A stretch of 64,000 nucleotides of DNA from an uncultured Gammaproteobacteria bacterium (GTDB lineage Bacteria > Pseudomonadota > Gammaproteobacteria > JAADHQ01), in the NCBI GenBank assembly GCA_947258655.1, contig CAMYJD010000002.1, forward strand, positions 62,001-126,000, given 5' to 3'. The notes under the pieces were generated by a model, which ran no database searches, was not told where the DNA came from, and saw only the letters and a program-made list of their open reading frames with translations. Numbering within the stretch: position 1 is the stretch's first letter; each line of letters opens with the position of its first letter. This document shows, piece after piece, positions 1 through 64,000 of this stretch. A program made the position numbers and the translations under genes.

Positions 1-2
1 AG

Positions 3-1547
3 GGTCTGTATCTGGTTGCCGTTGGCTGTGCGCCAACGGGGGCGGATAACAGCATGCAACCCTGCATAGAAATACCTGCCTTTACAGATGTGGCTATATT
101 TATCGCATTTATACAACGCGTTGAGCAAGCGGCCACTGTAGCAGGCCTTGATGCGCTGGTCTGGCGCGGCTTTTCACCACCGGTGGATGACAGTGTCGCC
201 TGGACCACGTTGACGCCCGATCCGGCTGTTGTTGAAGTCAATGGGGCGCCTGCCAGTAATATTACCGAATTTTTGCAAATGAGCAGACGCCTGTATGCGA
301 TAGCGAAGGCCGAAGGCCTGGCGCCGTATCGATTGCAGTATAATGGTGTGATATCGGATAGTGGCGGAGGCGGGCAGTATACGCTCGGTGGGCCTAGTCC
401 AGAGCGTAGCCCTTTTTTTATTGAACCGCAATTGATGGCCCGTCTGGTGAGTTATCTCAATCACCATCCAGCGCTTTCCTACTGGTTCGCGCCCCTGTAT
501 GTAGGCAGTTACAGTCAATCACCACGGCCCGATGAAAATGTACAGGAATCTTTCAGTGAATTGCAGGTAGCATTGCAACACCTGTCTGCAACGACGAACC
601 CTGAAGCGGAGTTTATCTGGCGTAGCCTGAGTCCGTTCCTGGTTGATACCTCCGGCAATGCCCATCGTAGTGAGATGAATATCGAGAAGCTGTGGAATCC
701 CTACCTGCCCGGTCGAGGTTGTCTTGGGCTGGTCGAGTTCCGAGCCTTTCGCATGGCGGCGGATGTGGAAACCGCTACAGCCATTGCCGCGATGTTGCGC
801 GCCCTGATAGCCATGTTAAGCAAGCAAGATATCAGTCATGAACTGATCGAGTGGGGCAGTCTTCTGCATGATCGTTATGCACTGCCGTATTACCTGCGTC
901 AGGACCTGAAAACCGTGTTCAATGATCTGCAGGTCGCCGGCCTGGGTCTGGGCAGGCCGATTACCGATCGACTATATGCCGATGACTGGCGCCATATCGG
1001 TAATGCCGAGTTTGCCGGTATGCGCCTGGATGTCGACCAGGCTATTGAATTCTGGCCATTGCTGGGTGATGCCGCCGAGCAGGAGGGTGGTTCACGCCTG
1101 GTGGATGCCAGTACGACCCGTCTACAGGTTATGCTGCGCCCTGGTAGCGATCAAAACCTGGATAGTCAGGACTGGCAACTGCTGGCCAACGGTTATCGCA
1201 TGCCGCTGCGCCTGGAACAGGACGAGGACGGGCCGGTATTCATCATGGGCCTGCGCTATCGTGCTTTTGTGCCCTGGGCGGGTCTGCATCCGGGACTTGG
1301 CGCGCAGGGGCCGATTGTTTTCAATCTGATCGTACCGACGATGGAGAAAGCTGTGCGTATCACCCTGCACGATTGGCAACCCGAGGGCCAGCCTTACGAT
1401 GGTCTGCCTGAATCAATCAATGAGGCACGCCGGCGTATAGATGAACGATTTGTCGTCGAAGAGATCGATGTGGCCGAAGTCAGCAACCCGATCGCAGTTC
1501 CTGACGAAGCTATCAGTGATTATTGTCTTGATCTACGCAGAACCTGA
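3..1547 (+). CDS. DUF2126 family protein, C-terminal part (cut by window start)
   Basis: The reading frame is open from the first bases, so the true start lies upstream. The first ATG, at 54, lies inside the domain. About 500 residues are visible and match the C-terminal half of DUF2126 (COG4196, listed as a putative amidoligase). Family landmarks are TLTPDPAVVEVNGAPA, the SGGGGQYTLGGPSPERSPFF stretch, HPALSYWFAPLYVG and HRSEMNIEKLWNPY. Complete members run to about 1100 residues and carry an N-terminal transglutaminase-like domain, which is not visible here. In other genomes these genes sit with circularly permuted ATP-grasp and alpha-E genes, suggesting a peptide-ligating pathway. The substrate is unknown. 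No same-strand gene follows closely; the next starts 392 bases on. Confidence 0.85.
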   Translation, partial: GLYLVAVGCAPTGADNSMQPCIEIPAFTDVAIFIAFIQRVEQAATVAGLDALVWRGFSPPVDDSVAWTTLTPDPAVVEVNGAPASNITEFLQMSRRLYAIAKAEGLAPYRLQYNGVISDSGGGGQYTLGGPSPERSPFFIEPQLMARLVSYLNHHPALSYWFAPLYVGSYSQSPRPDENVQESFSELQVALQHLSATTNPEAEFIWRSLSPFLVDTSGNAHRSEMNIEKLWNPYLPGRGCLGLVEFRAFRMAADVETATAIAAMLRALIAMLSKQDISHELIEWGSLLHDRYALPYYLRQDLKTVFNDLQVAGLGLGRPITDRLYADDWRHIGNAEFAGMRLDVDQAIEFWPLLGDAAEQEGGSRLVDASTTRLQVMLRPGSDQNLDSQDWQLLANGYRMPLRLEQDEDGPVFIMGLRYRAFVPWAGLHPGLGAQGPIVFNLIVPTMEKAVRITLHDWQPEGQPYDGLPESINEARRRIDERFVVEEIDVAEVSNPIAVPDEAISDYCLDLRRT

Positions 1548-1880
1548 ATGGCCAGGAATTATAAACCGCCAGGCTCCTGAACCTTTCTTATGCATGCAAT
1601 CTCTCCGCATGGGCCAGTATAGCCATGATTGCATTTGCAGAGCGCCAGTCATCCAGTCAATCTCATGACCTCAGCATTGCTGGGCCAGCGATGGCTGTCA
1701 TCAATTTGTCCGCACAGACCTGAGCGGATTGCAGTCCGGATGTTTGTGTGGTTGAAATATCCGATCGAATATAATCTGCTTTTTTATGATACTGCGCAAA
1801 AGTTATACATATCGCATAGTTTATAAACCCTTAATAATTAGCAAGATACAATTGTTTACATTTTCAGAACACCTGATTGC
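1548..1880. other. gene-free stretch upstream of the lipid operon
   Basis: No convincing gene. The downstream half is AT-rich and carries T-TACA elements (TTATACA at 1803-1809, TTTACA at 1855-1860) that resemble the boxes in the promoter that follows. A short GC hairpin near 1709-1730 could end the DUF2126 transcript but lacks a T tract. Confidence 0.4.
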
Positions 1881-1908
1881 TTGACTAATTGTACAAATAT
1901 CGTATAAC
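1881..1908 (+). promoter_or_regulatory. sigma70-type promoter of the lipid operon with TTGTACAA in the spacer
   Basis: A -35 TTGACT (1881-1886) and a -10 TATAAC (1903-1908) are separated by 16 bases. The palindrome TTGTACAA (1889-1896) lies inside the spacer and a further ATGTACA lies at 1911-1917. The same box recurs in the promoters at 13.6 and 22.5 kb. LitR/CarH-type MerR repressors are known to recognise T-TACA elements, so repression in the dark with release by light is the likely mode, by inference. Confidence 0.6.
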
Positions 1909-1939
1909 TAATGTACATAAGTCATACGGGGGGTTCACA

Positions 1940-2986
1940 ATGCAGCAAATCCATCTCGCCATGAATATTACCGAGCAGGGTTTCGTACCGGATAGCGTCA
2001 TACGTATGGGTATTCGCAGGTTGATCAGGCAGCGCCTGACTGACATCAATGTTGATAGTAGCGAAAAAATGGGCCAAATCCAGCAGCAGTTCATACAGTC
2101 GATGTACAGTGCAGCCGTTGCGCCCGTACCTGAAAAGGCCAATGAGCAGCATTACGAGGTGCCGGCCGAATTTTTCCAACATGCGCTCGGTAGCCATTTG
2201 AAATATAGCTGTGCGCTGTGGCGTGAAAATACATTTGAGCTGGTCGAGGCCGAAGAGGATGCCCTGCGTGAAACCTGTTTACACGCCGAGCTTAGTGATG
2301 GAATGGACATCCTGGAGCTGGGTTGCGGCTGGGGATCCCTGACGCTGTGGATAGCCAGTCGCTATCCAGCCAGTCACATTACTGCTGTTTCTAACTCCGC
2401 TTCTCAGCGTGATTACATATTGAAGCAGGCACAGACACGTGGTTTATCAAACATCGATGTGATTACCTGTGATATGAATGAATTTACGACTTCAAGGTCG
2501 TTTGATCGCGTGGTTTCGGTCGAGATGTTTGAACATATGCGTAATTACCCTGTCTTGTTCAGCAAAATACATGACTGGTTAAGGTCTGAAGGAAAGTTCT
2601 TTATGCATATTTTTGTGCACAGGTCTGTGCCGTATGCTTTCGAAGACAGGGACGAGTCCGATTGGATGAGCCGCTACTTCTTCTCCGGGGGTATCATGCC
2701 CAGTGATGACTTGCCGCTTTTCTTTCAGGATCAGCTAAAAATCGTTCAGCGTTGGCGATGGGATGGGACTCACTATCAGAAAACAGCCCACGCCTGGTTG
2801 CAAAATATGGATGCGAGCAAGGAACAGCTGTGGCCTGTGATAGTACAGACCTACGGCAAAGATAAAGCGCAGCAATGGTGGATGCGTTGGCGCTTGTTCT
2901 TCATGGCCTGCGAGGAATTGTTTGGATTTAATGATGGACAGGAATGGTGGGTCAGTCATTATCTTTTTCAGCGTCGATCAAATTAA
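1940..2986 (+). CDS. SAM-dependent methyltransferase, cyclopropane-synthase family
   Basis: 348 residues. The SAM site is ELGCGWGSL, followed by SNSASQRDYI and SVEMFEHMRNY. This is the Mycolic_acid_cyclopropane-synthase fold, closest in flavour to the short class related to plant coclaurine N-methyltransferase. It lacks the long N-terminal domain of true CFA synthases such as the one at 8.5 kb. Such enzymes move a methyl group onto a lipid double bond or an amine. The neighbourhood of desaturase, flavoprotein and DUF1365 points to membrane fatty acids. I chose ATG 1940 because GGGGGG sits just upstream; an in-frame ATG at 1889 would lie inside the promoter. It opens an operon that runs to about 10.25 kb. 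Confidence 0.85.
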   Translation: MQQIHLAMNITEQGFVPDSVIRMGIRRLIRQRLTDINVDSSEKMGQIQQQFIQSMYSAAVAPVPEKANEQHYEVPAEFFQHALGSHLKYSCALWRENTFELVEAEEDALRETCLHAELSDGMDILELGCGWGSLTLWIASRYPASHITAVSNSASQRDYILKQAQTRGLSNIDVITCDMNEFTTSRSFDRVVSVEMFEHMRNYPVLFSKIHDWLRSEGKFFMHIFVHRSVPYAFEDRDESDWMSRYFFSGGIMPSDDLPLFFQDQLKIVQRWRWDGTHYQKTAHAWLQNMDASKEQLWPVIVQTYGKDKAQQWWMRWRLFFMACEELFGFNDGQEWWVSHYLFQRRSN

Positions 2987-3000
2987 TGGATGATTGCTAA

Positions 3001-3546
3001 ATGTCGATGCTGATCATAAATTTTATATTGTTTCAGGTCGGTTGGTTTGCCTGTGTGCTGGGTGCTGCTTATTCATTGCCATGGGTCGGCACAGTGACTG
3101 TCGGATTGATTGTGATTTTTCATATTTCCCTTTCCGGTAAAGCGGATCGGGAGTTGCTACTGATTCTAATGGCAGTGCTAATCGGTGCAAGCTGGGACAG
3201 CCTACTGGTGTGGTTGCAGTTACTTTCTTATACCTCTGGGATGTGGTCGCAGAATCTGGCCCCGCACTGGATCATTGCATTATGGGCGCTGTTTGCCACA
3301 ACACTGAATGTATCATTGCACTGGCTCAAAGGCCGCTGGTTGATAGCGACAATCAGCGGTGCCATTGCTGGGCCATTGGCATATTATGCCGGTCATCGTC
3401 TGGGTGCAGTAATATTCTCGGACGCGGAGGTGGCGTTGATGTTGTTGGCAATTGGTTGGGCGGTGTTCGTACCCATGTTACTTTGGTTTGCGCAACGGCT
3501 TGATGGATATACCCATCTTCCCAATCATCGTGGAGCAGGAACATGA
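3001..3546 (+). CDS. DUF2878 inner-membrane protein
   Basis: 181 residues with four to five hydrophobic segments; the start follows the methyltransferase stop by 14 bases. The N-terminal FQVGWFACVLGA and the SWDSLLVW segment fit DUF2878. The molecular role is unknown. In gammaproteobacteria this family often lies between a CFA-like methyltransferase and a DUF1295 gene, as here, so it probably takes part in lipid modification at the membrane. Its stop overlaps the next start (ATGA), implying translational coupling. Confidence 0.75.
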   Translation: MSMLIINFILFQVGWFACVLGAAYSLPWVGTVTVGLIVIFHISLSGKADRELLLILMAVLIGASWDSLLVWLQLLSYTSGMWSQNLAPHWIIALWALFATTLNVSLHWLKGRWLIATISGAIAGPLAYYAGHRLGAVIFSDAEVALMLLAIGWAVFVPMLLWFAQRLDGYTHLPNHRGAGT

Positions 3547-4349
3547 TGCAGGTATATCTGTACGGGCTGCTTGCCATGCTGTCGCTTGCCATAATGACAT
3601 GGATAGTTAGTGTGCGCAAACATGATGTCAGTATTGTAGACAGCATCTGGTCTGTATTTTTTCTACTGGGTAGTGTGGTCTACTATCTCTCTACGGGTAT
3701 TTATACACTGCAGCAGAACGTTCTACTGGTGCTGGTTACAGTGTGGGCGTTGCGCTTGTCTGCACATATTACCTGGCGTAATCACGGAAAGCCGGAGGAT
3801 GTACGCTATCGAGATATACGCGTACGTTATTCACCCTATTTTGCTATAAAAAGCCTCTTTATCATATTCATTTTCCAGGCGCTTATCGCCGGACTGATAT
3901 CACTGCCGCTATGGTACGTGTTTACGCATTCTGCGGGTTTCGGACTTGTCGATGTCGTTGGCGTGTGTTTGTGGTTGATTGGTATGTATTTCGAGACAGT
4001 GGCTGATATACAGTTGGCCAGATTCAAGAAAACACAAGCCGCACGTCATGGTGGCGTACTCGATCATGGACTCTGGCGTTATAGCAGGCACCCCAATTAT
4101 TTCGGCGAAGCGTGTATATGGTGGGGTTATTACCTGATCGCTGTCAGTGCAGGTGGCTGGTGGACAATATTTGCACCGATATTGATGACCTGGTTATTGT
4201 TGAAGTTTTCCGGTGTCGTGCTGTTGGAAAAGAATATTGTCCAGCGCAGACCGACCTACCTTGAATACATCAATAACACCAGTGCCTTTATCCCATGGCG
4301 TCCGAAAACAACACGACAATCCTCTGTCAGAAGCGGGGTGACAAGATGA
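3543..4349 (+). CDS. DUF1295 membrane protein, steroid 5-alpha-reductase-like
   Basis: 268 residues, multi-pass membrane protein. The C-terminal half has the family hallmark of isoprenylcysteine-methyltransferase and steroid-reductase folds: GLWRYSRHPNYFGEACIWWG. The family contains NADPH-dependent enoyl reductases and methyltransferases acting on lipophilic substrates. In Rhodobacter sphaeroides a DUF1295 gene belongs to the singlet-oxygen regulon together with DUF1365 and a CFA-type gene (from memory). A role in reducing or methylating an unsaturated lipid is inferred. It is coupled by ATGA overlaps to both DUF2878 upstream and the exported protein downstream. Confidence 0.8.
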   Translation: MMQVYLYGLLAMLSLAIMTWIVSVRKHDVSIVDSIWSVFFLLGSVVYYLSTGIYTLQQNVLLVLVTVWALRLSAHITWRNHGKPEDVRYRDIRVRYSPYFAIKSLFIIFIFQALIAGLISLPLWYVFTHSAGFGLVDVVGVCLWLIGMYFETVADIQLARFKKTQAARHGGVLDHGLWRYSRHPNYFGEACIWWGYYLIAVSAGGWWTIFAPILMTWLLLKFSGVVLLEKNIVQRRPTYLEYINNTSAFIPWRPKTTRQSSVRSGVTR

Positions 4350-4993
4350 TGGTGTTTTGCAGAAGTTATTTGAGCATGCTGGTTCTTATGCTGGCCTTTC
4401 CTGTTATGCGTGTCGAAGCAGCTGTTACTCAGGACCTTAGTTATAATGTATTTCTCGATGGCAGCAGGATTGGCTATCACCGGGTCAGTATCGAACAGCA
4501 AGCTTCGGTAAAGATTGTGCGCACGGAAGCAAGGTTCAATGTGAAATTTCTGTTTATCAATGCCTACGACTATATGCATGCCGCAAAAGAGATCTGGGAG
4601 GATGGTTGCCTGGTCAGTATACAGAGTCAGACAGATGATAATGGAAATAAATTATTCCTGCACGGCCAGGACAGGCAGCAAACATTTATCGTAGAAACTG
4701 GTAATGGTTCTGAATCAGTCAGTGGCTGTGTCAAGAGCTTCGCCTACTGGGATTTAGACATGATAAACGCAACGCATTTACTCAATTCCCAGAACGGTAA
4801 GTATACAGCGGTTGATATTGTCAAGGTTGGAAGTGGGGAGATCCAGTTGGGTCAGAACCGTGTCAGTGCGAGTCATTATCGCATTAGCAGCGATGAGTTT
4901 ACGATTGATCTGTGGTATTCCGGGAACAAGGAGTGGCTCGCATTGAGCACGACTACTGAAAGCGGTTCGACGTTGCGTTATGAAAGATATTGA
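4346..4993 (+). CDS. exported DUF6134/DUF3108-like protein
   Basis: 215 residues. The start at 4346 overlaps the preceding stop (ATGA), which favours it over the in-frame ATG at 4295. The first 25 residues (MMVFCRSYLSMLVLMLAFP, then VEAA) form a signal peptide, so the protein is periplasmic or outer-membrane-facing. The rest is predicted beta-rich: YNVFLDGSRIGYHRV near the start and DLWYSGNKEWLAL near the end. I assign it to the DUF6134/DUF3108 type by these features only. Its function is unknown; lipid binding or carriage beside the lipocalin is a reasonable guess. Confidence 0.65.
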   Translation: MMVFCRSYLSMLVLMLAFPVMRVEAAVTQDLSYNVFLDGSRIGYHRVSIEQQASVKIVRTEARFNVKFLFINAYDYMHAAKEIWEDGCLVSIQSQTDDNGNKLFLHGQDRQQTFIVETGNGSESVSGCVKSFAYWDLDMINATHLLNSQNGKYTAVDIVKVGSGEIQLGQNRVSASHYRISSDEFTIDLWYSGNKEWLALSTTTESGSTLRYERY

Positions 4994-5528
4994 TATTTTA
5001 AAGTACCTGTATCGTCTTGTATTCGTGACGTCATTGAGTGTGATGATGATAGCTTGTAGTCAAACAACAACGCCTATCAAGACCATGGATTATGTCGATC
5101 TCGATCGATTTATGGGAGACTGGTATGTCATTGCCAATATACCGACATTTATTGAAAAGGGTGCGCATAATGCCATAGAGTCCTACCGGATGAATGATGA
5201 TGGTACCATCGCAACGACATTCAGTTTCCATCAGGACAGCTATGAGGGGGAACGCAAGGTCTACAATCCCACAGGTTTCGTCAAAAACAAGAATACCAAT
5301 GCCGAATGGGGAATGCGTTTTATCTGGCCGATAAAGGCAGACTACCGCATTGTCTATGTCGATCCACAATATACACAAACCATCATTGGTCGTAATGCCC
5401 GTGATTATGTCTGGATAATGGCGCGTACTTCAACGATTCCGGAAGATGATTACAACAGTTTGGTTAAACTCATCAAGGAGCAAGGATATGACATCAGTCA
5501 GTTAAACAGGGTACCGCAGAAATGGTAA
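4980..5528 (+). CDS. blc: bacterial lipocalin lipoprotein (Blc type), copy 1
   Basis: 182 residues. A lipobox ending SVMMIAC gives a lipidated cysteine at residue 26. The lipocalin signature GDWYVIANIP follows, and the C-terminal DYVWIMARTSTIPEDDY segment matches Blc. Such proteins bind fatty acids or lysophospholipids at the outer membrane. The gene overlaps the preceding one by 14 bases and ends 15 bases before the desaturase. A second lipocalin lies at 11.07-11.59 kb. The two are clearly different sequences, not a recent copy. Carrying modified or oxidised lipids is the likely role. Confidence 0.85.
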   Translation: MKDIDILKYLYRLVFVTSLSVMMIACSQTTTPIKTMDYVDLDRFMGDWYVIANIPTFIEKGAHNAIESYRMNDDGTIATTFSFHQDSYEGERKVYNPTGFVKNKNTNAEWGMRFIWPIKADYRIVYVDPQYTQTIIGRNARDYVWIMARTSTIPEDDYNSLVKLIKEQGYDISQLNRVPQKW

Positions 5529-5543
5529 TGGCAGGATACAAAC

Positions 5544-6500
5544 ATGACTGATCGTACAACTTCAAAAAATATGATGCCCGCGTTAAAAAGCATCGTAACA
5601 TGGTTCGATAACAATGCAGTTAGCCTGTCTGATGAAAGTTCAGATTCAAGGCAAATCGACTGGCTGCGTACCTTGCCGTTTATTATGATGCATATAGCCT
5701 GTTTCAGTGTAATCTGGATTGGTTGGAGTCCGATTGCAGTAGTAACTGCCATTGTTTTGTATGCCATACGCATGTTTGCAATCACCGGGTTTTATCATCG
5801 CTACTTTTCTCACAAGGCCTTTAAGACATCACGTCTGCTGCAATTCATTTTTGCGACAATCGCCGCAACTGCCGTACAGCGTGGACCTCTGTGGTGGGCG
5901 TCCCATCATCGCCATCATCATGCCTGTGCAGACAAGGGTAATGACCCACATTCACCGGCGCGGCATGGTTTCCTGTGGAGTCACATGGCCTGGTTCCTGA
6001 CCAAGGACAATTTCATGACCCGTCATGAGCGTGTCAAGGACTTTGGCCGTTTCCCGGAACTGCGTCTGCTCGATCGTTTCGATATCCTGATGCCACTCCT
6101 TCTGGCGCTGTCATTATATGCATTTGGTGAATGGCTTGCGTTTACCTACCCTGGTGCAGGTACCAGTGGCCTGCAAATGCTACTCTGGGGTTTCGTCATA
6201 TCGACAGTGGTTTTGTACCATGTAACGTTCACAGTTAATTCCCTTTCACATACCTGGGGCAGCCGTCGTTACCCGACTCGCGATAGCAGTCGCAACAATG
6301 CATTGCTTGCATTGTTGACCTTTGGTGAAGGCTGGCACAATAACCATCATCATTATCCCGGTTCGGCCAGGCAAGGATTTTTCTGGTGGGAAGTAGATAT
6401 TACTTACTATCTGTTGGTGTTATTTGAAAAGCTTGGGCTGATCAGAGAATTACGCCCGGTACCCGACAAGATCCTGCAGCACGGTGGAGAGCGTACATGA
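5544..6500 (+). CDS. acyl-lipid/acyl-CoA delta-9-type desaturase
   Basis: 318 residues, membrane di-iron desaturase. All three histidine boxes are intact: HRYFSH, HRHHH (in WASHHRHHHACAD) and HNNHHHYPGS. Four hydrophobic segments span the membrane. The enzyme inserts a double bond into a saturated acyl chain using O2 and reducing equivalents. Placed between a lipocalin and an oxidase-like flavoprotein, it may supply the unsaturated chains that the methyltransferases modify. Its stop overlaps the next start at 6497-6500. Confidence 0.9.
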   Translation: MTDRTTSKNMMPALKSIVTWFDNNAVSLSDESSDSRQIDWLRTLPFIMMHIACFSVIWIGWSPIAVVTAIVLYAIRMFAITGFYHRYFSHKAFKTSRLLQFIFATIAATAVQRGPLWWASHHRHHHACADKGNDPHSPARHGFLWSHMAWFLTKDNFMTRHERVKDFGRFPELRLLDRFDILMPLLLALSLYAFGEWLAFTYPGAGTSGLQMLLWGFVISTVVLYHVTFTVNSLSHTWGSRRYPTRDSSRNNALLALLTFGEGWHNNHHHYPGSARQGFFWWEVDITYYLLVLFEKLGLIRELRPVPDKILQHGGERT

Positions 6501-7771
6501 ACATAGCAGTCATCGGCACAGGCATCGCAGGTAATGTCGCTGCCTACCACTTAGCCAAGGATCATGAAATTACTGTATACGAAGCCAATGACTATGTCGG
6601 CGGGCATACCCATACGCATGATATCGAATGGCAGGACAAACAGTATAAAATCGATACCGGTTTTATTGTTTTTAATCACTGGACTTATCCGAACTTTAAT
6701 CGTCTCCTGGAGCAGCTTGGAGTCGAAGCGCAGCCATCGGATATGAGTTTCAGCGTGAAATGCGAGAAGACCGGACTGGAATATAATGGCTCTAGCATCA
6801 ATTCGCTGTTTGCACAACGACGTAATTTCCTGCGACCGTCATTCTACGGCATGATATCAGATATCCTGCGTTTTAATCGCGAGGCACCTGAACTGTTGAA
6901 AACTGACACAGATGAAATCAGTCTCGGTGACTACCTCGAGCAAAATCGATATCGACCTGCGTTTATACAACACTATATCATTCCGATGGGTTCGGCTATC
7001 TGGTCGGCCGACTCACAGCAAATGTACCGCTTTCCGGCCAGGTTTTTTATTCGCTTTTTCCATAACCACGGTATGCTCAGTGTCGATGAGCGTCCTATCT
7101 GGCATGTCATCAAGGGTGGCTCGCGTGAGTATGTACGTAAACTGATTGGGTCCTATCGTGATCGTATCAGGCTGAACAGTCGCGTCGTCTCCGTCAGACG
7201 GTTCAAGGACCATGTCGAGGTCACTACTACAGGCCATGATACCAGTCGTTATGATGCTGTATTTATTGCCGGCCATAGCGATCAGGCGTTGAACATGCTT
7301 GCTGATGCCAGTGCCGAGGAACAGGAAGTCCTCAGTGCGATCCCTTATCAACGCAATGAAGCCGTATTGCATACCGATGCCAGCCTGTTACCCAAAAGAC
7401 GACTGGCCTGGGCGGCATGGAACTATCACTTAATGACGCAGCAGCATGAGCGTGCAGCGTTAACCTATAACATGAATATCCTCCAGGGCCTGGAATCAGC
7501 ACAACCATTCTGCGTCACATTGAACAATACCGCTGCGATCGACGAATCGCGGATTATAAGGCGCATGCATTATGACCATCCTGTATTTACATCGGAAGGT
7601 ATAAAAGCGCAACAGCGCCAACATGAGATCAACGGCGCAAACCGTACTTATTTTTGCGGCGCCTACTGGCGCAATGGTTTTCATGAAGACGGTGTTGTCA
7701 GTGCTTTAAATGCATTGGATCACTTCAAGGAGCATCTGCATGCACAGTTGTATCTACCGCGGGCAAGTTAG
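6497..7771 (+). CDS. FAD-dependent oxidoreductase (COG2907, amine-oxidase-like)
   Basis: 424 residues. The Rossmann dinucleotide motif VIGTGIAGNVAAYHL lies at the N terminus, followed by the second FAD motif around YEANDYVGGHTHTH. The C-terminal HEDGVVSALNAL segment completes the FAD site. COG2907 proteins nearly always sit with DUF1365 and a CFA-type methyltransferase, as here. Homologous gene groups in alpha-proteobacteria are linked to singlet-oxygen responses and to methylated or furan fatty acids. Desaturation or oxidation of a methylated acyl chain is therefore plausible but unproven. ATGA overlap with the desaturase; its end overlaps the next gene by 32 bases. Confidence 0.85.
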   Translation: MNIAVIGTGIAGNVAAYHLAKDHEITVYEANDYVGGHTHTHDIEWQDKQYKIDTGFIVFNHWTYPNFNRLLEQLGVEAQPSDMSFSVKCEKTGLEYNGSSINSLFAQRRNFLRPSFYGMISDILRFNREAPELLKTDTDEISLGDYLEQNRYRPAFIQHYIIPMGSAIWSADSQQMYRFPARFFIRFFHNHGMLSVDERPIWHVIKGGSREYVRKLIGSYRDRIRLNSRVVSVRRFKDHVEVTTTGHDTSRYDAVFIAGHSDQALNMLADASAEEQEVLSAIPYQRNEAVLHTDASLLPKRRLAWAAWNYHLMTQQHERAALTYNMNILQGLESAQPFCVTLNNTAAIDESRIIRRMHYDHPVFTSEGIKAQQRQHEINGANRTYFCGAYWRNGFHEDGVVSALNALDHFKEHLHAQLYLPRAS

Positions 7772-8519
7772 ACACCGCCGTTTCCAGCCATCAGTGCATA
7801 CGTTCCAGTATCGTCTGTATATGATGTATCTCGACCTGGATGAGCTGCCAACGCTGTTTGATCGCTACTGGTTATGGTCGGTCGATAGAGTCAATCTGGC
7901 GTTCTTCGATCGCCGCCGGCATTACGGAGACCCAGATATGCCATTAAAACAATGTATCCAGGATCTTGTCGAGCAGCAATGCGGACACAGACCGGTAGGG
8001 CCGATACGTTTACTGACGCATATGCGCTATTTCGGGTATGGCTTCAATCCGGTCAGTTTTTACTATTGTTTCGATGAGCAGGATGACCATGTCGAACATA
8101 TCGTCGCCGAGGTCAATAACACGCCCTGGGGTGAACAACACTGTTATGTGCTCGAAGATATCAACAACGAAGGTAACAAAACAAACAAGCGCTATCGCTT
8201 CGACAAGCGTTTTCATGTGTCACCCTTTATGCAGATGGATTTGCAATACGACTGGCGCTTCTCGACACCTGCCGGGCATCTTGCCGTGCATATGATCAAT
8301 ATGAAAAATAATGCACGCATTTTCGATGCGACGATGAAGCTGCAGTATCGTGCCATCGATTCTGTTTCGTTAGCAGGTGCACTGGTTAAATATCCGATGA
8401 TGACAATCAAGGTCATTGCCGCGATCTATTACCAGGCGCTACGTCTGTGGCTCAAGAAAACACCCTTTTATACCCATTCCGACAACAAGGAGGCGCCATC
8501 AGCGGCGAAAGATCTATGA
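7740..8519 (+). CDS. DUF1365 family protein
   Basis: 259 residues from the ATG at 7740, which has AAGGAG just upstream; an in-frame ATG at 7710 lies deeper inside the flavoprotein gene. Family landmarks are IYRGQVRHRRF at the start, the central YFGYGFNPVSFYYCFDE and the VAEVNNTPWGEQHCYV segment. Function unknown; the family is a constant partner of COG2907 flavoproteins and CFA synthases. It is coupled to the CFA synthase by ATGA at 8516-8519. The C-terminal LKYPMMTIKVIAAIYYQAL could be an amphipathic membrane-binding helix. Confidence 0.85.
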   Translation: MHSCIYRGQVRHRRFQPSVHTFQYRLYMMYLDLDELPTLFDRYWLWSVDRVNLAFFDRRRHYGDPDMPLKQCIQDLVEQQCGHRPVGPIRLLTHMRYFGYGFNPVSFYYCFDEQDDHVEHIVAEVNNTPWGEQHCYVLEDINNEGNKTNKRYRFDKRFHVSPFMQMDLQYDWRFSTPAGHLAVHMINMKNNARIFDATMKLQYRAIDSVSLAGALVKYPMMTIKVIAAIYYQALRLWLKKTPFYTHSDNKEAPSAAKDL

Positions 8520-9787
8520 ATACACGTTTAATCCCGATGCCTGAGACAGCGCGCGCAACATCTTCGGCCAATCTCATAGACCGTATCGCGCGCCGTGCCT
8601 TTCTGGCGCGTATGCGCAGGCTGGTGCATGGAGAGATCATTCTGAAAGAAGGGGATACAAGTCATCGTTTTGGGCAGAAGACCGAACAATGCCCATTGTC
8701 CGCGCAAATTACCGTCAGCGATGCGCAGTTTTACAGTGATATCGCTTTCGGCGGCAGTATCGGCGCGGGCGAGGGTTATTTTTTACAAAGATGGCAATGT
8801 ACTGATTTGACCTCACTGGTACGTATATTGTTACAGAATCGCGATATCCTGGACAACATCGACAGCCGCACAGCGCGGTTGAAGGAGCCGTTGTTCAGGT
8901 TCTTCCATAGATTCAACCGTAACAGCCGGCGCGGCAGTCAACGTAATATCGGCGCCCATTATGATCTGGGTAATGATCTGTTTCGCCTGTTTCTCGATAA
9001 TAATATGATGTATTCATGTGCATACTACGAGACGCCCGACGCGTCACTGGAACAGGCAGCAGTGGCCAAGCTTGATCTGATCTGTCGTAAGCTGGAACTG
9101 CACGCATCTGACCATGTGCTCGAAATCGGGTCCGGCTGGGGAGGATTTGCTATCCATGCCGCAAGGCATTACGGTTGCCGGGTCACGACAACAACGATTT
9201 CGCAACAGCAATACGAGTTGGCAAGGCAGCAGGTCGAGTCAGCGGGTCTACAGGACCGCATCACTGTGCTGTGCAAGGATTACCGGGACCTGGAGGGTCA
9301 ATACGACAAACTGGTGTCGATTGAAATGATCGAGGCCATCGGTCATCAGTACCTGCCTGTATATTTTAAACAATGTAGCCATTTGTTAAAACCACACGGT
9401 ATGATGTTACTGCAGGCGATCACCATTGCCGATCAGCGCTATCAAGCAGCGTTACGATCGGTCGATTTTATTCAACGCTATATATTTCCGGGTAGTTTCA
9501 TCCCGTCGGTTGCGGCAATGACCGATGCAATTGCGTGTCATACCGATATGCGCCTGTTTCATCTGCACGATATCGGTCCTCATTATGCGACTACGTTACG
9601 CGACTGGCGTCAACGCTTTTTTAAGCGTCTCGATGAGGTGCACGCTCTCGGCTATCCAGAGGCCTTTGTCCGTATGTGGGAGTTTTATCTGTGTTACTGT
9701 GAAGGTGGTTTTCTCGAACGCGCTATCGGTGATGTACAGATGTTGCTGGTAAAACCGAAATGCCGGCGTGAAGCCATCGATGTATAG
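8516..9787 (+). CDS. cfa: cyclopropane-fatty-acyl-phospholipid synthase
   Basis: 423 residues from the ATG overlapping the DUF1365 stop. N-terminal lipid-binding domain at residues 1-130; the catalytic half starts near GAHYDLGNDLFRLFLD, with SCAYYETPD, the SAM site VLEIGSGWGGFAIHAA, SIEMIEAIGHQY and the C-terminal FYLCYCEGGFLERAIGDVQ. The enzyme transfers methylene from SAM to the double bond of membrane phospholipid acyl chains. Cyclopropane rings protect membranes from oxidation and other stress, which fits the light/oxidative theme. This is the second and more canonical CFA-type enzyme of the operon. Confidence 0.92.
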   Translation: MNTRLIPMPETARATSSANLIDRIARRAFLARMRRLVHGEIILKEGDTSHRFGQKTEQCPLSAQITVSDAQFYSDIAFGGSIGAGEGYFLQRWQCTDLTSLVRILLQNRDILDNIDSRTARLKEPLFRFFHRFNRNSRRGSQRNIGAHYDLGNDLFRLFLDNNMMYSCAYYETPDASLEQAAVAKLDLICRKLELHASDHVLEIGSGWGGFAIHAARHYGCRVTTTTISQQQYELARQQVESAGLQDRITVLCKDYRDLEGQYDKLVSIEMIEAIGHQYLPVYFKQCSHLLKPHGMMLLQAITIADQRYQAALRSVDFIQRYIFPGSFIPSVAAMTDAIACHTDMRLFHLHDIGPHYATTLRDWRQRFFKRLDEVHALGYPEAFVRMWEFYLCYCEGGFLERAIGDVQMLLVKPKCRREAIDV

Positions 9788-10250
9788 AATGTCAGGGGAA
9801 GTTTTGACAAGTTCGGGCGCCAAGATACCAATCTTGCCATTGCTACTGGGCTACGCTGGCCTGATTCCGTTTATCGTGAGCGCGTGCGGTATCTGGTTGG
9901 CATCCACAGGCATGGCTGTGGTCCTGAACCAGGCCCTGCTGAGCTATGCAGCCTGTATTCTTGCATTTATGGGTGCGATACACTGGGGCTATGCAATGCG
10001 ATCCAATGCCGATTCATGGCAGCTGGGTCTGAGTGTACTGCCATCATTGTTTGCATGGTTGGCGCTGAACCTACCGCTGCCATGGGCCTACGCTATACTG
10101 ACTATAAATTTTATACTGCTATGCATATTCGATGGAGTAGCCAGCCGTTCAGGATTATTGCCCTGGTGGTATCCGAGTCTGCGCGTGCCCTTGACAGCCA
10201 TTGTTGTTATGTCGTTAATTATCGGTGCATTCGGCGCTGTCAGGCTGTGA
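9768..10250 (+). CDS. DUF3429 membrane protein
   Basis: 160 residues from a GTG at 9768 that overlaps the CFA gene by 20 bases; ATG at 9780 or 9789 are equally possible starts. Five hydrophobic segments. The CILAFMGAIHWGYAM and LPWWYPSLRVPLTAIV stretches fit DUF3429. Function unknown. It is the last gene of the lipid operon and converges on the minus-strand gene that ends at 10276. Confidence 0.75.
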   Translation: MKPSMYRMSGEVLTSSGAKIPILPLLLGYAGLIPFIVSACGIWLASTGMAVVLNQALLSYAACILAFMGAIHWGYAMRSNADSWQLGLSVLPSLFAWLALNLPLPWAYAILTINFILLCIFDGVASRSGLLPWWYPSLRVPLTAIVVMSLIIGAFGAVRL

Positions 10251-10275
10251 CAGCATCCGTTCGGGTTTGTGTCAT

Positions 10276-11028
10276 TCAGCCCGACGATATTAATCCATGA
10301 GCGATCAATTTATCCTTTAATGCATTGAGTCCGTCAGTGGCCTGTTTCTGTGGCCCGTAGACTCCAAGCTCAATCTGACGATGACCATTGACGGCCAGGC
10401 TGGGCAGGCTCGACACCTTGACCCCGGGGTGAGCCTGCTGGAATTGCTCGAGGATATCGACCACATCACTCTCATGGACATCATTGACGATGAAACTGTA
10501 CTGGATCGATTTGCTTTTTGGGAGATCATGGTAATTCGTTTGCAGGACCCATTCCATCATCGGCCAGGCCATTTGCGGGAAGCCCGGCAGGCAATGGATT
10601 GCGCCCAGCGAAAAGCCCGGTACGCGATTGTAGGGGTTGGGGATGATCTCGGCGCCATTGGGCAGGTCCGCCATCAGGATACGATGCGGGTAGGCCTGTG
10701 CGCCAAAGCGGGCCTCGATTTCCTGTACGGCGTCCGGGTGGCGTTGCAGTTTGCGATCGAAGGCCTTAGCTATAGCCTGACGGGTACGGTCGTCGACAGT
10801 GGCACCGATGCCGCCGAATGAGAAGCACGGATCACCGAGTTGCCTGATTTCACGAAATTGCTGTACCAGCCGGGTTTCATCGTCACCGGCATAACGCGCC
10901 CAGCACAAGTGCTGACCATGCTGCGTCAGTATCTGGATGGCCTGGTCGAGGTGTTTGTCGTGCCGGCGGCCGGACAGTATTTCGTCACCGATAATCAGGA
11001 CACCAAAACCGCTTCGATTGCTATTCAT
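10276..11028 (-). CDS. CinA/MoCF-type molybdopterin-binding domain protein
   Basis: 250 residues. The N-terminal GVLIIGDEILSGRRHD, the middle FSFGGIGATVDDRTRQAIAKA and HCLPGFPQMAWPM match the MoCF_biosynth (molybdopterin-binding) domain of CinA-like proteins. The C-terminal nicotinamide-mononucleotide amidase domain of full CinA is missing, as in YfaY-like short forms. The exact reaction is unclear; related domains cleave ADP-ribose or handle pterin and nucleotide compounds. It is the last gene of the operon that starts at 13525. Confidence 0.8.
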   Translation of the reverse strand: MNSNRSGFGVLIIGDEILSGRRHDKHLDQAIQILTQHGQHLCWARYAGDDETRLVQQFREIRQLGDPCFSFGGIGATVDDRTRQAIAKAFDRKLQRHPDAVQEIEARFGAQAYPHRILMADLPNGAEIIPNPYNRVPGFSLGAIHCLPGFPQMAWPMMEWVLQTNYHDLPKSKSIQYSFIVNDVHESDVVDILEQFQQAHPGVKVSSLPSLAVNGHRQIELGVYGPQKQATDGLNALKDKLIAHGLISSG

Positions 11029-11066
11029 AAATAATATACATAGGTTTGTGCTCAGCTCATGTGCTG

Positions 11067-11588
11067 TTAATCGTGTCTGACCATGATCAACTTATCAAGC
11101 GCAAAACCCAGTTGTCTGGCTGAGTCCTTGAATTGTTGCAATACGATAGGGTCGATTGTGGGTTTACGCGAAAGCAACCATAGATAAGATGTATTATAGC
11201 CGGATACAAAGGCATATTGATAATGATCCCTGTCCAGGCCAAAGATGATGTATGAGCTGTAAAAAGGACCGAAAAATGAAACTTTCAAATGGCCTTGCTG
11301 ATTGTCATCGACAAAATACGCCTTGCCTGTGGCAGATCTTGGCCCGTTATCGCTGATGGACAGGCCTTTATTGATAACCCTGATGCTACCATCATTTTGC
11401 AAGTCGTATGTAGCAGTGACATTGTCCAGTCCACGCTCAAAGGAGTGGTCAAGACGGGCGATTTCATACCATGTACCCAGATATCTGTTGATGTCGAATG
11501 CCTCAACCGGTTTAACCCCGGCCGGTATACCGGTACAGGCAACTAACATAAGTGACAGTAGAAAAATGAAAATGAAGTGCATAGGCAT
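11067..11588 (-). CDS. blc: bacterial lipocalin lipoprotein (Blc type), copy 2
   Basis: 173 residues. Signal peptide with lipobox LMLVACTG, so the cysteine at residue 18 is probably lipidated. The lipocalin signature is YLGTWYEIARLDHSFERG, and the C-terminal YLWLLSRKPTIDP motif matches Blc. Likely an outer-membrane lipid carrier induced by stress. Compared with copy 1 at 5.0 kb it is the closer match to the E. coli Blc pattern. Confidence 0.88.
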   Translation of the reverse strand: MPMHFIFIFLLSLMLVACTGIPAGVKPVEAFDINRYLGTWYEIARLDHSFERGLDNVTATYDLQNDGSIRVINKGLSISDNGPRSATGKAYFVDDNQQGHLKVSFFGPFYSSYIIFGLDRDHYQYAFVSGYNTSYLWLLSRKPTIDPIVLQQFKDSARQLGFALDKLIMVRHD

Positions 11589-11603
11589 TGGCTACTACAT
11601 ACC

Positions 11604-11891
11604 TCATACGGATATGTAATTGACTAGTGTTTTAAGTTGATCATTTACCGGGACAGTATTGTCATCTAGTTGATCGTGCCCAATGTTTTTCTTATCTTTG
11701 ATGTCATTATATAGCTCGACGGAGCTACTACCCGGTGATTTCAGTGAGATTTCCAGATAGCTCTGCCTGTTCTGTTCGGATTCGAAATATATTTTCAATG
11801 CACTTGTACCTTCACCTTCAACGACATAGGGCGCTTCGTCAATATTGTTGACATCATTAGCGCTTGTTGGATCGGTTGTTGTTACCAGCAT
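11604..11891 (-). CDS. small protein of unknown function
   Basis: 95 residues, acidic, with no signal peptide or membrane segment. It overlaps the 3' end of the chelatase gene by 35 bases. Upstream of its ATG (minus strand, 11891) is GGAG at a proper distance (ACGGAGTTCAGAC), which supports the start. The middle contains YFESEQNRQSYLEISLKSPG, which could form an alpha/beta fold. I do not recognise a family. The operon position between CbiX and lipocalin suggests co-expression in the light regulon. Confidence 0.6.
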   Translation of the reverse strand: MLVTTTDPTSANDVNNIDEAPYVVEGEGTSALKIYFESEQNRQSYLEISLKSPGSSSVELYNDIKDKKNIGHDQLDDNTVPVNDQLKTLVNYISV

Positions 11892-12291
11892 GTCTGAACT
11901 CCGTGATCTGTTGTTTATCGGGTGTTACTTCTGCATAGGCGATCGTGGCCATGATCCTGGCCATGGCATCGATGGAGCCCAGGTATGGGGCAATATGGAT
12001 GCATACATCGGGATTTTGCTGTTGTGCTTGCGCGACTTCGTTGGGGATGTCTTCAACTACATGCCTGCCGGCGGACAGGAAATAGGGCAGGACGATGACC
12101 TCGTTGGCACCCTGTTGTATGCATTGCTGGATACCATCAGGGATGGAAGGTTCAGCCAGTTCCAGAAAAGCACAGTCGACGATGTCGAAACCGTCACCGG
12201 TCTCAGTAGCAATACGTTGTGTTAATGCACGCACTTCGTCATTCGAGGTCTGCCGTCGGCTGCCATGGGCAATGATTAAGAGGCTTTTCAT
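11857..12291 (-). CDS. cbiX: CbiX/SirB-type sirohydrochlorin chelatase
   Basis: 144 residues, a single-domain short chelatase. LLIIAHGSRR carries the metal-site histidine, and VLPYFLSAGRHVVEDIP the second conserved histidine region. Such enzymes insert cobalt (CbiX) or iron (SirB) into sirohydrochlorin. The metal cannot be decided from sequence. The gene lies near a cobalamin-sensing MerR regulator and shares its operator type. A role in supplying cobalamin to the sensor is attractive, but sirohaem synthesis is possible. Confidence 0.82.
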   Translation of the reverse strand: MKSLLIIAHGSRRQTSNDEVRALTQRIATETGDGFDIVDCAFLELAEPSIPDGIQQCIQQGANEVIVLPYFLSAGRHVVEDIPNEVAQAQQQNPDVCIHIAPYLGSIDAMARIMATIAYAEVTPDKQQITEFRHAGNNNRSNKR

Positions 12292-12319
12292 CTAATTCAT
12301 ACTCCAGATTCATGTTTTG

Positions 12320-13525
12320 TTATATGCGTATACCCTGTACGGCGAATACAGGATCAGAGAAGATTCTATTGGGAAAATACTTGTCATCCTCCGGCCTGAG
12401 CCAGCCCTGCCAGGATTCAGTCGCTATCTGATCAAAATTGCCGGCGCGGTGAAAATATTCCTGCACCAGGCCCATACGTTCATACGGGTGTAACTCGGTC
12501 CAGACTCTAATTACCTTTTCCGGAAACCATCTGTCCGAGAACGTAATGATGAAGCGTCCTGCCGGCTTCAGGACCCGCGCCACCTCGCGAAATACGGACA
12601 CAGGGCAGGTCAGATATTCGACAGAGACGGTGCAGATGACGATATCAAAAGACTGGTCTTGATATGGCAGTGCGGGTAGCTTGTTTAAATCACAGATATC
12701 ATGGGCGTGCAGGGCAGGGTTGGCGCGCAATTCTTCATCGTTGATGCCCAGACCGGTGACTCGGACCGTCGCATCGATTCCTTGTACATGTGATTCCCAG
12801 CTACCCATCAGGTCGAGGACCTGCATACCAGGTTTTATGTATCGACGGTAGTATTTGTTGATCAGTGAGCGTGCCTGGCTATCGATATGCTGAACTAATC
12901 TGGGAAGTACATAAAAGCTGCTGTCTTCCTGTTCGTGTATGCGTTTGAAGCTGTCGGCGGTAAAGAAGTCCGGGTGCAATTCAGCCGGATGGCTCTGCAG
13001 GCCACAACCATGCGCAGCAATGTCGGCAATAATCTCATTGCATTGACCGCCAAGTTCTTCCTTGCTCGGCAACATTTGCCTGACATGCAGGCCGATACTG
13101 ACAGTGTAATCAGCTAGTGGATGGTTGAAGTCGACTTCTATCTCGCTATCGTTCATATCATTGATGCGCACCGGGGTCATATCTTGCGGAAAAATGGTGC
13201 CAATCCCATTGCAGTCAGCGAGCAAGCCTTTCGGATAATAGCGCCCGATAAAGGGACCGGGTACATGGCGTCGTGAAAAAATATGGCTGACATCACCCTG
13301 TTGTAATTGCTTGACTGCCCGGGTTTGTTTGCGTGGCAACCATTCGCCTGGCTTTAAACGGGCAGTGGCGCTGTCTCCTTCATGAATGTCGGCTAACTGT
13401 TGATCAAGCTCGGTCGGCATGTCATCACGCCAGAAATCGATTGTCGGGAAATAGTGCCAGTCCCTGTGTGAGGCGTCGCTGGAGTCCCAGGCCAGATAAG
13501 CGGCTGCGCTCGCGAGTCTTGTCAT
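12320..13525 (-). CDS. FKBP-type peptidyl-prolyl isomerase fused to a SAM methyltransferase
   Basis: 401 residues from the ATG at 13525; the longer frame to 13606 would start inside the promoter. Residues about 50-155 contain an FKBP/SlyD-like domain, with the typical EVDFNHPLADYTVSIGLHV strand-loop. The C-terminal part, from about residue 235, is a class I methyltransferase: GMQVLDLMGSWESHV at the SAM site, then DICDLNKLPALPYQDQSFD and VFREVARVLKPAGRFIITFS. The usual glycine-rich loop is replaced by LMGSWESH. The substrate is unknown; the FKBP domain may hold a protein substrate. First gene of a five-gene minus-strand operon. Confidence 0.8.
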   Translation of the reverse strand: MTRLASAAAYLAWDSSDASHRDWHYFPTIDFWRDDMPTELDQQLADIHEGDSATARLKPGEWLPRKQTRAVKQLQQGDVSHIFSRRHVPGPFIGRYYPKGLLADCNGIGTIFPQDMTPVRINDMNDSEIEVDFNHPLADYTVSIGLHVRQMLPSKEELGGQCNEIIADIAAHGCGLQSHPAELHPDFFTADSFKRIHEQEDSSFYVLPRLVQHIDSQARSLINKYYRRYIKPGMQVLDLMGSWESHVQGIDATVRVTGLGINDEELRANPALHAHDICDLNKLPALPYQDQSFDIVICTVSVEYLTCPVSVFREVARVLKPAGRFIITFSDRWFPEKVIRVWTELHPYERMGLVQEYFHRAGNFDQIATESWQGWLRPEDDKYFPNRIFSDPVFAVQGIRI

Positions 13526-13596
13526 GTTCAAGGTCAGTTCCTCACAATATGATTGTGTGCCAGTAAAACTTGAAAAGTCTGTATATATGTTGTATA

Positions 13597-13646
13597 AGTA
13601 TTGCATAGGGAGTGGGTTTTGTCAAAATGTACCTGTACAAGATAAT
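13597..13646. promoter_or_regulatory. divergent promoter pair with TGTAC-CT-GTACA operator
   Basis: On the plus strand, -35 TTGTCA (13619-13624), a 16-base spacer and -10 GATAAT (13641-13646) serve the glutathione peroxidase gene. The spacer holds the perfect inverted repeat TGTACCTGTACA (13628-13639). On the minus strand, -35 TTGACA (13625-13620) and a weak -10 AATACT (13602-13597) serve the FKBP-methyltransferase operon; TTATACAA lies at 13597-13590. The two -35 elements overlap almost entirely. One bound regulator could therefore control both directions. Confidence 0.6.
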
Positions 13647-13710
13647 ATTTATGATCGTCTAATAAAGACTTTTTAAAACAGTCATTTATATAACAGAGAA
13701 GGAATATGGC

Positions 13711-14253
13711 ATGAAATTACTAATGGTTTTGCTGATATTCAGTACTTGTACATTCTCTGTGAACGCAGCCAACCAATGCAGCCCGGCACTGGATTTCTAC
13801 AAGCGATCCCTGGCTGGTAAAGATCCGCTGCATTTATGCGAGCTGTTTAAAGACAAGGTCGTGCTGATTGTTAACACGGCGAGCAAATGTGCATACACCT
13901 ATCAGTATGCTGGCCTCGAGGCAATTTACGCCAAGTATAAGGACAGGGGCCTTGTCGTTGCCGGTTTTCCGTCGAATGATTTTGCCGGGCAGGAGCCGGG
14001 TAGAGAAAAGCAGATCCAGCAGTTCTGTCGTCTGACCTATGGGGTGCAGTTTCCAATGTTTGAAAAGACGAGAGTCAGGGGTGCAGGTGCCGACCCGTTA
14101 TACAAGTATTTGCGCACGGTCACGGCAGATGCACCACGCTGGAACTTCCACAAATATCTGATCAATCGTCAGGGCGAGGTCGTGGCCAGCTTTGCCAGCC
14201 ATGTGGAACCGGACAGCCCGGCCTTGATCCAGGCCATCGAGAAACTGCTGTGA
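13711..14253 (+). CDS. exported glutathione-peroxidase-family protein
   Basis: 180 residues. A signal peptide (first ~20 residues, ending VNAAN) places it in the periplasm, unlike cytoplasmic BtuE. The peroxidatic cysteine lies in VNTASKCAYTYQY, the second cysteine in QFCRLTYGVQFPMF, and the catalytic tryptophan-asparagine in RWNFHKYL. The usual catalytic glutamine after FPxN is aspartate here (GFPSNDFAGQEPG); I believe this occurs in other proteobacterial members. It reduces hydroperoxides with thioredoxin-like or glutathione donors, which fits lipid-peroxide defence. Promoter overlaps the divergent FKBP operon. Confidence 0.88.
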   Translation: MKLLMVLLIFSTCTFSVNAANQCSPALDFYKRSLAGKDPLHLCELFKDKVVLIVNTASKCAYTYQYAGLEAIYAKYKDRGLVVAGFPSNDFAGQEPGREKQIQQFCRLTYGVQFPMFEKTRVRGAGADPLYKYLRTVTADAPRWNFHKYLINRQGEVVASFASHVEPDSPALIQAIEKLL

Positions 14254-14274
14254 TTACAATCATGAGGTGATGAC

Positions 14275-15246
14275 ATGAATAACAGGAATATAACGCAGGG
14301 CAACAAAGAAATTTCTATCGGTATCAGCGCCTGTCTGCTCGGAGCAAAGGTCCGTTTTGATGGTGGCCATAAACGCGACAGGTACATCAATGATCTGCTC
14401 AGCCAGCATTTTCGTTTTGTACCCTTCTGTCCGGAAGTGGCCATTGGCATGCCTACGCCTCGGGAACCTATACGTCTGGTCGATGAACAGGGTAATATCC
14501 GCGCTGTTGGCACACGCGATGCCAGTCAGGATTTTACCGTGCAATTGACAGGCTACGGTGCCAAGGTTGCGGATTCCATAGATACCTTGTGCGGCTTCGT
14601 GTTCAAGAAAGACTCACCCAGTTGTGGTATGGAACGGGTCAAGGTGTATGTTGATAATCGTATGCCAGAAAGAAAAGGTCGAGGTCTGTTTGCTGCGCAA
14701 ATCATGCAGCGTCATCCGTTATTACCGGTCGAGGAGGAGGGGCGTTTGAATGATCCGGTGTTGCGTGAAAATTTCATCAATCGCGTATTTGTGTTTTCAC
14801 GCTGGAAAGAATTACAGCATGTCGGGATCACTAAAGCCGCATTGATCGATTTTCATACGCGTCATAAGTACCTGTTACTGGCGCATAACCAGCAGGCATA
14901 TCGGCAATTAGGACGCATCCTGGCTTCCATGAAAGATTATGATCTTAGTACGCTCGCGCAGCAATATATCGAGCGCGTCATGGCGATACTGAAAAAGCGT
15001 GCCAGTCGCAAGACCCACGTCAATGTGTTGCAGCATCTGGTCGGTTTTTTACGCCCCAAACTAAATAATTATGATCGTGTCGAGATGCTCGATACGATCA
15101 ACGCCTACGCCAGGGGTGAGTATCCATTGATTGTACCGATTACGTTATTGAAGCATCATTTTCGTTGTAATCCACACCCGTTTGTGGACAGGCAGGTCTA
15201 TCTGGATCCGCATCCACGTGCAATGATGTTGAGAAACACGATATAG
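14275..15246 (+). CDS. DUF523 and DUF1722 (YbgA-like) protein
   Basis: 323 residues. Residues 1-160 are DUF523, with conserved cysteines in SACLLGAKVRFDGGHKR, FCPEVAIGMPTPREP and KDSPSCG. The C-terminal half is DUF1722, with SRWKELQ, FHTRHKYLLLAHN and the LLKHHFRC end. A stand-alone DUF523 enzyme (TudS) is a [4Fe-4S] 2-thiouracil desulfidase, so a thio-nucleobase or nucleotide-salvage reaction is possible. In E. coli ybgA sits next to phrB, and here a class I photolyase lies downstream on the other strand. It follows gpx by 21 bases. Confidence 0.85.
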   Translation: MNNRNITQGNKEISIGISACLLGAKVRFDGGHKRDRYINDLLSQHFRFVPFCPEVAIGMPTPREPIRLVDEQGNIRAVGTRDASQDFTVQLTGYGAKVADSIDTLCGFVFKKDSPSCGMERVKVYVDNRMPERKGRGLFAAQIMQRHPLLPVEEEGRLNDPVLRENFINRVFVFSRWKELQHVGITKAALIDFHTRHKYLLLAHNQQAYRQLGRILASMKDYDLSTLAQQYIERVMAILKKRASRKTHVNVLQHLVGFLRPKLNNYDRVEMLDTINAYARGEYPLIVPITLLKHHFRCNPHPFVDRQVYLDPHPRAMMLRNTI

Positions 15247-15401
15247 TATAAGTGTCGACACAAACTAAACCGGCTGCAATGTTGCCTACATGTATTGTCA
15301 ATGTGCATTCGGCCTAAGTCCCCGGCTGCAGGTGAAAGACAAAATATATATTTTTCGGTAGTATTAGCGCTTATTGATGCTACTGTTGGAGTTAAAATCA
15401 A

Positions 15402-15617
15402 ATGACCATGGACAAGCAAAGTCTGATTGCAAAACGTGATGAACTGGCAACGCGACTTGAAGCGATCAAGGCCGATTATAGTCGCGGTCTGAATGCGGAC
15501 TCCGAGGAGCAGGCCGCGGAGCTTGCCAATGCCGAGGTACTCGACGGAATCGCCCGGGCCACGGCCGAGGAACTGCAGCGCATCGAAAAGTTGCTTGCAG
15601 ATCTTGAAACCGACTAA
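15402..15617 (+). CDS. small coiled-coil protein
   Basis: 71 residues, highly charged and predicted almost wholly helical. DELATRLEAIKADYSRGL and the C-terminal ATAEELQRIEKLLADLE form two heptad-like helices. It resembles the N-terminal coiled coil of DksA/TraR-type proteins but has no zinc finger. GGAG lies 12 bases before the ATG at 15402; the ATG at 15408 is an alternative start. Function unknown. Confidence 0.65.
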   Translation: MTMDKQSLIAKRDELATRLEAIKADYSRGLNADSEEQAAELANAEVLDGIARATAEELQRIEKLLADLETD

Positions 15618-15852
15618 AGTCCATATTCATTGTTCACATTGTCATTACAGCGGTCGTCCGGCACGTCGACACACCTGGCTGACGCTGCTGGCACTATTGG
15701 TGTGGATCGTTCCTATCACTTTCCTGACTCAAGGTTATTGGCCCTTTCTGATTGTACCTGCGATCATCATAACTATCTGGGCCTGGTTGGCCAGGACCTA
15801 TGTCTGTCCGCAATGTGGTTCAAAGATATCCAATGATTCCCGGACTAATTAA
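15604..15852 (+). CDS. small membrane protein with split zinc ribbon
   Basis: 82 residues from a TTG at 15604, overlapping the previous stop by 14 bases; no better start fits. The N-terminal HCSHC and the C-terminal YVCPQCGSKI give two CxxC knuckles flanking two hydrophobic segments (LTLLALLVWIVPITFL and FLIVPAIIITIWAWL). The cysteine pairs could join into one zinc ribbon on the cytoplasmic side. I do not recognise a named family. Last gene of the gpx operon. Confidence 0.55.
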   Translation: MKPTKVHIHCSHCHYSGRPARRHTWLTLLALLVWIVPITFLTQGYWPFLIVPAIIITIWAWLARTYVCPQCGSKISNDSRTN

Positions 15853-15862
15853 TCATTCAGCT

Positions 15863-16013
15863 TTTTGGCCAGGAAGGCCTTATGTCGCGAAGGCCATGGA
15901 AGGCCGAGAGCGACTTTGGCCAGGAAGGCCTTATTGCCGTTTAATAATTATCAAACGATTGGCACGATGGTCGTGAAGGCCATGGAAGGCCGAGAGCGAC
16001 TTTGGCCAGGAAG
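15863..16013. repeat. GGCC-rich direct repeat, two and a half units
   Basis: A 39-base unit occurs at 15889-15927 and 15975-16013, identical from GAAGGCCATGG to GGCCAGGAAG. A 20-base piece of the same element (TTTGGCCAGGAAGGCCTTAT) occurs at 15863-15882 and again at 15915-15934. Within each unit GTCGC or GTCGT can pair with GCGAC, enclosing a GGCC-GGCC stem, so each could fold as a hairpin. It lies between two convergent genes. A final CTTTTTT (16014-16020) could make it act as a terminator. Confidence 0.75.
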
Positions 16014-16022
16014 CTTTTTTGT

Positions 16023-17474
16023 TCAGCTTGATTTCAGATCATTCCAGATCGCCAACGCCCGCTGCCGACTCTGTGCCAGATCGACCATGGGTTCAGGATA
16101 GGTCTTGCCGAGTACGACCTCGGCCTGCTCAAGGACCTGTTGCGGTGCCTCCCAGGGCTGGTGGATCCATTTATCTGGAAGTGCCTGTAGCTCGGGGACC
16201 CAGCGGCGCACATAGCGTCCATCCGGGTCGAAGCGTTCTCCCTGTCGCACCGGGTTGAAGATACGGAAGAACGGCGCGGCATCCGCGCCGCAGCCCGCAG
16301 TCCATTGCCAGCCCATGGTATTGTTGGCCAGGTCCGCATCGACCAGAGTATCCCAGAACCATTGCGCCCCTTGTTGCCACGGGATCAACAGGTTTTTACT
16401 TAATAGAGAGGCTACGATCATGCGCACGCGATTGTGCATCCAGCCGCTGTACCACAGTTCGCGCATACCAGCGTCTACGATCGGAATACCGGTCATGCCT
16501 TGTTGCCAACGCTGAAGCTCTTTTTTATAACGACTTTTCCACGGGAATGCAGTAAAGCGTGTATCGAGCGGCTGCGTGTCAGTGTGTGGAAAATAATACA
16601 GCAATTGATAGGCGAAATCGCGCCAGCCCAATTGGCGCAGATAACATTCGGCGGCCTTGATTGCACCGCTATCTGTATGTGTGGTGCTCCAAACCTGTAT
16701 GCTGCGCCAGATTTCCCATGGACTGATTTCACCAAAATGCAAATATGGAGATAAACGTGATGTACCGCTAATGCCCGGGATATCTCGGCCATCTGGATAT
16801 TGCATTATGGTAGCGTCGAGAAAATTATGTATATATTTTCTCGCGGACATTTCGCCGGGTTGCCAGGTTTCGGTCAACCCCATATCCCATCGATTAGACG
16901 GTAATAGATTCAGTTCAGTAATTTTAATAGTATTACTGTTTTTCAGTTTGTCCGAAATCGCGGGGAAGTGTTTGGGTGGTGTAAAGCAGAATAGGGTAAT
17001 ACCGTTTTGTTGTATGGCTTTCCAGAACGGAGTGAATACACGATAGGGTGTACCGTCCTTTTTAAGCGTATTCCATGGCTCGGCCAGCAGTGAGCCATTG
17101 AAGCTGTAAACATTTACGGCTATTTCCAGTAGGGAATTTTTTATATTGCTATCACGTTCGATTGCGTCTGGTTCATAGCAGCGATTCCAGAAAACATGTC
17201 TGGCTGCAGTCGATCTACACAGTTGCATCAGAACCCGTTCTGCATTGCCGGCAAAAACCAGCAAATCAGAACCACGATGTCGCAATGATTGTTGTAATGC
17301 TGACAGACTATGATGCAGCCACCATTTACTTGCTGCACCCACTGGCCAATCCCGCTTTTCGGGTTCAACTATGTAAATGGGTATGACGAGCTGGTCAGAT
17401 TGCAGCGCAGCCTCCAGTGCCGGATTGTCCTGAAGACGGAGATCCTGCCTGAACCATACAATTGCTGTAGTCAT
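16023..17474 (-). CDS. phrB: class I deoxyribodipyrimidine photo-lyase
   Basis: 483 residues from ATG 17474 (a TTG lies two codons upstream). The N-terminal alpha/beta domain starts IVWFRQDLRLQDNP. The FAD-binding part shows SRLSPYLHFGEISPWEIW, QLGWRDFAYQLLYYFP, GMRELWYSGWMHNRVRMIVAS and WDTLVDADLANNTMGWQW. It uses blue light to split cyclobutane pyrimidine dimers in DNA. It follows the B12-type MerR gene by 16 bases, so both are transcribed from the promoter near 18.45 kb. This pairing is classical for LitR regulons. Confidence 0.95.
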   Translation of the reverse strand: MTTAIVWFRQDLRLQDNPALEAALQSDQLVIPIYIVEPEKRDWPVGAASKWWLHHSLSALQQSLRHRGSDLLVFAGNAERVLMQLCRSTAARHVFWNRCYEPDAIERDSNIKNSLLEIAVNVYSFNGSLLAEPWNTLKKDGTPYRVFTPFWKAIQQNGITLFCFTPPKHFPAISDKLKNSNTIKITELNLLPSNRWDMGLTETWQPGEMSARKYIHNFLDATIMQYPDGRDIPGISGTSRLSPYLHFGEISPWEIWRSIQVWSTTHTDSGAIKAAECYLRQLGWRDFAYQLLYYFPHTDTQPLDTRFTAFPWKSRYKKELQRWQQGMTGIPIVDAGMRELWYSGWMHNRVRMIVASLLSKNLLIPWQQGAQWFWDTLVDADLANNTMGWQWTAGCGADAAPFFRIFNPVRQGERFDPDGRYVRRWVPELQALPDKWIHQPWEAPQQVLEQAEVVLGKTYPEPMVDLAQSRQRALAIWNDLKSS

Positions 17475-17490
17475 GCCCAAGCGGTTTGTG

Positions 17491-18420
17491 CTAATTGTTC
17501 AGTCTGTTGGCGATGGTTTCGAGTCCCGCATGTATCTCTGTGCCGGCAGGTATAGCGCCGGCTGATTCTATGTCTTGTTGATAACGTGCACAAAGTGCCC
17601 CGCCAATAAATACCGGAACAGAAACATCGGCAACGAGATCGGGCAATTGCTTTTGCAGCAGATCCCTGCCTGCTCTGGTAAAACCGGATAATGTAATAGC
17701 GTCGCAGGGGCGTTTTTTCATGACAGCAGGAATCTGCCCCAATGGTAGGTTGGCACCCAGGATCAGGGTACGAAAACCCCGATGTATAGCTGCAAGGGCA
17801 AACAGCAGCATACCGCTTTCGTGTTGCTCGCCAGGCAGGCAGGCAATCAGTAATCTGGGTCCTGTGGCGCGCAGATTCATGTGCTGTATACGCGCACCCA
17901 GTTTGTTACGCAAGTACACACCGAAAAAATGCTCTTCGGCGATGCCGGAATCACTTTCTTTCCAGTGTGCGCCCAGTGTTTTTAGTAGAGGCGTAATCAG
18001 GCGCGAACTGACGAGATCCACGGGATATAGGGACAAGGCATCGTTATAGATATTGTCCAGGCGGTTTTCATCGAAATTGCCAACTGCATTGAGCATTATG
18101 TCCAGGTAATGACTCCAGATATCTGCAGACATCGTGTCAGGCGGGTTGATGTCACGTGTATGTCCCTGCTCCAGGAGTGGTTTCACCTGGCTGATGGCGA
18201 TGCCCTGATCGAGTAATGCCGTAATACGATGAATAAGTTCAATATCTTCTTTGGAATAAAGTCGGTGTCCCTTAGGCGTTCGCTCAGGTGTGATGAGTCT
18301 GTACCTGCGTTCCCAGGCGCGCAGGGTTATCGGATTGACACCCGTCAATGCAGATACTGTCCTGATCGGATAAAGACCGTTATCCTGAGTTTGTAAAAGT
18401 TGGTTAATTTTTGCAGACAT
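17491..18420 (-). CDS. litR: LitR/CarH-type MerR regulator with cobalamin-binding domain
   Basis: 309 residues from ATG 18420 (TTG at 18429 is in frame). The MerR helix-turn-helix lies at residues 17-85 (YPIRTVSALTGVNPITLRAWERRY). A four-helix cap follows with W153 and E163-H164, the W-x9-EH motif of CarH. Then comes a B12-binding Rossmann domain with GEQHESG, whose H200 matches the lower axial ligand of CarH. All known adenosylcobalamin-contact motifs are present, so it should be a tetrameric dark repressor that light disassembles. Its own promoter carries two TTATACAA boxes, suggesting autoregulation. Confidence 0.9.
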   Translation of the reverse strand: MSAKINQLLQTQDNGLYPIRTVSALTGVNPITLRAWERRYRLITPERTPKGHRLYSKEDIELIHRITALLDQGIAISQVKPLLEQGHTRDINPPDTMSADIWSHYLDIMLNAVGNFDENRLDNIYNDALSLYPVDLVSSRLITPLLKTLGAHWKESDSGIAEEHFFGVYLRNKLGARIQHMNLRATGPRLLIACLPGEQHESGMLLFALAAIHRGFRTLILGANLPLGQIPAVMKKRPCDAITLSGFTRAGRDLLQKQLPDLVADVSVPVFIGGALCARYQQDIESAGAIPAGTEIHAGLETIANRLNN

Positions 18421-18440
18421 CGTTTGCAATTCTGATCGGC

Positions 18441-18479
18441 TTGTATAAGATATTATAGCATATTGTATAATATTTGTAA
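18441..18479 (-). promoter_or_regulatory. extended -10 promoter of the litR-phrB operon with two TTATACAA boxes
   Basis: On the minus strand TGCTATAAT (18460-18452) is an extended -10; TTACAA (18479-18474) is a weak -35 at 16 bases. TTATACAA boxes at 18470-18463 and 18448-18441 flank the -10. A regulator bound there would block RNA polymerase. The boxes resemble those at 1.9, 13.6 and 22.5 kb. Confidence 0.6.
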
Positions 18480-18523
18480 GTGTATTTGATCGAAAGGAAA
18501 ACTAGATTGAAAGGAAAACTGCT

Positions 18524-18847
18524 ATGACCACCCTTCGTTCATTATCTTTACTGCGCAATGATCCGGAAGTAGCGCAAAAATTGCTGCGCGATGCAGAATG
18601 CGGCGATGTGGATGCGCAATATGAAGCAGGACTGATTTATGCGGAAGGAAGGGGAGTTGAGCAAAACGAGGCGCTGTCCTATTTCTGGCTTACCCTGGCT
18701 CGCGAACAGGGTGACGAGGATGCCGGCTTGTTACGCATGATCATCGCCGTTAATATGAGCGATGAAGATTATGCATGTGCCAGGTTATTACTGGAAAAAT
18801 ATAAATCCGCGGCATTTCATGTCGACGGCAATACTCCCATCCAATAA
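18524..18847 (+). CDS. small Sel1-repeat-like protein
   Basis: 107 residues. AECGDVDAQYEAGLIYAEGRGVEQNEALSYFW reads as one Sel1 unit (A..G...AQ..LG..Y..G.GV), followed by a degenerate second unit (LTLAREQGDEDAG). Such helical repeats bind proteins. No signal peptide. It is divergent from litR. AAAGGA lies upstream of the ATG; the sequence GAAAGGAAAACT occurs twice (18492-18503 and 18509-18520), so the ribosome site is duplicated. Function unknown. Confidence 0.75.
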   Translation: MTTLRSLSLLRNDPEVAQKLLRDAECGDVDAQYEAGLIYAEGRGVEQNEALSYFWLTLAREQGDEDAGLLRMIIAVNMSDEDYACARLLLEKYKSAAFHVDGNTPIQ

Positions 18848-18909
18848 CATCTACATGATTTCATAGTTGAACATGGTCACAGTATGTTTATCAAGGATTT
18901 CATGTCTTA

Positions 18910-19617
18910 CTACCAGGGCAATTGTTCACCATCAAATGCCCTGAAGCAGCCACTATCATTCGGCCTCAATGAATGCAATACATTCAGCATAGATATGACG
19001 CTTTGTTCTGGGCTATGCAATTGACCTTCGGGAACAAAACGCTGGAACGGTTTTGACAATGGCGTGTCCGTCGTGCCCGGATGCAGTGCGGCAACAGTGA
19101 CATTGGGTAAGCTTCGTCGCCACTCTATCGCCAAAGTTTTCAGGCACATGTTCAATGCCGCCTTGGATGCACGATAACTGATCCAGCCACCCAGATAATT
19201 ATCTTCGATACTGCCAACCCTGGCCGACAAGGTCGCGAAAATGGCCGGGCGCCGGTGTTTGAAATTCCTGACCGTGTGCTTGGCCAGTAACATACTGGCC
19301 AGAGTATTGATTCTGATATTGTCGATGAAGAAATCCACATCAAATTGACCAATGGTTTTTTCTGGACCATGCTCTGCAGTATGCAGCAATCCGGCTGCAT
19401 TAATGAGCCAGTCTATTTCCCCCAGTGTTGATGTCCATTGCTGGATTGATTGTTCATTGGTGATATCGAGTTGTGACCAGACGACCTTCGCATTGTTCAA
19501 CAACGGTTTAGTGTGATAGTAGGTTGCATGGATCTGCGCAACATCGGTGTGCATAATCAATTGCTCAATAAAGGCATTACCGATACCACCGGAGGCGCCA
19601 ATAATAACGATATTCAT
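18910..19617 (-). CDS. short-chain dehydrogenase/reductase (CsgA-like)
   Basis: 235 residues. Cofactor motif IIGASGGIG at the N terminus, then NAAG, the serine region TLSARVGSI and the catalytic YRASKAALN. The C-terminal VAALHPGTTDTPLSKPFQ is typical of the C-factor/CsgA-like subgroup. Substrate unknown. It is the last gene of the minus-strand operon that starts with the iron-sulphur photolyase; its start overlaps the preceding small membrane gene by ATGA. Similar SDRs are common in light- or singlet-oxygen-induced clusters. Confidence 0.87.
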   Translation of the reverse strand: MNIVIIGASGGIGNAFIEQLIMHTDVAQIHATYYHTKPLLNNAKVVWSQLDITNEQSIQQWTSTLGEIDWLINAAGLLHTAEHGPEKTIGQFDVDFFIDNIRINTLASMLLAKHTVRNFKHRRPAIFATLSARVGSIEDNYLGGWISYRASKAALNMCLKTLAIEWRRSLPNVTVAALHPGTTDTPLSKPFQRFVPEGQLHSPEQSVISMLNVLHSLRPNDSGCFRAFDGEQLPW

Positions 19618-19859
19618 GATCTTGCCAGTGCAGGCCCGCGGGCTTCAATGATCAATACTGATATGACCAGCAGCAGACGCATCGACAACACGGTCAACAT
19701 GCTGTACAACGCATACGCAAGCGCGCCGAGCAGGAAAATATCCAGTACTAGGCGATGACTCTTGTCATAATGGGGCAGTACCAATGTCAGTAGTGCAAGC
19801 ACTGCACCGATGCAGATAATGACATAAGCCATGTTTCTGTATGTGTGCATCGCTTTCAT
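19614..19859 (-). CDS. small inner-membrane protein
   Basis: 81 residues with two to three hydrophobic stretches (MAYVIICIGAVLALLTLVL; LDIFLLGALAYALYSML; LLLVISVLII). It overlaps both neighbours by four bases, so translation is coupled within the operon. No recognised family. Start at 19859 (MKAMHT) or three codons later. Confidence 0.65.
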   Translation of the reverse strand: MKAMHTYRNMAYVIICIGAVLALLTLVLPHYDKSHRLVLDIFLLGALAYALYSMLTVLSMRLLLVISVLIIEARGPALARS

Positions 19860-20302
19860 GGGTGCTCATTCTCCTGCGAGCTTGTTGCTGTTGTACTGGC
19901 CTGGTTGGCCGTTAATGAGCGATGTTGATCAGAATTTCGCCGCGCCAAACGCCAGCGTGCAAAGCGAACGTACAGCCATTCAAGTATGGCTGCTGTTCTG
20001 GTGACATGGATGATACGTGCCAGCCAGCGGTAATAGGGCAGGACTTCCCATAGTGTCAAAAATGCGGGTACACCACTGCGCATTGTTTGTCGTTTATCCA
20101 GTACATGTAGCCTGGACATGGCTGTGTCGTAGTCCAGGCCGTGTTGCTGCAGTGGCATTGATCGGTCGCTGATATCGATCCAGCAGACCTGCTTGTCTTG
20201 GTCCAGTTTGCGGTAATGGGCGATTTCGCGGGTACATAGCGGACAGGCACCATCATAGAATATGCTGACCTGTGTCGATTTTACTGTTGCATGAGCTTTC
20301 AT
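19856..20302 (-). CDS. DCC-family thiol-disulphide oxidoreductase (DUF393)
   Basis: 148 residues from the ATG at 20302; a longer frame runs to 20362 but would overlap the gene before it. The hallmark DGACPLCTREI (DxxCxxC) near the N terminus defines DUF393, with VPAFLTLWEVLPYYRWLARII in the second half. These thioredoxin-fold proteins are predicted redox enzymes or chaperones and commonly lie near photolyase genes. GAGA lies upstream of the start. Substrate unknown. Confidence 0.82.
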   Translation of the reverse strand: MKAHATVKSTQVSIFYDGACPLCTREIAHYRKLDQDKQVCWIDISDRSMPLQQHGLDYDTAMSRLHVLDKRQTMRSGVPAFLTLWEVLPYYRWLARIIHVTRTAAILEWLYVRFARWRLARRNSDQHRSLTANQASTTATSSQENEHP

Positions 20303-20343
20303 TATTTTCTCTGTTGTCGTCGATTTAAATATATTGTGGATCA

Positions 20344-20682
20344 TCACTCTGGCGACTGCCAACGCAGCAGTTCGATACTGTTGCCTTCACTGTCTGATAT
20401 ATAAATGGATTCTGTTCCATCGCGGTGTGGTGTTAACGGTCCGAAGCGATCGGCATGCGGATCTTCGAGTGCGAGGTGGGGTGGATGCTGATCCGCTTTG
20501 ACCAATGCCAGTTGCAGGTTGTCAAAACCAAGCATGGCCCAGGTATTGTCTGCATAAATCAGTATCGTGTTGAATCTGGACTGATACCAGCGAATAGCCC
20601 TGTCGATATCCTCGACAACAATCGCGACGTGATGTACATGGTCCAGTGTCTTCGTGTCATTCATCGTTGATACCGTCATCAT
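20344..20682 (-). CDS. VOC-superfamily (glyoxalase/dioxygenase fold) protein
   Basis: 112 residues. HVHHVAIVVEDIDRAIRWYQ at the N terminus and the C-terminal DSEGNSIELLRW are VOC landmarks, with histidine and glutamate positions that could hold a metal. Its reaction cannot be named from sequence. It overlaps the photolyase stop by ATGA. Confidence 0.8.
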   Translation of the reverse strand: MMTVSTMNDTKTLDHVHHVAIVVEDIDRAIRWYQSRFNTILIYADNTWAMLGFDNLQLALVKADQHPPHLALEDPHADRFGPLTPHRDGTESIYISDSEGNSIELLRWQSPE

Positions 20683-22232
20683 AATATGGATTTTTCCGTA
20701 CTTTGATCAATGCATTCGACGCGTATTTGTTCGGCCTGGCGCTGTATCAAGTGCCTGTTGTGTTTGTCGATGCGCGTCAGATTGCGCCACTGCAGGGCTA
20801 CACGCGGATGCTTGCCGAACCTGGATTGGTGGCGGATCAGGAAATCCCAATATAGTGTTGTAAAAGGACAGGCATCATCGCCTGTCGCATTGGCCGGATT
20901 GTAGCGGCATGAAGAACAGTAATTGCTCATGCGCTGGATATATTTGCCACTGGCAACATAGGGTTTGGTCGCAAGTAGTCCACCATCGGCATACTGTGAC
21001 ATACCCAACGTGTTGGGTAGCTCGACCCACTCCACAGCGTCGACGAACATGGCCAGATACCATTCATGAACCTTTTTCGGATCGACACCGAGTAGTAATG
21101 CAAACAGGCCGGTGACCATCAATCTTTGGATGTGATGTGCATAGCCATATTGCAAGATCTGGCCTATGGTCTCATGCAGACAGACCATATCTGTTGCTGC
21201 GCTCCAGTAAAAATCAGGTAATGGCAGGTTTGCGCCCAGGGCATTGTGTTCGATGTAGTCGGGCATATGCATCCAGTAGATGCCATGCATGAATTCACGC
21301 CAGCCGATGACCTGGCGTATAAAGCCTTCCACCGATTGTATTGGGGCCTGCTGCTTGTTCCAGGCCTCCAGTGTTGCGCTGACTACCTCGGCCGGTGACA
21401 GCAGTTTCAGGTTCAGGGCAGTGGACAGGCGTGAATGGAACAGGAACGGATGCCCTGTCCACATGGCATCCTGATAACGGCCGAACGAATACAGGCGATT
21501 ATCGATGAACTCGTGTAGTGCCTCCTGTGCCTGCGTGCGTGTTATTGGCCAGATCAGATTTTCTGTCGAGCCGGGATGTGCCGTAAATGCCTTATCGACC
21601 GCCAGCCTGACCCTGACAGTGGTAGTGTTGGCTTTGATGGTTCTTGGCTTCAGTAATATGCCCGGTCCCTGACTGGAAAAACTGGTGCGATTTTCCTGAT
21701 CGAAGTTCCATTGGCCACCGATCGGCTTGTTATTGTCCATTAGGGCGCCGGTCTTTTTGCGTACATAACGATAAAACGATTCCATGCGTAATTGCCTGTC
21801 ATCCCGTGCCCAGTCCCTGAACTCGTCGATATCGACTAGAAAATGTTTGTCGCTTCTGATGTCAATGGCAATATTATGTGTTGTGCATACCTGTTGGATG
21901 GATTCGAGTACGCGATAGTCGCCCGGCTGTACGACAGTGAGCGTGTCGGGGTTGTATTTACGGAAATCATGAGCGAGAGCCTCGGCCAATGTGGTGAACT
22001 GATGCTCGCCAAGTTTATGATAAATGACCCAGTGGCCACGCTTGCGCAGGGTCTTGGAAAAGTTGCGCATCGCAGACAGGAAAAGTACGATGCGTGCCTT
22101 GTGCGACCATACGTGCTCCGATTCATGGGGCACTTCCGCCATCCACACACAGTCCTGCTGTGTGTCCAGATGTTCCAGTGCGGTACTGTCCAGATTAAGC
22201 TGGTCACCGAGAATGACGATCAGTTTTTTCAT
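20679..22232 (-). CDS. iron-sulphur bacterial photolyase/cryptochrome (FeS-BCP)
   Basis: 517 residues from the ATG at 22232 (an in-frame ATG lies at 22250). The N terminus MKKLIVILGDQLNLDS is typical of COG3046. Cysteines C351, C439, C442 and C455 (in DMVCLHE, YCSSC and DDACPF) match, shifted by one, the [4Fe-4S] ligands of Agrobacterium PhrB. The histidine pair in YAHHIQRLMVTG matches its catalytic H366. Homologues repair (6-4) photoproducts. Together with the class I enzyme at 16.0 kb the island covers both main UV lesions. Confidence 0.92.
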   Translation of the reverse strand: MKKLIVILGDQLNLDSTALEHLDTQQDCVWMAEVPHESEHVWSHKARIVLFLSAMRNFSKTLRKRGHWVIYHKLGEHQFTTLAEALAHDFRKYNPDTLTVVQPGDYRVLESIQQVCTTHNIAIDIRSDKHFLVDIDEFRDWARDDRQLRMESFYRYVRKKTGALMDNNKPIGGQWNFDQENRTSFSSQGPGILLKPRTIKANTTTVRVRLAVDKAFTAHPGSTENLIWPITRTQAQEALHEFIDNRLYSFGRYQDAMWTGHPFLFHSRLSTALNLKLLSPAEVVSATLEAWNKQQAPIQSVEGFIRQVIGWREFMHGIYWMHMPDYIEHNALGANLPLPDFYWSAATDMVCLHETIGQILQYGYAHHIQRLMVTGLFALLLGVDPKKVHEWYLAMFVDAVEWVELPNTLGMSQYADGGLLATKPYVASGKYIQRMSNYCSSCRYNPANATGDDACPFTTLYWDFLIRHQSRFGKHPRVALQWRNLTRIDKHNRHLIQRQAEQIRVECIDQSTEKSIL

Positions 22233-22345
22233 GTGTGTGATAAGGCCCATTCAGTTTTTACAAACCCGTGTCGTGTCAGGGCCGAAACGCGGCCCTTGAG
22301 ATACACGAACCATTGCATGCATATGAACATGTATTGTCCATATAT

Positions 22346-22474
22346 TTATGCGGCCGCAAAAACAAGTCCGAGCACTATCATCAGCCCTAGCGGTGCATAG
22401 ACAATAGAGATAATCGTACGACAAATAAAGCAATCTTCTTGATCAGCCTGCAGTTGTTTGGTGTGATCGATCAT
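22346..22474 (-). CDS. 42-residue membrane protein with CxxC
   Basis: 42 residues read directly from the minus strand. The start at 22474 has a perfect GGAGG five bases upstream (GGAGGCCATC). The protein begins MIDHTKQLQADQEDCFICR and ends in one hydrophobic segment (YAPLGLMIVLGLVFAAA), so it is a single-pass protein with a CxxC knuckle next to the membrane. I know no named family. It is the first gene after the promoter at 22.55 kb, ahead of the iron-sulphur photolyase. Confidence 0.7.
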   Translation of the reverse strand: MIDHTKQLQADQEDCFICRTIISIVYAPLGLMIVLGLVFAAA

Positions 22475-22520
22475 GATGGCCTCCATATTCGTAATATAAA
22501 ATGTATAGGATATGATATGA

Positions 22521-22571
22521 ACAATAGTTGAACATTTACATTATGTCAAATTATTGTACAATGTTTATATA
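22521..22571. promoter_or_regulatory. divergent promoter pair with ATTGTACAAT operator
   Basis: Minus strand: -35 TTGACA (22549-22544), 17 bases, -10 TATTGT (22526-22521), driving the 42-residue protein and photolyase operon. Plus strand: -35 ATGTCA (22543-22548), 17 bases, -10 TATATA (22566-22571), driving the second MerR gene. The ten-base palindrome ATTGTACAAT (22553-22562) lies in the plus spacer and just upstream of the minus -35. The layout copies that at 13.6 kb. Confidence 0.65.
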
Positions 22572-22628
22572 AACAAATATTACTCATAATCTGTGCAGTC
22601 TAATCCTCAACATCGTGGGCGTAACATC

Positions 22629-23606
22629 ATGAAAAAAAACGATAATTCTGAAAAGCAGACGTACAAGATCGGCGCTGTTTCCAAAATGACGGGTATTCCT
22701 GCAGAAACCTTGCGGATATGGGAAAGGCGCTACCGCGTCGTCGAACCCGATCGCACCCCGGCCGGCGGACGACTTTACAGTCAGCGTGATATAAGTCGTC
22801 TTGCATTAATTAAAAGACTGGTCGATGCTGGCGATACTATCAGTTCGGTTGCCGCGCTAACGCTGGAAGAACTGGATTCTCGTGCAGCCGGTACCCGTCA
22901 AGCGCAGAGTACGCTGCGCATGCGAACTCAGGGGCGTAGATGTCGTGTGGTCGTGCTGGGAGAATCGTTAGCAATACAGATGAAGTCAGCGCAAACACAA
23001 TTGCAACAGCTGTCCATTGCAGGTTATTTTGGCAGCGACAAGGATCATGCGTCTGAAGTCAGGTCACTCGAACCCGATGTGCTGCTGCTTGAAATGTCCA
23101 CGTTGCACGAAGGTAGCGGCAAACAAATTACAGATTGGTTGCAGGCAACAGGTGCGGTCCATGTCATACTTGTCTACCGTTTTGGTAATACAGCAGCATT
23201 GGCGCACTTGCCTGCGTCAAAGTGTACGATCCTGCGTGCCCCGGTCGATCCACAGATGATCCAGGACCAATGTCAGGCCCTGTTTGCAACATCCATCAGT
23301 GCCACAGAAGAAGAACTGGATATGTCTGCTATAAGCACTGCTATGGTCATTCCACGTAAATACGATGACGAGACACTGGCGCGTGTGGCCCTGCATTCGG
23401 CAGCGATCAAATGCGAATGTCCGCGTCATCTGAGCGAGTTGGTCGCCAGTCTGGTAGCCTTTGAACAATACAGTAGCGAATGTGAAAGCCAGAGCCCGGA
23501 AGATGCGGCCTTGCATGCGTATCTTTACAATACCACATCACGTGCACGTGAAATGATCGAGAACGCATTGGCGCGGGTCATCAAGACCGAAAAGATTGAA
23601 ATTTAG
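22629..23606 (+). CDS. MerR-family regulator without B12-contact residues
   Basis: 325 residues from ATG 22629; an upstream GTG at 22593 has no ribosome site. The MerR helix-turn-helix is YKIGAVSKMTGIPAETLRIWERRYRVVEPDRT (residues ~12-80). The C-terminal half has a Rossmann-like VVVLGESLAIQ and LEPDVLLLEMSTL, reminiscent of the B12-binding fold. The W-x9-EH and GExHxxG motifs of the LitR protein at 17.5 kb are missing. It may be a light-insensitive partner or antagonist. It shares a promoter region with the photolyase operon. Confidence 0.85.
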   Translation: MKKNDNSEKQTYKIGAVSKMTGIPAETLRIWERRYRVVEPDRTPAGGRLYSQRDISRLALIKRLVDAGDTISSVAALTLEELDSRAAGTRQAQSTLRMRTQGRRCRVVVLGESLAIQMKSAQTQLQQLSIAGYFGSDKDHASEVRSLEPDVLLLEMSTLHEGSGKQITDWLQATGAVHVILVYRFGNTAALAHLPASKCTILRAPVDPQMIQDQCQALFATSISATEEELDMSAISTAMVIPRKYDDETLARVALHSAAIKCECPRHLSELVASLVAFEQYSSECESQSPEDAALHAYLYNTTSRAREMIENALARVIKTEKIEI

Positions 23607-23644
23607 TCATAGCTTTATATTTTTTCTCGATCATATTAAAGTGC

Positions 23645-23651
23645 TTGTACA
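23645..23651 (+). promoter_or_regulatory. isolated TTGTACA element before the ABC exporter
   Basis: TTGTACA lies 61 bases upstream of the exporter start, but no clear -35/-10 pair could be set around it. The exporter may belong to the same regulon; this is the weakest of the sites. Confidence 0.3.
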
Positions 23652-23711
23652 GAACCACCTGTATTCGTTTATGGTGGATTATCCGAGTTAGTTGTGTCAT
23701 CAGGGTGATAA

Positions 23712-24452
23712 ATGGCTAAGGAACATTATACACATGAACGACTGGACGAGCAGGTTGTGTTCCATGTGCATGGTGTCACCAAGACATATCAAATGGGGGA
23801 GGTGCAGGTGCACGCACTACGCGGTGTGGATCTGGACCTGTATCGTGGTGAATTTACCGTATTACTAGGCGCCTCGGGCAGTGGCAAATCAACCCTGTTG
23901 AATATCCTTGGCGGACTGGATACGCCGAGCGAAGGTCATGTGTTGTATGGGGAGCGCGATTTAACCCGCGCCAGTGAAGCCGAATTAACCGAGTATCGCC
24001 GCTATCATGTCGGCTTTGTGTTTCAGTTTTACAATCTTATTCCCAGTCTAACGGCCAGAGAAAATGTTGCCGTCGTCACCGAGATATCTCGCGCCCCGAT
24101 GCAGCCGGAGGAAGCCCTGCAACTGGTCGGCCTGGCTGAACGCATGGATCATTTTCCGGCGCAGCTGTCCGGCGGTGAACAACAGCGAGTAGCCATCGCC
24201 CGTGCCATTGCCAAGAAGCCCGATGTGCTGTTATGTGATGAACCGACGGGTGCGCTTGATTCAGCAACCGGCATCGTGGTGCTGGAGGCGCTACAACGGG
24301 TTAATGAGGAGTTGGGCACGAGCACAGTTGTGATAACCCATAACGCCGCTATTGCACAAATGGCAAACCGGGTCATTCATCTGGCTGATGGCAAGATCAG
24401 CGAGGTGCATACAAACAAGACCCGTTTGCAACCCGCGCAATTGAGCTGGTGA
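23712..24452 (+). CDS. ABC transporter ATPase, LolD/MacB type
   Basis: 246 residues. Walker A is [12 protein letters not shown], the signature [15 protein letters not shown] and Walker [14 protein letters not shown]-loop region TVVITHN. Sequence type is that of the LolD/MacB/DevA ATPases that power FtsX-type permeases (mechanotransmission exporters). It is followed after 10 bases by the permease and then by a membrane-fusion protein, so the three form one exporter. Substrate unknown; lipid or peptide export is common. Confidence 0.93.
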
Positions 24453-24462
24453 ACAGACCGCG

Positions 24463-26826
24463 ATGAGAGCTATCGATAAAAAGCTCTGGCGCGAACTGTG
24501 GAACATGCGTATGCAGGCCCTGGCCATCGCCATGGTTATAGTCAGTGGTGTGAGCATATATATCATGTCCCTGAGCACACTAGACTCCCTGTATGAAACG
24601 CGGGGAAATTATTATCGTAATAATCACTTTGCCCAGGTATTTGCAAGCCTCAAACGTGCGCCCTTGTCTCTGGTGAAGCGCATTGCAGAGATTCCCGGTG
24701 TCAATAAGATAGAGACACGTGTTGTCGCCTATGTGAATCTGGATGTGCAGGGCTTTGCCGATCCGGTTAGCGGTCATCTGTTATCATTGCCCGACAACAG
24801 TCATGGACTGTTGAATCAGGTCTATATGCGCAACGGGCGGCTGTTCGAACCGGGGCGCGATAATGAAATATTGCTTAGCGAGGAATTTGCCAACGCACAT
24901 AATCTGCAGACCGGTGACAAGATACGTGCCACGATAAACGGGCGGCGCAAGACGCTCACTATCGTGGGTATCGCGCTGTCGCCGGAATATATCTACCAGA
25001 TTGCTCCCGGAGCGATGTTTCCCGACTACCTGCGCTATGGCGTATTATGGATGGCACGCAAGCCCTTGGCCAGTGCCTATGACATGGATGGTGCATTTAA
25101 TGATGTCACGCTAACCTTGAGCCAGGGCAGTAATGCGCAGGACGTTATTGATCGTCTGGATGATATCCTTAAAGCCTATGGCGGGACCGGCGCGATCGCC
25201 CGCAAGGACCAGTTGTCCAATCGTTTCCTGTCCGAGGAACTCAAGCAGCAGCAGACCATTGCGACCGTATTTCCGGTGATCTTTTTTGCAGTTGCAGCAT
25301 TTCTGTTGAATGTCGTTATCAGTCGTCTGATCAGTCTTGAACGCGAGCAGATTGCCGGCCTCAAGGCCTTCGGTTACAGCAACCTTGCGGTGGGCATACA
25401 TTATACCAAGCTGGTGTTGATGATTGTCGCAATTGGCATCGTTGGCGGCATCGCTGCAGGGGTGTGGATGGGGCAGGGGATGAGCAACATTTATATGAAG
25501 TTATACAGTTTTCCGTACATGATCTATGTGCTCAAACCGGGGGTTATTGTCTCGGCGTCTGCTATCAGTGTTGTAGTCGCTATCCTCGGGACCCTGTATG
25601 CGGTGCGCAATGCAGCCAGATTGCCACCAGCCCAGGCGCTGCGCCCTGAGCCCCCCGCCATTTATCATGCCACATTGATCGAGCGTATGGGTTTGCAACG
25701 CTGGTTTTCCCAGCCCACGCGCATGATCCTGCGCCATATCGAGCGCCGCCCCTTCAAGTCTTTGTTGACCACGCTGGGTATCAGTATGGCATGCGGTATC
25801 ATGATGATAGGCGGCTTTCAGGAAGGCGCCATCGATACGATGGTGGATGTACAGTATGGCATGAGTCAGCGCGAGGATCTCATGGCGATCTATACCGAAC
25901 CTACGTCGATGCGTTCGCTCTATTCGCTGCGTAACCTGCACGGTGTCGAGCATGCCGAAGGTTTTCGTGTGGTACCGGCCAGATTGGAGTTTCAGCACCG
26001 CGACTACCGTACATCGGTGCACGGAATAGAAACCGACGGCGAGCTGATGCGCCTGCTCGACGAGGATCTGAATGTCATCCGCTTGCCAGAACGAGGCGTC
26101 ATCCTGACCGATTACCTGGCGGAAATACTGCACATTAAGCCCGGTGACTCGCTGACGATCGAAGTTCTGGAAGGGCATCGCGTCACGGTACAGGTAGTGG
26201 TTGCCGGGACGACAAAACAGTATTTAGGCGTTAATGCCTATATGCGTCGCGATGCATTAAATCGTCTGCTAAAAGAGGGTAATGCCATATCCGGTGCCTT
26301 GTTGAGAGTGGATGAAGGCCATCGTCGTGAAGTATATGCCGAACTGAAGGAGATGCCGCGCATCGCCGGTGTTGTCGATCAGAAGTCCGCGATACAGGCG
26401 TTTTACGATACGCTCGCAGAAACAGTACTGTTTTTTACCTTTATTTCGACACTGCTGGGGGCGACGATCTCGTTTGGAGTGGTCTACAATAGTATGCGTA
26501 TAGCGCTGTCAGAGCGAAACCGTGAACTGGCCAGCCTGCGGGTACTGGGTTTTTCCCGTGGCGAGGTGGCCTATATATTGTTAGGTGAACTGGCGCTGCT
26601 TACAATTATCGCCATTCCGGTCGGCCTGTTGATCGGCTATGGTCTATGTGCCTATCTCGCTTTCCGCTTTGATACCGATCTGTATCGGATTCCACTAGTG
26701 CTGGGTATCAATGTTTACGCATTCGCCGCCCTGGTTGTCATCATGTCTGCACTGGTGTCTGCAATCATGATATGGCGGAATCTGGCCCATCTTGATATGG
26801 TGGCGGTACTCAAGAGCAAGGAGTAA
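24463..26826 (+). CDS. ABC transporter permease, FtsX/MacB type with two FtsX units
   Basis: 787 residues. N-terminal membrane segment followed by a periplasmic MacB_PCD-like region, then FtsX bundles near residues 265-385 and again near the C terminus (ISTLLGATISFGVVYNSMRIALSERNRELASLRVLGFSRGEV). The duplicated layout is that of the long permeases that work as one chain pair per ATPase. LERE QIAGLKAFGY and RNRELASLRVLGF are the two coupling-helix regions. Substrate unknown. Confidence 0.9.
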   Translation: MRAIDKKLWRELWNMRMQALAIAMVIVSGVSIYIMSLSTLDSLYETRGNYYRNNHFAQVFASLKRAPLSLVKRIAEIPGVNKIETRVVAYVNLDVQGFADPVSGHLLSLPDNSHGLLNQVYMRNGRLFEPGRDNEILLSEEFANAHNLQTGDKIRATINGRRKTLTIVGIALSPEYIYQIAPGAMFPDYLRYGVLWMARKPLASAYDMDGAFNDVTLTLSQGSNAQDVIDRLDDILKAYGGTGAIARKDQLSNRFLSEELKQQQTIATVFPVIFFAVAAFLLNVVISRLISLEREQIAGLKAFGYSNLAVGIHYTKLVLMIVAIGIVGGIAAGVWMGQGMSNIYMKLYSFPYMIYVLKPGVIVSASAISVVVAILGTLYAVRNAARLPPAQALRPEPPAIYHATLIERMGLQRWFSQPTRMILRHIERRPFKSLLTTLGISMACGIMMIGGFQEGAIDTMVDVQYGMSQREDLMAIYTEPTSMRSLYSLRNLHGVEHAEGFRVVPARLEFQHRDYRTSVHGIETDGELMRLLDEDLNVIRLPERGVILTDYLAEILHIKPGDSLTIEVLEGHRVTVQVVVAGTTKQYLGVNAYMRRDALNRLLKEGNAISGALLRVDEGHRREVYAELKEMPRIAGVVDQKSAIQAFYDTLAETVLFFTFISTLLGATISFGVVYNSMRIALSERNRELASLRVLGFSRGEVAYILLGELALLTIIAIPVGLLIGYGLCAYLAFRFDTDLYRIPLVLGINVYAFAALVVIMSALVSAIMIWRNLAHLDMVAVLKSKE

Positions 26827-26829
26827 AGC

Positions 26830-28044
26830 ATGTACAATCCGCTAAAAAAACACCCGGTGATGACAGTAGCGGGCCTATTGATCATGGTGTTATTGATATG
26901 GGGATTCTGGCCGCAAGCCATCCTGGTTGAGGCAACTGCGGTCAAACGTGCGCCATTAATGGTCAGCATAGAAGAAGAGGGCAGAACCCGGGTCATCGAT
27001 CGATATATCATTGCTGCTCCGGTAGACGGTGTTGCCTGTCGTGTGCAATTGAATGTCGGCGATACCGTTACACAAGGACAGACCTTGCTGGGCATTACGC
27101 CACTCGAGTCACAGGTGCTCGATCAGCGAAGTCGTGCCCAGGCCCAGGCCAAGATTTCTGCCGCCGAATCCGCACTCAGCGCAGCCAGGGAGGATGCCAG
27201 TGCGGCAGCTGCTGCATTACGACTGGCACAAACCGAGTTACAGCGCATGCAGGCGCTGGTAGACAGGGGTCTGCTGGCACGTGATGACTTCGACAAGGCC
27301 GAAACCAGGGCGCAAACCGCCGCGGCAACGAAACGTTCTGCCGATTTCAATGTGGATGTCGCGAAGTATGAGCTGGAGGCAGCCAGGAATGTCCTGCAAC
27401 GATCACTGTCCACAGACAGCGGTGCGCCTGCAGTGCGTGTGCCGGTACGATCGCCTATAAACGGCAAGATTCTGAAAATCAACCACGAGTGTGAGGGGCC
27501 GGTACGAACAGGTGATGTGCTGCTGGAGGTTGGCGATCCATCGGCCCTGGAGATCGTGGTCGATGTGCTGTCCGCAGATGCAGTCAAAATCAAACCGGGC
27601 ATGAAGGTATTGTTCGGCCGCTGGGGTGGAGAGCAAGCGCTGGAGGGAGTCGTGCGTATCGTCGAACCGGCGGGCTTTACCAAAATATCCGCGCTCGGTG
27701 TCGAAGAACAGCGCGTGTGGATCGTTTCGGACTTCACCTCGGCAGCAGACAAATGGCAACGACTTGCCGATGGTTACAGTGTCGAGGCGCGTTTCGTATT
27801 GTGGAACAATGACAATGTGTTGCAGGTGCCGGCCAGTAGCCTGTTCCGATACAAGGATGGCTGGGCCATGTTTGTCATTGAAAACAATCGGGTAAAAAGA
27901 CGGGTGATAAAACTAGGACAGCATAACGGCCTCAGAGCGCAGATACTTGAAGGGGCAACGGAAGGCGAGATCGTCATCGATCATCCGAGTGAAGAGGTTG
28001 AGGACGGGGAGCGGGTGCGTCTGCGCAAATCAGTACATAACTAA
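26830..28044 (+). CDS. HlyD/RND-type periplasmic adaptor
   Basis: 404 residues. One N-terminal membrane anchor (VAGLLIMVLLIWGFWP), a split biotinyl-lipoyl domain (APVDGVACRVQLNVGDTVTQ; SPINGKILKINHECEGPV), an alanine-rich coiled-coil hairpin between them (residues ~100-190) and beta-barrel domains. It links the inner-membrane exporter to an outer-membrane channel. It starts 3 bases after the permease stop. No outer-membrane protein is encoded beside it, so a shared TolC is likely. Confidence 0.9.
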   Translation: MYNPLKKHPVMTVAGLLIMVLLIWGFWPQAILVEATAVKRAPLMVSIEEEGRTRVIDRYIIAAPVDGVACRVQLNVGDTVTQGQTLLGITPLESQVLDQRSRAQAQAKISAAESALSAAREDASAAAAALRLAQTELQRMQALVDRGLLARDDFDKAETRAQTAAATKRSADFNVDVAKYELEAARNVLQRSLSTDSGAPAVRVPVRSPINGKILKINHECEGPVRTGDVLLEVGDPSALEIVVDVLSADAVKIKPGMKVLFGRWGGEQALEGVVRIVEPAGFTKISALGVEEQRVWIVSDFTSAADKWQRLADGYSVEARFVLWNNDNVLQVPASSLFRYKDGWAMFVIENNRVKRRVIKLGQHNGLRAQILEGATEGEIVIDHPSEEVEDGERVRLRKSVHN

Positions 28045-28078
28045 TTTTGACTGCCTGATATGTATTAAGTGATTTATA

Positions 28079-28124
28079 TCGATGATTGGTGATTTGCGCC
28101 GACGCTGAACAGAACAATCATCGA
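28079..28124. terminator. inverted repeat between convergent genes
   Basis: TCGATGATTG (28079-28088) and CAATCATCGA (28115-28124) form a perfect ten-base stem with a 26-base loop between the adaptor gene end and the phosphorylase end. No T tract follows on either side, so it may be a weak bidirectional terminator. Confidence 0.4.
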
Positions 28125-29828
28125 TTAACGCATATAGGCCTCTGTTGCATAACGGCGCATCATGCGATGGCTGTTGAAATAAGAGGCATTCTTGGTAATT
28201 GCTGCTTTCATAATGCGTAACCAAGCGTCGCGGTCATTGCTATACAGGGGTAATACAACCTGCTCGAGTTTGTCGTATAGTGCCCCGGCATCATTGCCGT
28301 TTGCCTCGGGTGAGGTTGCGTCCCCTATGGCCCAGCCGGTGATGCCTTCGATACAGCCTTCAACCCACCAGCCATCCAGTACACTGAGGTTAGGTACTCC
28401 ATTGATTGCCGCCTTCATGCCGCTCGTCCCGGAGGCCTCAAAGGGGCGTAAGGGTGTGTTCAGCCATATATCGGATCCCGAGACCATGGCCCGGGCAACA
28501 TCCATGTCGTAGTCAGGAAGGAATACCATTGGGATGCGGTCTTTTAACTCGTGCATGTGTTTATATATCTTCCTGATCAGTAATTTGCCGGATTCATCAC
28601 CCGGATGGGCCTTGCCGGCCATGACAACTTGTATTGGATATTTCTCGGCAATGGCCAACAGTCGGTCGATGTCATGGAACAACATATCCGGGCGCTTGTA
28701 ACCGGTCATGCGCCGGGCAAAACCGATTATCGGTATTTCCGGGTGCAATTGTGTTTGGCAAAGCCTGTTAGCTAGTTCAATCAACTGCTGTTTAGCTGTC
28801 ATATGGGCCTGCCACAGCTCCGTATCCGGTATTTCATCGGCGCGGACCAGCAGTTCCGATTCATGGCACCATTCCGGGATATAGCGATCATAGAGTTCAG
28901 CAAAAGAGTAATGGGCCCAGGTTAAAGGGTGGATGCCGTTGGTGATTGCATGGACACGATAACCGGGAAACATCGAGTTTGAAGTCCTGGCATGTTCCCG
29001 CGCAACCCCATTGACATAACCACTAAGGTTCAAGGCAAGCCGAGTCATGTTTAAGTGCTCATCGCCCGCCAGACGGCGTAACTCGTTCATGTCGATAAAA
29101 TCGTCGAGCAACTGTTCGACAATTGTATATGGAAACTTGTCATGCCCGGATTCCACGGGTGTATGTGTTGTGAACAGGCACTGTTCCTTTACGCGCGCGA
29201 AATTGTATTTCGACTCCCATGGACCAATCGCATCTTGCTCACGTTCATACTGGCGCAAAAGCTCGAGAGCGAGCAGTGACGAGTGCCCTTCATTCATGTG
29301 ATAGGTCTTGATACCCATACCCAGTGCATTCAACATGCGTGCTCCACCGACACCGAGGACGATCTCTTGCCTGAGGCGGTATTCCTTGTTTCCTCCATAA
29401 AGAAAATGGGTGATCTGACGGTCTTCCGGATCATTCTCGGTCAGGTCGGTATCCAGTAATATGACCGGAATCGGATGATGAGTATGTCCTTTAATTACAT
29501 ACAACCATGCCTGTACCCAGACATTACGCGCAGCGATCGGTACTGCTATCTTGGCATCGAGTGCAATTGCCGAGTCTTCGAGTTTCCATGTATCCTTGTG
29601 CTCGATCTGTTCTCCTGAAGCCGAAATTTCCTGGCGGAAATAGCCCATTCGACTGATTAGTGTCACACCAACCAGTGGTAACTCTAGGTCGGCGGCTGTA
29701 CGTAGTGTATCGCCAGCAAGAATACCGAGACCACCTGCATATGTTGGAATCTCACTGCTTAACGCGATTTCCATCGAGAAATAGGCAATGTGTGGTTTGC
29801 GTAAAACCTGGTGATATGCTTTTTTCAT
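28125..29828 (-). CDS. glgP: alpha-glucan (glycogen) phosphorylase, short type
   Basis: 567 residues, the length of the short TIGR02094-type phosphorylases without the DUF3417 extension. N-terminal IAYFSMEIALSSEIPTYAGGLGILAGD, YHMNEGHSS in the middle and the pyridoxal-phosphate region EASGTSGMKAAINGVPNLSV with its lysine. It cleaves alpha-1,4-glucan with phosphate to give glucose 1-phosphate. No glycogen synthase or branching enzyme lies nearby. Isolated on the minus strand, upstream of Hsp20 in the reading direction. Confidence 0.93.
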   Translation of the reverse strand: MKKAYHQVLRKPHIAYFSMEIALSSEIPTYAGGLGILAGDTLRTAADLELPLVGVTLISRMGYFRQEISASGEQIEHKDTWKLEDSAIALDAKIAVPIAARNVWVQAWLYVIKGHTHHPIPVILLDTDLTENDPEDRQITHFLYGGNKEYRLRQEIVLGVGGARMLNALGMGIKTYHMNEGHSSLLALELLRQYEREQDAIGPWESKYNFARVKEQCLFTTHTPVESGHDKFPYTIVEQLLDDFIDMNELRRLAGDEHLNMTRLALNLSGYVNGVAREHARTSNSMFPGYRVHAITNGIHPLTWAHYSFAELYDRYIPEWCHESELLVRADEIPDTELWQAHMTAKQQLIELANRLCQTQLHPEIPIIGFARRMTGYKRPDMLFHDIDRLLAIAEKYPIQVVMAGKAHPGDESGKLLIRKIYKHMHELKDRIPMVFLPDYDMDVARAMVSGSDIWLNTPLRPFEASGTSGMKAAINGVPNLSVLDGWWVEGCIEGITGWAIGDATSPEANGNDAGALYDKLEQVVLPLYSNDRDAWLRIMKAAITKNASYFNSHRMMRRYATEAYMR

Positions 29829-30270
29829 GCAGGGTAAGGTGAAGCTGTATTAGTTTTTATCATATAGTGTAAATATCAGCATAGATTATTTTCAAATTTA
29901 CATCCAGTAATCGGGTTTGCGGCGATTAGCATAGTATTCACAAGAGCTGGCTGTAGTGATGCCGATAAATGTCAAATTTAATATTGCAATATTATGTCAA
30001 GGAGAAATTCGTGGGGTATATGCTGACTGGCACAGTCAATGCAGACGCAATAACGCTAGCGTATAGATACCATGCAGGCATTCATACATGTCTCATGTAA
30101 ATGTAATGTGTCAATATCATGCCTGATATATCCCGATGATATATTGCAGTCCAGGAACATATGCAAAAAGGCATTGTTGCTTGCTAGTCGATCAGGTATA
30201 GCCTTGATTTGCACTGTCAGTACCGCAATAAACACCCGGATACCGAAGTCTTGCTATTTACTGTATCAAT
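29829..30270. other. gene-free stretch with a 14-base palindrome
   Basis: Holds the upstream region of glgP. AATATTGCAATATT (29980-29993) is a perfect palindrome. Just after it AAGGAG precedes a GTG (30011) and a 29-codon frame that lacks features I can recognise. No other gene seen. Confidence 0.4.
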
Positions 30271-30780
30271 TTAAAACTCATTTACAGCAATTTTCTTGCG
30301 CTGACGTCGAGCGGATTTTGGTAATGTCACTTCCAGTACCCCGCGTTTGTAAGTTGCGCGGGCTTTATCTGCATCAACATCATCCGGTAATGGTATAGCG
30401 CGCTCGAATCTTCCAAAAGCGCGTTCTGTTATATGATAGTGTCCCTCATGCTGTTCACGCTCGATATGTTTTTCGCCGCGTACCACCAGGTATTCGTCAG
30501 TCACCTGCAGGTCGAAATCATCCTTTTCCATTCCCGGGGCTTCCAGACGCACCAATACCTTGTCATCATCATCGAAGACTTCCGCAGCCATTACACCCCA
30601 GCCAACACTGCGCAGCGACAATTCATGCTCACTTGTGGCAGAAGTGCTTGTGTCCGCTTTGCTGCCCGGCCGGAAGCGAATAATGGCGCCACGTGCATGC
30701 TGGTACAGGCGTTGCCAGCCTTCCATTATTACGTCTAATGCACCGTTTATACCTTCGCGAAGTTGATGTAATGTAGACAT
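30271..30780 (-). CDS. Hsp20/alpha-crystallin small heat-shock protein
   Basis: 169 residues. The alpha-crystallin domain runs from about residue 62 (VFDDDDKVLVRLEAPGMEKDDFDLQV) to VLEVTLPKSARR. The N terminus is short and lacks the aromatic IbpA pattern. It is an ATP-independent holdase. A good AAGGAG lies nine bases before the ATG. Confidence 0.92.
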   Translation of the reverse strand: MSTLHQLREGINGALDVIMEGWQRLYQHARGAIIRFRPGSKADTSTSATSEHELSLRSVGWGVMAAEVFDDDDKVLVRLEAPGMEKDDFDLQVTDEYLVVRGEKHIEREQHEGHYHITERAFGRFERAIPLPDDVDADKARATYKRGVLEVTLPKSARRQRKKIAVNEF

Positions 30781-31083
30781 GTCCTGTTTCTCCTTTACCT
30801 TGGTATGTTAACAGCCGTCTGGCTTTAACCGCATCCCCGGCATTGCAGACTGCACTATTATAAAAATAAGGTTGCCAAGGTGATTTATCAAGGTCGCTAA
30901 TGTGTCATCATTTTGAAATTAACCGCCGGGATTTGCCGCTGCACCCTGTAGGTTCGATCATAAGTCTGTAAATTAAAAGCAGATTTTATTAATCGCAGGG
31001 CAGGGGCGGGCACAAGCATTGCACATTATTAATAGATATTGAGTTTCTCTCAATGGTGGAAAATAGTTGTCGGGAACGTTCGA
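30781..31083. other. upstream region of the hsp20 gene
   Basis: No gene. On the minus strand TTGATA (30891-30886) and TATTTT (30868-30863) at 17 bases form a possible sigma70 promoter; the same CTTGATA could serve as a sigma32-type -35. The remainder shows nothing clear. Confidence 0.35.
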
Positions 31084-32673
31084 CTATTCAGGCCGAGGGG
31101 GCGCTTGTTTGACAGCGACCTCGTTCTCGGAGACCAGCTCTTCCCATACATGCTCGGCAAATCCGAAACCGACTTCATCATAATAATTGTAGACCAGGTC
31201 AGCACCGGCATCCTTTATGGGCTGGATCTGATCATTGAATAAAGCCGTTGCAGAAATAATGCCCTGGAAGTCTTTCTTTCTCAGTTGCTCGGCGGCGATG
31301 GTCTTGGCCTCCTGGTCGGGCAATGCAAGCAATATAGCATGTATACCCTGCAGGTTAAGGTTGAACCAGAATCCCGGATCCTCGGCATCGGCATATACTA
31401 CGCGACGCCCCTGGGCAATGTGTCCCTGCACCTTACCCGGGTCCGAGTCCATGCCGAGAACGCGTTGATTACGTTGGGTAAAAAAATCATAGGCACCGGT
31501 ACCGACACGACCCATGCCCATAATCAGGATGTGCGAGCTGCCAACGTGTATCGGTCCGTCATCAGGATGGCGTTTATGTGATTCGAAGCGTGTTAGTATA
31601 TGTTCATAACGGCCATACAGACTGTGCGACATGCGGTTAACAGGTGCTGCCAGTACGAATGAAAAGGCAACCGTTACTGCGAGTAAGATCAGCATATCGT
31701 TCGTGATCAATCCGTTTTTTGTCGCCACGCTCGCCAGAATCAAGCCAAATTCACTGTACGTAGCCAGGGTCAGGCTGGCGAGGAAGCTGCTGCGGGCGCG
31801 CAAGCGGAAAAGTAACAGGATGAAAAAAAACAGAATCGCTTTCAATGGCAGGAGCAGGCACAGGGCGAGGGCTGCAATTATAGTCTGCAGGTCAGGATAA
31901 CCATACATGCCGATTTGCAGAAAAAAACCAACCAGGAAGATTTCTTTCAGTCCCCACAATGCATTGGAAACCTCCGATGCCCGTGTATGACTACTCAATA
32001 TCACGCCCAGGAGTAGCGCGCCCAGCTCCGAGCTGAGACCCAGGTAGCCGAATGTGCCGCCACCGATGACGAGTGCGAGCAACAGTCCGAACAGAATGAC
32101 CAGTTCATCATGGCCGCTCAGATCCAGTACTTTGTGGATCAGGGGACGCAACAATGGCAGGGCAAATAATAATAGTGCCCAGGGTGATGGAGTTTGTTCG
32201 CCACTCGAACTCAAGAATACAACGGCAACGATATCTTGCATAATCAGTATGCCAATGGCGACACGCCCATGGAAGGCGCGTAACTCCTTTTTACTTTCCA
32301 GAACCTTGGCGGCAATTACTGTGCTGGAAAAGGACAGCGCCAGGGCAATCAGCAATGTAGTCCTGAAATCAAGCCCGCTGAAAAGATGCAATGCAAGTAC
32401 GGCTAGGCCCGTACTGAATAGCATATGTAAAACCGAGCCTGCGAGTACTTCGGCCCGGAACAGACTGGACAGGCGTAGTTTAAGGCCTACACCGAATAAC
32501 AGCAGTAATACACCCGCATGTGCCAGTTCTTCGAGAAAAATGCCATTCTTATAGCCGAGTGCACTTAGACCGAAGCCTGCTAACAGGTAGCCTACCAATG
32601 GGGGTAATCCGAAATATCTGACAATGAGGCCTAGCGCGAATGCCAGTGATATCCAAAGTGTTACATTTGCCAT
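31084..32673 (-). CDS. Kef-type cation:proton antiporter with TrkA-N domain
   Basis: 529 residues. About twelve membrane segments carry the CPA2 core (LALSFSSTVIAAKVLESKKEL, IGILIMQDIVAVVFL). The cytoplasmic NAD-binding TrkA-N domain starts at ILIMGMGRVGTGAYDF. This resembles YbaL/KefB antiporters for potassium or sodium. The C-terminal TrkA-C domain is absent, so the protein is shorter than KefB. Isolated promoter; no ancillary KefG or KefF gene nearby. Confidence 0.9.
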   Translation of the reverse strand: MANVTLWISLAFALGLIVRYFGLPPLVGYLLAGFGLSALGYKNGIFLEELAHAGVLLLLFGVGLKLRLSSLFRAEVLAGSVLHMLFSTGLAVLALHLFSGLDFRTTLLIALALSFSSTVIAAKVLESKKELRAFHGRVAIGILIMQDIVAVVFLSSSGEQTPSPWALLLFALPLLRPLIHKVLDLSGHDELVILFGLLLALVIGGGTFGYLGLSSELGALLLGVILSSHTRASEVSNALWGLKEIFLVGFFLQIGMYGYPDLQTIIAALALCLLLPLKAILFFFILLLFRLRARSSFLASLTLATYSEFGLILASVATKNGLITNDMLILLAVTVAFSFVLAAPVNRMSHSLYGRYEHILTRFESHKRHPDDGPIHVGSSHILIMGMGRVGTGAYDFFTQRNQRVLGMDSDPGKVQGHIAQGRRVVYADAEDPGFWFNLNLQGIHAILLALPDQEAKTIAAEQLRKKDFQGIISATALFNDQIQPIKDAGADLVYNYYDEVGFGFAEHVWEELVSENEVAVKQAPPRPE

Positions 32674-33008
32674 GCGAAATACTTGTGCTGAACCAGTATC
32701 AAGCTTACCAGTTGTGAAGTAGGCATCGCAAATAAATCTTCACATGTAATTAAATCCTGATATTACCGTATATGTTGTGTAGCTATGTGTACGATGACTA
32801 TCATGGCAGTACTATTACGTACGTATCAGTAGCTGTACTTTTAGCGCTGGAATTCTTGCGAATTTATCTGCACAAAAATCGTGCAGTTCCACTGCAGGAA
32901 TAAGACTCACGTGATGTTGATAATGGTCGCTGCCAGGTCTATTGCGATATCATTGCTTGGTTAAAGGCAGGTTGCCGATCTATTACATGGAAATTCAATG
33001 CAACACTC
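32674..33008. other. gene-free stretch
   Basis: Lies upstream of the antiporter gene and downstream of the aldolase, both read on the minus strand. It contains no gene, hairpin terminator or repeat that I could support. Confidence 0.4.
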
Positions 33009-34034
33009 TCATGCATCCGATGACTCCATATCCGGGTGGTATTGACCGAGTTGTGCCAGGCTGTTCAGTCTGGCGCGTTTTAACAGTGCCTGTTGTGCCA
33101 GCGCTTCGTTTTCTTTTTTACCCTGCCATGCCTGTATTGCAGGTTGCTGTAATGCGCGTCCGTAGGAAATGGTCAGTCGCCACGGCGCATCCGGCGCCTG
33201 TTGGTTGAGGGCATTGAGGTTCACGGTTGCTTCTTCTGGGCCCTGACCACCGGAGAGAAAGTTAATACTGGGGACAGCAGCAGGTACACAGCGACGTAAT
33301 ACTTTCAGCGTTGCGGCGGCGACTTCATCTGCATCGGCACGCCGGCAGTCCTTGCCGGGAAGGACCATGTTTGGCTTCAGGATCATCAATTCCAGTTGCA
33401 CATGGTGACGACGTAATGCATGGAAAACAGCATGCTGAACGGCCTCGGTGACCTCGGCATGGCGATCGATCTCATGATCACCATCCATTAATACCTCCGG
33501 CTCAACGATCGGTACCAGACCTTGCTCCTGGCACACGGCGGCATAGCGGGCAAGCATTTCGGCATTGGCCTCGATACCGTGTTTACTAGGTACGTGTTTG
33601 TCGATGGCATAGACTTCGCGCCACTTGGCAAAGCGCGCGCCCTGTTGCCTGTAGTCGCATAAGCGCTCGGCCAGTCCGTCCAGGCCCTGGGTGATAAGAT
33701 CGCCTGCTGATAGGGCCAGCGGGATCTTGCCCTTGTCGACCTTGATACCGGGTACGATACCCTGTGCCCAGGCGGCCGATGGTATGGTGTTGTCATTATC
33801 TGTTTTTTGGCTCAGGGTTTCCTCGAATAGGATAATGCCATTGATGTATTCGCCCAGACCGGTAGTCGTAACCAGCAGGCTGCGCCAGGCACGGCGGTTT
33901 TCTTCATTCGATTCCACACCGATGGCCTTGAAGCGCTTGACGATAGTGGGAGCGCTTTCATCTGCAGCAAGGACGCCGCGGCCTTTTTGTCCCATGTCCT
34001 GAATAGTCGATTCTAGTTCACTTGTATATTGCAT
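33009..34034 (-). CDS. class I fructose-bisphosphate aldolase
   Basis: 341 residues, the eukaryote-like tetrameric class I type. Start MQYTSELESTIQDMGQKGRG, the ADESAPTIVKRF site, GQGPEEATVNLNALN, and the Schiff-base lysine in LELMILKPNMVLPGK. It splits or joins fructose 1,6-bisphosphate, here probably for gluconeogenesis alongside PEP synthase at 36 kb. Bacteria more often use class II. GGAG lies upstream of the ATG. The gene stands alone. Confidence 0.94.
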   Translation of the reverse strand: MQYTSELESTIQDMGQKGRGVLAADESAPTIVKRFKAIGVESNEENRRAWRSLLVTTTGLGEYINGIILFEETLSQKTDNDNTIPSAAWAQGIVPGIKVDKGKIPLALSAGDLITQGLDGLAERLCDYRQQGARFAKWREVYAIDKHVPSKHGIEANAEMLARYAAVCQEQGLVPIVEPEVLMDGDHEIDRHAEVTEAVQHAVFHALRRHHVQLELMILKPNMVLPGKDCRRADADEVAAATLKVLRRCVPAAVPSINFLSGGQGPEEATVNLNALNQQAPDAPWRLTISYGRALQQPAIQAWQGKKENEALAQQALLKRARLNSLAQLGQYHPDMESSDA

Positions 34035-34215
34035 GTAGATTCTCCTTGTTACGCGTCACACTCGTGCCGCCTGTAGTTGATTGCCCAGCGTGCGTCGTGC
34101 GTACTATGTGCGCATAAGTCCTGGTGTGTCCCGTTTGTTGGTGCAGGCCTGCTGTTATGACAGCCATATATCAAATCATAGTCCAGCCCGGCGATATTAA
34201 CAGGTCAACGTAGTG

Positions 34216-35004
34216 TCAATTATAGTAGTCGCAGAGGCGTTGTTTAGGATCCTGGCGATAGAACAGGCTCAATTGCCGATATACCTGTGGGTACTGCTCA
34301 TGCAGCAGCAGTGGTTGTTCGAAGAAGGTTTCCGTGACCACCGCGAAGAATTCGGCCGGATTTTCGCCGGCATATGAGTCAAGCGCCGTGTCATTGTCCA
34401 GTTCCAGGCGTTGATGCAGATTGGCATACGCCCGGGATAATGATGTCGTCCACTGTTCGCGTACCATGTCAGCATGCAGGGGAGGCATGCCATTGGCTAC
34501 ACCATTGAGCATGTCAAGTTTATGTGCAAATTCATGCAGGATGACATTGGATGCCATACCCGGGGCTTGCCACTTCTGTATTGCATCGGACCATGACAGA
34601 ATCACAGGCCCGCGCTGCCAGGACTCACCGGCAAGGGATCGTCGTGTATCATGTACAACACCTGTTTCATCTGCCTCCTCGCGCCTGACAACAAAAGTAT
34701 CGGGGTAGACGATAACCTCACTCCAGCCATCGAAGTAATCCAGGTCCAGATTGAGGATCAGTAAGCAGGCCGTGGCAGCGATGTACACGCGCATCGCTTC
34801 ATCGATGTTCAGGCCTCCTGCAGCGGTGATGGTTTTTTCATGTAAAAACAGACTGGCCAGTTTGCGCAGACGATGACGATCCCGTCGATCGAGACATGCC
34901 AGCAACTCTGATGTACCGATAGTCCTACGCCATATCGAGTAGGGGATACGCGCACGAAACAGAATATGCTGCAGCCAGACGCGGTGCAGGCGTCTGAATA
35001 TCAT
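34216..35004 (-). CDS. mtfA: MtfA-type zinc peptidase (M90 family)
   Basis: 262 residues. The zinc motif is VILHEFAHKLDMLNG, and ENPAEFFAVVTETFFEQP supplies the third ligand. E. coli MtfA binds the repressor Mlc and has aminopeptidase activity; the Mlc link is not shown here. No signal peptide; YFDGWSEVIVYPDTFV is a family landmark. The gene is followed after 60 bases by none on this strand; the DUF1451 gene lies upstream. Confidence 0.92.
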   Translation of the reverse strand: MIFRRLHRVWLQHILFRARIPYSIWRRTIGTSELLACLDRRDRHRLRKLASLFLHEKTITAAGGLNIDEAMRVYIAATACLLILNLDLDYFDGWSEVIVYPDTFVVRREEADETGVVHDTRRSLAGESWQRGPVILSWSDAIQKWQAPGMASNVILHEFAHKLDMLNGVANGMPPLHADMVREQWTTSLSRAYANLHQRLELDNDTALDSYAGENPAEFFAVVTETFFEQPLLLHEQYPQVYRQLSLFYRQDPKQRLCDYYN

Positions 35005-35064
35005 GGTATGACCACTGGGCGAAGACCGGCTGGCGACTGTCTGGCTGCGTCTGGTGCTTTGTCA

Positions 35065-35577
35065 TCAGCGATGATAAACAGTAGCATGACACTTGGGGCA
35101 GGGCGGCACCTTGCCAGCCTTGTAGAAATGCAGCTTCTCGCCACACTTGTCACAGACCAGGGTCCCGGGGCCGGTTATTTCACCGGTGTGGTAGGTGCTG
35201 GCCTGTTCGGCAGCCTCTTTCATCTGCATCAATTTCAGCGTGGTTTTATCGGCCGCTCTCAGTAACAGGTCGATGAAACCGCTCTCCAGTAGCGATGTTT
35301 CGAAGCCAAGCCAGTCCTTCAGCTCATGTCCCGTTTCGGCCATATAATTGACGGCATCATCAAGGTCGCGTTTCAACCATTTGGCCAGTTTTTCGCCATT
35401 TTCCTCCGAGACTTCTTTGAGCTTGATTGCCTCTTCCTTGGCTTCATCAACCAGTTTATGCAGAATAGGGCCGCTCTTTTCCTCTGCCTTATGGAAATTA
35501 TCAGCCACACTTTCATACATTTTTTCATAGACCTCACCAAGGATATCGATAGGGTCATGATGGAGTGGATCTTTCAT
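35065..35577 (-). CDS. YbeL-type DUF1451 zinc-ribbon protein
   Basis: 170 residues. The N-terminal two thirds are helical and charged. The C terminus carries a four-cysteine ribbon: TLVCDKCGEKLHFY and PPCPKCHATV. This is the E. coli YbeL pattern. Function unknown. It lies upstream of mtfA in the same direction, 60 bases apart, so they may be cotranscribed. Confidence 0.88.
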   Translation of the reverse strand: MKDPLHHDPIDILGEVYEKMYESVADNFHKAEEKSGPILHKLVDEAKEEAIKLKEVSEENGEKLAKWLKRDLDDAVNYMAETGHELKDWLGFETSLLESGFIDLLLRAADKTTLKLMQMKEAAEQASTYHTGEITGPGTLVCDKCGEKLHFYKAGKVPPCPKCHATVYHR

Positions 35578-35698
35578 AATGTTCTCCTCGGTTTGTTACA
35601 ACAGTAATTTGTTATGTCCTGATCGAACAGTGGTTCTTTTTCTTTCATCGCATAGAGATACTGTAGTGACTCGTATCTCACATAGCAAGGGATCAGAG

Positions 35699-38122
35699 TT
35701 ACTCTCCGGATTTACGCGCCAGGCGTTTTTCCAGCTCGAGAATTTTCTGTGTAGTACTGATTATCGTATCCGGATTAAGGCTGATAGAGTCAATACCGAT
35801 TGTGACCAGATATTCCGCCATTTCGGTAAAATCCGAAGGTGCCTGGCCACAAAGTCCCGAATGGCGATGATTTCTTCTTGCTCCTTCCGTTGCCATACGG
35901 ATCATTTCCTTGACGCCGTCATCACGTTCATCAAATTCGGCCGCGACGATATCTGAATCACGATCGACACCCAGGGTCAGTTGAGTCAGGTCATTGGAGC
36001 CGATCGAAAAGCCATCAAACAAGCCGGCGAAGGCGTCGATCTGAATCACATTATTCGGTATTTCACACATAACGTAGACCTGCAGACCATTATCACCACG
36101 TTTGAGGCCATTATCTGCCATGACCTGCAGTACGCGTCTGGCTTCGTCGATACGACGACAGAACGGGATCATCAGAATAACATTGCGCAGACCCATGTCT
36201 TCACGTACGCGTTTCATCGCTGCGCATTCCAGCGCAAAACCCTCGGCATAGTCCGGATGTGTATAGCGAAAGGCACCGCGAAAACCGAGCATCGGATTGG
36301 CCTCGACGGGCTCAAAGTGCTGGCCACCAAGTAACGCCGCATATTCGTTTGATTTGAAGTCAGACATGCGTACGACAACGGGTTTTGGCCAGAACGCGGC
36401 AGCGATCGTTCCGACACCTTCGGACAGACGTTTGACAAAAAAGTCGCCCGGACTGTCATAACCACGGCTCAATGCAACGAGTTTTTTCCGCTGTGACGGA
36501 TCGAGTACCTTGTCAGGGTGTAACAGAGCCATAGGGTGCGCCTTGATGGATTCATTGATAATGAATTCCATCCGTGCCAGACCGACACCGTCATTGGGCA
36601 GGAATGAGGTCTTGAACGCGATATCCGGATTGCCCAGATTGAGCATTATTTTAGTCTGGGGACGGGCCAGTGCGCCGAGGTCGACAAGCGTTCTTTCGAA
36701 CGCCAGTTCGCCGGCATAGACACGTCCCTGGTTGCCCTGGGAACAATCTGCGGTTACCGGCGTACCATTAGGAATCATCGTTGTGGCATTGTCGCAACCG
36801 ACGATGGCCGGAATCCCCAGTTCACGTGCGACTATGGCAGCATGGCAGGTACGGCCACCCCGGTTTGTGACAATGGCTGCAGCTATTTTCATGACCGGCT
36901 CCCAATCCGGTGTGGTGGTGTCTGCAACCAGGACCTCGCCAGGCCGAAATTCATTGAGCTGGCCGACGTCCCGGATCAGGCGGGCCTGACCACTGGCAAT
37001 GCGTGCTCCGACTGCATTTCCGCTACTGAGTATTTCGCCTGTCTCCTGTAAATGATATATCTCCAGGGTCGTGACTGAAGTCTGTGATTCCACTGTCTCC
37101 GGTCTGGCCTGTACTATATACAATTCACCATCGATACCATCCTTTGCCCATTCCATGTCCATGGGTTTATCGTGACCGGCCAGCTTGCTGTAATGTGCTT
37201 CGATCTTGATGGCATAATCTGCCAGGGTCAGGACATCCTCTTCGGCGATACAAAAACGTATACGTTCTTCTTTTGCTGTCGGTACATTGCGGGTAGGTTC
37301 GCGCGTACGCCCGCTGGCATAGAGCATCTTGATTTTCTTTGAACCCAGTTTACGTCGCAGGACCGTGCGATGGCCCTGCTCGAATAAAGGCTTGTGGACA
37401 TAAAATTCATCGGGGTCCACGGCACCCTGGACGATATTTTCACCCAGCCCGTAGGCCGCAGTGATATAGACGACGTCACGGAATCCGCTATCGGTGTCGA
37501 GCGAAAACATAACGCCGCTGGCGGCCAGGTCGGAACGTACCATCTTCATGACAGCAATCGACAAAGCGATCTTGAAATGGTCGAAACCCTTGTCGATGCG
37601 GTAATGAATGGCGCGGTCGGTGAACAGGCTGGCGAAGCAACGTCGACAGGCATCGAGCAGTTGTGTAGCACTATGAATATTCAGGTAGGTGTCCTGCTGT
37701 CCGGCAAAACTGGCGTCAGGCAGATCCTCGGCGGTGGCGGAACTGCGTACGGCGACACTGATTTCACCATCATATTGCTTTTGCAGCCGATTAAAGGCAG
37801 CGAGGATCTGTTCGGTCAAATCCTGCGGTAGCGTCGATGCATAGACTATATCGCGTGCGCGCGCAGCGCGTCGTGCCAGATCATCGACATCATCGGCATC
37901 CAGTTCATCGAGCGAGTCGTGCAGTCCTTGCCATGCTCCGGCCTGATCGAGCATGTAACGATAGGCATCAGCAGTGATTGCAAAACCATTGGGAATTTTT
38001 ATGCCTTGGGGAGTCAGCTCACGATACATTTCACCCAGTGAGGCATTCTTGCCACCCACGAGCGAGATATCATCGATAGTAATTTCTTCGAACCAGCGGA
38101 TATAGTGATCTGATGATGGCAT
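35699..38122 (-). CDS. ppsA: phosphoenolpyruvate synthase
   Basis: 807 residues. N-terminal ATP-grasp (FEEITIDDISLVGGKNASLGEM), central swivelling domain with the phosphohistidine in RGGRTCHAAIVARELGIPA, and C-terminal PEP-binding barrel with GSNDLTQLTLGVDRD and HSGLCGQAPSD. It converts pyruvate and ATP to PEP, AMP and phosphate for gluconeogenesis. No PpsR (DUF299) regulator gene is next to it. A class I aldolase lies nearby. Confidence 0.96.
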   Translation of the reverse strand: MPSSDHYIRWFEEITIDDISLVGGKNASLGEMYRELTPQGIKIPNGFAITADAYRYMLDQAGAWQGLHDSLDELDADDVDDLARRAARARDIVYASTLPQDLTEQILAAFNRLQKQYDGEISVAVRSSATAEDLPDASFAGQQDTYLNIHSATQLLDACRRCFASLFTDRAIHYRIDKGFDHFKIALSIAVMKMVRSDLAASGVMFSLDTDSGFRDVVYITAAYGLGENIVQGAVDPDEFYVHKPLFEQGHRTVLRRKLGSKKIKMLYASGRTREPTRNVPTAKEERIRFCIAEEDVLTLADYAIKIEAHYSKLAGHDKPMDMEWAKDGIDGELYIVQARPETVESQTSVTTLEIYHLQETGEILSSGNAVGARIASGQARLIRDVGQLNEFRPGEVLVADTTTPDWEPVMKIAAAIVTNRGGRTCHAAIVARELGIPAIVGCDNATTMIPNGTPVTADCSQGNQGRVYAGELAFERTLVDLGALARPQTKIMLNLGNPDIAFKTSFLPNDGVGLARMEFIINESIKAHPMALLHPDKVLDPSQRKKLVALSRGYDSPGDFFVKRLSEGVGTIAAAFWPKPVVVRMSDFKSNEYAALLGGQHFEPVEANPMLGFRGAFRYTHPDYAEGFALECAAMKRVREDMGLRNVILMIPFCRRIDEARRVLQVMADNGLKRGDNGLQVYVMCEIPNNVIQIDAFAGLFDGFSIGSNDLTQLTLGVDRDSDIVAAEFDERDDGVKEMIRMATEGARRNHRHSGLCGQAPSDFTEMAEYLVTIGIDSISLNPDTIISTTQKILELEKRLARKSGE

Positions 38123-38280
38123 AGGCTGTCCCTTGATAGCGTATCTTCAATACAGCAAATATAGGACAGATTACGTCAGTTTCTTATAAATTGCCTTGAG
38201 CTGGGTCAAATATCACAGCTATGACGCAACAGGGCGTGCGCATGACAGTAATTGTATACGGTATTACCCAGTGGCCTTGG

Positions 38281-41016
38281 TTATTTACGATGTTTCTTAA
38301 GAGTTGGCTGATGGCGTGTTTGGCTCCCTTCAGTCACTGGCCGCTTGTTTTTTATTAAAGTCAGATGGCTGCGCTCCGAGTTGTCGGGGTTATCTTTTTG
38401 TGATTGTAAATACAAACAATCACTTTTAGCCAGCAAGTTCGCGCGTAACCGGGGCAGACTGCTGACGACCGACATGATCATGGCCGCCAGGTAAGGTATC
38501 GACAGCACGATCAGCACAGTCACCCATAGTTGCAGATCCGCTGTCTCCAGGCCGTGAACCCGGGCAATAGCAACAGCGCCCAGTAGCAGAGCTATTCCAA
38601 TCAGCGTTTCTTCACGGGCGGCTGCCAGGGCCTTCAGGATTCCCTGGGTATCTGCCATTTTAGGTGTGCGGAAAAACCCTTCCTTGTTGCTGAACAGGCC
38701 CGCTAACATGGCGCTGGCGATGGTATGTGACAGCGACAGGCCAGCCAATGCAGCGGCCAGGGTCTGTCTGACCGTACCGACAATTCGTATGCCCTGATAC
38801 AGAAAGATGATCTTGAGCAGTTTGAACGTGAACAGGGTCAATGGCAGGATCGAGAATATAACCAGCGGTGGATCTATGCTTTGCGGCAGGGCCACCATTA
38901 CAACTGACCATGCAAGTGCCCCAAGTGTAAACACAAGATTGATACCATCACTGATCCAGGGTAGCCATCCAGCGACAAAATGGTAGCGTTGTCCGGACGT
39001 AAGTGCAGCGCGCTTACCCAGTAACAGGGCGCCGGCATGCCGGCGCAGGATCTGCATGGCACCATAGGCCCAGCGGTAGCGTTGTTTCTTGTAACTGCTG
39101 AAGGTGTCCGGCATCAGGCCGCGTCCATAGCTTTGTTGCGTATACAGGGTCTGGTGGCCGGCCTTCATGATACGCAGGCCAAGATCTGCATCTTCGGTAA
39201 TACACCACTCGCCCCATGCGCTCACTTCCTCAAGAACACTGCGACGCACCAGGGTCATCGTACCATGCTGGATAATCGCATTGCGTTCATTGCGGGTCAC
39301 CATGCCAAGATGAAAGAAACCACGGTATTCGGCATGACACATGGCCTTGAAGGCATTTTCACAACCGTCGCGGTAATCCTGTGGTGCCTGTACTATCGCG
39401 ATATCCCGGTTACTGAACTCCGGGACCAGTTCGCGTAGCCAGTTGGAGTCAACGATATAGTCGCTGTCGATGACGGCAATGATTTCGGCATTGGGCGCCG
39501 TTTGTTGTAATGCAAAATTCAATGCTCCGGCCTTGAAGCCGGGCAGGGGATTACGATGATAAAAGTGGAATTGTCCGCCAAGAACACGGCAATGCCGCTC
39601 AACCGGTTTCCATATGTCCTCGTCGGGTGTGTTATTGTCGACAACAATGACTTCATATCTAGGATAGTCAAGCCGGGCAAGCGCATCGAGTGTCTCCATG
39701 ACCATATCTGCCGGCTCGTTATGTATAGGTACGTGGATAGACACCATCGGTAATTTATCGTCAGTCACGGTCTGGCGTCTGGCCTTGCGATGATGATCTC
39801 TGACCCATAATGCTTCGGCCCACTCATGTGCCTCTACGAGTAAAACGACTATCAAACCGACTACACTGAGTGCCATCAGAATACCAACAACAATACTACT
39901 GATTGTGAAGTACTGATGCGTATAGTTGTAGGTGATCCACACAACAGCCGTGATCGCAGCATAGGTTACCAGGGCCAGAAAACCGCGGCCTCGAGGCTGC
40001 AGGCGACCGCTATCGACCAGTAATATGGCAAATGCGAATGTGGCTACCAGTACACTGATCAGGGCCAGATGACGCCATTCGGGGATATTGACGATAGGTT
40101 CCGTGAACGTGAATTTGGGCTGACGATGGACATTGTAAACTCCCCAGTAGGAGCCGACATCACCTTCATAGACTTCCCGTTTCCACAATTGATCGAAGGC
40201 CTCCATGACATAATAGGTGTAGTCCTCTATCTCGGCATGATCGAGAAAGCGGCGCAGGAAGGTGGCCTCATTTGCTGGAGATGCGACGGCTGATTTGCGC
40301 GTGCGCCCATTACTGGGCCAGCCGACTTCGGCTATGACAATCGGCTTGTCTGGAAAGCGTACGCGTAACTCGCCCATACGGCTGGCGACATAATCCACGG
40401 CCTTGTCGACGTGGATACCCTCCCAGTATGGCAGCATATGTACGGCGATATAGTCTACATGCTCTGCCAGTTGCGGGTACTTGAGCCAGATATGCCAGGG
40501 TTCGGCAGTACTGACCGGCATATCCAGGGCCCTGCGGACACGGTCGAGGTCCGCGATCAGGGAATCGATAGCGACATCACCACGAAGCAGGGCCTCGTTA
40601 CCGATCATGACCCGTACAACATTGCGGTAATTGGCCCGTGCGATGTTAATGAGTTTGTTGATTTCCTGAGTGTTTTTGTCGGCATCAGTATCGATCCATG
40701 CACCCAGTGCCACATTGATACCATATTGATGCGCCAGTCGTGGAATCTCGCCCATAACTTTATCGACTGTATAGGTACGCACTGCATGTGTCTTGCCGGC
40801 CAGTAATTTCAGGTCAGCATTGAGCTTGTCCGGATGTGGCAGTCGACCCTGTAGTGGATCATGCTCTTCCCACATCGGTGAAAAGGAAAAGCCCTGAATC
40901 ACAGCAGGCCATGGCGGCTCTGATTCCGGTCTGTTAATCAGCCACCACAGGCTCAGGGTCAACGAGGTAACCATGAGGCCAATTAAAAGATTTCCTTTAG
41001 TAAAAAGTTGTCGCAA
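38281..41016 (-). CDS. GH17-like domain fused to family 2 glycosyltransferase (NdvB/NdvC-like)
   Basis: 911 residues. An N-terminal membrane segment is followed by a glycoside-hydrolase-17-like domain (GFSFSPMWEEHDPLQG, VMIGNEALLRGD, PIVIAEVGWPSNGRTR). Then come membrane segments and a GT2 domain with VIDSDYIV (DxD), WCITEDADLGLR (TED) and KKQRYRWAYGAM (QxxRW), and more membrane segments. This is the layout of the cyclic beta-1,3 glucan synthases of Bradyrhizobium and Pseudomonas. The product here is probably a periplasmic beta-glucan. Confidence 0.88.
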   Translation of the reverse strand: MRQLFTKGNLLIGLMVTSLTLSLWWLINRPESEPPWPAVIQGFSFSPMWEEHDPLQGRLPHPDKLNADLKLLAGKTHAVRTYTVDKVMGEIPRLAHQYGINVALGAWIDTDADKNTQEINKLINIARANYRNVVRVMIGNEALLRGDVAIDSLIADLDRVRRALDMPVSTAEPWHIWLKYPQLAEHVDYIAVHMLPYWEGIHVDKAVDYVASRMGELRVRFPDKPIVIAEVGWPSNGRTRKSAVASPANEATFLRRFLDHAEIEDYTYYVMEAFDQLWKREVYEGDVGSYWGVYNVHRQPKFTFTEPIVNIPEWRHLALISVLVATFAFAILLVDSGRLQPRGRGFLALVTYAAITAVVWITYNYTHQYFTISSIVVGILMALSVVGLIVVLLVEAHEWAEALWVRDHHRKARRQTVTDDKLPMVSIHVPIHNEPADMVMETLDALARLDYPRYEVIVVDNNTPDEDIWKPVERHCRVLGGQFHFYHRNPLPGFKAGALNFALQQTAPNAEIIAVIDSDYIVDSNWLRELVPEFSNRDIAIVQAPQDYRDGCENAFKAMCHAEYRGFFHLGMVTRNERNAIIQHGTMTLVRRSVLEEVSAWGEWCITEDADLGLRIMKAGHQTLYTQQSYGRGLMPDTFSSYKKQRYRWAYGAMQILRRHAGALLLGKRAALTSGQRYHFVAGWLPWISDGINLVFTLGALAWSVVMVALPQSIDPPLVIFSILPLTLFTFKLLKIIFLYQGIRIVGTVRQTLAAALAGLSLSHTIASAMLAGLFSNKEGFFRTPKMADTQGILKALAAAREETLIGIALLLGAVAIARVHGLETADLQLWVTVLIVLSIPYLAAMIMSVVSSLPRLRANLLAKSDCLYLQSQKDNPDNSERSHLTLIKNKRPVTEGSQTRHQPTLKKHRK

Positions 41017-41414
41017 AGCATAGATCCATCTATTAATAGATAGTAATATAATGAATAAACCGTTTTATTGTCTGAGTCAAGCGATTTACACATGTAGGCA
41101 GGTAGTTTTTGTCGGAATTGTGACATAACTCCAGCGGTTCGTAGCGGGTATGATGAATGGCAGCCTACGGTTATGAAATATTGTTGGCATGGACTTTTTT
41201 GTGAACAGGAATTTTATCCTCTGGTTACGCCCGAATTATATCCGTGAAAATCATTAAAAATTACGGAATTGATTGTTTCAGTGAGAATGCTGCCATATCA
41301 GGGAACAGGCAAATCATCAATTCGGGTGTTAAGCGATTCCAGGTCGACAGAAAACATCAGTCGGGAGGGGTATTTCTTTCAGGCTGTCTTCAATAATTTT
41401 ACGGGAGATAAACT
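41017..41414. other. gene-free stretch
   Basis: Divergent upstream region of the glucan synthase (minus) and the GAF-like gene (plus). It is AT-rich near 41030-41060. No convincing promoter pair or repeat was found. Confidence 0.35.
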
Positions 41415-42317
41415 GTGCAGCAATTCATTAAGGCGATCGAGATCTGGGTGCCCGATAATAGTGGGCTTGTTCTCGAACTTTCTTCGTCCTACTACGGAGA
41501 CCTGGAGGATTTTAAAAGCACCAGTCAAGCCATGCGTTTCCAGTATGATCAGGGCCTTCCCGGCAAGACCTGGGCCTCAGGTAAGCCGATTGTTATGACC
41601 GATTTTGACAATGATTACTTTCAACGTGCAAGTGAAGCTAAATTGGCAGGTATTGTCTGCGGTATCTCTGTACCGATTTTCTGTGGTGAATTCCTGCATG
41701 CAGTCGTTGTGTTGTTTTGTGGCGGGGGCCGGGATGTCATCGGTGCAATGGAAGTATGGCACAACGCCAATGGCAGTAATAGCGAACTGAAGCTGGCCGA
41801 TGGTTATTATGGTGAGCTGGAGAGATTCGGCTGGGTTTCCCGACGCCTGACCATGATGCGCGGTCGTGGCCTGCCAGGCAGTGCATGGATGCAGGACAAG
41901 CCTGTGATTATTGATGACCTTGGTCGTTCCAACACCTTTCTCAGATCCCGTAACGCTGCAGAGGTCGGCATCACGACCGGCCTGGCGATACCGTTTAGTT
42001 ACATGGAGTCTGATGTGCAGATTCTGACCTTTCTGTCAGCGAAAGGCACACCGATTGCCAGATGTTTTGAGATATGGACACCGGACAGTAATGAAAATGT
42101 ACTGCGCTTCGACTCCGGTTATTGCCAAATCGATACTGATCTGGAACAGAAATACGCTTCAAGCGCAATTAAAAAGGGCGAGGGCCCCCTGGGCCATGCC
42201 TGGCTGAGTGGGAGGCCTTTGGTTGCAGGTCCTGAAAGTGAAGACGGCAATGCGATGATAGTGCTACCAGTTATCAAGGGCTGTACTCTGAACTCGATTG
42301 TCACTCTTGTACTTTGA
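41415..42317 (+). CDS. protein with three GAF-like repeats
   Basis: 300 residues from a GTG with CGGGAG eight bases upstream. Three similar units of about 95 residues can be aligned by eye: KAIEIWVPDNSG...GLPGKTWASGKPIVMTD..., GAMEVWHNANGS...GLPGSAWMQDKPVIIDD..., and CFEIWTPDSNEN...GPLGHAWLSGRPLVAGP. Each resembles a GAF sensory domain. No output domain (kinase, HD, GGDEF) is present, so this is a stand-alone sensor, or binds a partner. The third unit is the most diverged. Ligand unknown. Confidence 0.65.
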   Translation: MQQFIKAIEIWVPDNSGLVLELSSSYYGDLEDFKSTSQAMRFQYDQGLPGKTWASGKPIVMTDFDNDYFQRASEAKLAGIVCGISVPIFCGEFLHAVVVLFCGGGRDVIGAMEVWHNANGSNSELKLADGYYGELERFGWVSRRLTMMRGRGLPGSAWMQDKPVIIDDLGRSNTFLRSRNAAEVGITTGLAIPFSYMESDVQILTFLSAKGTPIARCFEIWTPDSNENVLRFDSGYCQIDTDLEQKYASSAIKKGEGPLGHAWLSGRPLVAGPESEDGNAMIVLPVIKGCTLNSIVTLVL

Positions 42318-43040
42318 CAAATGCGCGCACATTGAGTGATTGCGTGTGACATTATGGTGCTATTGTTTCGCTATAAACGAGTTCCGTTCAAGGCTGTAGC
42401 TCAGATTATTCGAGCTTAAGCGGATCTCAGCACACACGCACCATCAGCAATACAGCGCCGGATTCCTGCACGTCTGCATCGACTGTAGTTCTGTGAAAAG
42501 CCGGCCTTGTTTAGAGAATAAAACATTCGCCGAACCTGCCACAATCGTTGTGATGAATTCAAACGCTCATGCTTATCTAGTTATTGTTTAAACCAGCCCT
42601 GGATTAGCCTGTGCTGATGCGGCAGGAGTAACCTGTTTACTGATGTTTAGCTTCGGCGTGTAATGACAGTAGGTTGGATATTTCTGTCCAAAGAATCTGA
42701 ATTGGATAAAATGAGACATGGTTTGAATAAAAGCACCCGGGCTTATGCTTATATTAGGATATTAAATATAATGTAATTAATAAGTCATTGATTAAATAAT
42801 AATATTATGTTGGTATTATATTTAATATGCATAGTTTGATTGCATTTTTTGTTATATTTAACGGATACAGTAAGTTAGCGTCATTTCAGGTGCATTTTAA
42901 AGATACTTTATATTCGAAACATATTAAGTTAAATTAATCATTGTTATGTATTGAATGTATTAACACGAATATTATCCACTTCCATCAACATTAATCGTGA
43001 TTCATGAGTTGGGGCTATCATTCGAAGGATAAACGATAGT
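42318..43040. other. gene-free stretch, AT-rich in its second half
   Basis: 723 bases without a supportable gene. From about 42740 to 42960 the sequence is strongly AT-rich and could hold the promoter of the sugar transferase, but no single -35/-10 pair stands out. No tRNA-like fold or repeat was seen. Confidence 0.4.
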
Positions 43041-44495
43041 ATGAATAAATGGATTTCAGATGACCTGAATAGTCATAACAAGGCCGCCGTGCAGTCGAAC
43101 AGGCCCATACGGCCGTTTCATTCCAAGATCATGGCAATCTCACGGACAATAGACAGTATTGCCATTATTGCCTGCCTGTGGCTGGCAACCTATCTGTATG
43201 CAGTGCCATGGCATGATTCCTATACCTGGGTCGGGATTGCCGGCTTGTTCATCTTTCAATATCTGACCGAACACAATGAGGCATATCAGATTTGGCGGGG
43301 GCTTCCGATTGCCAGGGAGGCGGTACGGATTCTCGTCCTATGGTTCATGACTGCCGCGGCCCTTTCGTTGATAGCGTATTTCACTGGATTTGTGTCTGAC
43401 TATCCTATAGAGGTAATCGCAATCTGGTTTGTCATTACCCCTGTGTCGATATTTCTATTGCATGCTATCAGGCGCTGGTTACTGAAGTATTTCCGTAATC
43501 GCAATAAAAATATAAGAAAAGTGGCGATACTGGGTAGCCGCTCACTCGGTAAGGATGTCGAAAATGCGATTAAAAGCATGCCCTGGCTGGGTTATCAATT
43601 TGAGGGTTACTACGATGACCGTGCTGCCGAGGAAGGCCGGCGTCTCGACGGCAGTGATATCAGAATACTCGGGGGATTTAATGATCTGATTAATAATGCG
43701 CGTGCCGGTATGGTCAATGTTGTTTATGTAGTATTGCCCATGAGCGCGGAAAAACGTATTAACGAATTAGTAAATAAACTGGCTGATAGTACGGTTTCGG
43801 TCTATGTCGTTCCGGATTTCTTTATGTTCGGATTATTACATGCCCGCTGGACCACACTTAAGGGCATTCCGGCTGTCAGTGTTTACGAATCACCTTTCTA
43901 CGGCATCGACGGCCTGGCAAAAAGGGTCGAGGATATTATCCTCGGTAGTATGATCCTGACTGTCATTGCGATACCCATGCTGATTATTGCAGTTGGCGTG
44001 AAAATATCATCACCCGGACCGGTATTTTTCAGACAAAATCGTTATGGCATGGATGGTGAGGAGATCAAGGTGTGTAAATTCCGCACCATGAAAGTGCTTG
44101 AGAACGGCGATAGTGTCGTTCAGGCGAAAAGAGATGATCAGAGAATCACAGCCTTTGGCAAATTGTTAAGACGTACCTCACTGGATGAGTTGCCGCAGTT
44201 TTTTAACGTTATACAAGGTAAGATGTCAATTGTTGGTCCGCGTCCACATGCCGTCGCTCATAACGAGGAATACCGTTCCCAGATCCAGGGGTACATGCTC
44301 AGGCACAAGGTCAAGCCGGGTATAACCGGATGGGCGCAAATCAATGGCCTGCGAGGAGAGACGGATACGCTGAATAAAATGGAGCAGCGTATAAATTATG
44401 ACCTTGATTATATCCGTCAATGGTCGTTATGGATGGATTTGAAAATCATATTTCTGACGATATTCAAGGGCTTTACGGGCAAGAATGTATTTTAA
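43041..44495 (+). CDS. undecaprenyl-phosphate glucose phosphotransferase (WcaJ type)
   Basis: 484 residues. An N-terminal four-helix membrane region, a CoA-binding-like Rossmann domain (RKVAILGSRSLGKDVENA) and a bacterial sugar transferase domain with FFRQNRYGMDGEEIKVCKFRTMK, SLDELPQFFNVIQGKMSIVGPRPH and KPGITGWAQINGLRGET. It adds a hexose phosphate to undecaprenyl phosphate, starting an exopolysaccharide. The expected downstream glycosyltransferases, Wzx, Wzy and chain-length genes are missing nearby. Confidence 0.93.
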   Translation: MNKWISDDLNSHNKAAVQSNRPIRPFHSKIMAISRTIDSIAIIACLWLATYLYAVPWHDSYTWVGIAGLFIFQYLTEHNEAYQIWRGLPIAREAVRILVLWFMTAAALSLIAYFTGFVSDYPIEVIAIWFVITPVSIFLLHAIRRWLLKYFRNRNKNIRKVAILGSRSLGKDVENAIKSMPWLGYQFEGYYDDRAAEEGRRLDGSDIRILGGFNDLINNARAGMVNVVYVVLPMSAEKRINELVNKLADSTVSVYVVPDFFMFGLLHARWTTLKGIPAVSVYESPFYGIDGLAKRVEDIILGSMILTVIAIPMLIIAVGVKISSPGPVFFRQNRYGMDGEEIKVCKFRTMKVLENGDSVVQAKRDDQRITAFGKLLRRTSLDELPQFFNVIQGKMSIVGPRPHAVAHNEEYRSQIQGYMLRHKVKPGITGWAQINGLRGETDTLNKMEQRINYDLDYIRQWSLWMDLKIIFLTIFKGFTGKNVF

Positions 44496-44790
44496 AATGG
44501 GCTGTAGGCGCTGAGCGCGATTCAGACACATCCTCTAGCTCGAACCCCCCTGCACGAACAACCATTTGTAGCTGGTAATCAGCATATTTTGTGCCGTATG
44601 TTGGTCAATGATACCCTGCCAGCCTGATTGAGCGCGATCCGATGTCTGTCCCTGTAGGTCCTGTGATCCACCTTGACAATCCCTGTTACAGGTCTATGTT
44701 CAAATGACCTGGTAAGAAAACAGTGCAACTCCAGAAAGCGATGGTATGTTGCCGCTATTGCAATCAATATAGTCAAAAGGGGATAGAACG

Positions 44791-45249
44791 ATGAACGTCT
44801 CTACAATTATGTCAAAAGATATCAGTATGTGCGGCCCCGAATCTACCCTCGAGGATGCGGCCTTGCGTATGTGGGAAAGTGATTGCGGTTCCTTGCCCAT
44901 ATGCAATGACGCGGGTATGCCTGTCGGTATTGTGACCGATCGTGATATTACCATGGCTTCGATGTTGCAACACAGGGCGCTATGGGAAATCACGGCACAG
45001 GAAGTCTCTAATGGCAGAGCCGTTTTTACCTGCAGTCAGGACGATGATGTTACTACGGCGTTAAAGACCATGCTGGCACAAAAGGTGCGGCGCCTGCCAG
45101 TCATCAATAATGAAGGCCGTACTGTCGGCATGCTGTCAATCGATGATATTGTCGTCTTTGCACAACGCGGCAGCCGCGGTATGCATACACCTGAACTTTC
45201 GTTTGATGATGCAATGTCAACATTGAAGGCAGTATGTAAACATCATTAA
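44791..45249 (+). CDS. tandem CBS-domain protein
   Basis: 152 residues: two CBS units (MNVSTIMSKDISMCGPESTL...PVGIVTDRDI and NGRAVFTCSQDDDV...TVGMLSIDDIVVFA). Such pairs bind adenine nucleotides such as AMP, ATP or SAM. No attached enzyme domain. AGGGGA lies eight bases before the ATG. Function unknown. Confidence 0.88.
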   Translation: MNVSTIMSKDISMCGPESTLEDAALRMWESDCGSLPICNDAGMPVGIVTDRDITMASMLQHRALWEITAQEVSNGRAVFTCSQDDDVTTALKTMLAQKVRRLPVINNEGRTVGMLSIDDIVVFAQRGSRGMHTPELSFDDAMSTLKAVCKHH

Positions 45250-45283
45250 GCCGGCGGAGTAGTGGCCTTGACAGGCCGGGACG

Positions 45284-46264
45284 ATGCGCATCAATCCTGT
45301 TCTGACAGAGCGAACTTATGCACGCTGGATAGTGTATGCTCTACTCATTATCGTGGTGCTGGTCAATTTTGTTCGACTGGGTAATTCGGCCCGGCCATAT
45401 AATGGTTTCGATGTCAGCGATAGCCTGATACCGGTAGAACGTATAATGCATGGTGGTCCCGAACGGGATGGAATCCCCGCCATTGATGATCCACACTTTA
45501 TAAATAATAGCGATGCTGATTTCCTGCACGAGCAGGATCGCGTACTAGGCCTTGAATTGCATGGCATGCAACGTGCCTATCCTGTCAGGATTCTGAACTA
45601 CCACGAGATTGTCAATGATCTTGTCGGCGCACGTTCCGTTACGATTACCTGGTGTCCGTTGTGTGGCAGTGGCATGGCCTTTGTTGCAGATGTAGAGAAT
45701 CGTCGCATGCAATTTGGCGTTTCCGGTTTGTTATACAACAGTGACATGTTGCTGTACGACAGGAGTACATACTCACTGTGGTCACAGTTGATGCATCAGG
45801 CAATTAGTGGACCGCTCAAGGGAAAACGGCTAGCCATGCTGCCTTTACAACTCACTAGCTGGTCAGACTGGCAAACCCGGCATCCATCGGGCCAGGTGTT
45901 ATCGACGCAAACAGGTTTTAGGCGTGATTACTCACGCGATCCCTATCCTGGCTACGCACAGGGCGAATCATTGATCTTTGCAGTTGACAACATGAGTCGT
46001 GCCTATCATCCAAAAGAGCAGGTCATTGGTGTGGAAATCGATGGTCACTTCAAGGCCTATCCTTTTATAGAGCTTTCCCGGCATCAGGGTGAGTTGCTTG
46101 ATCATGTGGGTGGTAGCAATATACGTGTCATATTCGATCCACGACACAGAAGCGCCAGGGTGTTCAGGGTGGATGGCAGTGAAATAGCCGCAGTAATCAG
46201 TTACTGGTTTGCATGGTATGCGTTTCATCCCGATACGGATGTGTTTCGGGCTACGGGAAAGTAG
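45284..46264 (+). CDS. DUF3179 membrane-anchored protein
   Basis: 326 residues. An N-terminal membrane segment (IVYALLIIVVLVNFV) is followed by the DUF3179 domain: NYHEIVNDLVGARSVTITWCPLCGSGMAF near the start with a CPLCG knuckle, and DRSTYSLWSQL. The conserved CxxC may bind a metal or act in redox. Function unknown. It follows the CBS gene by 34 bases, in one likely operon. Confidence 0.85.
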   Translation: MRINPVLTERTYARWIVYALLIIVVLVNFVRLGNSARPYNGFDVSDSLIPVERIMHGGPERDGIPAIDDPHFINNSDADFLHEQDRVLGLELHGMQRAYPVRILNYHEIVNDLVGARSVTITWCPLCGSGMAFVADVENRRMQFGVSGLLYNSDMLLYDRSTYSLWSQLMHQAISGPLKGKRLAMLPLQLTSWSDWQTRHPSGQVLSTQTGFRRDYSRDPYPGYAQGESLIFAVDNMSRAYHPKEQVIGVEIDGHFKAYPFIELSRHQGELLDHVGGSNIRVIFDPRHRSARVFRVDGSEIAAVISYWFAWYAFHPDTDVFRATGK

Positions 46265-46311
46265 TGGCTAGTATGATTGTTGTCTGCCCGTTTCGCTTAT
46301 CAAGGATTTTC

Positions 46312-46341
46312 CTAGCTACTCACTACTCGCAACTAGCTACT
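46312..46341. repeat. short CTAGCTACT direct repeat
   Basis: CTAGCTACT occurs at 46312-46320 and 46333-46341 with CACTACT between, in the space between two convergent genes. AGTGGCTAGT at 46263-46272 is a related inverted form. Small tract of unknown role. Confidence 0.4.
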
Positions 46342-46342
46342 A

Positions 46343-46597
46343 TTATTTCCGCGTGCGCGATACATAGGGTGAAGTGTTTTTAAATGATCGTTCATTCAAG
46401 CCTTCTGTAATGGTCTCGGCGTGTTGGGTCACAGTCTTCAGGGAACCAGGCCTGAATCCCTCTATTTTTGATCTGCCTCGTGCGATAACGTAACGATGCC
46501 AGTCACCCGATGGCATACCATCAGGGGGATCGGTTTGCTCTACACTCTCTACGTGGTACTTGTGCTCAACCGCTTTATCTTTCAATGAATCACTCAT
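46343..46597 (-). CDS. small protein of unknown function
   Basis: 84 residues, hydrophilic and basic towards the end. PSGDWHRYVIARGRSKIEGFRPGS is its most distinctive segment. It lies three bases after the RhlE stop on the same strand, so cotranscription is likely. I recognise no domain. Confidence 0.65.
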   Translation of the reverse strand: MSDSLKDKAVEHKYHVESVEQTDPPDGMPSGDWHRYVIARGRSKIEGFRPGSLKTVTQHAETITEGLNERSFKNTSPYVSRTRK

Positions 46598-46600
46598 CGT

Positions 46601-47887
46601 TTATCGATTCCTTTGGTTGTTTTGCCCTGTATTGCGCTGGGACCGATGGCTCCGGTTAGTCTTTGCATGCATAGGTGGACGCCCGCCACTGCGCGGTTTT
46701 GTTGTATTCTTGCGGGCCCGCGCCTTCTGTATCGGTTCCGCCTTAATGGACGGATCAGGTTCATAACCGGGTATCATATCCCTGGGGATATCGCGCTTTA
46801 ACAGGCGTTCGATGTCTTTGAGGAGTTTGTGCTCATCGACACAAACCAGTGAACGCGCCTCTCCCTTATTTCCGGCGCGACCGGTGCGTCCAATACGATG
46901 TACATAATCTTCCGGGACATTGGGGAGTTCATAGTTGATGACGTGTGGTAATTGATCGATATCCAGTCCGCGCGCCGCAATATCGGTCGCAACCAGTACG
47001 CGAATTGTGTTTTGCTTGAAATTCGACAACGCACGTGTACGTGCACCCTGGCTCTTGTTGCCGTGGATGGCTGCCGCAGTGATGCCGTCCTTACTCAATT
47101 GTTCAGCCAGACGGTTGGCGCCATGCTTGGTGCGTGTAAAGACCAGTACCTGGTGCCAGTTTTCCGAGCCAATCATGAAGGACAACAATTCACGCTTACG
47201 CTTTTTATCGACAGGGTGAATAAGCTGACTGACGCGCTCCGATGCGCTATTTTGTCGTGCTACCTCAATCAATGCCGGTTTTGTTAGTAGTTTGTTGGCC
47301 AGTTGTTTTATGTCGTTAGAGAAAGTGGCAGAAAACAACAAATTTTGCCGCTGTTCAGGAAGCAGTGCCAGGATCTTACGGATGTCTCTGATGAATCCCA
47401 TATCAAGCATACGGTCTGCTTCATCCAGCACCAGGATCTGGATACTGGAAAGATCAATGGTTTTCTGACTGATATGGTCCAGCAGTCGTCCCGGTGTTGC
47501 TACCAGTATGTCAACACCATTACGGAGTTTTTGTATTTGTGGATTGATTTTCACGCCGCCAAACACAATGGCTGATTCCAATGGCAGATATCTGGAATAG
47601 GTTTTTACGCTCTCACCTACCTGGGCCGCGAGTTCACGGGTTGGTGTCAGGACCAGTGCGCGTATCTTACGACGACTTCCGTTTGTTTGCATCTGGCTCA
47701 GACGTTGCAACATGGGCAGGGTAAATCCAGCGGTCTTACCTGTGCCGGTTTGGGCGCCTGCAAGTATGTCACGTCCTTCCAGGATGACCGGAATCGACTG
47801 GGATTGTACAGGAGTAGGTTGCGAATAACCCTGATCATTGATCGCGCGCAGTAATTCGACCGACAGGCCGAGTGAATCGAATGACAT
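46601..47887 (-). CDS. rhlE: DEAD-box RNA helicase, RhlE type
   Basis: 428 residues from the ATG at 47887, with AAGGG upstream; an ATG six codons earlier has no ribosome site. Motifs: Q region [13 protein letters not shown], Walker [43 protein letters not shown] and [11 protein letters not shown] basic tail ([17 protein letters not shown]) follows. It unwinds RNA in ribosome assembly or decay. A cold-shock gene and an RRM gene lie 0.6-1.2 kb away, an RNA-at-low-temperature theme. Confidence 0.95.
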
Positions 47888-48476
47888 GTGATAATGGCCC
47901 TTCATGGGTTTGGGTTACCGCCTGCTCAAGCCATTACTCGAGACAGTCCAGGTGGGAACTGTTTTAATCGTTTTCGAGGCTTACCAAAAGAAGGAGTCCG
48001 CGAAGGGGGGGACACAGACTGGATAGTGTCAATTATGTGTTATCTACGAACAAGTATAACAGAAATAGTTGTGTATGGGCGATATTCACGCAGGTATCGG
48101 TTACATTTCGATCCTGGTCAGGATTGCAGGTATAGCTGTCTACGCCTTCCCTGTAGCTAGTAAGGTATATAGTGCCTGATAAGCGGTGTGAACAGGCGGA
48201 TATTGCAATGCCCTGTCAATAAAATCAATGCTTGTGAAGTTGGCGAATTTTAAACGGAAATATTATAGAAATAACCATTACGAGGCCTTGAAACGCATGT
48301 TCTTATGCCATATATTGAAAACTATGTAGTGTTTCAGGTGCAAAACCGGTTACAATACATCGCGCTACATTCTATCCTGGTTTTTATCGGTACTTTTCTT
48401 CAAGATAACTCCTGTTGATAACCTCGTAAGATTTGTAACACGTTCTTTTATATAAACTTTTGATGAGGTAATTATC
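47888..48476. other. divergent upstream region of rhlE and the cold-shock gene
   Basis: About 590 bases without a gene. The part nearest the cold-shock gene is probably its long leader, as is usual for csp mRNAs. No clear promoter pair could be assigned. Confidence 0.35.
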
Positions 48477-48677
48477 ATGGCGACAGGAACCGTTAAATGG
48501 TTTAACGAATCCAAGGGATTCGGTTTTATTTCACCTTCCGATGGCAGCAAGGACGTTTTTGTTCATTTTTCTGCTATTGCCAGCGAAGGCTTCCGCACCC
48601 TGGCCGAAGGTCAATCCGTCAGTTTCGATGTTGAGAATGGACCCAAGGGCCCGCAAGCGACGAACGTGCAGGTCTAA
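48477..48677 (+). CDS. CspA-family cold-shock protein
   Basis: 66 residues, one cold-shock domain: [17 protein letters not shown] (RNP1) and DVFVHFSAI (RNP2). Binds single-stranded RNA and melts secondary structure. GAGG lies nine bases before the ATG. A strong terminator follows at 48777-48813. Confidence 0.96.
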
Positions 48678-48776
48678 ATCCCTGGACGGATCGGTGCATG
48701 ACAGACAATAATTTTCTTTGAATATTTCAGAAAAATTTATATCAAGATTGCACCTGAACGTCTGTTCGTTTTTTCG

Positions 48777-48813
48777 GATAAGCCCTGTGAGATATCACGG
48801 GGCTTATCTTTTT
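48777..48813 (+). terminator. Rho-independent terminator after the cold-shock gene
   Basis: A 14-base-pair stem (GATAAGCCCTGTGA / TCACGGGGCTTATC, one G-U pair) with a GATA tetraloop, followed by TTTTT at 48809-48813. It sits just upstream of the RRM gene, so that gene either has its own promoter or depends on readthrough. Confidence 0.88.
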
Positions 48814-48835
48814 ACTCTGAAAAGGAGGCTTGCGT

Positions 48836-49105
48836 GTGAAAAAACTTTTTGTTGGCAGTTTACCCCCGAGCACGACTGAAGAATCTCTGAGCGCGTTGCT
48901 TTCGCAGTACGGCACGGTACGCTCCATTAAACTGGTAAAGGACCTTTTTACTGGTAAATGCAAGGGATTCGCCTTTGTCGAAATGGAAGGCCATGAGGCC
49001 AGGGCTGCTATTGCGGGGCTGGATGGGAAATCATTCGAAGGTAATACCTTGAAGGTCAAATATGAAGAAGAGAAGGGCAAAGGCCAGAAAGGAAGGCGTC
49101 GCTAG
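48836..49105 (+). CDS. single-RRM RNA-binding protein
   Basis: 89 residues from a GTG with AGGAGG seven bases upstream; a TTG at 48830 is in frame but too close to it. RNP2 KLFVGSLP and RNP1 KGFAFVEM are intact; a basic tail (KGKGQKGRRR) follows. Bacterial RRM proteins of this size are often cold-induced RNA chaperones, which fits its place behind the cold-shock gene. Confidence 0.93.
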   Translation: MKKLFVGSLPPSTTEESLSALLSQYGTVRSIKLVKDLFTGKCKGFAFVEMEGHEARAAIAGLDGKSFEGNTLKVKYEEEKGKGQKGRRR

Positions 49106-49282
49106 TTAACCATCTGTTTATAATTATTTCCCGTAGTGTCATTAAGCTGAATCAGAATGTATTCTTTTACAAGCGGAACCTGCAGTGCGGACGCTCACGG
49201 CAAACAATCGCAGGCAGCTGATTCAACAATTTTTACAAAATATGCATTGATACATTCAAGACAAAGTCAGGCCCTCGTCCTA

Positions 49283-49771
49283 TTAGTGTGTTTCTTCTAG
49301 TGCGGATTGTATCCCTTCCTTGATCGATTTTATGACCAGTTCAGTCAATTCATGTGCAATTGACGCTGCCTTGCTGCCTTTCGCTATAGCATCGGGGCGT
49401 ACGAAATATATAGACGTCATGCCTTCGCGGTAAGTCAGTGTGATATGCAACGGGCACATTGCAGTCATATTAACAGCTTTATTACTGACCTGGTTGGCAT
49501 ACCATGCGTTGCAAAAAACCATCGACTTGAGCCGTTCCAGTTTATTGCGGTTATAGTCTTCACCCCAACGCTTGGCAAATGTGCTGAGATTGGCGCCGAT
49601 GTCCGGTTCGAATACGACGAATAAACGGTTGTTTTCCAGCGCCCGATAAATATGTTTGTATGTCTGCTCAAAGTCTGCTTTGACCGAGCTGCTGTATATA
49701 GTATTCGAAGATGCATGTGATCCGGATTGCATGGCGAAAAACAACAGGAGTACGCGGGCTAGTATTTTCAT
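49283..49771 (-). CDS. exported DUF302 protein
   Basis: 162 residues. A signal peptide (MKILARVLLLFFAMQSGSHA) precedes a DUF302 domain with FEQTYKHIYRALENNRLFVVFE and ALFNCNAWYA-like segment SMVFCNAWYANQ, then MCPLHITLTYREG. Function unknown; possibly ligand-binding in the periplasm. Isolated gene. Confidence 0.8.
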   Translation of the reverse strand: MKILARVLLLFFAMQSGSHASSNTIYSSSVKADFEQTYKHIYRALENNRLFVVFEPDIGANLSTFAKRWGEDYNRNKLERLKSMVFCNAWYANQVSNKAVNMTAMCPLHITLTYREGMTSIYFVRPDAIAKGSKAASIAHELTELVIKSIKEGIQSALEETH

Positions 49772-50148
49772 GTGGTTTTTTCTCCTTACTTGATTGCAAA
49801 AATCGGCAAACCTACACGGTGATCTTTATTTCTCTGGCATCGGCCATCGTATGGATGGCTTTCTCCTGCATTTGAATAATCGGTATGGGGATATATATAA
49901 TTTTTCCAGGTCCAAGTTCCAGAGGTTCCAGCAGTTATCCAGACACGCCACGAATATGTTGTAGTGTATCATCATGCCGTCTATGCGGAAGCCACGTATG
50001 GACTTTATAGGATTTGTGACTAAATCAAGCATACGGGGTCTCTGCGTTATTGTTCTTCTTTTTTTTTATAACTCAATTAATATATCGGCACAAGCACGTA
50101 TATTTTTTGTTCTACGTGTGTATGCATATAGAGGTTATTCTCAACTGT
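49772..50148. other. gene-free stretch
   Basis: Lies between the FIST gene end and the DUF302 start, both on the minus strand. No supportable gene; a TTTTTTTTT tract occurs at 50059-50067 (plus-strand T), which on the minus strand would be A. Confidence 0.35.
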
Positions 50149-51270
50149 CTACAAGAAGAGTGTCAGTACGCCGGTGTAGCCGTATAGACGTCCGTTGTAG
50201 ATTTCGCCATTGGCAAAAAAGCCGACCAGCGGGAAATCACCCAGATGTTGCTGGATCAGTTTCAATTCTTCTGAATTCTGGCCAAACTGGTATCGGCCAC
50301 GACCGAGGCAGGAGATATAGATTCCACCACGAATAATCTGCTCGCCAATGCGCCTGCTAAGACGCTGCAACATACGCTCCATATCTTCCAGCGCGGTGTT
50401 ACCATCACGGCGACAGAACATCAGCCGTTGCTGTTGGTCGACACTATCGCCAATGGCCAGCATGCCGCGATCGGGATCAATACCGACCAGTTGTCGGACC
50501 AGGTAGTCACCCGTGTCAGACCCGGCTATGGGCAGGGCAGTAAATATGTAGCCGCCGATTCTAGCGAGGTCTTTCGCCAATACTTCGCCGATGTCTTCTT
50601 TCAAGACCTCGACGGCAGTTTGCTGATCGAGCGACATGACCACGTTTCGTTCTGCCCGCGTTATCTCGTGTACCGGGCCGATCGGTGAGCAACCCTGGGT
50701 ATGATCAGTGGCAATATGGACATGCTCATTGAACAGTATTCCTGAGATACCGCCACTGACCAGCTCATCAGCGAATTGAGGATGTGTGCTATTGGAAGAG
50801 GTCAGTCCGCCGTTGATAAAACCAATGTCCTGTTGCTTGCGCAGGTCATCGATCCATGCAGGCGTCATCTGATTGACGGGATCGGCATGCAATAATGCAA
50901 AGCAGAAGTCCTGCTGTTGATACCAGTCTGTTATGTGCTGTGGCAGTTCTTCTATTTGACCATTATAGCTCGGCAATATGCGGTAACAGTCACTGGCAAT
51001 ATCACAGATCATCAGGCTAAGCGCTGGGCGGTCATAGATTTCCAGGCCACTGCTGCAGATGCCGAGGCCAACAGTGCCGACCCAGTGTATATCAGGGGCA
51101 TGTTGTCGCAAGCGGTCTAGTATAAGCTGCATGTCATTAGCGAGCAGGTCGGTTGCGTAAACGAAACCAAGGCTGGCTTGCGTGGGTATTGTGCCGATCT
51201 GTTCCAGGCATTGTTCGACCAGGGATGCCGCATCATTATCCTCGGCATTGGCGCACAGAAACTGTTGCAT
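50149..51270 (-). CDS. FIST N/C domain protein
   Basis: 373 residues. N-terminal FIST part (LGFVYATDLLANDMQLILDRL; HWVGTVGLGICSSGLEIYD) and C-terminal FIST_C (EQIIRGGIYISCLGRG and PLVGFFANGEIYNGRLYGYTG). The FIST domain is a predicted sensor of small ligands such as amino acids. It is often linked to histidine kinases or methyl-accepting proteins, none of which lie beside it here. Confidence 0.88.
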   Translation of the reverse strand: MQQFLCANAEDNDAASLVEQCLEQIGTIPTQASLGFVYATDLLANDMQLILDRLRQHAPDIHWVGTVGLGICSSGLEIYDRPALSLMICDIASDCYRILPSYNGQIEELPQHITDWYQQQDFCFALLHADPVNQMTPAWIDDLRKQQDIGFINGGLTSSNSTHPQFADELVSGGISGILFNEHVHIATDHTQGCSPIGPVHEITRAERNVVMSLDQQTAVEVLKEDIGEVLAKDLARIGGYIFTALPIAGSDTGDYLVRQLVGIDPDRGMLAIGDSVDQQQRLMFCRRDGNTALEDMERMLQRLSRRIGEQIIRGGIYISCLGRGRYQFGQNSEELKLIQQHLGDFPLVGFFANGEIYNGRLYGYTGVLTLFL

Positions 51271-51464
51271 ATAGTCACTCCTGCCTATCAGCTATGAGGT
51301 CTGTTATCAGTTTTTATCTTGCCAGCCAGGATTCGAAATGCCAAGCGAATTTCTGTTGTTATGGACGTGAGTCAGCAATATTATCCCAAACTTGCTTTTT
51401 ATAGTGGAATCAGTAACAGGGATGTTGTTTGTGATTTCCTGAAAAGATTATCAAAATCAGGTGT

Positions 51465-52607
51465 TCAGGTGAATACCCCAACGGGCGTATAAGAGAGACC
51501 TGGGAAGACTGTATTTATATCCGTGCCCCCGAGGCGTTGCATCAATAGTTCACCGAGCACGTTACGCAAGTCTGTGGTGATTTTCAGGTCCTCATTCATT
51601 TCCAGATCCTGGTCATGCAGTCCAGGCCATTGGGAAAAGACCTGGCCGCCATTGACATTGCCGCCTATGACATAGGCCAGCGAAGCGGTGCCATGATCGA
51701 CACCGAGGGATGCATTTTGTGCCACACGTCTTCCAAATTCCGTATGTACCATTATCGTGATATTTTGCATGCGATTGCCCATGTCGGTATGAAAGGCACT
51801 GAGCGAGTTGGCCAGTTCGCCGAGTGATTGCTGAATAAAGTTGGGGAGATTCTCATGGTGATCCCAACCATCTGAATCGATGCAGATTACCTCGACATCC
51901 AGTGCCGATTTGATCAGTTGTCCGGCCTGTTTTAATTTATTTCCCAGCGTACCCGTCGGGTACACGGCACCATTGTCGGGCATAATAGCGCCCGGATTCG
52001 CTGTGGCCAGTTCGTCGACAGCCGCTAAAGCAGTCTGGGCAGTGCCTGAAAATGGTATCGGACTCCGGTAAAGATTGGTGAGGATGTCCGGATAGCCGGA
52101 ATCGATAATGCCCTGATCAAATCCGAAAGATCCGATATCGTCAATCGCTATGGGTTCAGTTGCGCCTGTCAGCGTGACCGGCACATTACCACTGATTGAT
52201 ACGATGCGAAATGCCGTTGTTGCCGGCGCGGATGTTAATGCCAGATGCCGTCCCAGCCATCCGCTATTCGGGCCATTGTTGTTGGTAACGCCGCGCTCAA
52301 CCAGGCCCTGTGCACTGAAATGCGAACGAGATCCATGCGGTACGCCGGTTGCGTGTACCAGTGCGAGCTCACCTGCATCATAGATGGGTTTGAGAGGTTC
52401 AAGTGCCGGGTGAAAACCGTAAGAACCATCCAGATCGATAGCGCCATTGCTGGCGCCGGGTTGTGCGACCGCTATGCCGGGACGCTTGTTATAGTACTCC
52501 GCGTCGGTATACGGTACGACGGCATTCAGACCATCGGCTGCGCCGCGTTGGAAGATACATACCAGGATATCCTGGCCTGTGATATTTGTTGTGTTATGGC
52601 TTGCCAT
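51465..52607 (-). CDS. DUF1501 family protein
   Basis: 380 residues. Landmarks: LVCIFQRGAADGLNAVVPY at the N terminus (with a DGLN glycine/aspartate turn), SHFSAQGLVERG, and VMVHTEFGRRVAQNAS-like TIMVHTEFGRRVAQN, followed by DHGTASLAYVIGG. It resembles the alkaline-phosphatase/sulfatase fold. Usual members carry a Tat signal; this one does not. It follows the DUF1800 gene by 10 bases, its constant genomic partner. Confidence 0.85.
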   Translation of the reverse strand: MASHNTTNITGQDILVCIFQRGAADGLNAVVPYTDAEYYNKRPGIAVAQPGASNGAIDLDGSYGFHPALEPLKPIYDAGELALVHATGVPHGSRSHFSAQGLVERGVTNNNGPNSGWLGRHLALTSAPATTAFRIVSISGNVPVTLTGATEPIAIDDIGSFGFDQGIIDSGYPDILTNLYRSPIPFSGTAQTALAAVDELATANPGAIMPDNGAVYPTGTLGNKLKQAGQLIKSALDVEVICIDSDGWDHHENLPNFIQQSLGELANSLSAFHTDMGNRMQNITIMVHTEFGRRVAQNASLGVDHGTASLAYVIGGNVNGGQVFSQWPGLHDQDLEMNEDLKITTDLRNVLGELLMQRLGGTDINTVFPGLSYTPVGVFT

Positions 52608-52617
52608 GGATATATAC

Positions 52618-54204
52618 CTATCGAAGTTGAAAGTAGGCCGAGCTGTTCAGGACAGCCGCTATCAGCGGCGCCAACTGATCAATGGTCGCTGTTGCCAGAG
52701 GCGCGTCGTCTGCCTGCCCGGTTTCACCAGTTAACCATTGCAGCAGGTGGTCTCGATCTGCATCCGCTATGGTTCGCATCAGGATAGCTGCAGTCAATGC
52801 ATCAAGGATCGATGCCAGGGTGTTGGCACCATTGAGCATGCCGGCATAATCAATCTGAAATACATCGAGGCCGGGAATGATGCCGGCATAGCTCAGGAAT
52901 GACAGACGCCAGCGGTTTAACAGCCCGCCCGTGCTGCTCCAATATGATTGTATATCCGGATAGCCGTCGGGCGTTGGCCAGTTATACGGTAGCTGGCCGA
53001 GGATCGATTGTGCTGCCGCAAACAGGGCACCGTTATCGGTGGGGTAGGATGTATGTGGCGCCAGTGAGCGTATTGTCGCTGCCAGGTATTCGGATGGGCG
53101 AATGAGTTTCTGATCGGCGCTGTTCTGAAATTCATCGCTCGCAAACAATGCACGCAAGGTATCCCTGATTTCACCATTCGAATCTGTAAATGCCGTGGCG
53201 ACCGCATCGATGCTGGCCTGGGCAGGCTGGTCGCTGATAAAGCGCCGGCACAAGCGCGTGGCAATATACTGCGCCGTGGATGGGTGGCTCGCAAGGAGAT
53301 CCACAACCCGGATGGCGTCGGATTGTCCGCCACCTGCAGTAATCGTATTGCCGAGCACGGCTTTTTCCCCATCATCATGGACAACCGGGATATATACAAA
53401 TTCACCGAAATTTCCGCCAGGATCATTTGGAAAGCGGATTGACCAGCCGGTAAAACAGCGCGCAACCTCTTTTACATCGGTTTCAGTATAGCCACCATCG
53501 ACGCCGAGTGTATGCAGTTCCATTAATTCGCGCGCATAATTTTCATTGGGTGCTGCGGCCTGATTAAAAAAGTTATCCAGATAAAATAACATAGACGGGC
53601 TGCTGGCCGAGGCATGCAGCAGGTCGCGGAAATTACCTAACGCATGTGCGCGGATCACCTGCAGGTCATCTGCAGGTTTTAACGTCGGTCCGAGGCCATT
53701 GAGCAGATGGATGTTAAAATGATCACTCCAGAACTCGACCATGATCTCATATAATTGACGCTTGCTGAAAATTTGCCGATATTGCGTGGCAGCGATCATG
53801 TCCCGATAGATCGCAGAAATATTATCCGGAAAACCGCTGTACAACTGGGCAGGCGACTGAAAGGCCAATGGAAACAGGTTTTGTATGGTCGTGTATAAAT
53901 CACCATCGTCGATGTTCTGGTAGTCGAGCTGCTGCTCCAGGTAGGTATCGATGCCGATACTCTGGATTATCTCCAGTTCGTCATGGTGCACTCCAAAGCT
54001 GGTACGCTTTAATGCGCTATATTCGGCTGATGGGGCAGGGATTTGTGCAGTCGTTTGCGAGGAAGATCCGCCGCCACCGCCACAGCCGGGCAGACTGCCC
54101 GCCAGCGCGGAATAACCCAGCCCCCTGGCAAATAATTTCAGAAAATCACGGCGGCTATGCAGGCTGTTAAGCAGACCGATCAGTTCATTTTCATTCCTGT
54201 TCAT
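52618..54204 (-). CDS. DUF1800 lipoprotein-like protein with Tat signal
   Basis: 528 residues. SRRDFLKLFARGLGYSALAG is a twin-arginine signal and a lipobox-like SLPGC precedes a glycine/serine-rich linker (GGGGGSSS). DUF1800 follows with FWSDHFNIHLL, NENYARELMELHTLGVDGGY and EVARCFTGWSI. Function unknown; the pair with DUF1501 may act as a complex at the cell surface. Confidence 0.87.
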   Translation of the reverse strand: MNRNENELIGLLNSLHSRRDFLKLFARGLGYSALAGSLPGCGGGGGSSSQTTAQIPAPSAEYSALKRTSFGVHHDELEIIQSIGIDTYLEQQLDYQNIDDGDLYTTIQNLFPLAFQSPAQLYSGFPDNISAIYRDMIAATQYRQIFSKRQLYEIMVEFWSDHFNIHLLNGLGPTLKPADDLQVIRAHALGNFRDLLHASASSPSMLFYLDNFFNQAAAPNENYARELMELHTLGVDGGYTETDVKEVARCFTGWSIRFPNDPGGNFGEFVYIPVVHDDGEKAVLGNTITAGGGQSDAIRVVDLLASHPSTAQYIATRLCRRFISDQPAQASIDAVATAFTDSNGEIRDTLRALFASDEFQNSADQKLIRPSEYLAATIRSLAPHTSYPTDNGALFAAAQSILGQLPYNWPTPDGYPDIQSYWSSTGGLLNRWRLSFLSYAGIIPGLDVFQIDYAGMLNGANTLASILDALTAAILMRTIADADRDHLLQWLTGETGQADDAPLATATIDQLAPLIAAVLNSSAYFQLR

Positions 54205-54695
54205 TTATTGATTCCTGTCCTGGATATTTGAGGATTACTCTGGCCAAACACACAGATCTCTAATGGTATTGAATGCTTAGTGATAGAATGATGGAAAAAG
54301 TTTACTTGTCTGCATGCAGCTTAATCATATGATTTTATCGTTCTGGGAAACTGTGAAGCCGTTAATGAAAGTTGCGCTACCTGTTACGCGTCGTGATCAT
54401 ACTTGCCCTTGCAGTTAGCTATATATTACTTGATATTAATATTGTAAATTATTGTATTATTTGCTAAATATATTTTATCATGCAAGCTTACTCAGGAGGC
54501 AGTCGCGCATAAATCAAAAAAGATAAATGTGGATGATGCAGTTTCGGCACTTGTCGATATGTTCCCGACAATGGAAAGACATAATGGCCTTGCAGCCAGT
54601 AGCTGTTAGCATGACAGGCATTGCTATACCATATTATTACAAGCACGTTGACCGTGATTGGGCACATAGCATACGACAGAAATCATGAGATAACG
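54205..54695. other. gene-free stretch
   Basis: AT-rich around 54420-54480. Upstream region of the DUF1800/DUF1501 operon (minus) and of the small gene at 54696 (plus). No promoter or repeat could be assigned with confidence. Confidence 0.35.
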
Positions 54696-54992
54696 ATGAT
54701 CATTGATGCGCCATTTACGCTAGGAGTCGTTGATAACGAGGACACGGGTACGCAGGAATTGCACCTGAGTTTTACTGAACAGATTCGTGCCGAGTCGCCA
54801 CAACATCGGGGTAAAATATTCACTCAATACGTGCCCAAGCTGCAGGACGATATCAATAACCTGGAAGAAGACAGTCCGGATAGAACGGGTATGATGACCA
54901 TGCAGCAGATCAGTACCGAGCTGTTGCCACATATCATCGCTGATGAGCTGCCCCTGCTCGATACGATTGTTATTGAAATAGCGCAGGATTAA
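54696..54992 (+). CDS. small acidic protein of unknown function
   Basis: 98 residues from ATG 54696; the frame opens upstream at 54621, but that part is not protein-like. Hydrophilic and acidic, with no signal. TMQQISTELLPHIIADELPLLDTIVIEI gives a hydrophobic helix-like end. No family recognised; the ribosome site is weak. Confidence 0.5.
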   Translation: MIIDAPFTLGVVDNEDTGTQELHLSFTEQIRAESPQHRGKIFTQYVPKLQDDINNLEEDSPDRTGMMTMQQISTELLPHIIADELPLLDTIVIEIAQD

Positions 54993-55383
54993 CTGATCAA
55001 AAACTTGCTCGATGGTATCCCTTTGCAGTAATCACTGCACCAGGCTTTTTATATTCCCTAGCTTTAACATGACGCTGACGCAGTAAGGTATCATCGTATA
55101 GCGCCAATATTGTGTGCGTGTCATATTCACAATTCAAATTGCGTAGTGACACGCAGGTATTGCTAATCGCGACCTGTCTATATGATACGTATCAATGTTT
55201 GCCGTCTTTTCTCTGTGATTGCTCAGGCCCAATGCTATACTCTAGATGATGCCAGGCCTGTAATTTCCTGATCTCAGGCCATGGGTTTAGATGATCCAAT
55301 ACCCTGCATGTTCATCATTGATTACCCAGCAAATCGCAGGAGAGGATCGCAAGATTTTTCGTGATAAGCAGAAGGTAGCAGAC
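54993..55383. other. gene-free stretch before the SixA operon
   Basis: TGCAGT-AATC-ACTGCA (55024-55039) is a perfect six-base hairpin followed by CCAGGCTTTTT; it may end the preceding small gene. An extended -10 (TGCTATACT, 55233-55241) follows. Confidence 0.4.
55233..55241 (+). promoter_or_regulatory. extended -10 element upstream of sixA
   Basis: TGCTATACT has the TGn extension of an extended -10. No good -35 lies 16-18 bases upstream. It would place the start of transcription about 135 bases before sixA and could serve the following run of genes. Confidence 0.4.
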
Positions 55384-55848
55384 ATGAAACTTTACCTCGT
55401 TCAACACGGTGAGGCCCTGAAAAAAGAAGTCGACCCCGAGCGTCCCCTGTCCGATCAGGGCAGCGCCGATATCGATCGACTGGCAGCATTGATGAAACAG
55501 GCAGGTATTCAGGTCAGCAGGGTGATACATAGCGGGAAGTTGCGCGCCAGACAAACAGCAGAACGACTTGCGCAGGCCATTGCCCCCGGTGTTGATCTGG
55601 AGGTCAGCGGTCTCATCAATCCCAACGATAATCCCGGCGCATTTGACTGGCAAAGCGAAAGCTGGGACAGGGATACACTCGTAGTTGGTCATTTGCCATT
55701 CATGGCCAAACTGGTTTCACATATGCTGGTTGCGGACGAAAACAGAGTCCTGATAGCCTTTCAGCCGGGTAGCATTGTTTGTGTGGAACAATACGACGAT
55801 GTGCATTGGCAGTTGAACTGGATGCTCGGACCTGAATTACTCATATAG
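55384..55848 (+). CDS. sixA: SixA-type phosphohistidine phosphatase
   Basis: 154 residues from ATG 55384, with AGAAGG upstream. The histidine-phosphatase RHG-type motif appears as LVQHGEA, and the second histidine in TLVVGHLPFM. SixA removes phosphate from histidine of HPt or PTS proteins. No kinase or PTS gene lies nearby. It is the first gene of the THUMP/PrimPol/kinase run. Confidence 0.88.
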   Translation: MKLYLVQHGEALKKEVDPERPLSDQGSADIDRLAALMKQAGIQVSRVIHSGKLRARQTAERLAQAIAPGVDLEVSGLINPNDNPGAFDWQSESWDRDTLVVGHLPFMAKLVSHMLVADENRVLIAFQPGSIVCVEQYDDVHWQLNWMLGPELLI

Positions 55849-55954
55849 ATAGGATATCTGTCACCTGGCTGGCGGCTGTCGATAATGAGCGATAGAGGAT
55901 AGTGGCACTAATGGGTAAATTGCACTGTAACCAGAGCCTGGAAGGCAACGTTTA

Positions 55955-56533
55955 GTGGCAAGCAGTATGAGTAGACGCTTAGCGGGGCATGACATGCATG
56001 ACTGGAATATCGTGGTTACGATCCATGCGGGCCATTTTAAACAGGCTATACAGTTCCTGCAGAGCTTCGGCATCACAGGCAGGACGGACTACTTCAATGT
56101 ACTGGTCATGAAGGTGGATGATCTTAGCCAGTTCCTCGAAGACATTAACAATGAGATTCTGGCTGCAGGCATGTTGAATGATATTTTTAGTCGCATCATG
56201 CCTGCATCCGTGACTTTTGATTTCCAGAGCGCGACTGAATTTGAAGCGCAATTGAAGCAGGCAGTGGAACCATGGCTGGCGCAACTTGCAGGCTGCAGCT
56301 TTCATGTACGCATGCACCGTCGAGGATTCAAGGGCCGTTTATCAAGTCAGGAGGAAGAGCGCTTGCTGGACCATTTTATCATGAGCAGACTCGATGAGCA
56401 GGGAGGCATTGGCAATATCGACTTCGATGATCCTGACTATATCATAGATATCGAAACCGTCAGTCAGAGGGCCGGCGTGTCCCTGTGGTCACGCACGCAA
56501 CGAATGCATTATGCGTTGCTGAAGCTCGACTAA
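55955..56533 (+). CDS. THUMP-domain (TAN1-like) protein
   Basis: 192 residues from a GTG with GGAAGG upstream; ATG 55967 is an alternative. The C-terminal half carries the THUMP-like signature FHVRMHRRGFKGRLSSQEEE and the DPDYIIDIETVSQRAGVSLW strand. THUMP domains bind tRNA acceptor ends; TAN1 aids tRNA acetylation. No catalytic domain is attached. It lies in one strand with PrimPol (10 bases on). Confidence 0.85.
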   Translation: MASSMSRRLAGHDMHDWNIVVTIHAGHFKQAIQFLQSFGITGRTDYFNVLVMKVDDLSQFLEDINNEILAAGMLNDIFSRIMPASVTFDFQSATEFEAQLKQAVEPWLAQLAGCSFHVRMHRRGFKGRLSSQEEERLLDHFIMSRLDEQGGIGNIDFDDPDYIIDIETVSQRAGVSLWSRTQRMHYALLKLD

Positions 56534-56543
56534 TTACACAACA

Positions 56544-57329
56544 ATGGTTTCTGCTAAATTTGAAAAGGCCGCACTCGCTTACCTCCAGCGCGGATGGTCG
56601 GTGATTCCGATGCGCAAGCGAGACAAGCGTCCTGCTATAAGCTGGCAGGGATTCCAGAGCGTACGCGCCAGCGAACAGCAGGTGCGGGATTGGTACCGAC
56701 GCTGGCCTGATGCCAATGTGGGCATCGTAACCGGCGTTATATCCGGCCTCGTCGTGCTGGATGTGGATACCCGGCATGGTGGTGATGACAGTCTGAAACG
56801 TCTTGAACTCGAAAACTCGCCACTACCACAGACGCTTGTGGTCATTAGCGGCGGTGGTGGACGTCATTATTATTTTGCTCATCCTGGCGGTAGCGTACGT
56901 AACCGGGTCGGGATTGCGCCAGGCATCGATCTGCGCGCTGATGGCGGCTGCATTGTCGCACCGCCATCGGTGCATCCCTGTGGCAGGGAATATCAATGGG
57001 TCAAGGATTGTGCGCCCGAGCAGGTTACATTGGCAGCGTTGCCAGACTGGCTGCGACAAATATTAGCCAAGACAGCGGAACACAGCAGCCATACGCTGGA
57101 TTATTGGCGTCAGCTGTTGCATGTAGGTGTTGAAACAGGTGAACGCAACAATACCATAGCCTCCATCAGTGGCCATTTGTTATGGCATGGGGTGGATCCG
57201 GATGTGGTCCTGGAATTGATGTTGTGCTGGAATCGTACCCGCTGCCGCCCAGCTCTGGATGATGCGGAAGTTGTGCGCACGGTGAACAGTATCACGCGTA
57301 TGCATGAACAACATGAGCAGGACATGTAA
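56544..57329 (+). CDS. stand-alone primase-polymerase (PrimPol) with PriCT
   Basis: 261 residues. Archaeo-eukaryotic primase fold: VLDVDTRHGG (DxD), the SGGGGRHYYF (sxH) motif and GIDLRADGGCIVAPPSVH (third acidic residue). A PriCT-1-like helical tail follows (NTIASISGHLLWHGV). All metal-site residues are intact. Such domains are normally fused to a helicase on plasmids, phages and other mobile elements; here there is no helicase and no other mobile gene, which is unusual. Confidence 0.88.
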   Translation: MVSAKFEKAALAYLQRGWSVIPMRKRDKRPAISWQGFQSVRASEQQVRDWYRRWPDANVGIVTGVISGLVVLDVDTRHGGDDSLKRLELENSPLPQTLVVISGGGGRHYYFAHPGGSVRNRVGIAPGIDLRADGGCIVAPPSVHPCGREYQWVKDCAPEQVTLAALPDWLRQILAKTAEHSSHTLDYWRQLLHVGVETGERNNTIASISGHLLWHGVDPDVVLELMLCWNRTRCRPALDDAEVVRTVNSITRMHEQHEQDM

Positions 57330-57468
57330 TTTCTGTTCGCTTCTGCAATTGCACAGGCAATAGAGGCTAGCATGGTCTGCCGATACTATTACGTTATAGG
57401 GATCTATAATGATTGCGAATGGATCATAAGCAGATTTTGATCGAGGCAATGAAACGGAAAAATATCAC
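57330..57468. other. gap between the PrimPol and DUF504 genes
   Basis: 139 bases without a gene. TATAAT at 57405-57410 could be a -10, but no -35 fits it. A separate promoter for the DUF504/kinase genes is possible. Confidence 0.3.
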
Positions 57469-57726
57469 ATGATCCCGATACATGAACTATTGAATCGTAT
57501 CCGCTGGGATAAGGATTATGGTGATGCTGAATTCGTTATCGGATATTATGATCGCATCGAGGAGCGGATAATTACTGTGCCACTAAAGTCGCTCTATTTT
57601 GATAGCGAAGATCATTTTGATTTCGAGTTGGTAGATGACGAGGGCGTCATTCATACGATTCCCTTACATCGCATCAGACAGGTATATCGTGACGGTGACC
57701 TGGTATGGGAACGCAAGCAGGGGTGA
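57469..57726 (+). CDS. DUF504 (MJ1316-like) protein
   Basis: 85 residues: MIPIHELLNRIRWDKDYGDA, IGYYDRIEERIITVPL and the C-terminal HTIPLHRIRQVYRDGDLVWER define DUF504. The MJ1316 form of this domain is predicted in RNA repair and is fused to RNA-active enzymes in other organisms. Here it stands alone and precedes the kinase/nuclease fusion by 10 bases. Direct function unproven. Confidence 0.9.
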   Translation: MIPIHELLNRIRWDKDYGDAEFVIGYYDRIEERIITVPLKSLYFDSEDHFDFELVDDEGVIHTIPLHRIRQVYRDGDLVWERKQG

Positions 57727-57736
57727 TTCCGGTGGC

Positions 57737-59767
57737 ATGGCTCCGTATTCTGTTATGAATTCAATAAGACGACAACATGGTTTTCCGTTACTGAGCGCCA
57801 ATGTCGCGGATATTGTTGCGACGGTATTGCAACAGGATCAGCGTGTACTACTGTACGGTGCAGCCGGTACAGGTAAGTCTACGCTGGCAACAAGTATGGC
57901 GCAGCACCTGGCACAGGAAAATCGCCGCTGTAGTTGTATCAGTGCCGACCCGGGATCGCCACTAATGGGCATGCCGGGTACACTGTCACTGGGGCAATGG
58001 GTGCAGGACGCATGGCACATAGAAGAATATTCACCCCTGTGCACCCTCGATGCGGGTCGCTTCCGTTTACCATTGGTAGCGGCATTGGGGCACTTGTTGG
58101 ATCACGCCAGGGACGGCGTGATATTGGTTGACGGACCCGGTGTCGTTCGTGGTGTGGCCGGGCGTGAATTGCTTGAAGGTCTGGTGTCGGTGGTCAAGGC
58201 TGATGTGGTACTGGTGGTCTCGATAACAGATAAAATCCCACCGCTGCTGGCAGAATTGAATGCCCTGGCGTCGGCAATAGCTGCAGAGATCTATATCGTA
58301 CCGGCCGCGGCAGCAGCCATGCGCCCGGGCAAACGGGTGCGCGCGCGACGACGCACCGAACAGTGGGACCAATACCTGGGCGATCGCATCAGGCAGGATG
58401 TTGATCTTGAAAAAGTCAGTATCATCGGCACGCCACCACCGCGAGAGCAGGCGCATGCCTGGACAGGCAGGCAGGTCGCATTGCTGCATTCGCAACATAC
58501 CCGGGTCATGGGCGAGGTGCTACAACTCAAGGGAAACTGTCTGACGCTGATACTGCCTGCCCGTGTCAGTGATACAGATGCGCTGTTAATCCGTGATGCA
58601 GTACGCACGGCTGACGGCTACGTGGAAACGGCCATGCCCTGGGCTGCAGCGCAACTTGGCTATATACCGCCGGCAGATGTGTTGCCATCTGCCGCAGGCA
58701 GTAGCGGGCCACGTCTGGTAGGGCGGGTCGGAAACGTCGATGTGGCCATGATCAACGGAGTGTTTGGTGATCCGTTGTTACACATACGCCTGCGTCATCA
58801 GCGGCGCAGCCTGTTGTTCGATCTGGGTAGCGGCGAACGCTTGTCTGCGCGTATTGCCCATCAGGTGAGCGATGTATTTATCTCCCACGCACATCTTGAC
58901 CACATCAGCGGATTTGTGTGGCTGCTGCGTTCACGTATTGGTGAATTCCCTGCTTGCCGTTTATATGGCCCGCCTGGGCTGGCGCGACATATCGCAGGTT
59001 TTATACAAGGTGTGTTGTGGGATCGCGTAACTGTTCCCGGCCCGGAATTCGAGGTCCACGAGTATGACGGCAATATCCTACGCAGTTTTCTGCTGCAGGC
59101 GACCCGGCCGGAGCCGGAGTTGTTACACGAGCAATCTGTGACAGATGGTATCTTGCGTCAGGAATCCGGATTTACGATACGCGCGGTATTGCTGGATCAT
59201 TGCGGTACCGAGGTCGTGGCATACGCCTTTGAACCTGATCAGCAGATCAATGTGCGCAAGGACCGTCTCTTGGCGAGGGGATTGCAACCGGGTGCCTGGC
59301 TGAATGAATTAAAGCAGTATGTGGCAAGCGCAAACGACAGCACCAGGATTCGCCTGCCTGACGGCAGCGACGCGTCGGTGGCAGAACTGGCAAGCGAGCT
59401 ATTGCTGATCAGTGCAGGTAAAAAGTTGGTGTATGCCACTGATCTGGCCGACACGCAGAATAATCGCCAGCGTCTTGTTGACCTCGCCCGTAACGCACAT
59501 ACGTTTTTCTGTGAGGCAGCGTTTGCCGAGGCAGAGGCCGACAACGCCTTACGCAATGGTCATTTAACAACACGTGCCTGTGGTGAAATTGCAGTGCTGG
59601 CCGGTGTCGGTCGACTGGTGCCGTTTCATTTCTCACGGCGCTATACGGAAGATCCGTTGCAGATTTATCATGAACTGAAAACGGTCTGCCCTTGCGTTAT
59701 GATACCAATGTCAGCGCAACTATTCGAGACGAGCCGCGTAATACCTGACGATGCAGAAATCGTATAG
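57737..59767 (+). CDS. Clp1-type polynucleotide kinase fused to RNase Z-type metallo-beta-lactamase
   Basis: 676 residues from ATG 57737. Residues ~1-200 form a Clp1_P kinase: Walker A LYGAAGTGKSTLAT (residues 41-49), then SADPGSPLMGMPGTLSLG and VDGPGVVRGVAGRELLEG. From residue ~335 an RNase Z-type metallo-beta-lactamase follows: SHAHLDHISG (384-389), YATDLADT (D569), GHLTTRACGE (H609) and PFHFSRRY (H631), the RNase Z order. It should bind two zinc ions. Clp1 kinases add phosphate to RNA 5'-OH ends; RNase Z cuts tRNA 3' trailers. The union suggests that one protein handles both ends of an RNA. Confidence 0.85.
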   Translation: MAPYSVMNSIRRQHGFPLLSANVADIVATVLQQDQRVLLYGAAGTGKSTLATSMAQHLAQENRRCSCISADPGSPLMGMPGTLSLGQWVQDAWHIEEYSPLCTLDAGRFRLPLVAALGHLLDHARDGVILVDGPGVVRGVAGRELLEGLVSVVKADVVLVVSITDKIPPLLAELNALASAIAAEIYIVPAAAAAMRPGKRVRARRRTEQWDQYLGDRIRQDVDLEKVSIIGTPPPREQAHAWTGRQVALLHSQHTRVMGEVLQLKGNCLTLILPARVSDTDALLIRDAVRTADGYVETAMPWAAAQLGYIPPADVLPSAAGSSGPRLVGRVGNVDVAMINGVFGDPLLHIRLRHQRRSLLFDLGSGERLSARIAHQVSDVFISHAHLDHISGFVWLLRSRIGEFPACRLYGPPGLARHIAGFIQGVLWDRVTVPGPEFEVHEYDGNILRSFLLQATRPEPELLHEQSVTDGILRQESGFTIRAVLLDHCGTEVVAYAFEPDQQINVRKDRLLARGLQPGAWLNELKQYVASANDSTRIRLPDGSDASVAELASELLLISAGKKLVYATDLADTQNNRQRLVDLARNAHTFFCEAAFAEAEADNALRNGHLTTRACGEIAVLAGVGRLVPFHFSRRYTEDPLQIYHELKTVCPCVMIPMSAQLFETSRVIPDDAEIV

Positions 59768-59802
59768 TTCCGGACAGAGTGTTCATCTCAGGGGAAATGG
59801 TC

Positions 59803-60633
59803 ATGTGCGATGATGAATGTGTAAAGTTTCTGCAGTGGGCCTTACCGCAACTTCATATGCAATGGCCGGGTTTCCGTAAGGTGCGAGCCCAGGTATGCAA
59901 GCGCATTGCCCGGCGCATCAAGCATCTGCAGTTGGCAGACATTACTGAATACCGTGGTTTTGTGCATAAACACGCACAGGAATGGGATGTTCTGGATAGT
60001 CTGTGTCAGGTGACGATTTCACGCTTCTATCGTGACAAGCTGATGTTTGCATTTCTGGCCCGTGAGGTTCTGCCAAGCCTGGCACAACAGGCGCTTGCAC
60101 AGGGCAGGGATTATTTGAATGTCTGGAGTGTGGGTTGTGGTTCCGGCGAGGAGCCCTATTCGATGGTGTTGCTGTGGCAATTGCAATTACAGGTACAGTT
60201 TACCGGGATGCATATGCGTATTACTGCGACCGATGCCAATCCTGAATTGCTTCAGCGTGTTACCGAGGCCTGTTATCCCTATGCCAGTATCAAAAATCTA
60301 CCCCAGGAATGGCGTAATGCGGCATTTAGCATTCATGCAGATCAGTATTGCCTAAAGCCTGATTACCGACATAAGCTCAGGCTCCTGCAACAGGATGTGC
60401 GTGAAGCGATGCCTGAGGAAACATTCGATCTGGTATTATGCCGCAATCTGGTATTTACCTATTATGATGATGATTTGCAACGTACCATTCTGCAACGCTT
60501 GCAGGCGCTGTTAAGACCGGGTGCTGCGCTGGTAATCGGGATCCATGAACATCTGCCGGCCGGGACGAGCGGATTTACGGAGTGGTCAGGTAAAATGAGA
60601 ATCTACCGGAAAAGCATCTCTGCCAGTGAGTGA
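59803..60633 (+). CDS. CheR-type SAM methyltransferase
   Basis: 276 residues from ATG 59803 with AGGGGA seven bases upstream (GTG 59779 and ATG 59797 are weaker). An N-terminal helical part, then VTISRFYRDKLMF, the SAM site VWSVGCGSGEEPYSM and LVLCRNLVFTYYDDDLQ. This is the CheR fold, but the usual N-terminal RxxF region is altered (VTISRFYRD). No chemotaxis gene lies nearby, so the substrate may not be a chemoreceptor. Confidence 0.85.
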   Translation: MCDDECVKFLQWALPQLHMQWPGFRKVRAQVCKRIARRIKHLQLADITEYRGFVHKHAQEWDVLDSLCQVTISRFYRDKLMFAFLAREVLPSLAQQALAQGRDYLNVWSVGCGSGEEPYSMVLLWQLQLQVQFTGMHMRITATDANPELLQRVTEACYPYASIKNLPQEWRNAAFSIHADQYCLKPDYRHKLRLLQQDVREAMPEETFDLVLCRNLVFTYYDDDLQRTILQRLQALLRPGAALVIGIHEHLPAGTSGFTEWSGKMRIYRKSISASE

Positions 60634-60676
60634 AAATTCATCTGTGTAACAACTGTAACCCAGAACGAATTCCGGT

Positions 60677-61147
60677 TTATTTCTCGAAGGTTCCCATTAG
60701 TTGCGCCTGAGCGATGACATGTCCCTGCATGGCAGCCTCTACCTCGGCCTTGGCCGGTGTGGCCAGGCCGTCAAGCATACTATCCAAGGCATATAGTTTG
60801 AAAAAATAGCGATGGCGCCCAATCGGCGGACAGGGGCCACGATAACCACTGTGCTGCCAGTCATTGAGTCCTTCGCCTGTACCCGCAGGCAGTGTCGCAC
60901 TCGTACAGTGCGCGGGCAGAGCATTGATATCTGTCGGAATGTTGTATAGTACCCAGTGCACCCAGGTCATTTTCGGCGCCTTTGGGTCTGGCGCATCCGG
61001 ATCATCTACAATCAGCACCAGGCTCTGCGTATCTTCGGGAATGTTGTTCCATGTCAGTGGTGGTGAAATGTCATCTCCCTGGCAGGTATATATTGATGGA
61101 ATTTCACCTTCATGTTCAAAAACACTGGATTTCAGTATCAAAGACAT
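60677..61147 (-). CDS. YbhB/YbcL-type PEBP protein
   Basis: 156 residues. DDISPPLTWNNIPEDTQSLVLIVDDPDAPD and WVHWVLYNIP are the two hallmark strands, with YRGPCPPIGRHRYFFKLYALD following. It is a phosphatidylethanolamine-binding-type fold; bacterial members have no clear role. No signal peptide. It converges on the CheR gene. Confidence 0.93.
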   Translation of the reverse strand: MSLILKSSVFEHEGEIPSIYTCQGDDISPPLTWNNIPEDTQSLVLIVDDPDAPDPKAPKMTWVHWVLYNIPTDINALPAHCTSATLPAGTGEGLNDWQHSGYRGPCPPIGRHRYFFKLYALDSMLDGLATPAKAEVEAAMQGHVIAQAQLMGTFEK

Positions 61148-61442
61148 ATCTCCCTCCAGCTATTATTGCGCACGATATAGCGCAGCTATTATATTATATG
61201 CCATAGGCAAGCTTAGGTTGTATTGTCTATAGGGTATTGGCAAATTTATTCTATGCACATGATAAAGTATAATCGGCTAATTGAAGCATGCAAGTGAATC
61301 AGTGGATGTTTGTTTCCGGGTGCAGTCTGTATGACAGTCGATTACGCTGCAAACAACTGCCCAGATGTTGAATTGGCTTGAGCAGATCGGTGTCTACGCC
61401 TAGACTCCATAGTATATGCATGGAATGAGTACATAATTTATT

Positions 61443-63374
61443 ATGATGTTCACATATAAAGACATACTGGGCCAGGATGTGATCAAAAACTGTTTATTGA
61501 TGCTCTTTATCCTGTTTTACCCAGCCTTTGCCGTGGCCCAGAATCCTGATTTGCGTCTAATCTATTCATCTGACTTTCAGGGTGAACTGAAACCCTGTGG
61601 TTGTAGTGAGGCCGGTAATCTGGGTGGTGTTCTGCGTCGGGCGACGAAATTCGAAGCACTCAGACAGGCGGATATAGAAACGCTGTTTGTTAGTGCCGGC
61701 GATATTCTCGGGCCGGTAGACGAGCAGGGCGATATAAAAAACCGTTACATGCTGAAGGCCCATGGCTACCTTGGTCTGGATGCTCTGTTGCCAGGTGAAA
61801 GAGATCTGCTTTACCCGCCTGATGTATTGTCCAGCTATGGTCTGCCGTGGCTACTGACCAATGGTGTCGATACATCGCCTTTTCCCAGGCATCGATCCAG
61901 AAATTTAGGTTCGGGCCAGCGCGTGTTGTTGCTGGGGTTGCTAGATCCGGGTATGCAAGCCAGGGCCGATAAAAAATGGCTGACTGAACCCGGCAAGGCC
62001 CTGGAACATGAATTGGCAAAGGTAAAGGCAAGTAAAGCCGATGTTGTCATTCTAATGTTGCATGGAAAGCCGGAGTTTGCGCAGCGCTTTCGCAGACATG
62101 CGCTGATTGATGTGATTGTCCGTGGTCATCTGGATGAACCCGTCAGCACTGCGCCGACATCGCCTATCCCGCCGATACTCGCAGCAGGCCACCGTGGCCA
62201 ACGTATCGGTATCGCGAATCTGCAAATTACCGGAAGTACACGTGTTATCGATAATAAAATAATCCCGTTGCCATCGAGTATAAAGGATCATGCCGGACTT
62301 GCCGGGCTTTATCAGCAATACAATCGTGATATTGCCGCCTGGTACAGGATAAAAACGCAACAGATGAAAGGGGCCGCGGACATGTCCGGCCCGTATGCCG
62401 GCGCAGCGATTTGCCAGCAATGCCATCAGGACATACATGCTCAGTGGCAGGGCAGCCGGCATGCCCATGCCCTGGAAAGCCTTGTCAAAGAGAATAAGGA
62501 TGCTGATCCCGAATGCCTGTTATGTCACAACACGGGTATGGGAACTGCAGGCGGATTCATATCTCCGGTAATCACGCCCGACCATACAGATGTTCAATGC
62601 GAGGCCTGCCATGGTGCTGCGCGTAAACATGCCGAATATCCCTTACAGAACAAGGCCGGGGCAGCGCTTGGTCTGTGTACTACCTGTCATACCCGTGAAA
62701 CCAGTCCCGCATTCAAGCTTTCCGAATATTTCCCGAAAATAGCACATGCCAGCAAGCAAGCTGCACCGATCCACAGGCAGTCCGTATCTGCTATTACGGG
62801 TTTGTATGACGTTCTAGAGTCAGAACGGGCCATTATTGATACTGATGCCGTGGTCTTAACTGAATTTTTTAATTTTTATTGCAGCCGTTGTTATGTTTTC
62901 AGTACCAGCTGGTCAGAGCAGTCCAAGACCTTGCCAAAACAGGTCAGGCATCGGCAGATACCGATTATTTTCGGCGATTCACAACAGCCCTGGGCTGCAT
63001 TGGCCTACCTGGTCGCAGAACAACACGGTAAAGGGGATGTGCTCAAGGATGCCATTTTCAAGGCCAGGTTTGAACATAATGCCGATATTGGGCAGAGACA
63101 GGTCATCATCGATATCGCCGGGCAATTCAATCTGGCTTCACAGGTAAGGGATGCTTTATATAACGATGATAGCGGCATCGAAAAAAAGTTTGCCCAGGGC
63201 ATGCAGTTGAAGCATCAATACGATATACATGTTACGCCAACGATTATGATCAATGACAACCTGCGCGTGTTGCCGAAGCACACCGGCAACAACACCAATC
63301 TGATGGTAGATAACCTTGTTGAAATCCTGCTTGACATCCAATGCCGCCAATATGCACTTTGCGCAGCCAAATGA
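61443..63374 (+). CDS. exported metallophosphoesterase-tetraheme-DsbA-like fusion
   Basis: 643 residues. Signal peptide (LLMLFILFYPAFAVAQ). Residues ~35-280 resemble a 5'-nucleotidase/calcineurin phosphoesterase (YSSDFQGELKPCGCSEAGNLGG, SAGDILGP, DVVILMLHGKPEF). Residues ~320-430 have four CxxCH haem sites: CQQCH, CLLCH, CEACH and CTTCH, in cytochrome c554 style. The end is DsbA-like, with YCSRCYVFS in place of CPHC and VTPTIMIN as the cis-proline loop. The substrate is unknown; a periplasmic sulphur or nitrogen redox step is possible. Confidence 0.82.
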   Translation: MMFTYKDILGQDVIKNCLLMLFILFYPAFAVAQNPDLRLIYSSDFQGELKPCGCSEAGNLGGVLRRATKFEALRQADIETLFVSAGDILGPVDEQGDIKNRYMLKAHGYLGLDALLPGERDLLYPPDVLSSYGLPWLLTNGVDTSPFPRHRSRNLGSGQRVLLLGLLDPGMQARADKKWLTEPGKALEHELAKVKASKADVVILMLHGKPEFAQRFRRHALIDVIVRGHLDEPVSTAPTSPIPPILAAGHRGQRIGIANLQITGSTRVIDNKIIPLPSSIKDHAGLAGLYQQYNRDIAAWYRIKTQQMKGAADMSGPYAGAAICQQCHQDIHAQWQGSRHAHALESLVKENKDADPECLLCHNTGMGTAGGFISPVITPDHTDVQCEACHGAARKHAEYPLQNKAGAALGLCTTCHTRETSPAFKLSEYFPKIAHASKQAAPIHRQSVSAITGLYDVLESERAIIDTDAVVLTEFFNFYCSRCYVFSTSWSEQSKTLPKQVRHRQIPIIFGDSQQPWAALAYLVAEQHGKGDVLKDAIFKARFEHNADIGQRQVIIDIAGQFNLASQVRDALYNDDSGIEKKFAQGMQLKHQYDIHVTPTIMINDNLRVLPKHTGNNTNLMVDNLVEILLDIQCRQYALCAAK

Positions 63375-63444
63375 GTAGGCAGCGACTGCAGGTGTGTCAG
63401 TGATGTGGTTTATTTCCATAATATTCATATAATAATTCTGCGGC

Positions 63445-63450
63445 TATAAT
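63445..63450 (+). promoter_or_regulatory. possible -10 upstream of the aldo/keto reductase
   Basis: TATAAT (63445-63450) with a poor -35 TATTCA at 63422-63427 (17 bases). It lies 39 bases before the start codon at 63489. Confidence 0.35.
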
Positions 63451-63488
63451 AATAATTCACTGAAATATCAAACCTATCGGGGCCATAC

Positions 63489-64000
63489 ATGAGATACCGT
63501 ACACTGAGTAATACAGAAATCGAGGTCAGCGTGATTTGTCTTGGCAGCATGACATGGGGCGAGCAAAATACACGCGCGCAGGCCTTCGAGCAAATGGACT
63601 ACGCAATCAGTCAGGGTGTTAATTTTTTCGATACAGCCGAATTGTATTCGATTCCGGTCAGGGCGGAGACTTATGGACGCACCGAGGAAATAATCGGTCA
63701 GTGGCTCAAGGCATCTGGCAAACGCGACAGCATCGTACTTGCGAGTAAGATTGCCGGACCAGGTGAAGAGTGGATACCGCATATCCGTCACGGCCGTACG
63801 CGTTTCAAGCGCCAGGACATTGTCGCGGCTCTGGATGCCAGTCTGCAACGTCTACAAACGGATTATCTCGATTTGTATCAACTGCACTGGCCAGAGCGCA
63901 AAACGAATTTCTTCGGTCAATTGGGATTTACACCGGAAGATGAACAGCAGCTTACACCAATGCTGGAAACCCTGCAGGTACTGCAGGAACAGGTGCAAGC
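63489..64000 (+). CDS. aldo/keto reductase, Tas type (cut by window end)
   Basis: About 170 residues are visible, starting MRYRTLSNTEIEVSVICLGS. The catalytic aspartate and tyrosine lie in FFDTAELYSIPVR, the lysine in ASKIAGPGEEW and the histidine in YQLHWPERKTNFFG. The last segment resembles the Tas/YghZ group, which reduces carbonyls with NADPH. The frame is still open at the window end. Confidence 0.9.
   Translation, partial: MRYRTLSNTEIEVSVICLGSMTWGEQNTRAQAFEQMDYAISQGVNFFDTAELYSIPVRAETYGRTEEIIGQWLKASGKRDSIVLASKIAGPGEEWIPHIRHGRTRFKRQDIVAALDASLQRLQTDYLDLYQLHWPERKTNFFGQLGFTPEDEQQLTPMLETLQVLQEQVQ

Follow-up and report, generated by a model that had tools for sequence, protein, structure and literature searches.

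Bacterial RNA repair by the Rtc system is described as the work of the RtcA cyclase, the RtcB ligase and archease (PMC7790460, PMC3973293). A survey of Clp1 reports the protein from 0.9% of bacteria and has no mention of RNase Z or lactamase in its text (PMC6777427). The MJ1316/DUF504 domain is predicted to recognise RNA 2',3'-cyclic ends (Burroughs and Aravind 2016, as cited in PMC6514570). In the literature covered, whose scope stopped short of the Burroughs-Aravind 2016 review, the source likeliest to hold parts of the combination, we found no account joining Clp1, RNase Z and RtcA or RtcB in bacteria. Here we describe a gene row from an uncultured gammaproteobacterium that carries a CLP1-RNase Z fusion and a DUF504 protein side by side, and five of whose six families are tied in other genomes to the genes of the Rtc system.

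Composition of the gene row

The row lies within a 64,000-nucleotide stretch of DNA, hereafter the window (Table 1). It had been predicted from the sequence to hold six closely spaced plus-strand genes for SixA, THUMP, PrimPol, DUF504, CLP1-RNase Z and CheR proteins, and these families were confirmed by profiles and, for the THUMP protein, by fold.

Table 1. Genes of the row and the convergent neighbouring gene, with positions in the window.
Feature	Coordinates	Strand	Supporting match
SixA phosphohistidine phosphatase	55384..55848	+	TIGR00249 104.7 bits (cut-off 74.5)
Stand-alone THUMP protein	55994..56533 (ORF open from 55955)	+	PF02926 19.1 bits and fold
Small PrimPol: AEP primase-polymerase core and PriCT_1, without helicase	56544..57329	+	PF09250 160 bits; PriCT_1 (PF08708) 42 bits
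DUF504/MJ1316 domain protein	57469..57726	+	PF04457 89.6 bits (gathering score 26.3)
CLP1-type polynucleotide kinase (Clp1-like C-terminal domain) fused to RNase Z	57737..59767 (alternative start 57755)	+	PF16575, PRK02126
CheR-type SAM methyltransferase	59803..60633 (ORF listed from GTG 59779)	+	PF01739 126 bits
YbhB/YbcL (PEBP) protein, convergent with the row	60677..61147	-	PF01161 154 bits

The more likely start of the THUMP protein is the ATG at 55994, and that of the CheR-type protein is more likely the ATG at 59803, which fits where its relatives begin. The THUMP protein scores just below the Pfam cut-off of 20.6 bits, and a PDB sequence search with the THUMP and DUF504 profiles did not find relatives; its identity was therefore settled by fold. 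Its AlphaFold2 model (pLDDT 86) matched 23 PDB chains in Foldseek at E<=0.001, all of them THUMP-containing RNA-modifying enzymes, including ThiI, Trm14, TrmN and CDAT8. This protein is likely a tRNA-binding adaptor. The DUF504 protein is a clear member of its family, and the CheR-type protein matches CheR in the PDB (E=8e-38), with the SAM-binding CheR fold and motif present. SixA is the weakest member of the group: it directly adjoins the fusion in two of 80 loci (L123 and L138), and its link to the other genes is doubtful.

Promoters and terminators showed no clear excess over shuffled sequences, and no convincing non-coding RNA (tRNA-like or Y RNA) was found near the row or near the genome's own RtcA and RtcB genes. 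Base composition gave no sharp island signature. Among 107 related loci, 7 have a YbhB/PEBP gene near the fusion, DUF504 or CheR.

Conserved active-site residues of the CLP1-RNase Z fusion

The kinase half of the fusion belongs to CLP1_P (PF16575, 55.9 bits) and the second half is an RNase Z-type MBL domain (PF12706, 42.8 bits). Residues 369-686 reach 265 bits against PRK02126, below the cut-off of 315, and the score against the RNase Z equivalog TIGR02651 is 96 bits, below its cut-off of 293. In Foldseek, the model of the fusion matched both Clp1 and RNase Z-tRNA complexes, with a TM-score (by target) of 0.76 to RNase Z.

We aligned 36 orthologues and found the Clp1-type Walker A motif (G35xxGxGK41), the catalytic aspartate (D65) and the RxxxR lid (R196/R200) to be invariant. 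The glutamine of the Clp1 DxGQ / [D/E]hhQ motif is replaced, by S in 29 of the 36 and by M, L, A or T in the others, suggesting that kinase activity may be lost. Equally invariant are the RNase Z active-site residues H378, H380, D382, H383, H482, D563, E587, H603 and H625, which make up the HxHxDH motif, further His/Asp ligands and the HEAT-type E/H pair. In the alignment with B. subtilis RNase Z (PDB 2fk6), a PGPWLxELK stretch falls on the segment that contains PGP. The fusion is widespread, with hundreds of homologues, mostly proteobacterial; in one genome (G174) Clp1 and RNase Z are encoded by split, adjacent genes.

Linkage to rtcA, rtcB and archease

The original prediction named conservation of the six-gene order, and above all of the pairing of DUF504 with the fusion, as its test. 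Neither the 80 named fusion loci nor the class-wide sample contains this order, and the DUF504-fusion pair was seen only in this row: neither DUF504 nor PrimPol is nearby in any of the 80 loci, and separate contigs carry DUF504 and the fusion in G039, G337 and G360. The neighbours thus differ in almost all related genomes, an outcome that the prediction had counted against itself, yet the association returns one step away, through Rtc.

Five of the six families (THUMP, PrimPol, DUF504, the fusion and CheR) adjoin rtcA or archease-rtcB in other genomes. The class-wide sample, taken without the row's own genome, holds 25 such gene pairs within 5 kb, not independent of each other, versus 0.52 expected, and these are spread over 15 genomes of 14 families. 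As a control, the 54 other ORFs of the window recur near the same kinds of anchor about seven times in all across 107 loci.

The THUMP gene lies beside RtcA in G054, G086, G124 and L122, on the same strand and with less than 40 bp between match ends in the first three, and G054 has the order THUMP-RtcA-archease-RtcB. PrimPol directly precedes and overlaps RtcA in G286, and G095 shows PrimPol-RtcA-DUF504. Of the 18 other DUF504 genes in the class sample, 7 have RtcA or RtcB at a distance of at most 5 kb, for instance as DUF504-archease-RtcB (G250) or RtcA-DUF504 (G134). CheR is found beside RtcA in G207 and G338, in the order RtcB..DUF504..CheR in G101, and beside RtcB-archease-THUMP in G022. 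The fusion adjoins RtcA or RtcB in only 7 of 80 loci: RtcA in L121, L122, L127, L128 and L129, in three arrangements, and an upstream archease-RtcB in L140 and L144. Arrangements seen include RtcA-THUMP-fusion and archease-RtcB-PolX-fusion, and in G047 a gap of about 30 bp separates RtcA from the fusion on the same strand. No Rtc gene lies within 5 kb of any of the 14 stand-alone PRK02126 RNase Z genes. The neighbourhoods of the row's families also repeatedly contain HPF-cold-shock, CBS, DUF6763 and YbhB genes.

The row's own genome (G000) encodes RtcA (C1:81748) and archease-RtcB (C1:279.2-281.1 kb) on contig C1, while the row is on C2. In this genome the best RNase Z match is the fusion, and no protein reaches the RNase Z cut-off. 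The sister genomes G001 and G003 are without RtcB, DUF504, the fusion, THUMP, PrimPol and CheR at the thresholds used. Taken together, these observations suggest that THUMP, PrimPol, DUF504, the fusion and CheR are probably satellites of Rtc RNA repair, gathered here without RtcA and archease-RtcB. The predicted role in RNA processing or repair thus gains from adjacency and co-occurrence elsewhere for these five families, with SixA left aside.

Genome-level co-occurrence and alternative explanations

RtcB is present in all 22 genomes with satellite genes versus 6 of 15 without (p=4e-5), and in 13 of 15 fusion carriers versus 6 of 15 without (p=0.01), both uncorrected for kinship and lifestyle. 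Full-length RtcA occurs in 13 of the 22 satellite carriers and 7 of the 15 fusion carriers versus none of the 15 non-carriers, a small and non-random set.

A somewhat unlikely alternative is a loose stress-gene neighbourhood, in which Rtc, ribosome hibernation, CBS, YbhB and the six genes are shuffled and exchanged without sharing one pathway and the fusion is a housekeeping RNase Z. The recurrence of HPF-cold-shock, CBS and YbhB genes in the same loci is consistent with it, as is the position of the Halomonas fusion close to carA-carB. A search of 26 genomes gave no canonical RNase Z above the cut-off, and RNase Z work may therefore fall to the fusion or the PRK02126 type. Against this alternative stand the presence of RtcB in every satellite carrier and the operon-like, same-strand spacing with RtcA of THUMP (G054, G086, G124), PrimPol (G286) and the fusion (G047).

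We consider it improbable that the row mainly serves to mend tRNAs cleaved by toxins or in the course of a phage attack. The genes are rare and patchy in distribution and, at the thresholds used, missing from the sister genomes; Rtc and MJ1316 domains have also been tied to the repair of conflict-related RNA damage (PMC6514570). However, we saw no toxin, phage or plasmid genes inside the cluster and no full-length fusion among 72,556 plasmids, and most of the named carriers are lithotrophs, methanotrophs and halophiles that live freely or in symbiosis (cultured ones include Methylobacter, Halomonas and Nitrosomonas). Chance assembly of unrelated genes, which the original prediction offered as its own alternative, would suit a gene order seen nowhere else but is very hard to credit given linkage to the same Rtc hub far above chance and the co-occurrence of rare genes (DUF504 with the fusion or PRK02126 in 11 genomes where 1.6 would be expected, p=8e-9, kinship uncorrected).

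A possible division of labour

If the five families are Rtc satellites, a specific division of labour among them can be sketched tentatively; apart from the established roles of RtcA and archease-RtcB, we infer its catalytic steps and substrates. Nucleases or stress would cut tRNAs, leaving 2',3'-cyclic-phosphate and 5'-OH ends. RtcA maintains cyclic 3' ends and archease-RtcB ligates them. Judging from their domains, recognition of the cyclic end would be the task of DUF504, with the THUMP protein presenting the tRNA. The fusion may handle ends that are unfit for sealing by RtcB or must be kept from it. Its kinase half would phosphorylate the 5'-OH, blocking RtcB sealing and routing the fragment elsewhere; the RNase Z half would cleave at the discriminator base, from which CCA can be rebuilt. 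The target of CheR methylation might be an end or a partner protein; PrimPol might extend an end.

A 5' kinase next to a ligase that requires 5'-OH is a paradox and speaks against the satellite reading, as do the small share of Rtc-linked fusion loci and the replaced glutamine. The fusion may nevertheless be a bifunctional tRNA end-healing enzyme that competes with RtcB over broken tRNAs, through 5' phosphorylation versus ligation and a 3' reset to the discriminator base, and that forms with DUF504, THUMP, PrimPol and CheR a dispersed and so far undescribed arm of RNA repair in bacteria. If so, the bacterial Rtc system would extend beyond its ligase and cyclase into a broader toolkit of end recognition, tRNA binding, kinase-nuclease, methylation and polymerisation, and the question of why a 5'-RNA kinase travels with a ligase needing 5'-OH ends becomes testable.

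Comparison with known systems

The row resembles bacterial Rtc repair in that its families adjoin rtcA, rtcB and archease elsewhere and its own genome has all three; it differs in the CLP1-RNase Z fusion and the THUMP, PrimPol and CheR partners, which are absent from the descriptions in PMC7790460 and PMC3973293. With the Clp1/Nol9/Grc3 5'-OH kinases, including bacterial Ts-Clp1 (PMC6777427), the fusion shares the Walker A motif, catalytic aspartate, RxxxR lid and a fold extending beyond the kinase core, but it carries RNase Z and has another residue in place of the DxGQ glutamine. It has all the metal-binding and HEAT-type residues of RNase Z/ElaC (TIGR02651; PDB 2fk6), whereas it scores below the equivalog cut-off, falls in the PRK02126 branch and has an N-terminal kinase attached. 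The row's MJ1316/DUF504 member is clear by score and its family adjoins RtcA in several genomes; the protein here differs in being stand-alone and bacterial. The THUMP protein, a THUMP fold without a catalytic domain, recalls the stand-alone adaptors of the THUMPD1/Tan1 type, yet it is bacterial and occurs in rtc gene rows, where the repair machinery would serve as its enzyme partner.

Row families gather around RNA-repair genes

The six plus-strand genes of the original prediction (SixA, THUMP, PrimPol, DUF504/MJ1316, a CLP1-RNase Z fusion and CheR) were all recovered by profile searches of the window (G000:C2:62001-126000 in the organism's own 3.48 Mb, 92-contig assembly), with the identity of THUMP settled by fold. 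Their close spacing was likewise confirmed, with gaps of 10 bp between THUMP and PrimPol, 139 bp between PrimPol and DUF504 and 10-28 bp between DUF504 and the fusion. The further proposal that the six-gene order is conserved elsewhere, with DUF504 beside the fusion, fails. In the 80 named fusion loci, the closest of at least 386 candidate stretches found in genome_contigs, neither DUF504 nor PrimPol lies in the vicinity of the fusion, the window excepted; THUMP, SixA, CheR and YbhB are each close to it in two of these loci. DUF504 and the fusion are located on separate contigs in three genomes that carry both.

An unbiased search for genes recurring beside the fusion identified RtcA. When the comparison was extended by RtcA, RtcB and archease, THUMP, PrimPol, DUF504 and CheR were found to share that hub (see table). 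Counted over genomes holding both members of a pair, the two members lie within 5 kb of each other in 25 gene pairs versus 0.52 expected, a count in which pairs from the same cluster are not independent and kinship is ignored. As a control, 54 other ORFs of the window recur about seven times in total near 107 anchor loci.

The same association is seen at the level of whole genomes. RtcB is encoded by all 22 carriers of satellites (row families found beside rtc genes elsewhere), 13 of 15 fusion carriers and 6 of 15 non-carriers, and full-length RtcA by 13/22, 7/15 and 0/15, respectively; these counts ignore kinship, and the non-carriers are 15 low-numbered genome handles instead of a random draw. 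The window's own genome encodes RtcA and archease-RtcB, both on contig C1. At the thresholds used, its sister genomes G001 and G003 are without RtcB, DUF504, fusion, THUMP, PrimPol and CheR, and the RtcA-type matches in G003 and G004 are partial only.

Gene orders and coordinates at the compared genomes (G) and loci (L) and in the window
Genome or locus	Gene order or feature	Position
G095	PrimPol-RtcA-DUF504	
G286	PrimPol-RtcA	
G086	THUMP-RtcA	
G124	THUMP-RtcA, DUF504 0.8 kb further on	
G054	THUMP-RtcA-archease-RtcB	
G022	RtcB-archease-THUMP, CheR divergent	
G134, G242, G337	RtcA adjoining DUF504	
G250	DUF504-archease-RtcB	
G101	RtcB-CBS-HPF-DUF504-DUF6763-CheR	
G207, G338	RtcA-CheR	
L122	RtcA-THUMP-fusion	
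L121, L128	RtcA-fusion	
L129	fusion-RtcA	
L127	RtcA and fusion divergent	
L140	archease-RtcB-fusion	
L144	archease-RtcB-PolX-fusion	
L219 (own genome)	S30AE-cold-shock fusion	G000:C1:80.3-82.7 kb
L085, L226, L234, L292	S30AE-cold-shock fusion	
L125	DUF6763	9656-9961
L034	DUF6763	2193-2486
L085	DUF6763	3264-3569
L086	DUF6763	7537-7836
L144	HHH/PolX-type gene	8262-9986
L228 (G313)	HHH/PolX-type gene adjoining RtcB	
L178, L153, L156, L122	HHH/PolX-type genes	
L130	macro-domain gene	9077-9616
Window	YbhB/YbcL (PEBP) gene	60677-61147
Window	UshA-cytochrome-DsbA chain	61443-63374
Window	cspA thermoregulator RNA match	48311-48740

Further neighbours

Several other genes recur at these loci. A protein fusing a ribosome-hibernation (S30AE) domain to a cold-shock domain is encoded next to rtcA, rtcB, DUF504 or CheR, often accompanied by a CBS-domain gene. 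DUF6763, an additional candidate partner, stands directly ahead of the fusion in two genomes and close to RtcA, RtcB or CheR in others. HHH/PolX-type genes are found between RtcB and the fusion or adjoining either one. Nitrosomonas sp. Nm33 (L130) carries a macro-domain gene divergent to the fusion, and Nm132 (L133) has a homologue roughly 3.2 kb upstream of its own fusion gene. The most frequent ordinary neighbour is the YbhB/YbcL gene (7/107 loci), which follows the row convergently in the window. Also in the window, a single chain combines UshA-like, multihaem cytochrome c554-type and DsbA-like thioredoxin parts, and a match to the cspA thermoregulator RNA falls below threshold (54.6 bits against a cut-off of 78, E 3.7e-11).

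The CLP1-RNase Z fusion

About 15 of the 369 genomes of the class carry the fusion, its full-length copies being 47-58% identical, and the best 80 of the at least 386 stretches come from Chromatiales, Methylobacter, Halomonas, Nitrosomonas, Zetaproteobacteria, Desulfobacterota and Nitrospinota. Structural comparison of its AlphaFold2 model (pLDDT 86, pTM 0.58) gives matches to RNase Z-tRNA complexes at a TM of 0.76 and, across about 300 columns, to Clp1 at a TM of 0.54, both by target. The kinase half keeps its Walker A residues, D65, D126 and R196/R200 unchanged across 36 orthologues, and in the RNase Z half H378, H380, D382, H383, H482, D563, E587, H603 and H625 are likewise invariant. The Gln of the Clp1 DxGQ motif is substituted in these fusions; lacking it, the P-loop half may do no more than bind nucleotide or RNA. 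The fusion has a split counterpart in genome G174, where a Clp1 gene that retains an intact DVGQ motif lies 79 bp directly upstream of an RNase Z gene of the PRK02126 type, the family that the nuclease half of the fusion matches below its cut-off. Within its own genome, no gene matches RNase Z better than the fusion; the RNase Z equivalog cut-off is reached by no gene of that genome, nor by any gene in the 26 genomes searched.

Proposed relation to Rtc repair

The best-supported reading of the row is a collection of Rtc RNA-repair satellite genes. Some of the partners, DUF504 above all, may already have been described in a review of RNA-repair gene contexts. In the literature, the MJ1316 domain is predicted to recognise cyclic RNA ends (PMC6514570), and the rtc operon of Salmonella is switched on by tRNA halves with cyclic ends (Hughes et al., PMC7790460). 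RtcB ligates a 5'-OH end to one that is cyclic or carries a 3'-phosphate (PMC3973293), and a fusion with an active 5' kinase would therefore counteract this ligase. For this reason, we suggest that the fusion, instead of supplying RtcB, would take on ends not meant for sealing or reset tRNA 3' ends.

What the first reader, a model, noticed from the sequence alone, without database searches (positions are those of the whole stretch)
61443..63374. Phosphoesterase, tetraheme cytochrome and DsbA-like domains in one protein
Four CxxCH motifs sit between a 5'-nucleotidase-like domain and a thioredoxin-fold domain with a CSRC site. This combination would join hydrolysis, electron transfer and thiol chemistry. 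It may handle sulphur or nitrogen compounds in the periplasm. I have no clear precedent.
Basis: partly seen in the sequence, partly recalled or inferred. Interest (0 to 1): 0.68.

Follow-up and report, generated by a model that had tools for sequence, protein, structure and literature searches.

The report
Thiol–heme protein fused to DsbA
A bacterial periplasmic protein joins a dead phosphatase fold carrying a redox cysteine pair, a four-heme cytochrome and a DsbA thiol enzyme in one chain; in other phyla the first two parts and the DsbA are separate neighbouring genes, which gives the first clue to what an unexplained (seleno)protein family works with.

Summary
The ORF 61443-63374 (+, 643 aa) is real and has the three parts described. 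Two of them are a known combination. Residues ~37-436 resemble NCBIfam NF041198, "UshA-like (seleno)protein": a metallophosphoesterase fold plus a cytochrome-c554-like tetraheme domain. The phosphoesterase site is degenerate (DxH His and both GNHE residues lost), so hydrolysis is unlikely. The invariant feature is PCGC; its second Cys (C54) is an in-frame TGA (selenocysteine) in at least 27 relatives.

The new part is the C-terminal DsbA domain (C480-S-R-C483, Thr-cisPro). It is not an assembly join: another gammaproteobacterial MAG has the same fusion (46% identity). In Nitrospinota, Nitrospirota and Deltaproteobacteria the halves are separate adjacent genes. In 120 genomes of one Nitrospirota class the halves co-occur (36 both, 2+4 alone, 78 neither; adjacent in 32). 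Fused and adjacent DsbAs form their own clade.

Best reading: a periplasmic thiol-to-heme electron relay whose CGC/CGU pair exchanges electrons with a dedicated DsbA. Direction is unproven. Absence of DsbB/VKOR in the host genome and a DsbB anticorrelation in Gammaproteobacteria favour DsbA oxidation; co-occurrence with DsbB/VKOR in Nitrospirota argues against simple replacement.

The parts
61443..63374 (+). whole fused gene, 643 aa
   Evidence: open frame without stop; same architecture in L062 5875-7878
61443..61538 (+). probable signal peptide (residues 1-32)
   Evidence: hydrophobic N-terminus NCLLMLFILFYPAFAVA read from the sequence; not run through a predictor
61551..62327 (+). UshA/5'-nucleotidase-like (metallophosphoesterase-fold) domain, residues ~37-295, degenerate active site
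   Evidence: NF041198; family profile vs venom 5'-nucleotidase E 1e-29; ligand columns
61593..61604 (+). PCGC motif, residues 51-54; C54 is the position of selenocysteine in relatives
   Evidence: C52 G53 C54 invariant in 44-member alignment; in-frame TGA at this codon in at least 27 relatives
61797..61802 (+). residues E119-R120 in place of the catalytic Asn-His (GNHE) of 5'-nucleotidases
   Evidence: alignment columns
62388..62750 (+). cytochrome c554-like tetraheme domain, residues 316-436, distal-ligand candidates H340, H396, H435
   Evidence: Pfam PF13435 E 1.1e-14; four CxxCH; invariant H340 and H396, near-invariant H435
62751..62807 (+). linker where the separate genes were joined; the stop codon, intergenic gap and DsbA signal peptide of the two-gene form are absent
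   Evidence: alignment of the fused domain to mature neighbour DsbAs
62808..63338 (+). DsbA-like thioredoxin-fold domain, residues ~456-632
   Evidence: Pfam PF01323; PDB DsbA hits; clade with neighbour DsbAs
62880..62891 (+). CSRC active site, residues 480-483
   Evidence: sequence; both Cys invariant in the 15-member DsbA subfamily
63234..63239 (+). Thr598-cisPro599 loop (TcP rather than the usual VcP)
   Evidence: T and P invariant in fused/paired DsbAs

Best explanation
It is a periplasmic thiol-to-heme electron relay, made by fusing two proteins that elsewhere are encoded side by side. SHOWN by sequence: the UshA-like fold has lost key phosphoesterase residues and carries an invariant CGC pair whose second Cys is selenocysteine in relatives; it is joined to a four-heme domain; a specific DsbA subfamily is its adjacent or fused partner. 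INFERRED: C52/C54 exchange a disulfide with the DsbA CxxC (C480/C483), and the two electrons pass one at a time between the CGC pair and the tetraheme domain, then to or from periplasmic cytochromes. The more likely direction (about 60:40) is oxidative, i.e. it helps keep a DsbA-type enzyme oxidised without a quinone-linked DsbB; the reverse (reductive) direction is not excluded.
For: C54 aligns with in-frame TGA codons in at least 27 relatives and C52-G53-C54 is invariant in 44 members. The same fusion occurs in a second MAG at 46% identity. In 13 loci of other phyla the two halves are adjacent same-strand genes, gaps -7 to +111 nt, with otherwise unconserved neighbours. In 120 genomes of one Nitrospirota class the halves co-occur: 36 both, 2 and 4 alone, 78 neither, adjacent in 32 of 36. 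Fused plus adjacent DsbAs are one clade, apart from the host's other DsbAs and from DsbA paralogs in pair genomes. Host genome, 98.7% complete: no DsbB, no VKOR, three DsbA-family matches; 11 of 15 fused/pair genomes lack both; in two of them (L102, L109) the paired DsbA is the only PF01323 match. Gammaproteobacteria with the UshA-like tetraheme gene: strong DsbB match in 0 of 40 against 192 of 329 without. Thr before the cis-Pro in 15/15 fused/paired DsbAs, in 16/25 DsbAs of solo-gene gammaproteobacteria, in 0/17 of the others; this residue affects redox potential and partner choice (PMC4460558, PMC4152235).
Against: In the Nitrospirota class the gene is positively associated with DsbB or VKOR (18/38 with against 9/82 without), so it is not a simple substitute for them. 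The three same-genus genomes also lack DsbB but lack this gene too, so DsbB loss there does not depend on it. Eleven of the 40 gammaproteobacterial carriers have a divergent DsbB-family match. None of the association tests is corrected for shared ancestry, and the Thr-cisPro one was post hoc. TcP also occurs in reductases and isomerases. No structure could be predicted, so the distance between CGC, hemes and CSRC is unknown. Heme attachment, redox potentials and direction are untested.
Confidence: 0.5

Rival explanations
1. Reductive relay: low-potential hemes reduce the CGC/CGU pair, which keeps the DsbA-like partner reduced so that it acts as a periplasmic disulfide reductase or isomerase, for example in cytochrome c maturation or repair.
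For: Thr-cisPro is typical of DsbC, DsbG and CcmG-type reductants (PMC4460558); the gene co-occurs with DsbB/VKOR in Nitrospirota, as expected if the oxidative path is separate; variable CxxC dipeptides.
Against: Anticorrelation with canonical DsbB in Gammaproteobacteria; two genomes in which the paired DsbA is the only DsbA-family match and DsbB/VKOR are absent.
Confidence: 0.25
2. Small-molecule enzyme: the former phosphoesterase pocket with CGC/CGU and hemes acts on an inorganic sulphur, selenium or nitrogen compound (SoxB- or MccA-like chemistry), and the DsbA partner keeps its CGC pair in the right redox state.
For: The fold is related to SoxB (E 2e-13); fused proteins keep four former metal ligands D44, D87, H207, H229; solo and Sec forms exist without linked DsbA; the fourth heme lacks a conserved distal His in fused and paired forms, so it could bind a ligand.
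Against: No conserved sulphur- or nitrogen-metabolism neighbours; former ligands mostly not kept in solo and paired forms.
Confidence: 0.17
3. Three-function enzyme: phosphoester hydrolysis, electron transfer and thiol chemistry together.
For: Domain homology to 5'-nucleotidases.
Against: DxH His and GNHE Asn/His lost, and no match to the C-terminal nucleotide-binding domain of UshA in the Pfam scan.
Confidence: 0.05
4. Assembly artefact joining adjacent genes.
For: In other phyla the two parts are separate adjacent genes.
Against: Independent fusion ORF in another MAG at 46% identity, sister to this one in both trees; in-frame linker without signal peptide.
Confidence: 0.01

Closest known systems
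NCBIfam NF041198, UshA-like (seleno)protein (PCGU)
   Same: Same UshA-like + tetraheme order and PCGC/PCGU motif over residues ~37-436.
   Different: Window scores 198.8 bits, below the curated 275; Cys instead of Sec; extra C-terminal DsbA; no function is known for the family (PMC13188914 and PMC2398784 list it without one).
UshA / CD73 / SoxB metallophosphoesterases
   Same: Same fold by profile.
   Different: Catalytic Asn-His and DxH His replaced; no match to the substrate-binding C-terminal domain.
Cytochrome c554 (Nitrosomonas; PDB 1bvb)
   Same: Four CxxCH and shared spacing, E 1.6e-22 by profile.
   Different: Fused to other domains; no hydroxylamine oxidoreductase context seen.
DsbA (thiol:disulfide interchange protein)
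   Same: Fold, CxxC, conserved Glu and cis-Pro.
   Different: CSRC/TcP instead of CPHC/VcP; fused; separate clade.
Multiheme cytochrome (seleno)proteins such as ExtKL and MccSep (PDB 9wt8)
   Same: Also multiheme cytochromes with Sec.
   Different: Only a short single-heme-region match; different architecture.

Membership tests
NF041198 UshA-like (seleno)protein | score above the curated equivalog cut-off (275 bits) | tested here: not met
   198.8 bits; solo (257.7), paired (259.4, 206.5) and fused (207) relatives are below too; a Sec relative passes with 282.3. So it is described as a divergent relative, not filed as a member.
NF041198 UshA-like (seleno)protein | PCGC/PCGU motif and tetraheme domain after the UshA-like fold | tested here: met
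5'-nucleotidase/UshA metallophosphoesterase | metal ligands and catalytic Asn-His (DxH, GD, GNHE, H, GHxH) | tested here: not met
   window has D,Q / D / E,R / H / H,D
5'-nucleotidase/UshA metallophosphoesterase | C-terminal nucleotide-binding domain (PF02872) | tested here: not met
   no Pfam match; tetraheme domain stands in its place
SoxB thiosulfohydrolase | TIGR04486 above cut-off | tested here: not met
   13.5 bits against 550
Cytochrome c554 family (PF13435) | curated score and four CxxCH | tested here: met
   55.6 bits against 20.8
Cytochrome c554 family (PF13435) | covalent heme attachment | not testable with these tools
   needs heme stain or spectra
DsbA (PF01323) | curated score, CxxC and cis-Pro | tested here: met
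   27.9 bits against 25.6; C480, C483, P599
DsbA (PF01323) | canonical CPHC with Val-cisPro | tested here: not met
   CSRC with Thr-cisPro
DsbB/VKOR functional substitute | found where DsbB/VKOR are missing | tested here: inconclusive
   yes in the host genome and in Gammaproteobacteria, no in Nitrospirota

The most novel reading that the evidence does not exclude
A previously undescribed route of periplasmic disulfide formation: DsbA-type enzymes are re-oxidised by a CGC/CG-Sec + tetraheme protein that passes the electrons to c-type cytochromes, instead of by the quinone-linked DsbB or VKOR; the fused gene is its one-chain form.
Probability: 0.27. Interest if true: 0.85.

Novelty: new variant of a known kind. 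Interest (0 to 1): 0.56.

Why it matters
The UshA-like (seleno)protein family has been listed since 2008 with no known role. The fused protein and the two-gene pairs name a specific partner, a DsbA subfamily, and so turn an orphan selenoprotein family into a testable thiol/heme redox system. If the oxidative direction holds, it would be a third way, besides DsbB and VKOR, to drive disulfide formation outside the cytoplasm, and would help explain bacteria that have DsbA but neither known re-oxidant.

Tried and rejected
First genome-contig scan with the single protein found nothing; the profile scan worked. Long open frames at G063, G343 and G311 looked like further fusions but are long upstream frames or an ordinary 5'-nucleotidase. 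Gene-neighbourhood search for a pathway: apart from DsbA, neighbours (tsaB-like, GNAT, molybdate-type ABC transporter, SurA-like, response regulators) are not conserved. An alignment mixing separate DsbA genes with the UshA part misaligned and was dropped. Plasmids: no match. A first idea that the gene simply replaces DsbB/VKOR was weakened by the Nitrospirota control. A first attempt to tabulate the cis-Pro residue gave an empty result because of a column-indexing fault and was redone.

Full report
THE OBSERVATION. The ORF at 61443-63374 is open from end to end and encodes 643 aa. It carries a hydrophobic N-terminus, a UshA-like region, four CxxCH motifs (0.014 expected from composition) and a C-terminal DsbA-like domain with C480-S-R-C483. 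The gene lies inside a 181-kb contig of a 98.7%-complete genome.

TWO THIRDS OF IT IS A KNOWN COMBINATION. NCBIfam NF041198, 'UshA-like (seleno)protein', matches the UshA-like and heme parts at E 1.3e-58, though below that model's curated cut-off; other relatives also fall below it and a Sec relative passes. Proteins of about 450 aa with just these two parts are common in Gammaproteobacteria: 40 of 369 sampled genomes including the window's own, 20 families. The family appears in selenoproteome surveys without a function (PMC13188914, PMC2398784).

THE PHOSPHOESTERASE IS PROBABLY DEAD AND THE REDOX CENTRE IS PCGC. A family profile hits solved 5'-nucleotidases, UshA and SoxB. With the venom 5'-nucleotidase as guide, the His of DxH is Q in the window and is kept, as far as the tabulated residues show, only in five of the 27 Sec relatives; the Asn-His of GNHE is E-R in the window, and neither residue is among the common ones in any group. 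The fused proteins keep D44, D87, H207 and H229, so some metal binding is conceivable. Pfam finds no C-terminal nucleotide-binding domain. By contrast C52-G53-C54 is invariant in 44 members, with Sec counted as Cys, and at least 27 relatives from Acidobacteriota, Krumholzibacteriota, Myxococcota and others have TGA exactly at the C54 codon within an otherwise open frame. Exchange of Cys and Sec at one position is strong evidence for a redox-active residue. Distal heme-ligand candidates H340, H396 (invariant) and H435 (near-invariant) suggest three bis-His hemes. The His at 420 that is common in the gammaproteobacterial proteins is absent from the window and from most pair forms read in the alignments, so one heme may be open; this is inference.

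THE DSBA FUSION IS REAL AND COMES FROM A GENE PAIR. The flanking genes are otherwise not conserved. In the fusion the DsbA signal peptide of the two-gene form is gone and the fused domain starts where the mature neighbour starts. In 120 genomes of the class of one pair-bearing Nitrospirota MAG, the two genes co-occur in 36, occur singly in 2 and 4, and both are absent in 78; they are adjacent in 32 of the 36. In the DsbA tree the fused and adjacent proteins form one clade (SH-aLRT 97 in the small set, 87 in the larger), separate from the host's other DsbAs and from DsbA paralogs in pair genomes. In the tree of the UshA-tetraheme part the two fused proteins are sisters (99) and lie outside the gammaproteobacterial solo clade (100), near Nitrospinota and deltaproteobacterial sequences. 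So the fused form was probably acquired from, or shares an origin with, that two-gene lineage rather than arising from the local solo gene; the deeper placement is weakly supported.

WHAT IT MAY DO. Shown: a dedicated DsbA partner, a Sec/Cys redox pair, a tetraheme domain. Inferred: disulfide exchange between CGC and CxxC, with electrons passed to or from the hemes. Evidence on direction is mixed. For oxidation: the host genome has no match to DsbB or VKOR but has three DsbA-family matches; 11 of 15 fused/pair genomes lack both; in two of them the paired DsbA is the only DsbA-family match. Among 369 gammaproteobacterial genomes, carriers of the UshA-tetraheme gene have a strong DsbB match (E below 1e-15) in 0 of 40 cases against 192 of 329 in the rest; counting any match it is 11 of 40 against 210 of 329. 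Thr before the cis-Pro occurs in all 15 fused/paired DsbAs, in 16 of 25 DsbAs of solo-gene carriers, and in 0 of 17 from non-carriers and other DsbAs. One of those 17 is a stand-alone DsbA of the L062 genome, and the host's own stand-alone DsbA, left out of the 25, also has Val. The literature ties this residue to redox potential and partner interaction, and also notes Thr in reductants. Against: in the Nitrospirota class the gene is positively associated with DsbB or VKOR (18/38 against 9/82), and the three same-genus genomes lack both DsbB and this gene. The tests are not corrected for ancestry; the strong/weak DsbB split and the Thr-cisPro test were chosen after seeing the data.

NOVELTY. 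The domain parts and the UshA-tetraheme combination are known. I found no description of the DsbA fusion, the conserved DsbA gene pair, or a partner for this family in the papers searched, which cover open-licence papers only. I rate it a new variant of a known kind, with a specific and testable hypothesis for an orphan (seleno)protein family.

LIMITS. Most related genomes are MAGs, so absences are less certain. Absence of DsbB/VKOR rests on profile searches at E 0.001 (0.01 for the class-wide DsbB search), which can miss divergent copies. TGA is read as Sec by position and context; SECIS elements and Sec machinery were not searched.

Noticed in passing
window 57469-59767 (+): An MJ1316 RNA cyclic-group end-recognition domain gene (57469-57726) overlaps a 710-aa frame joining a CLP1-like P-loop kinase to a metallo-beta-lactamase fold (57635-59767): looks like an RNA-end processing or repair cassette.
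   Followed up: partly
window 56544-57329 (+): Stand-alone prim-pol plus PriCT primase protein (E 7e-47) just upstream of that cassette, perhaps a mobile-element remnant.
   Followed up: no
L178-L204 (gammaproteobacterial DsbAs): DsbAs with CPHC or CSHC but Thr-cisPro occur in 16 of 25 carriers of the solo UshA-tetraheme gene and in none of 17 others: a possible adaptation to a partner other than DsbB.
   Followed up: partly
G079, G205, G054, G083, G307, G039, G198, G212, G073, G202, G130: All DsbB-family matches in UshA-tetraheme carriers are divergent (E 1e-9 to 1e-13); they may be a distinct DsbB subfamily.
   Followed up: no
L095 3595-4935: The paired UshA-like protein of this deltaproteobacterial MAG has five CxxCH motifs instead of four and sits on a long branch.
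   Followed up: no
window 38281-41016 (-): 911-aa frame with a family-2 glycosyltransferase and a weak GH17 match, possibly a glucan synthase.
   Followed up: no
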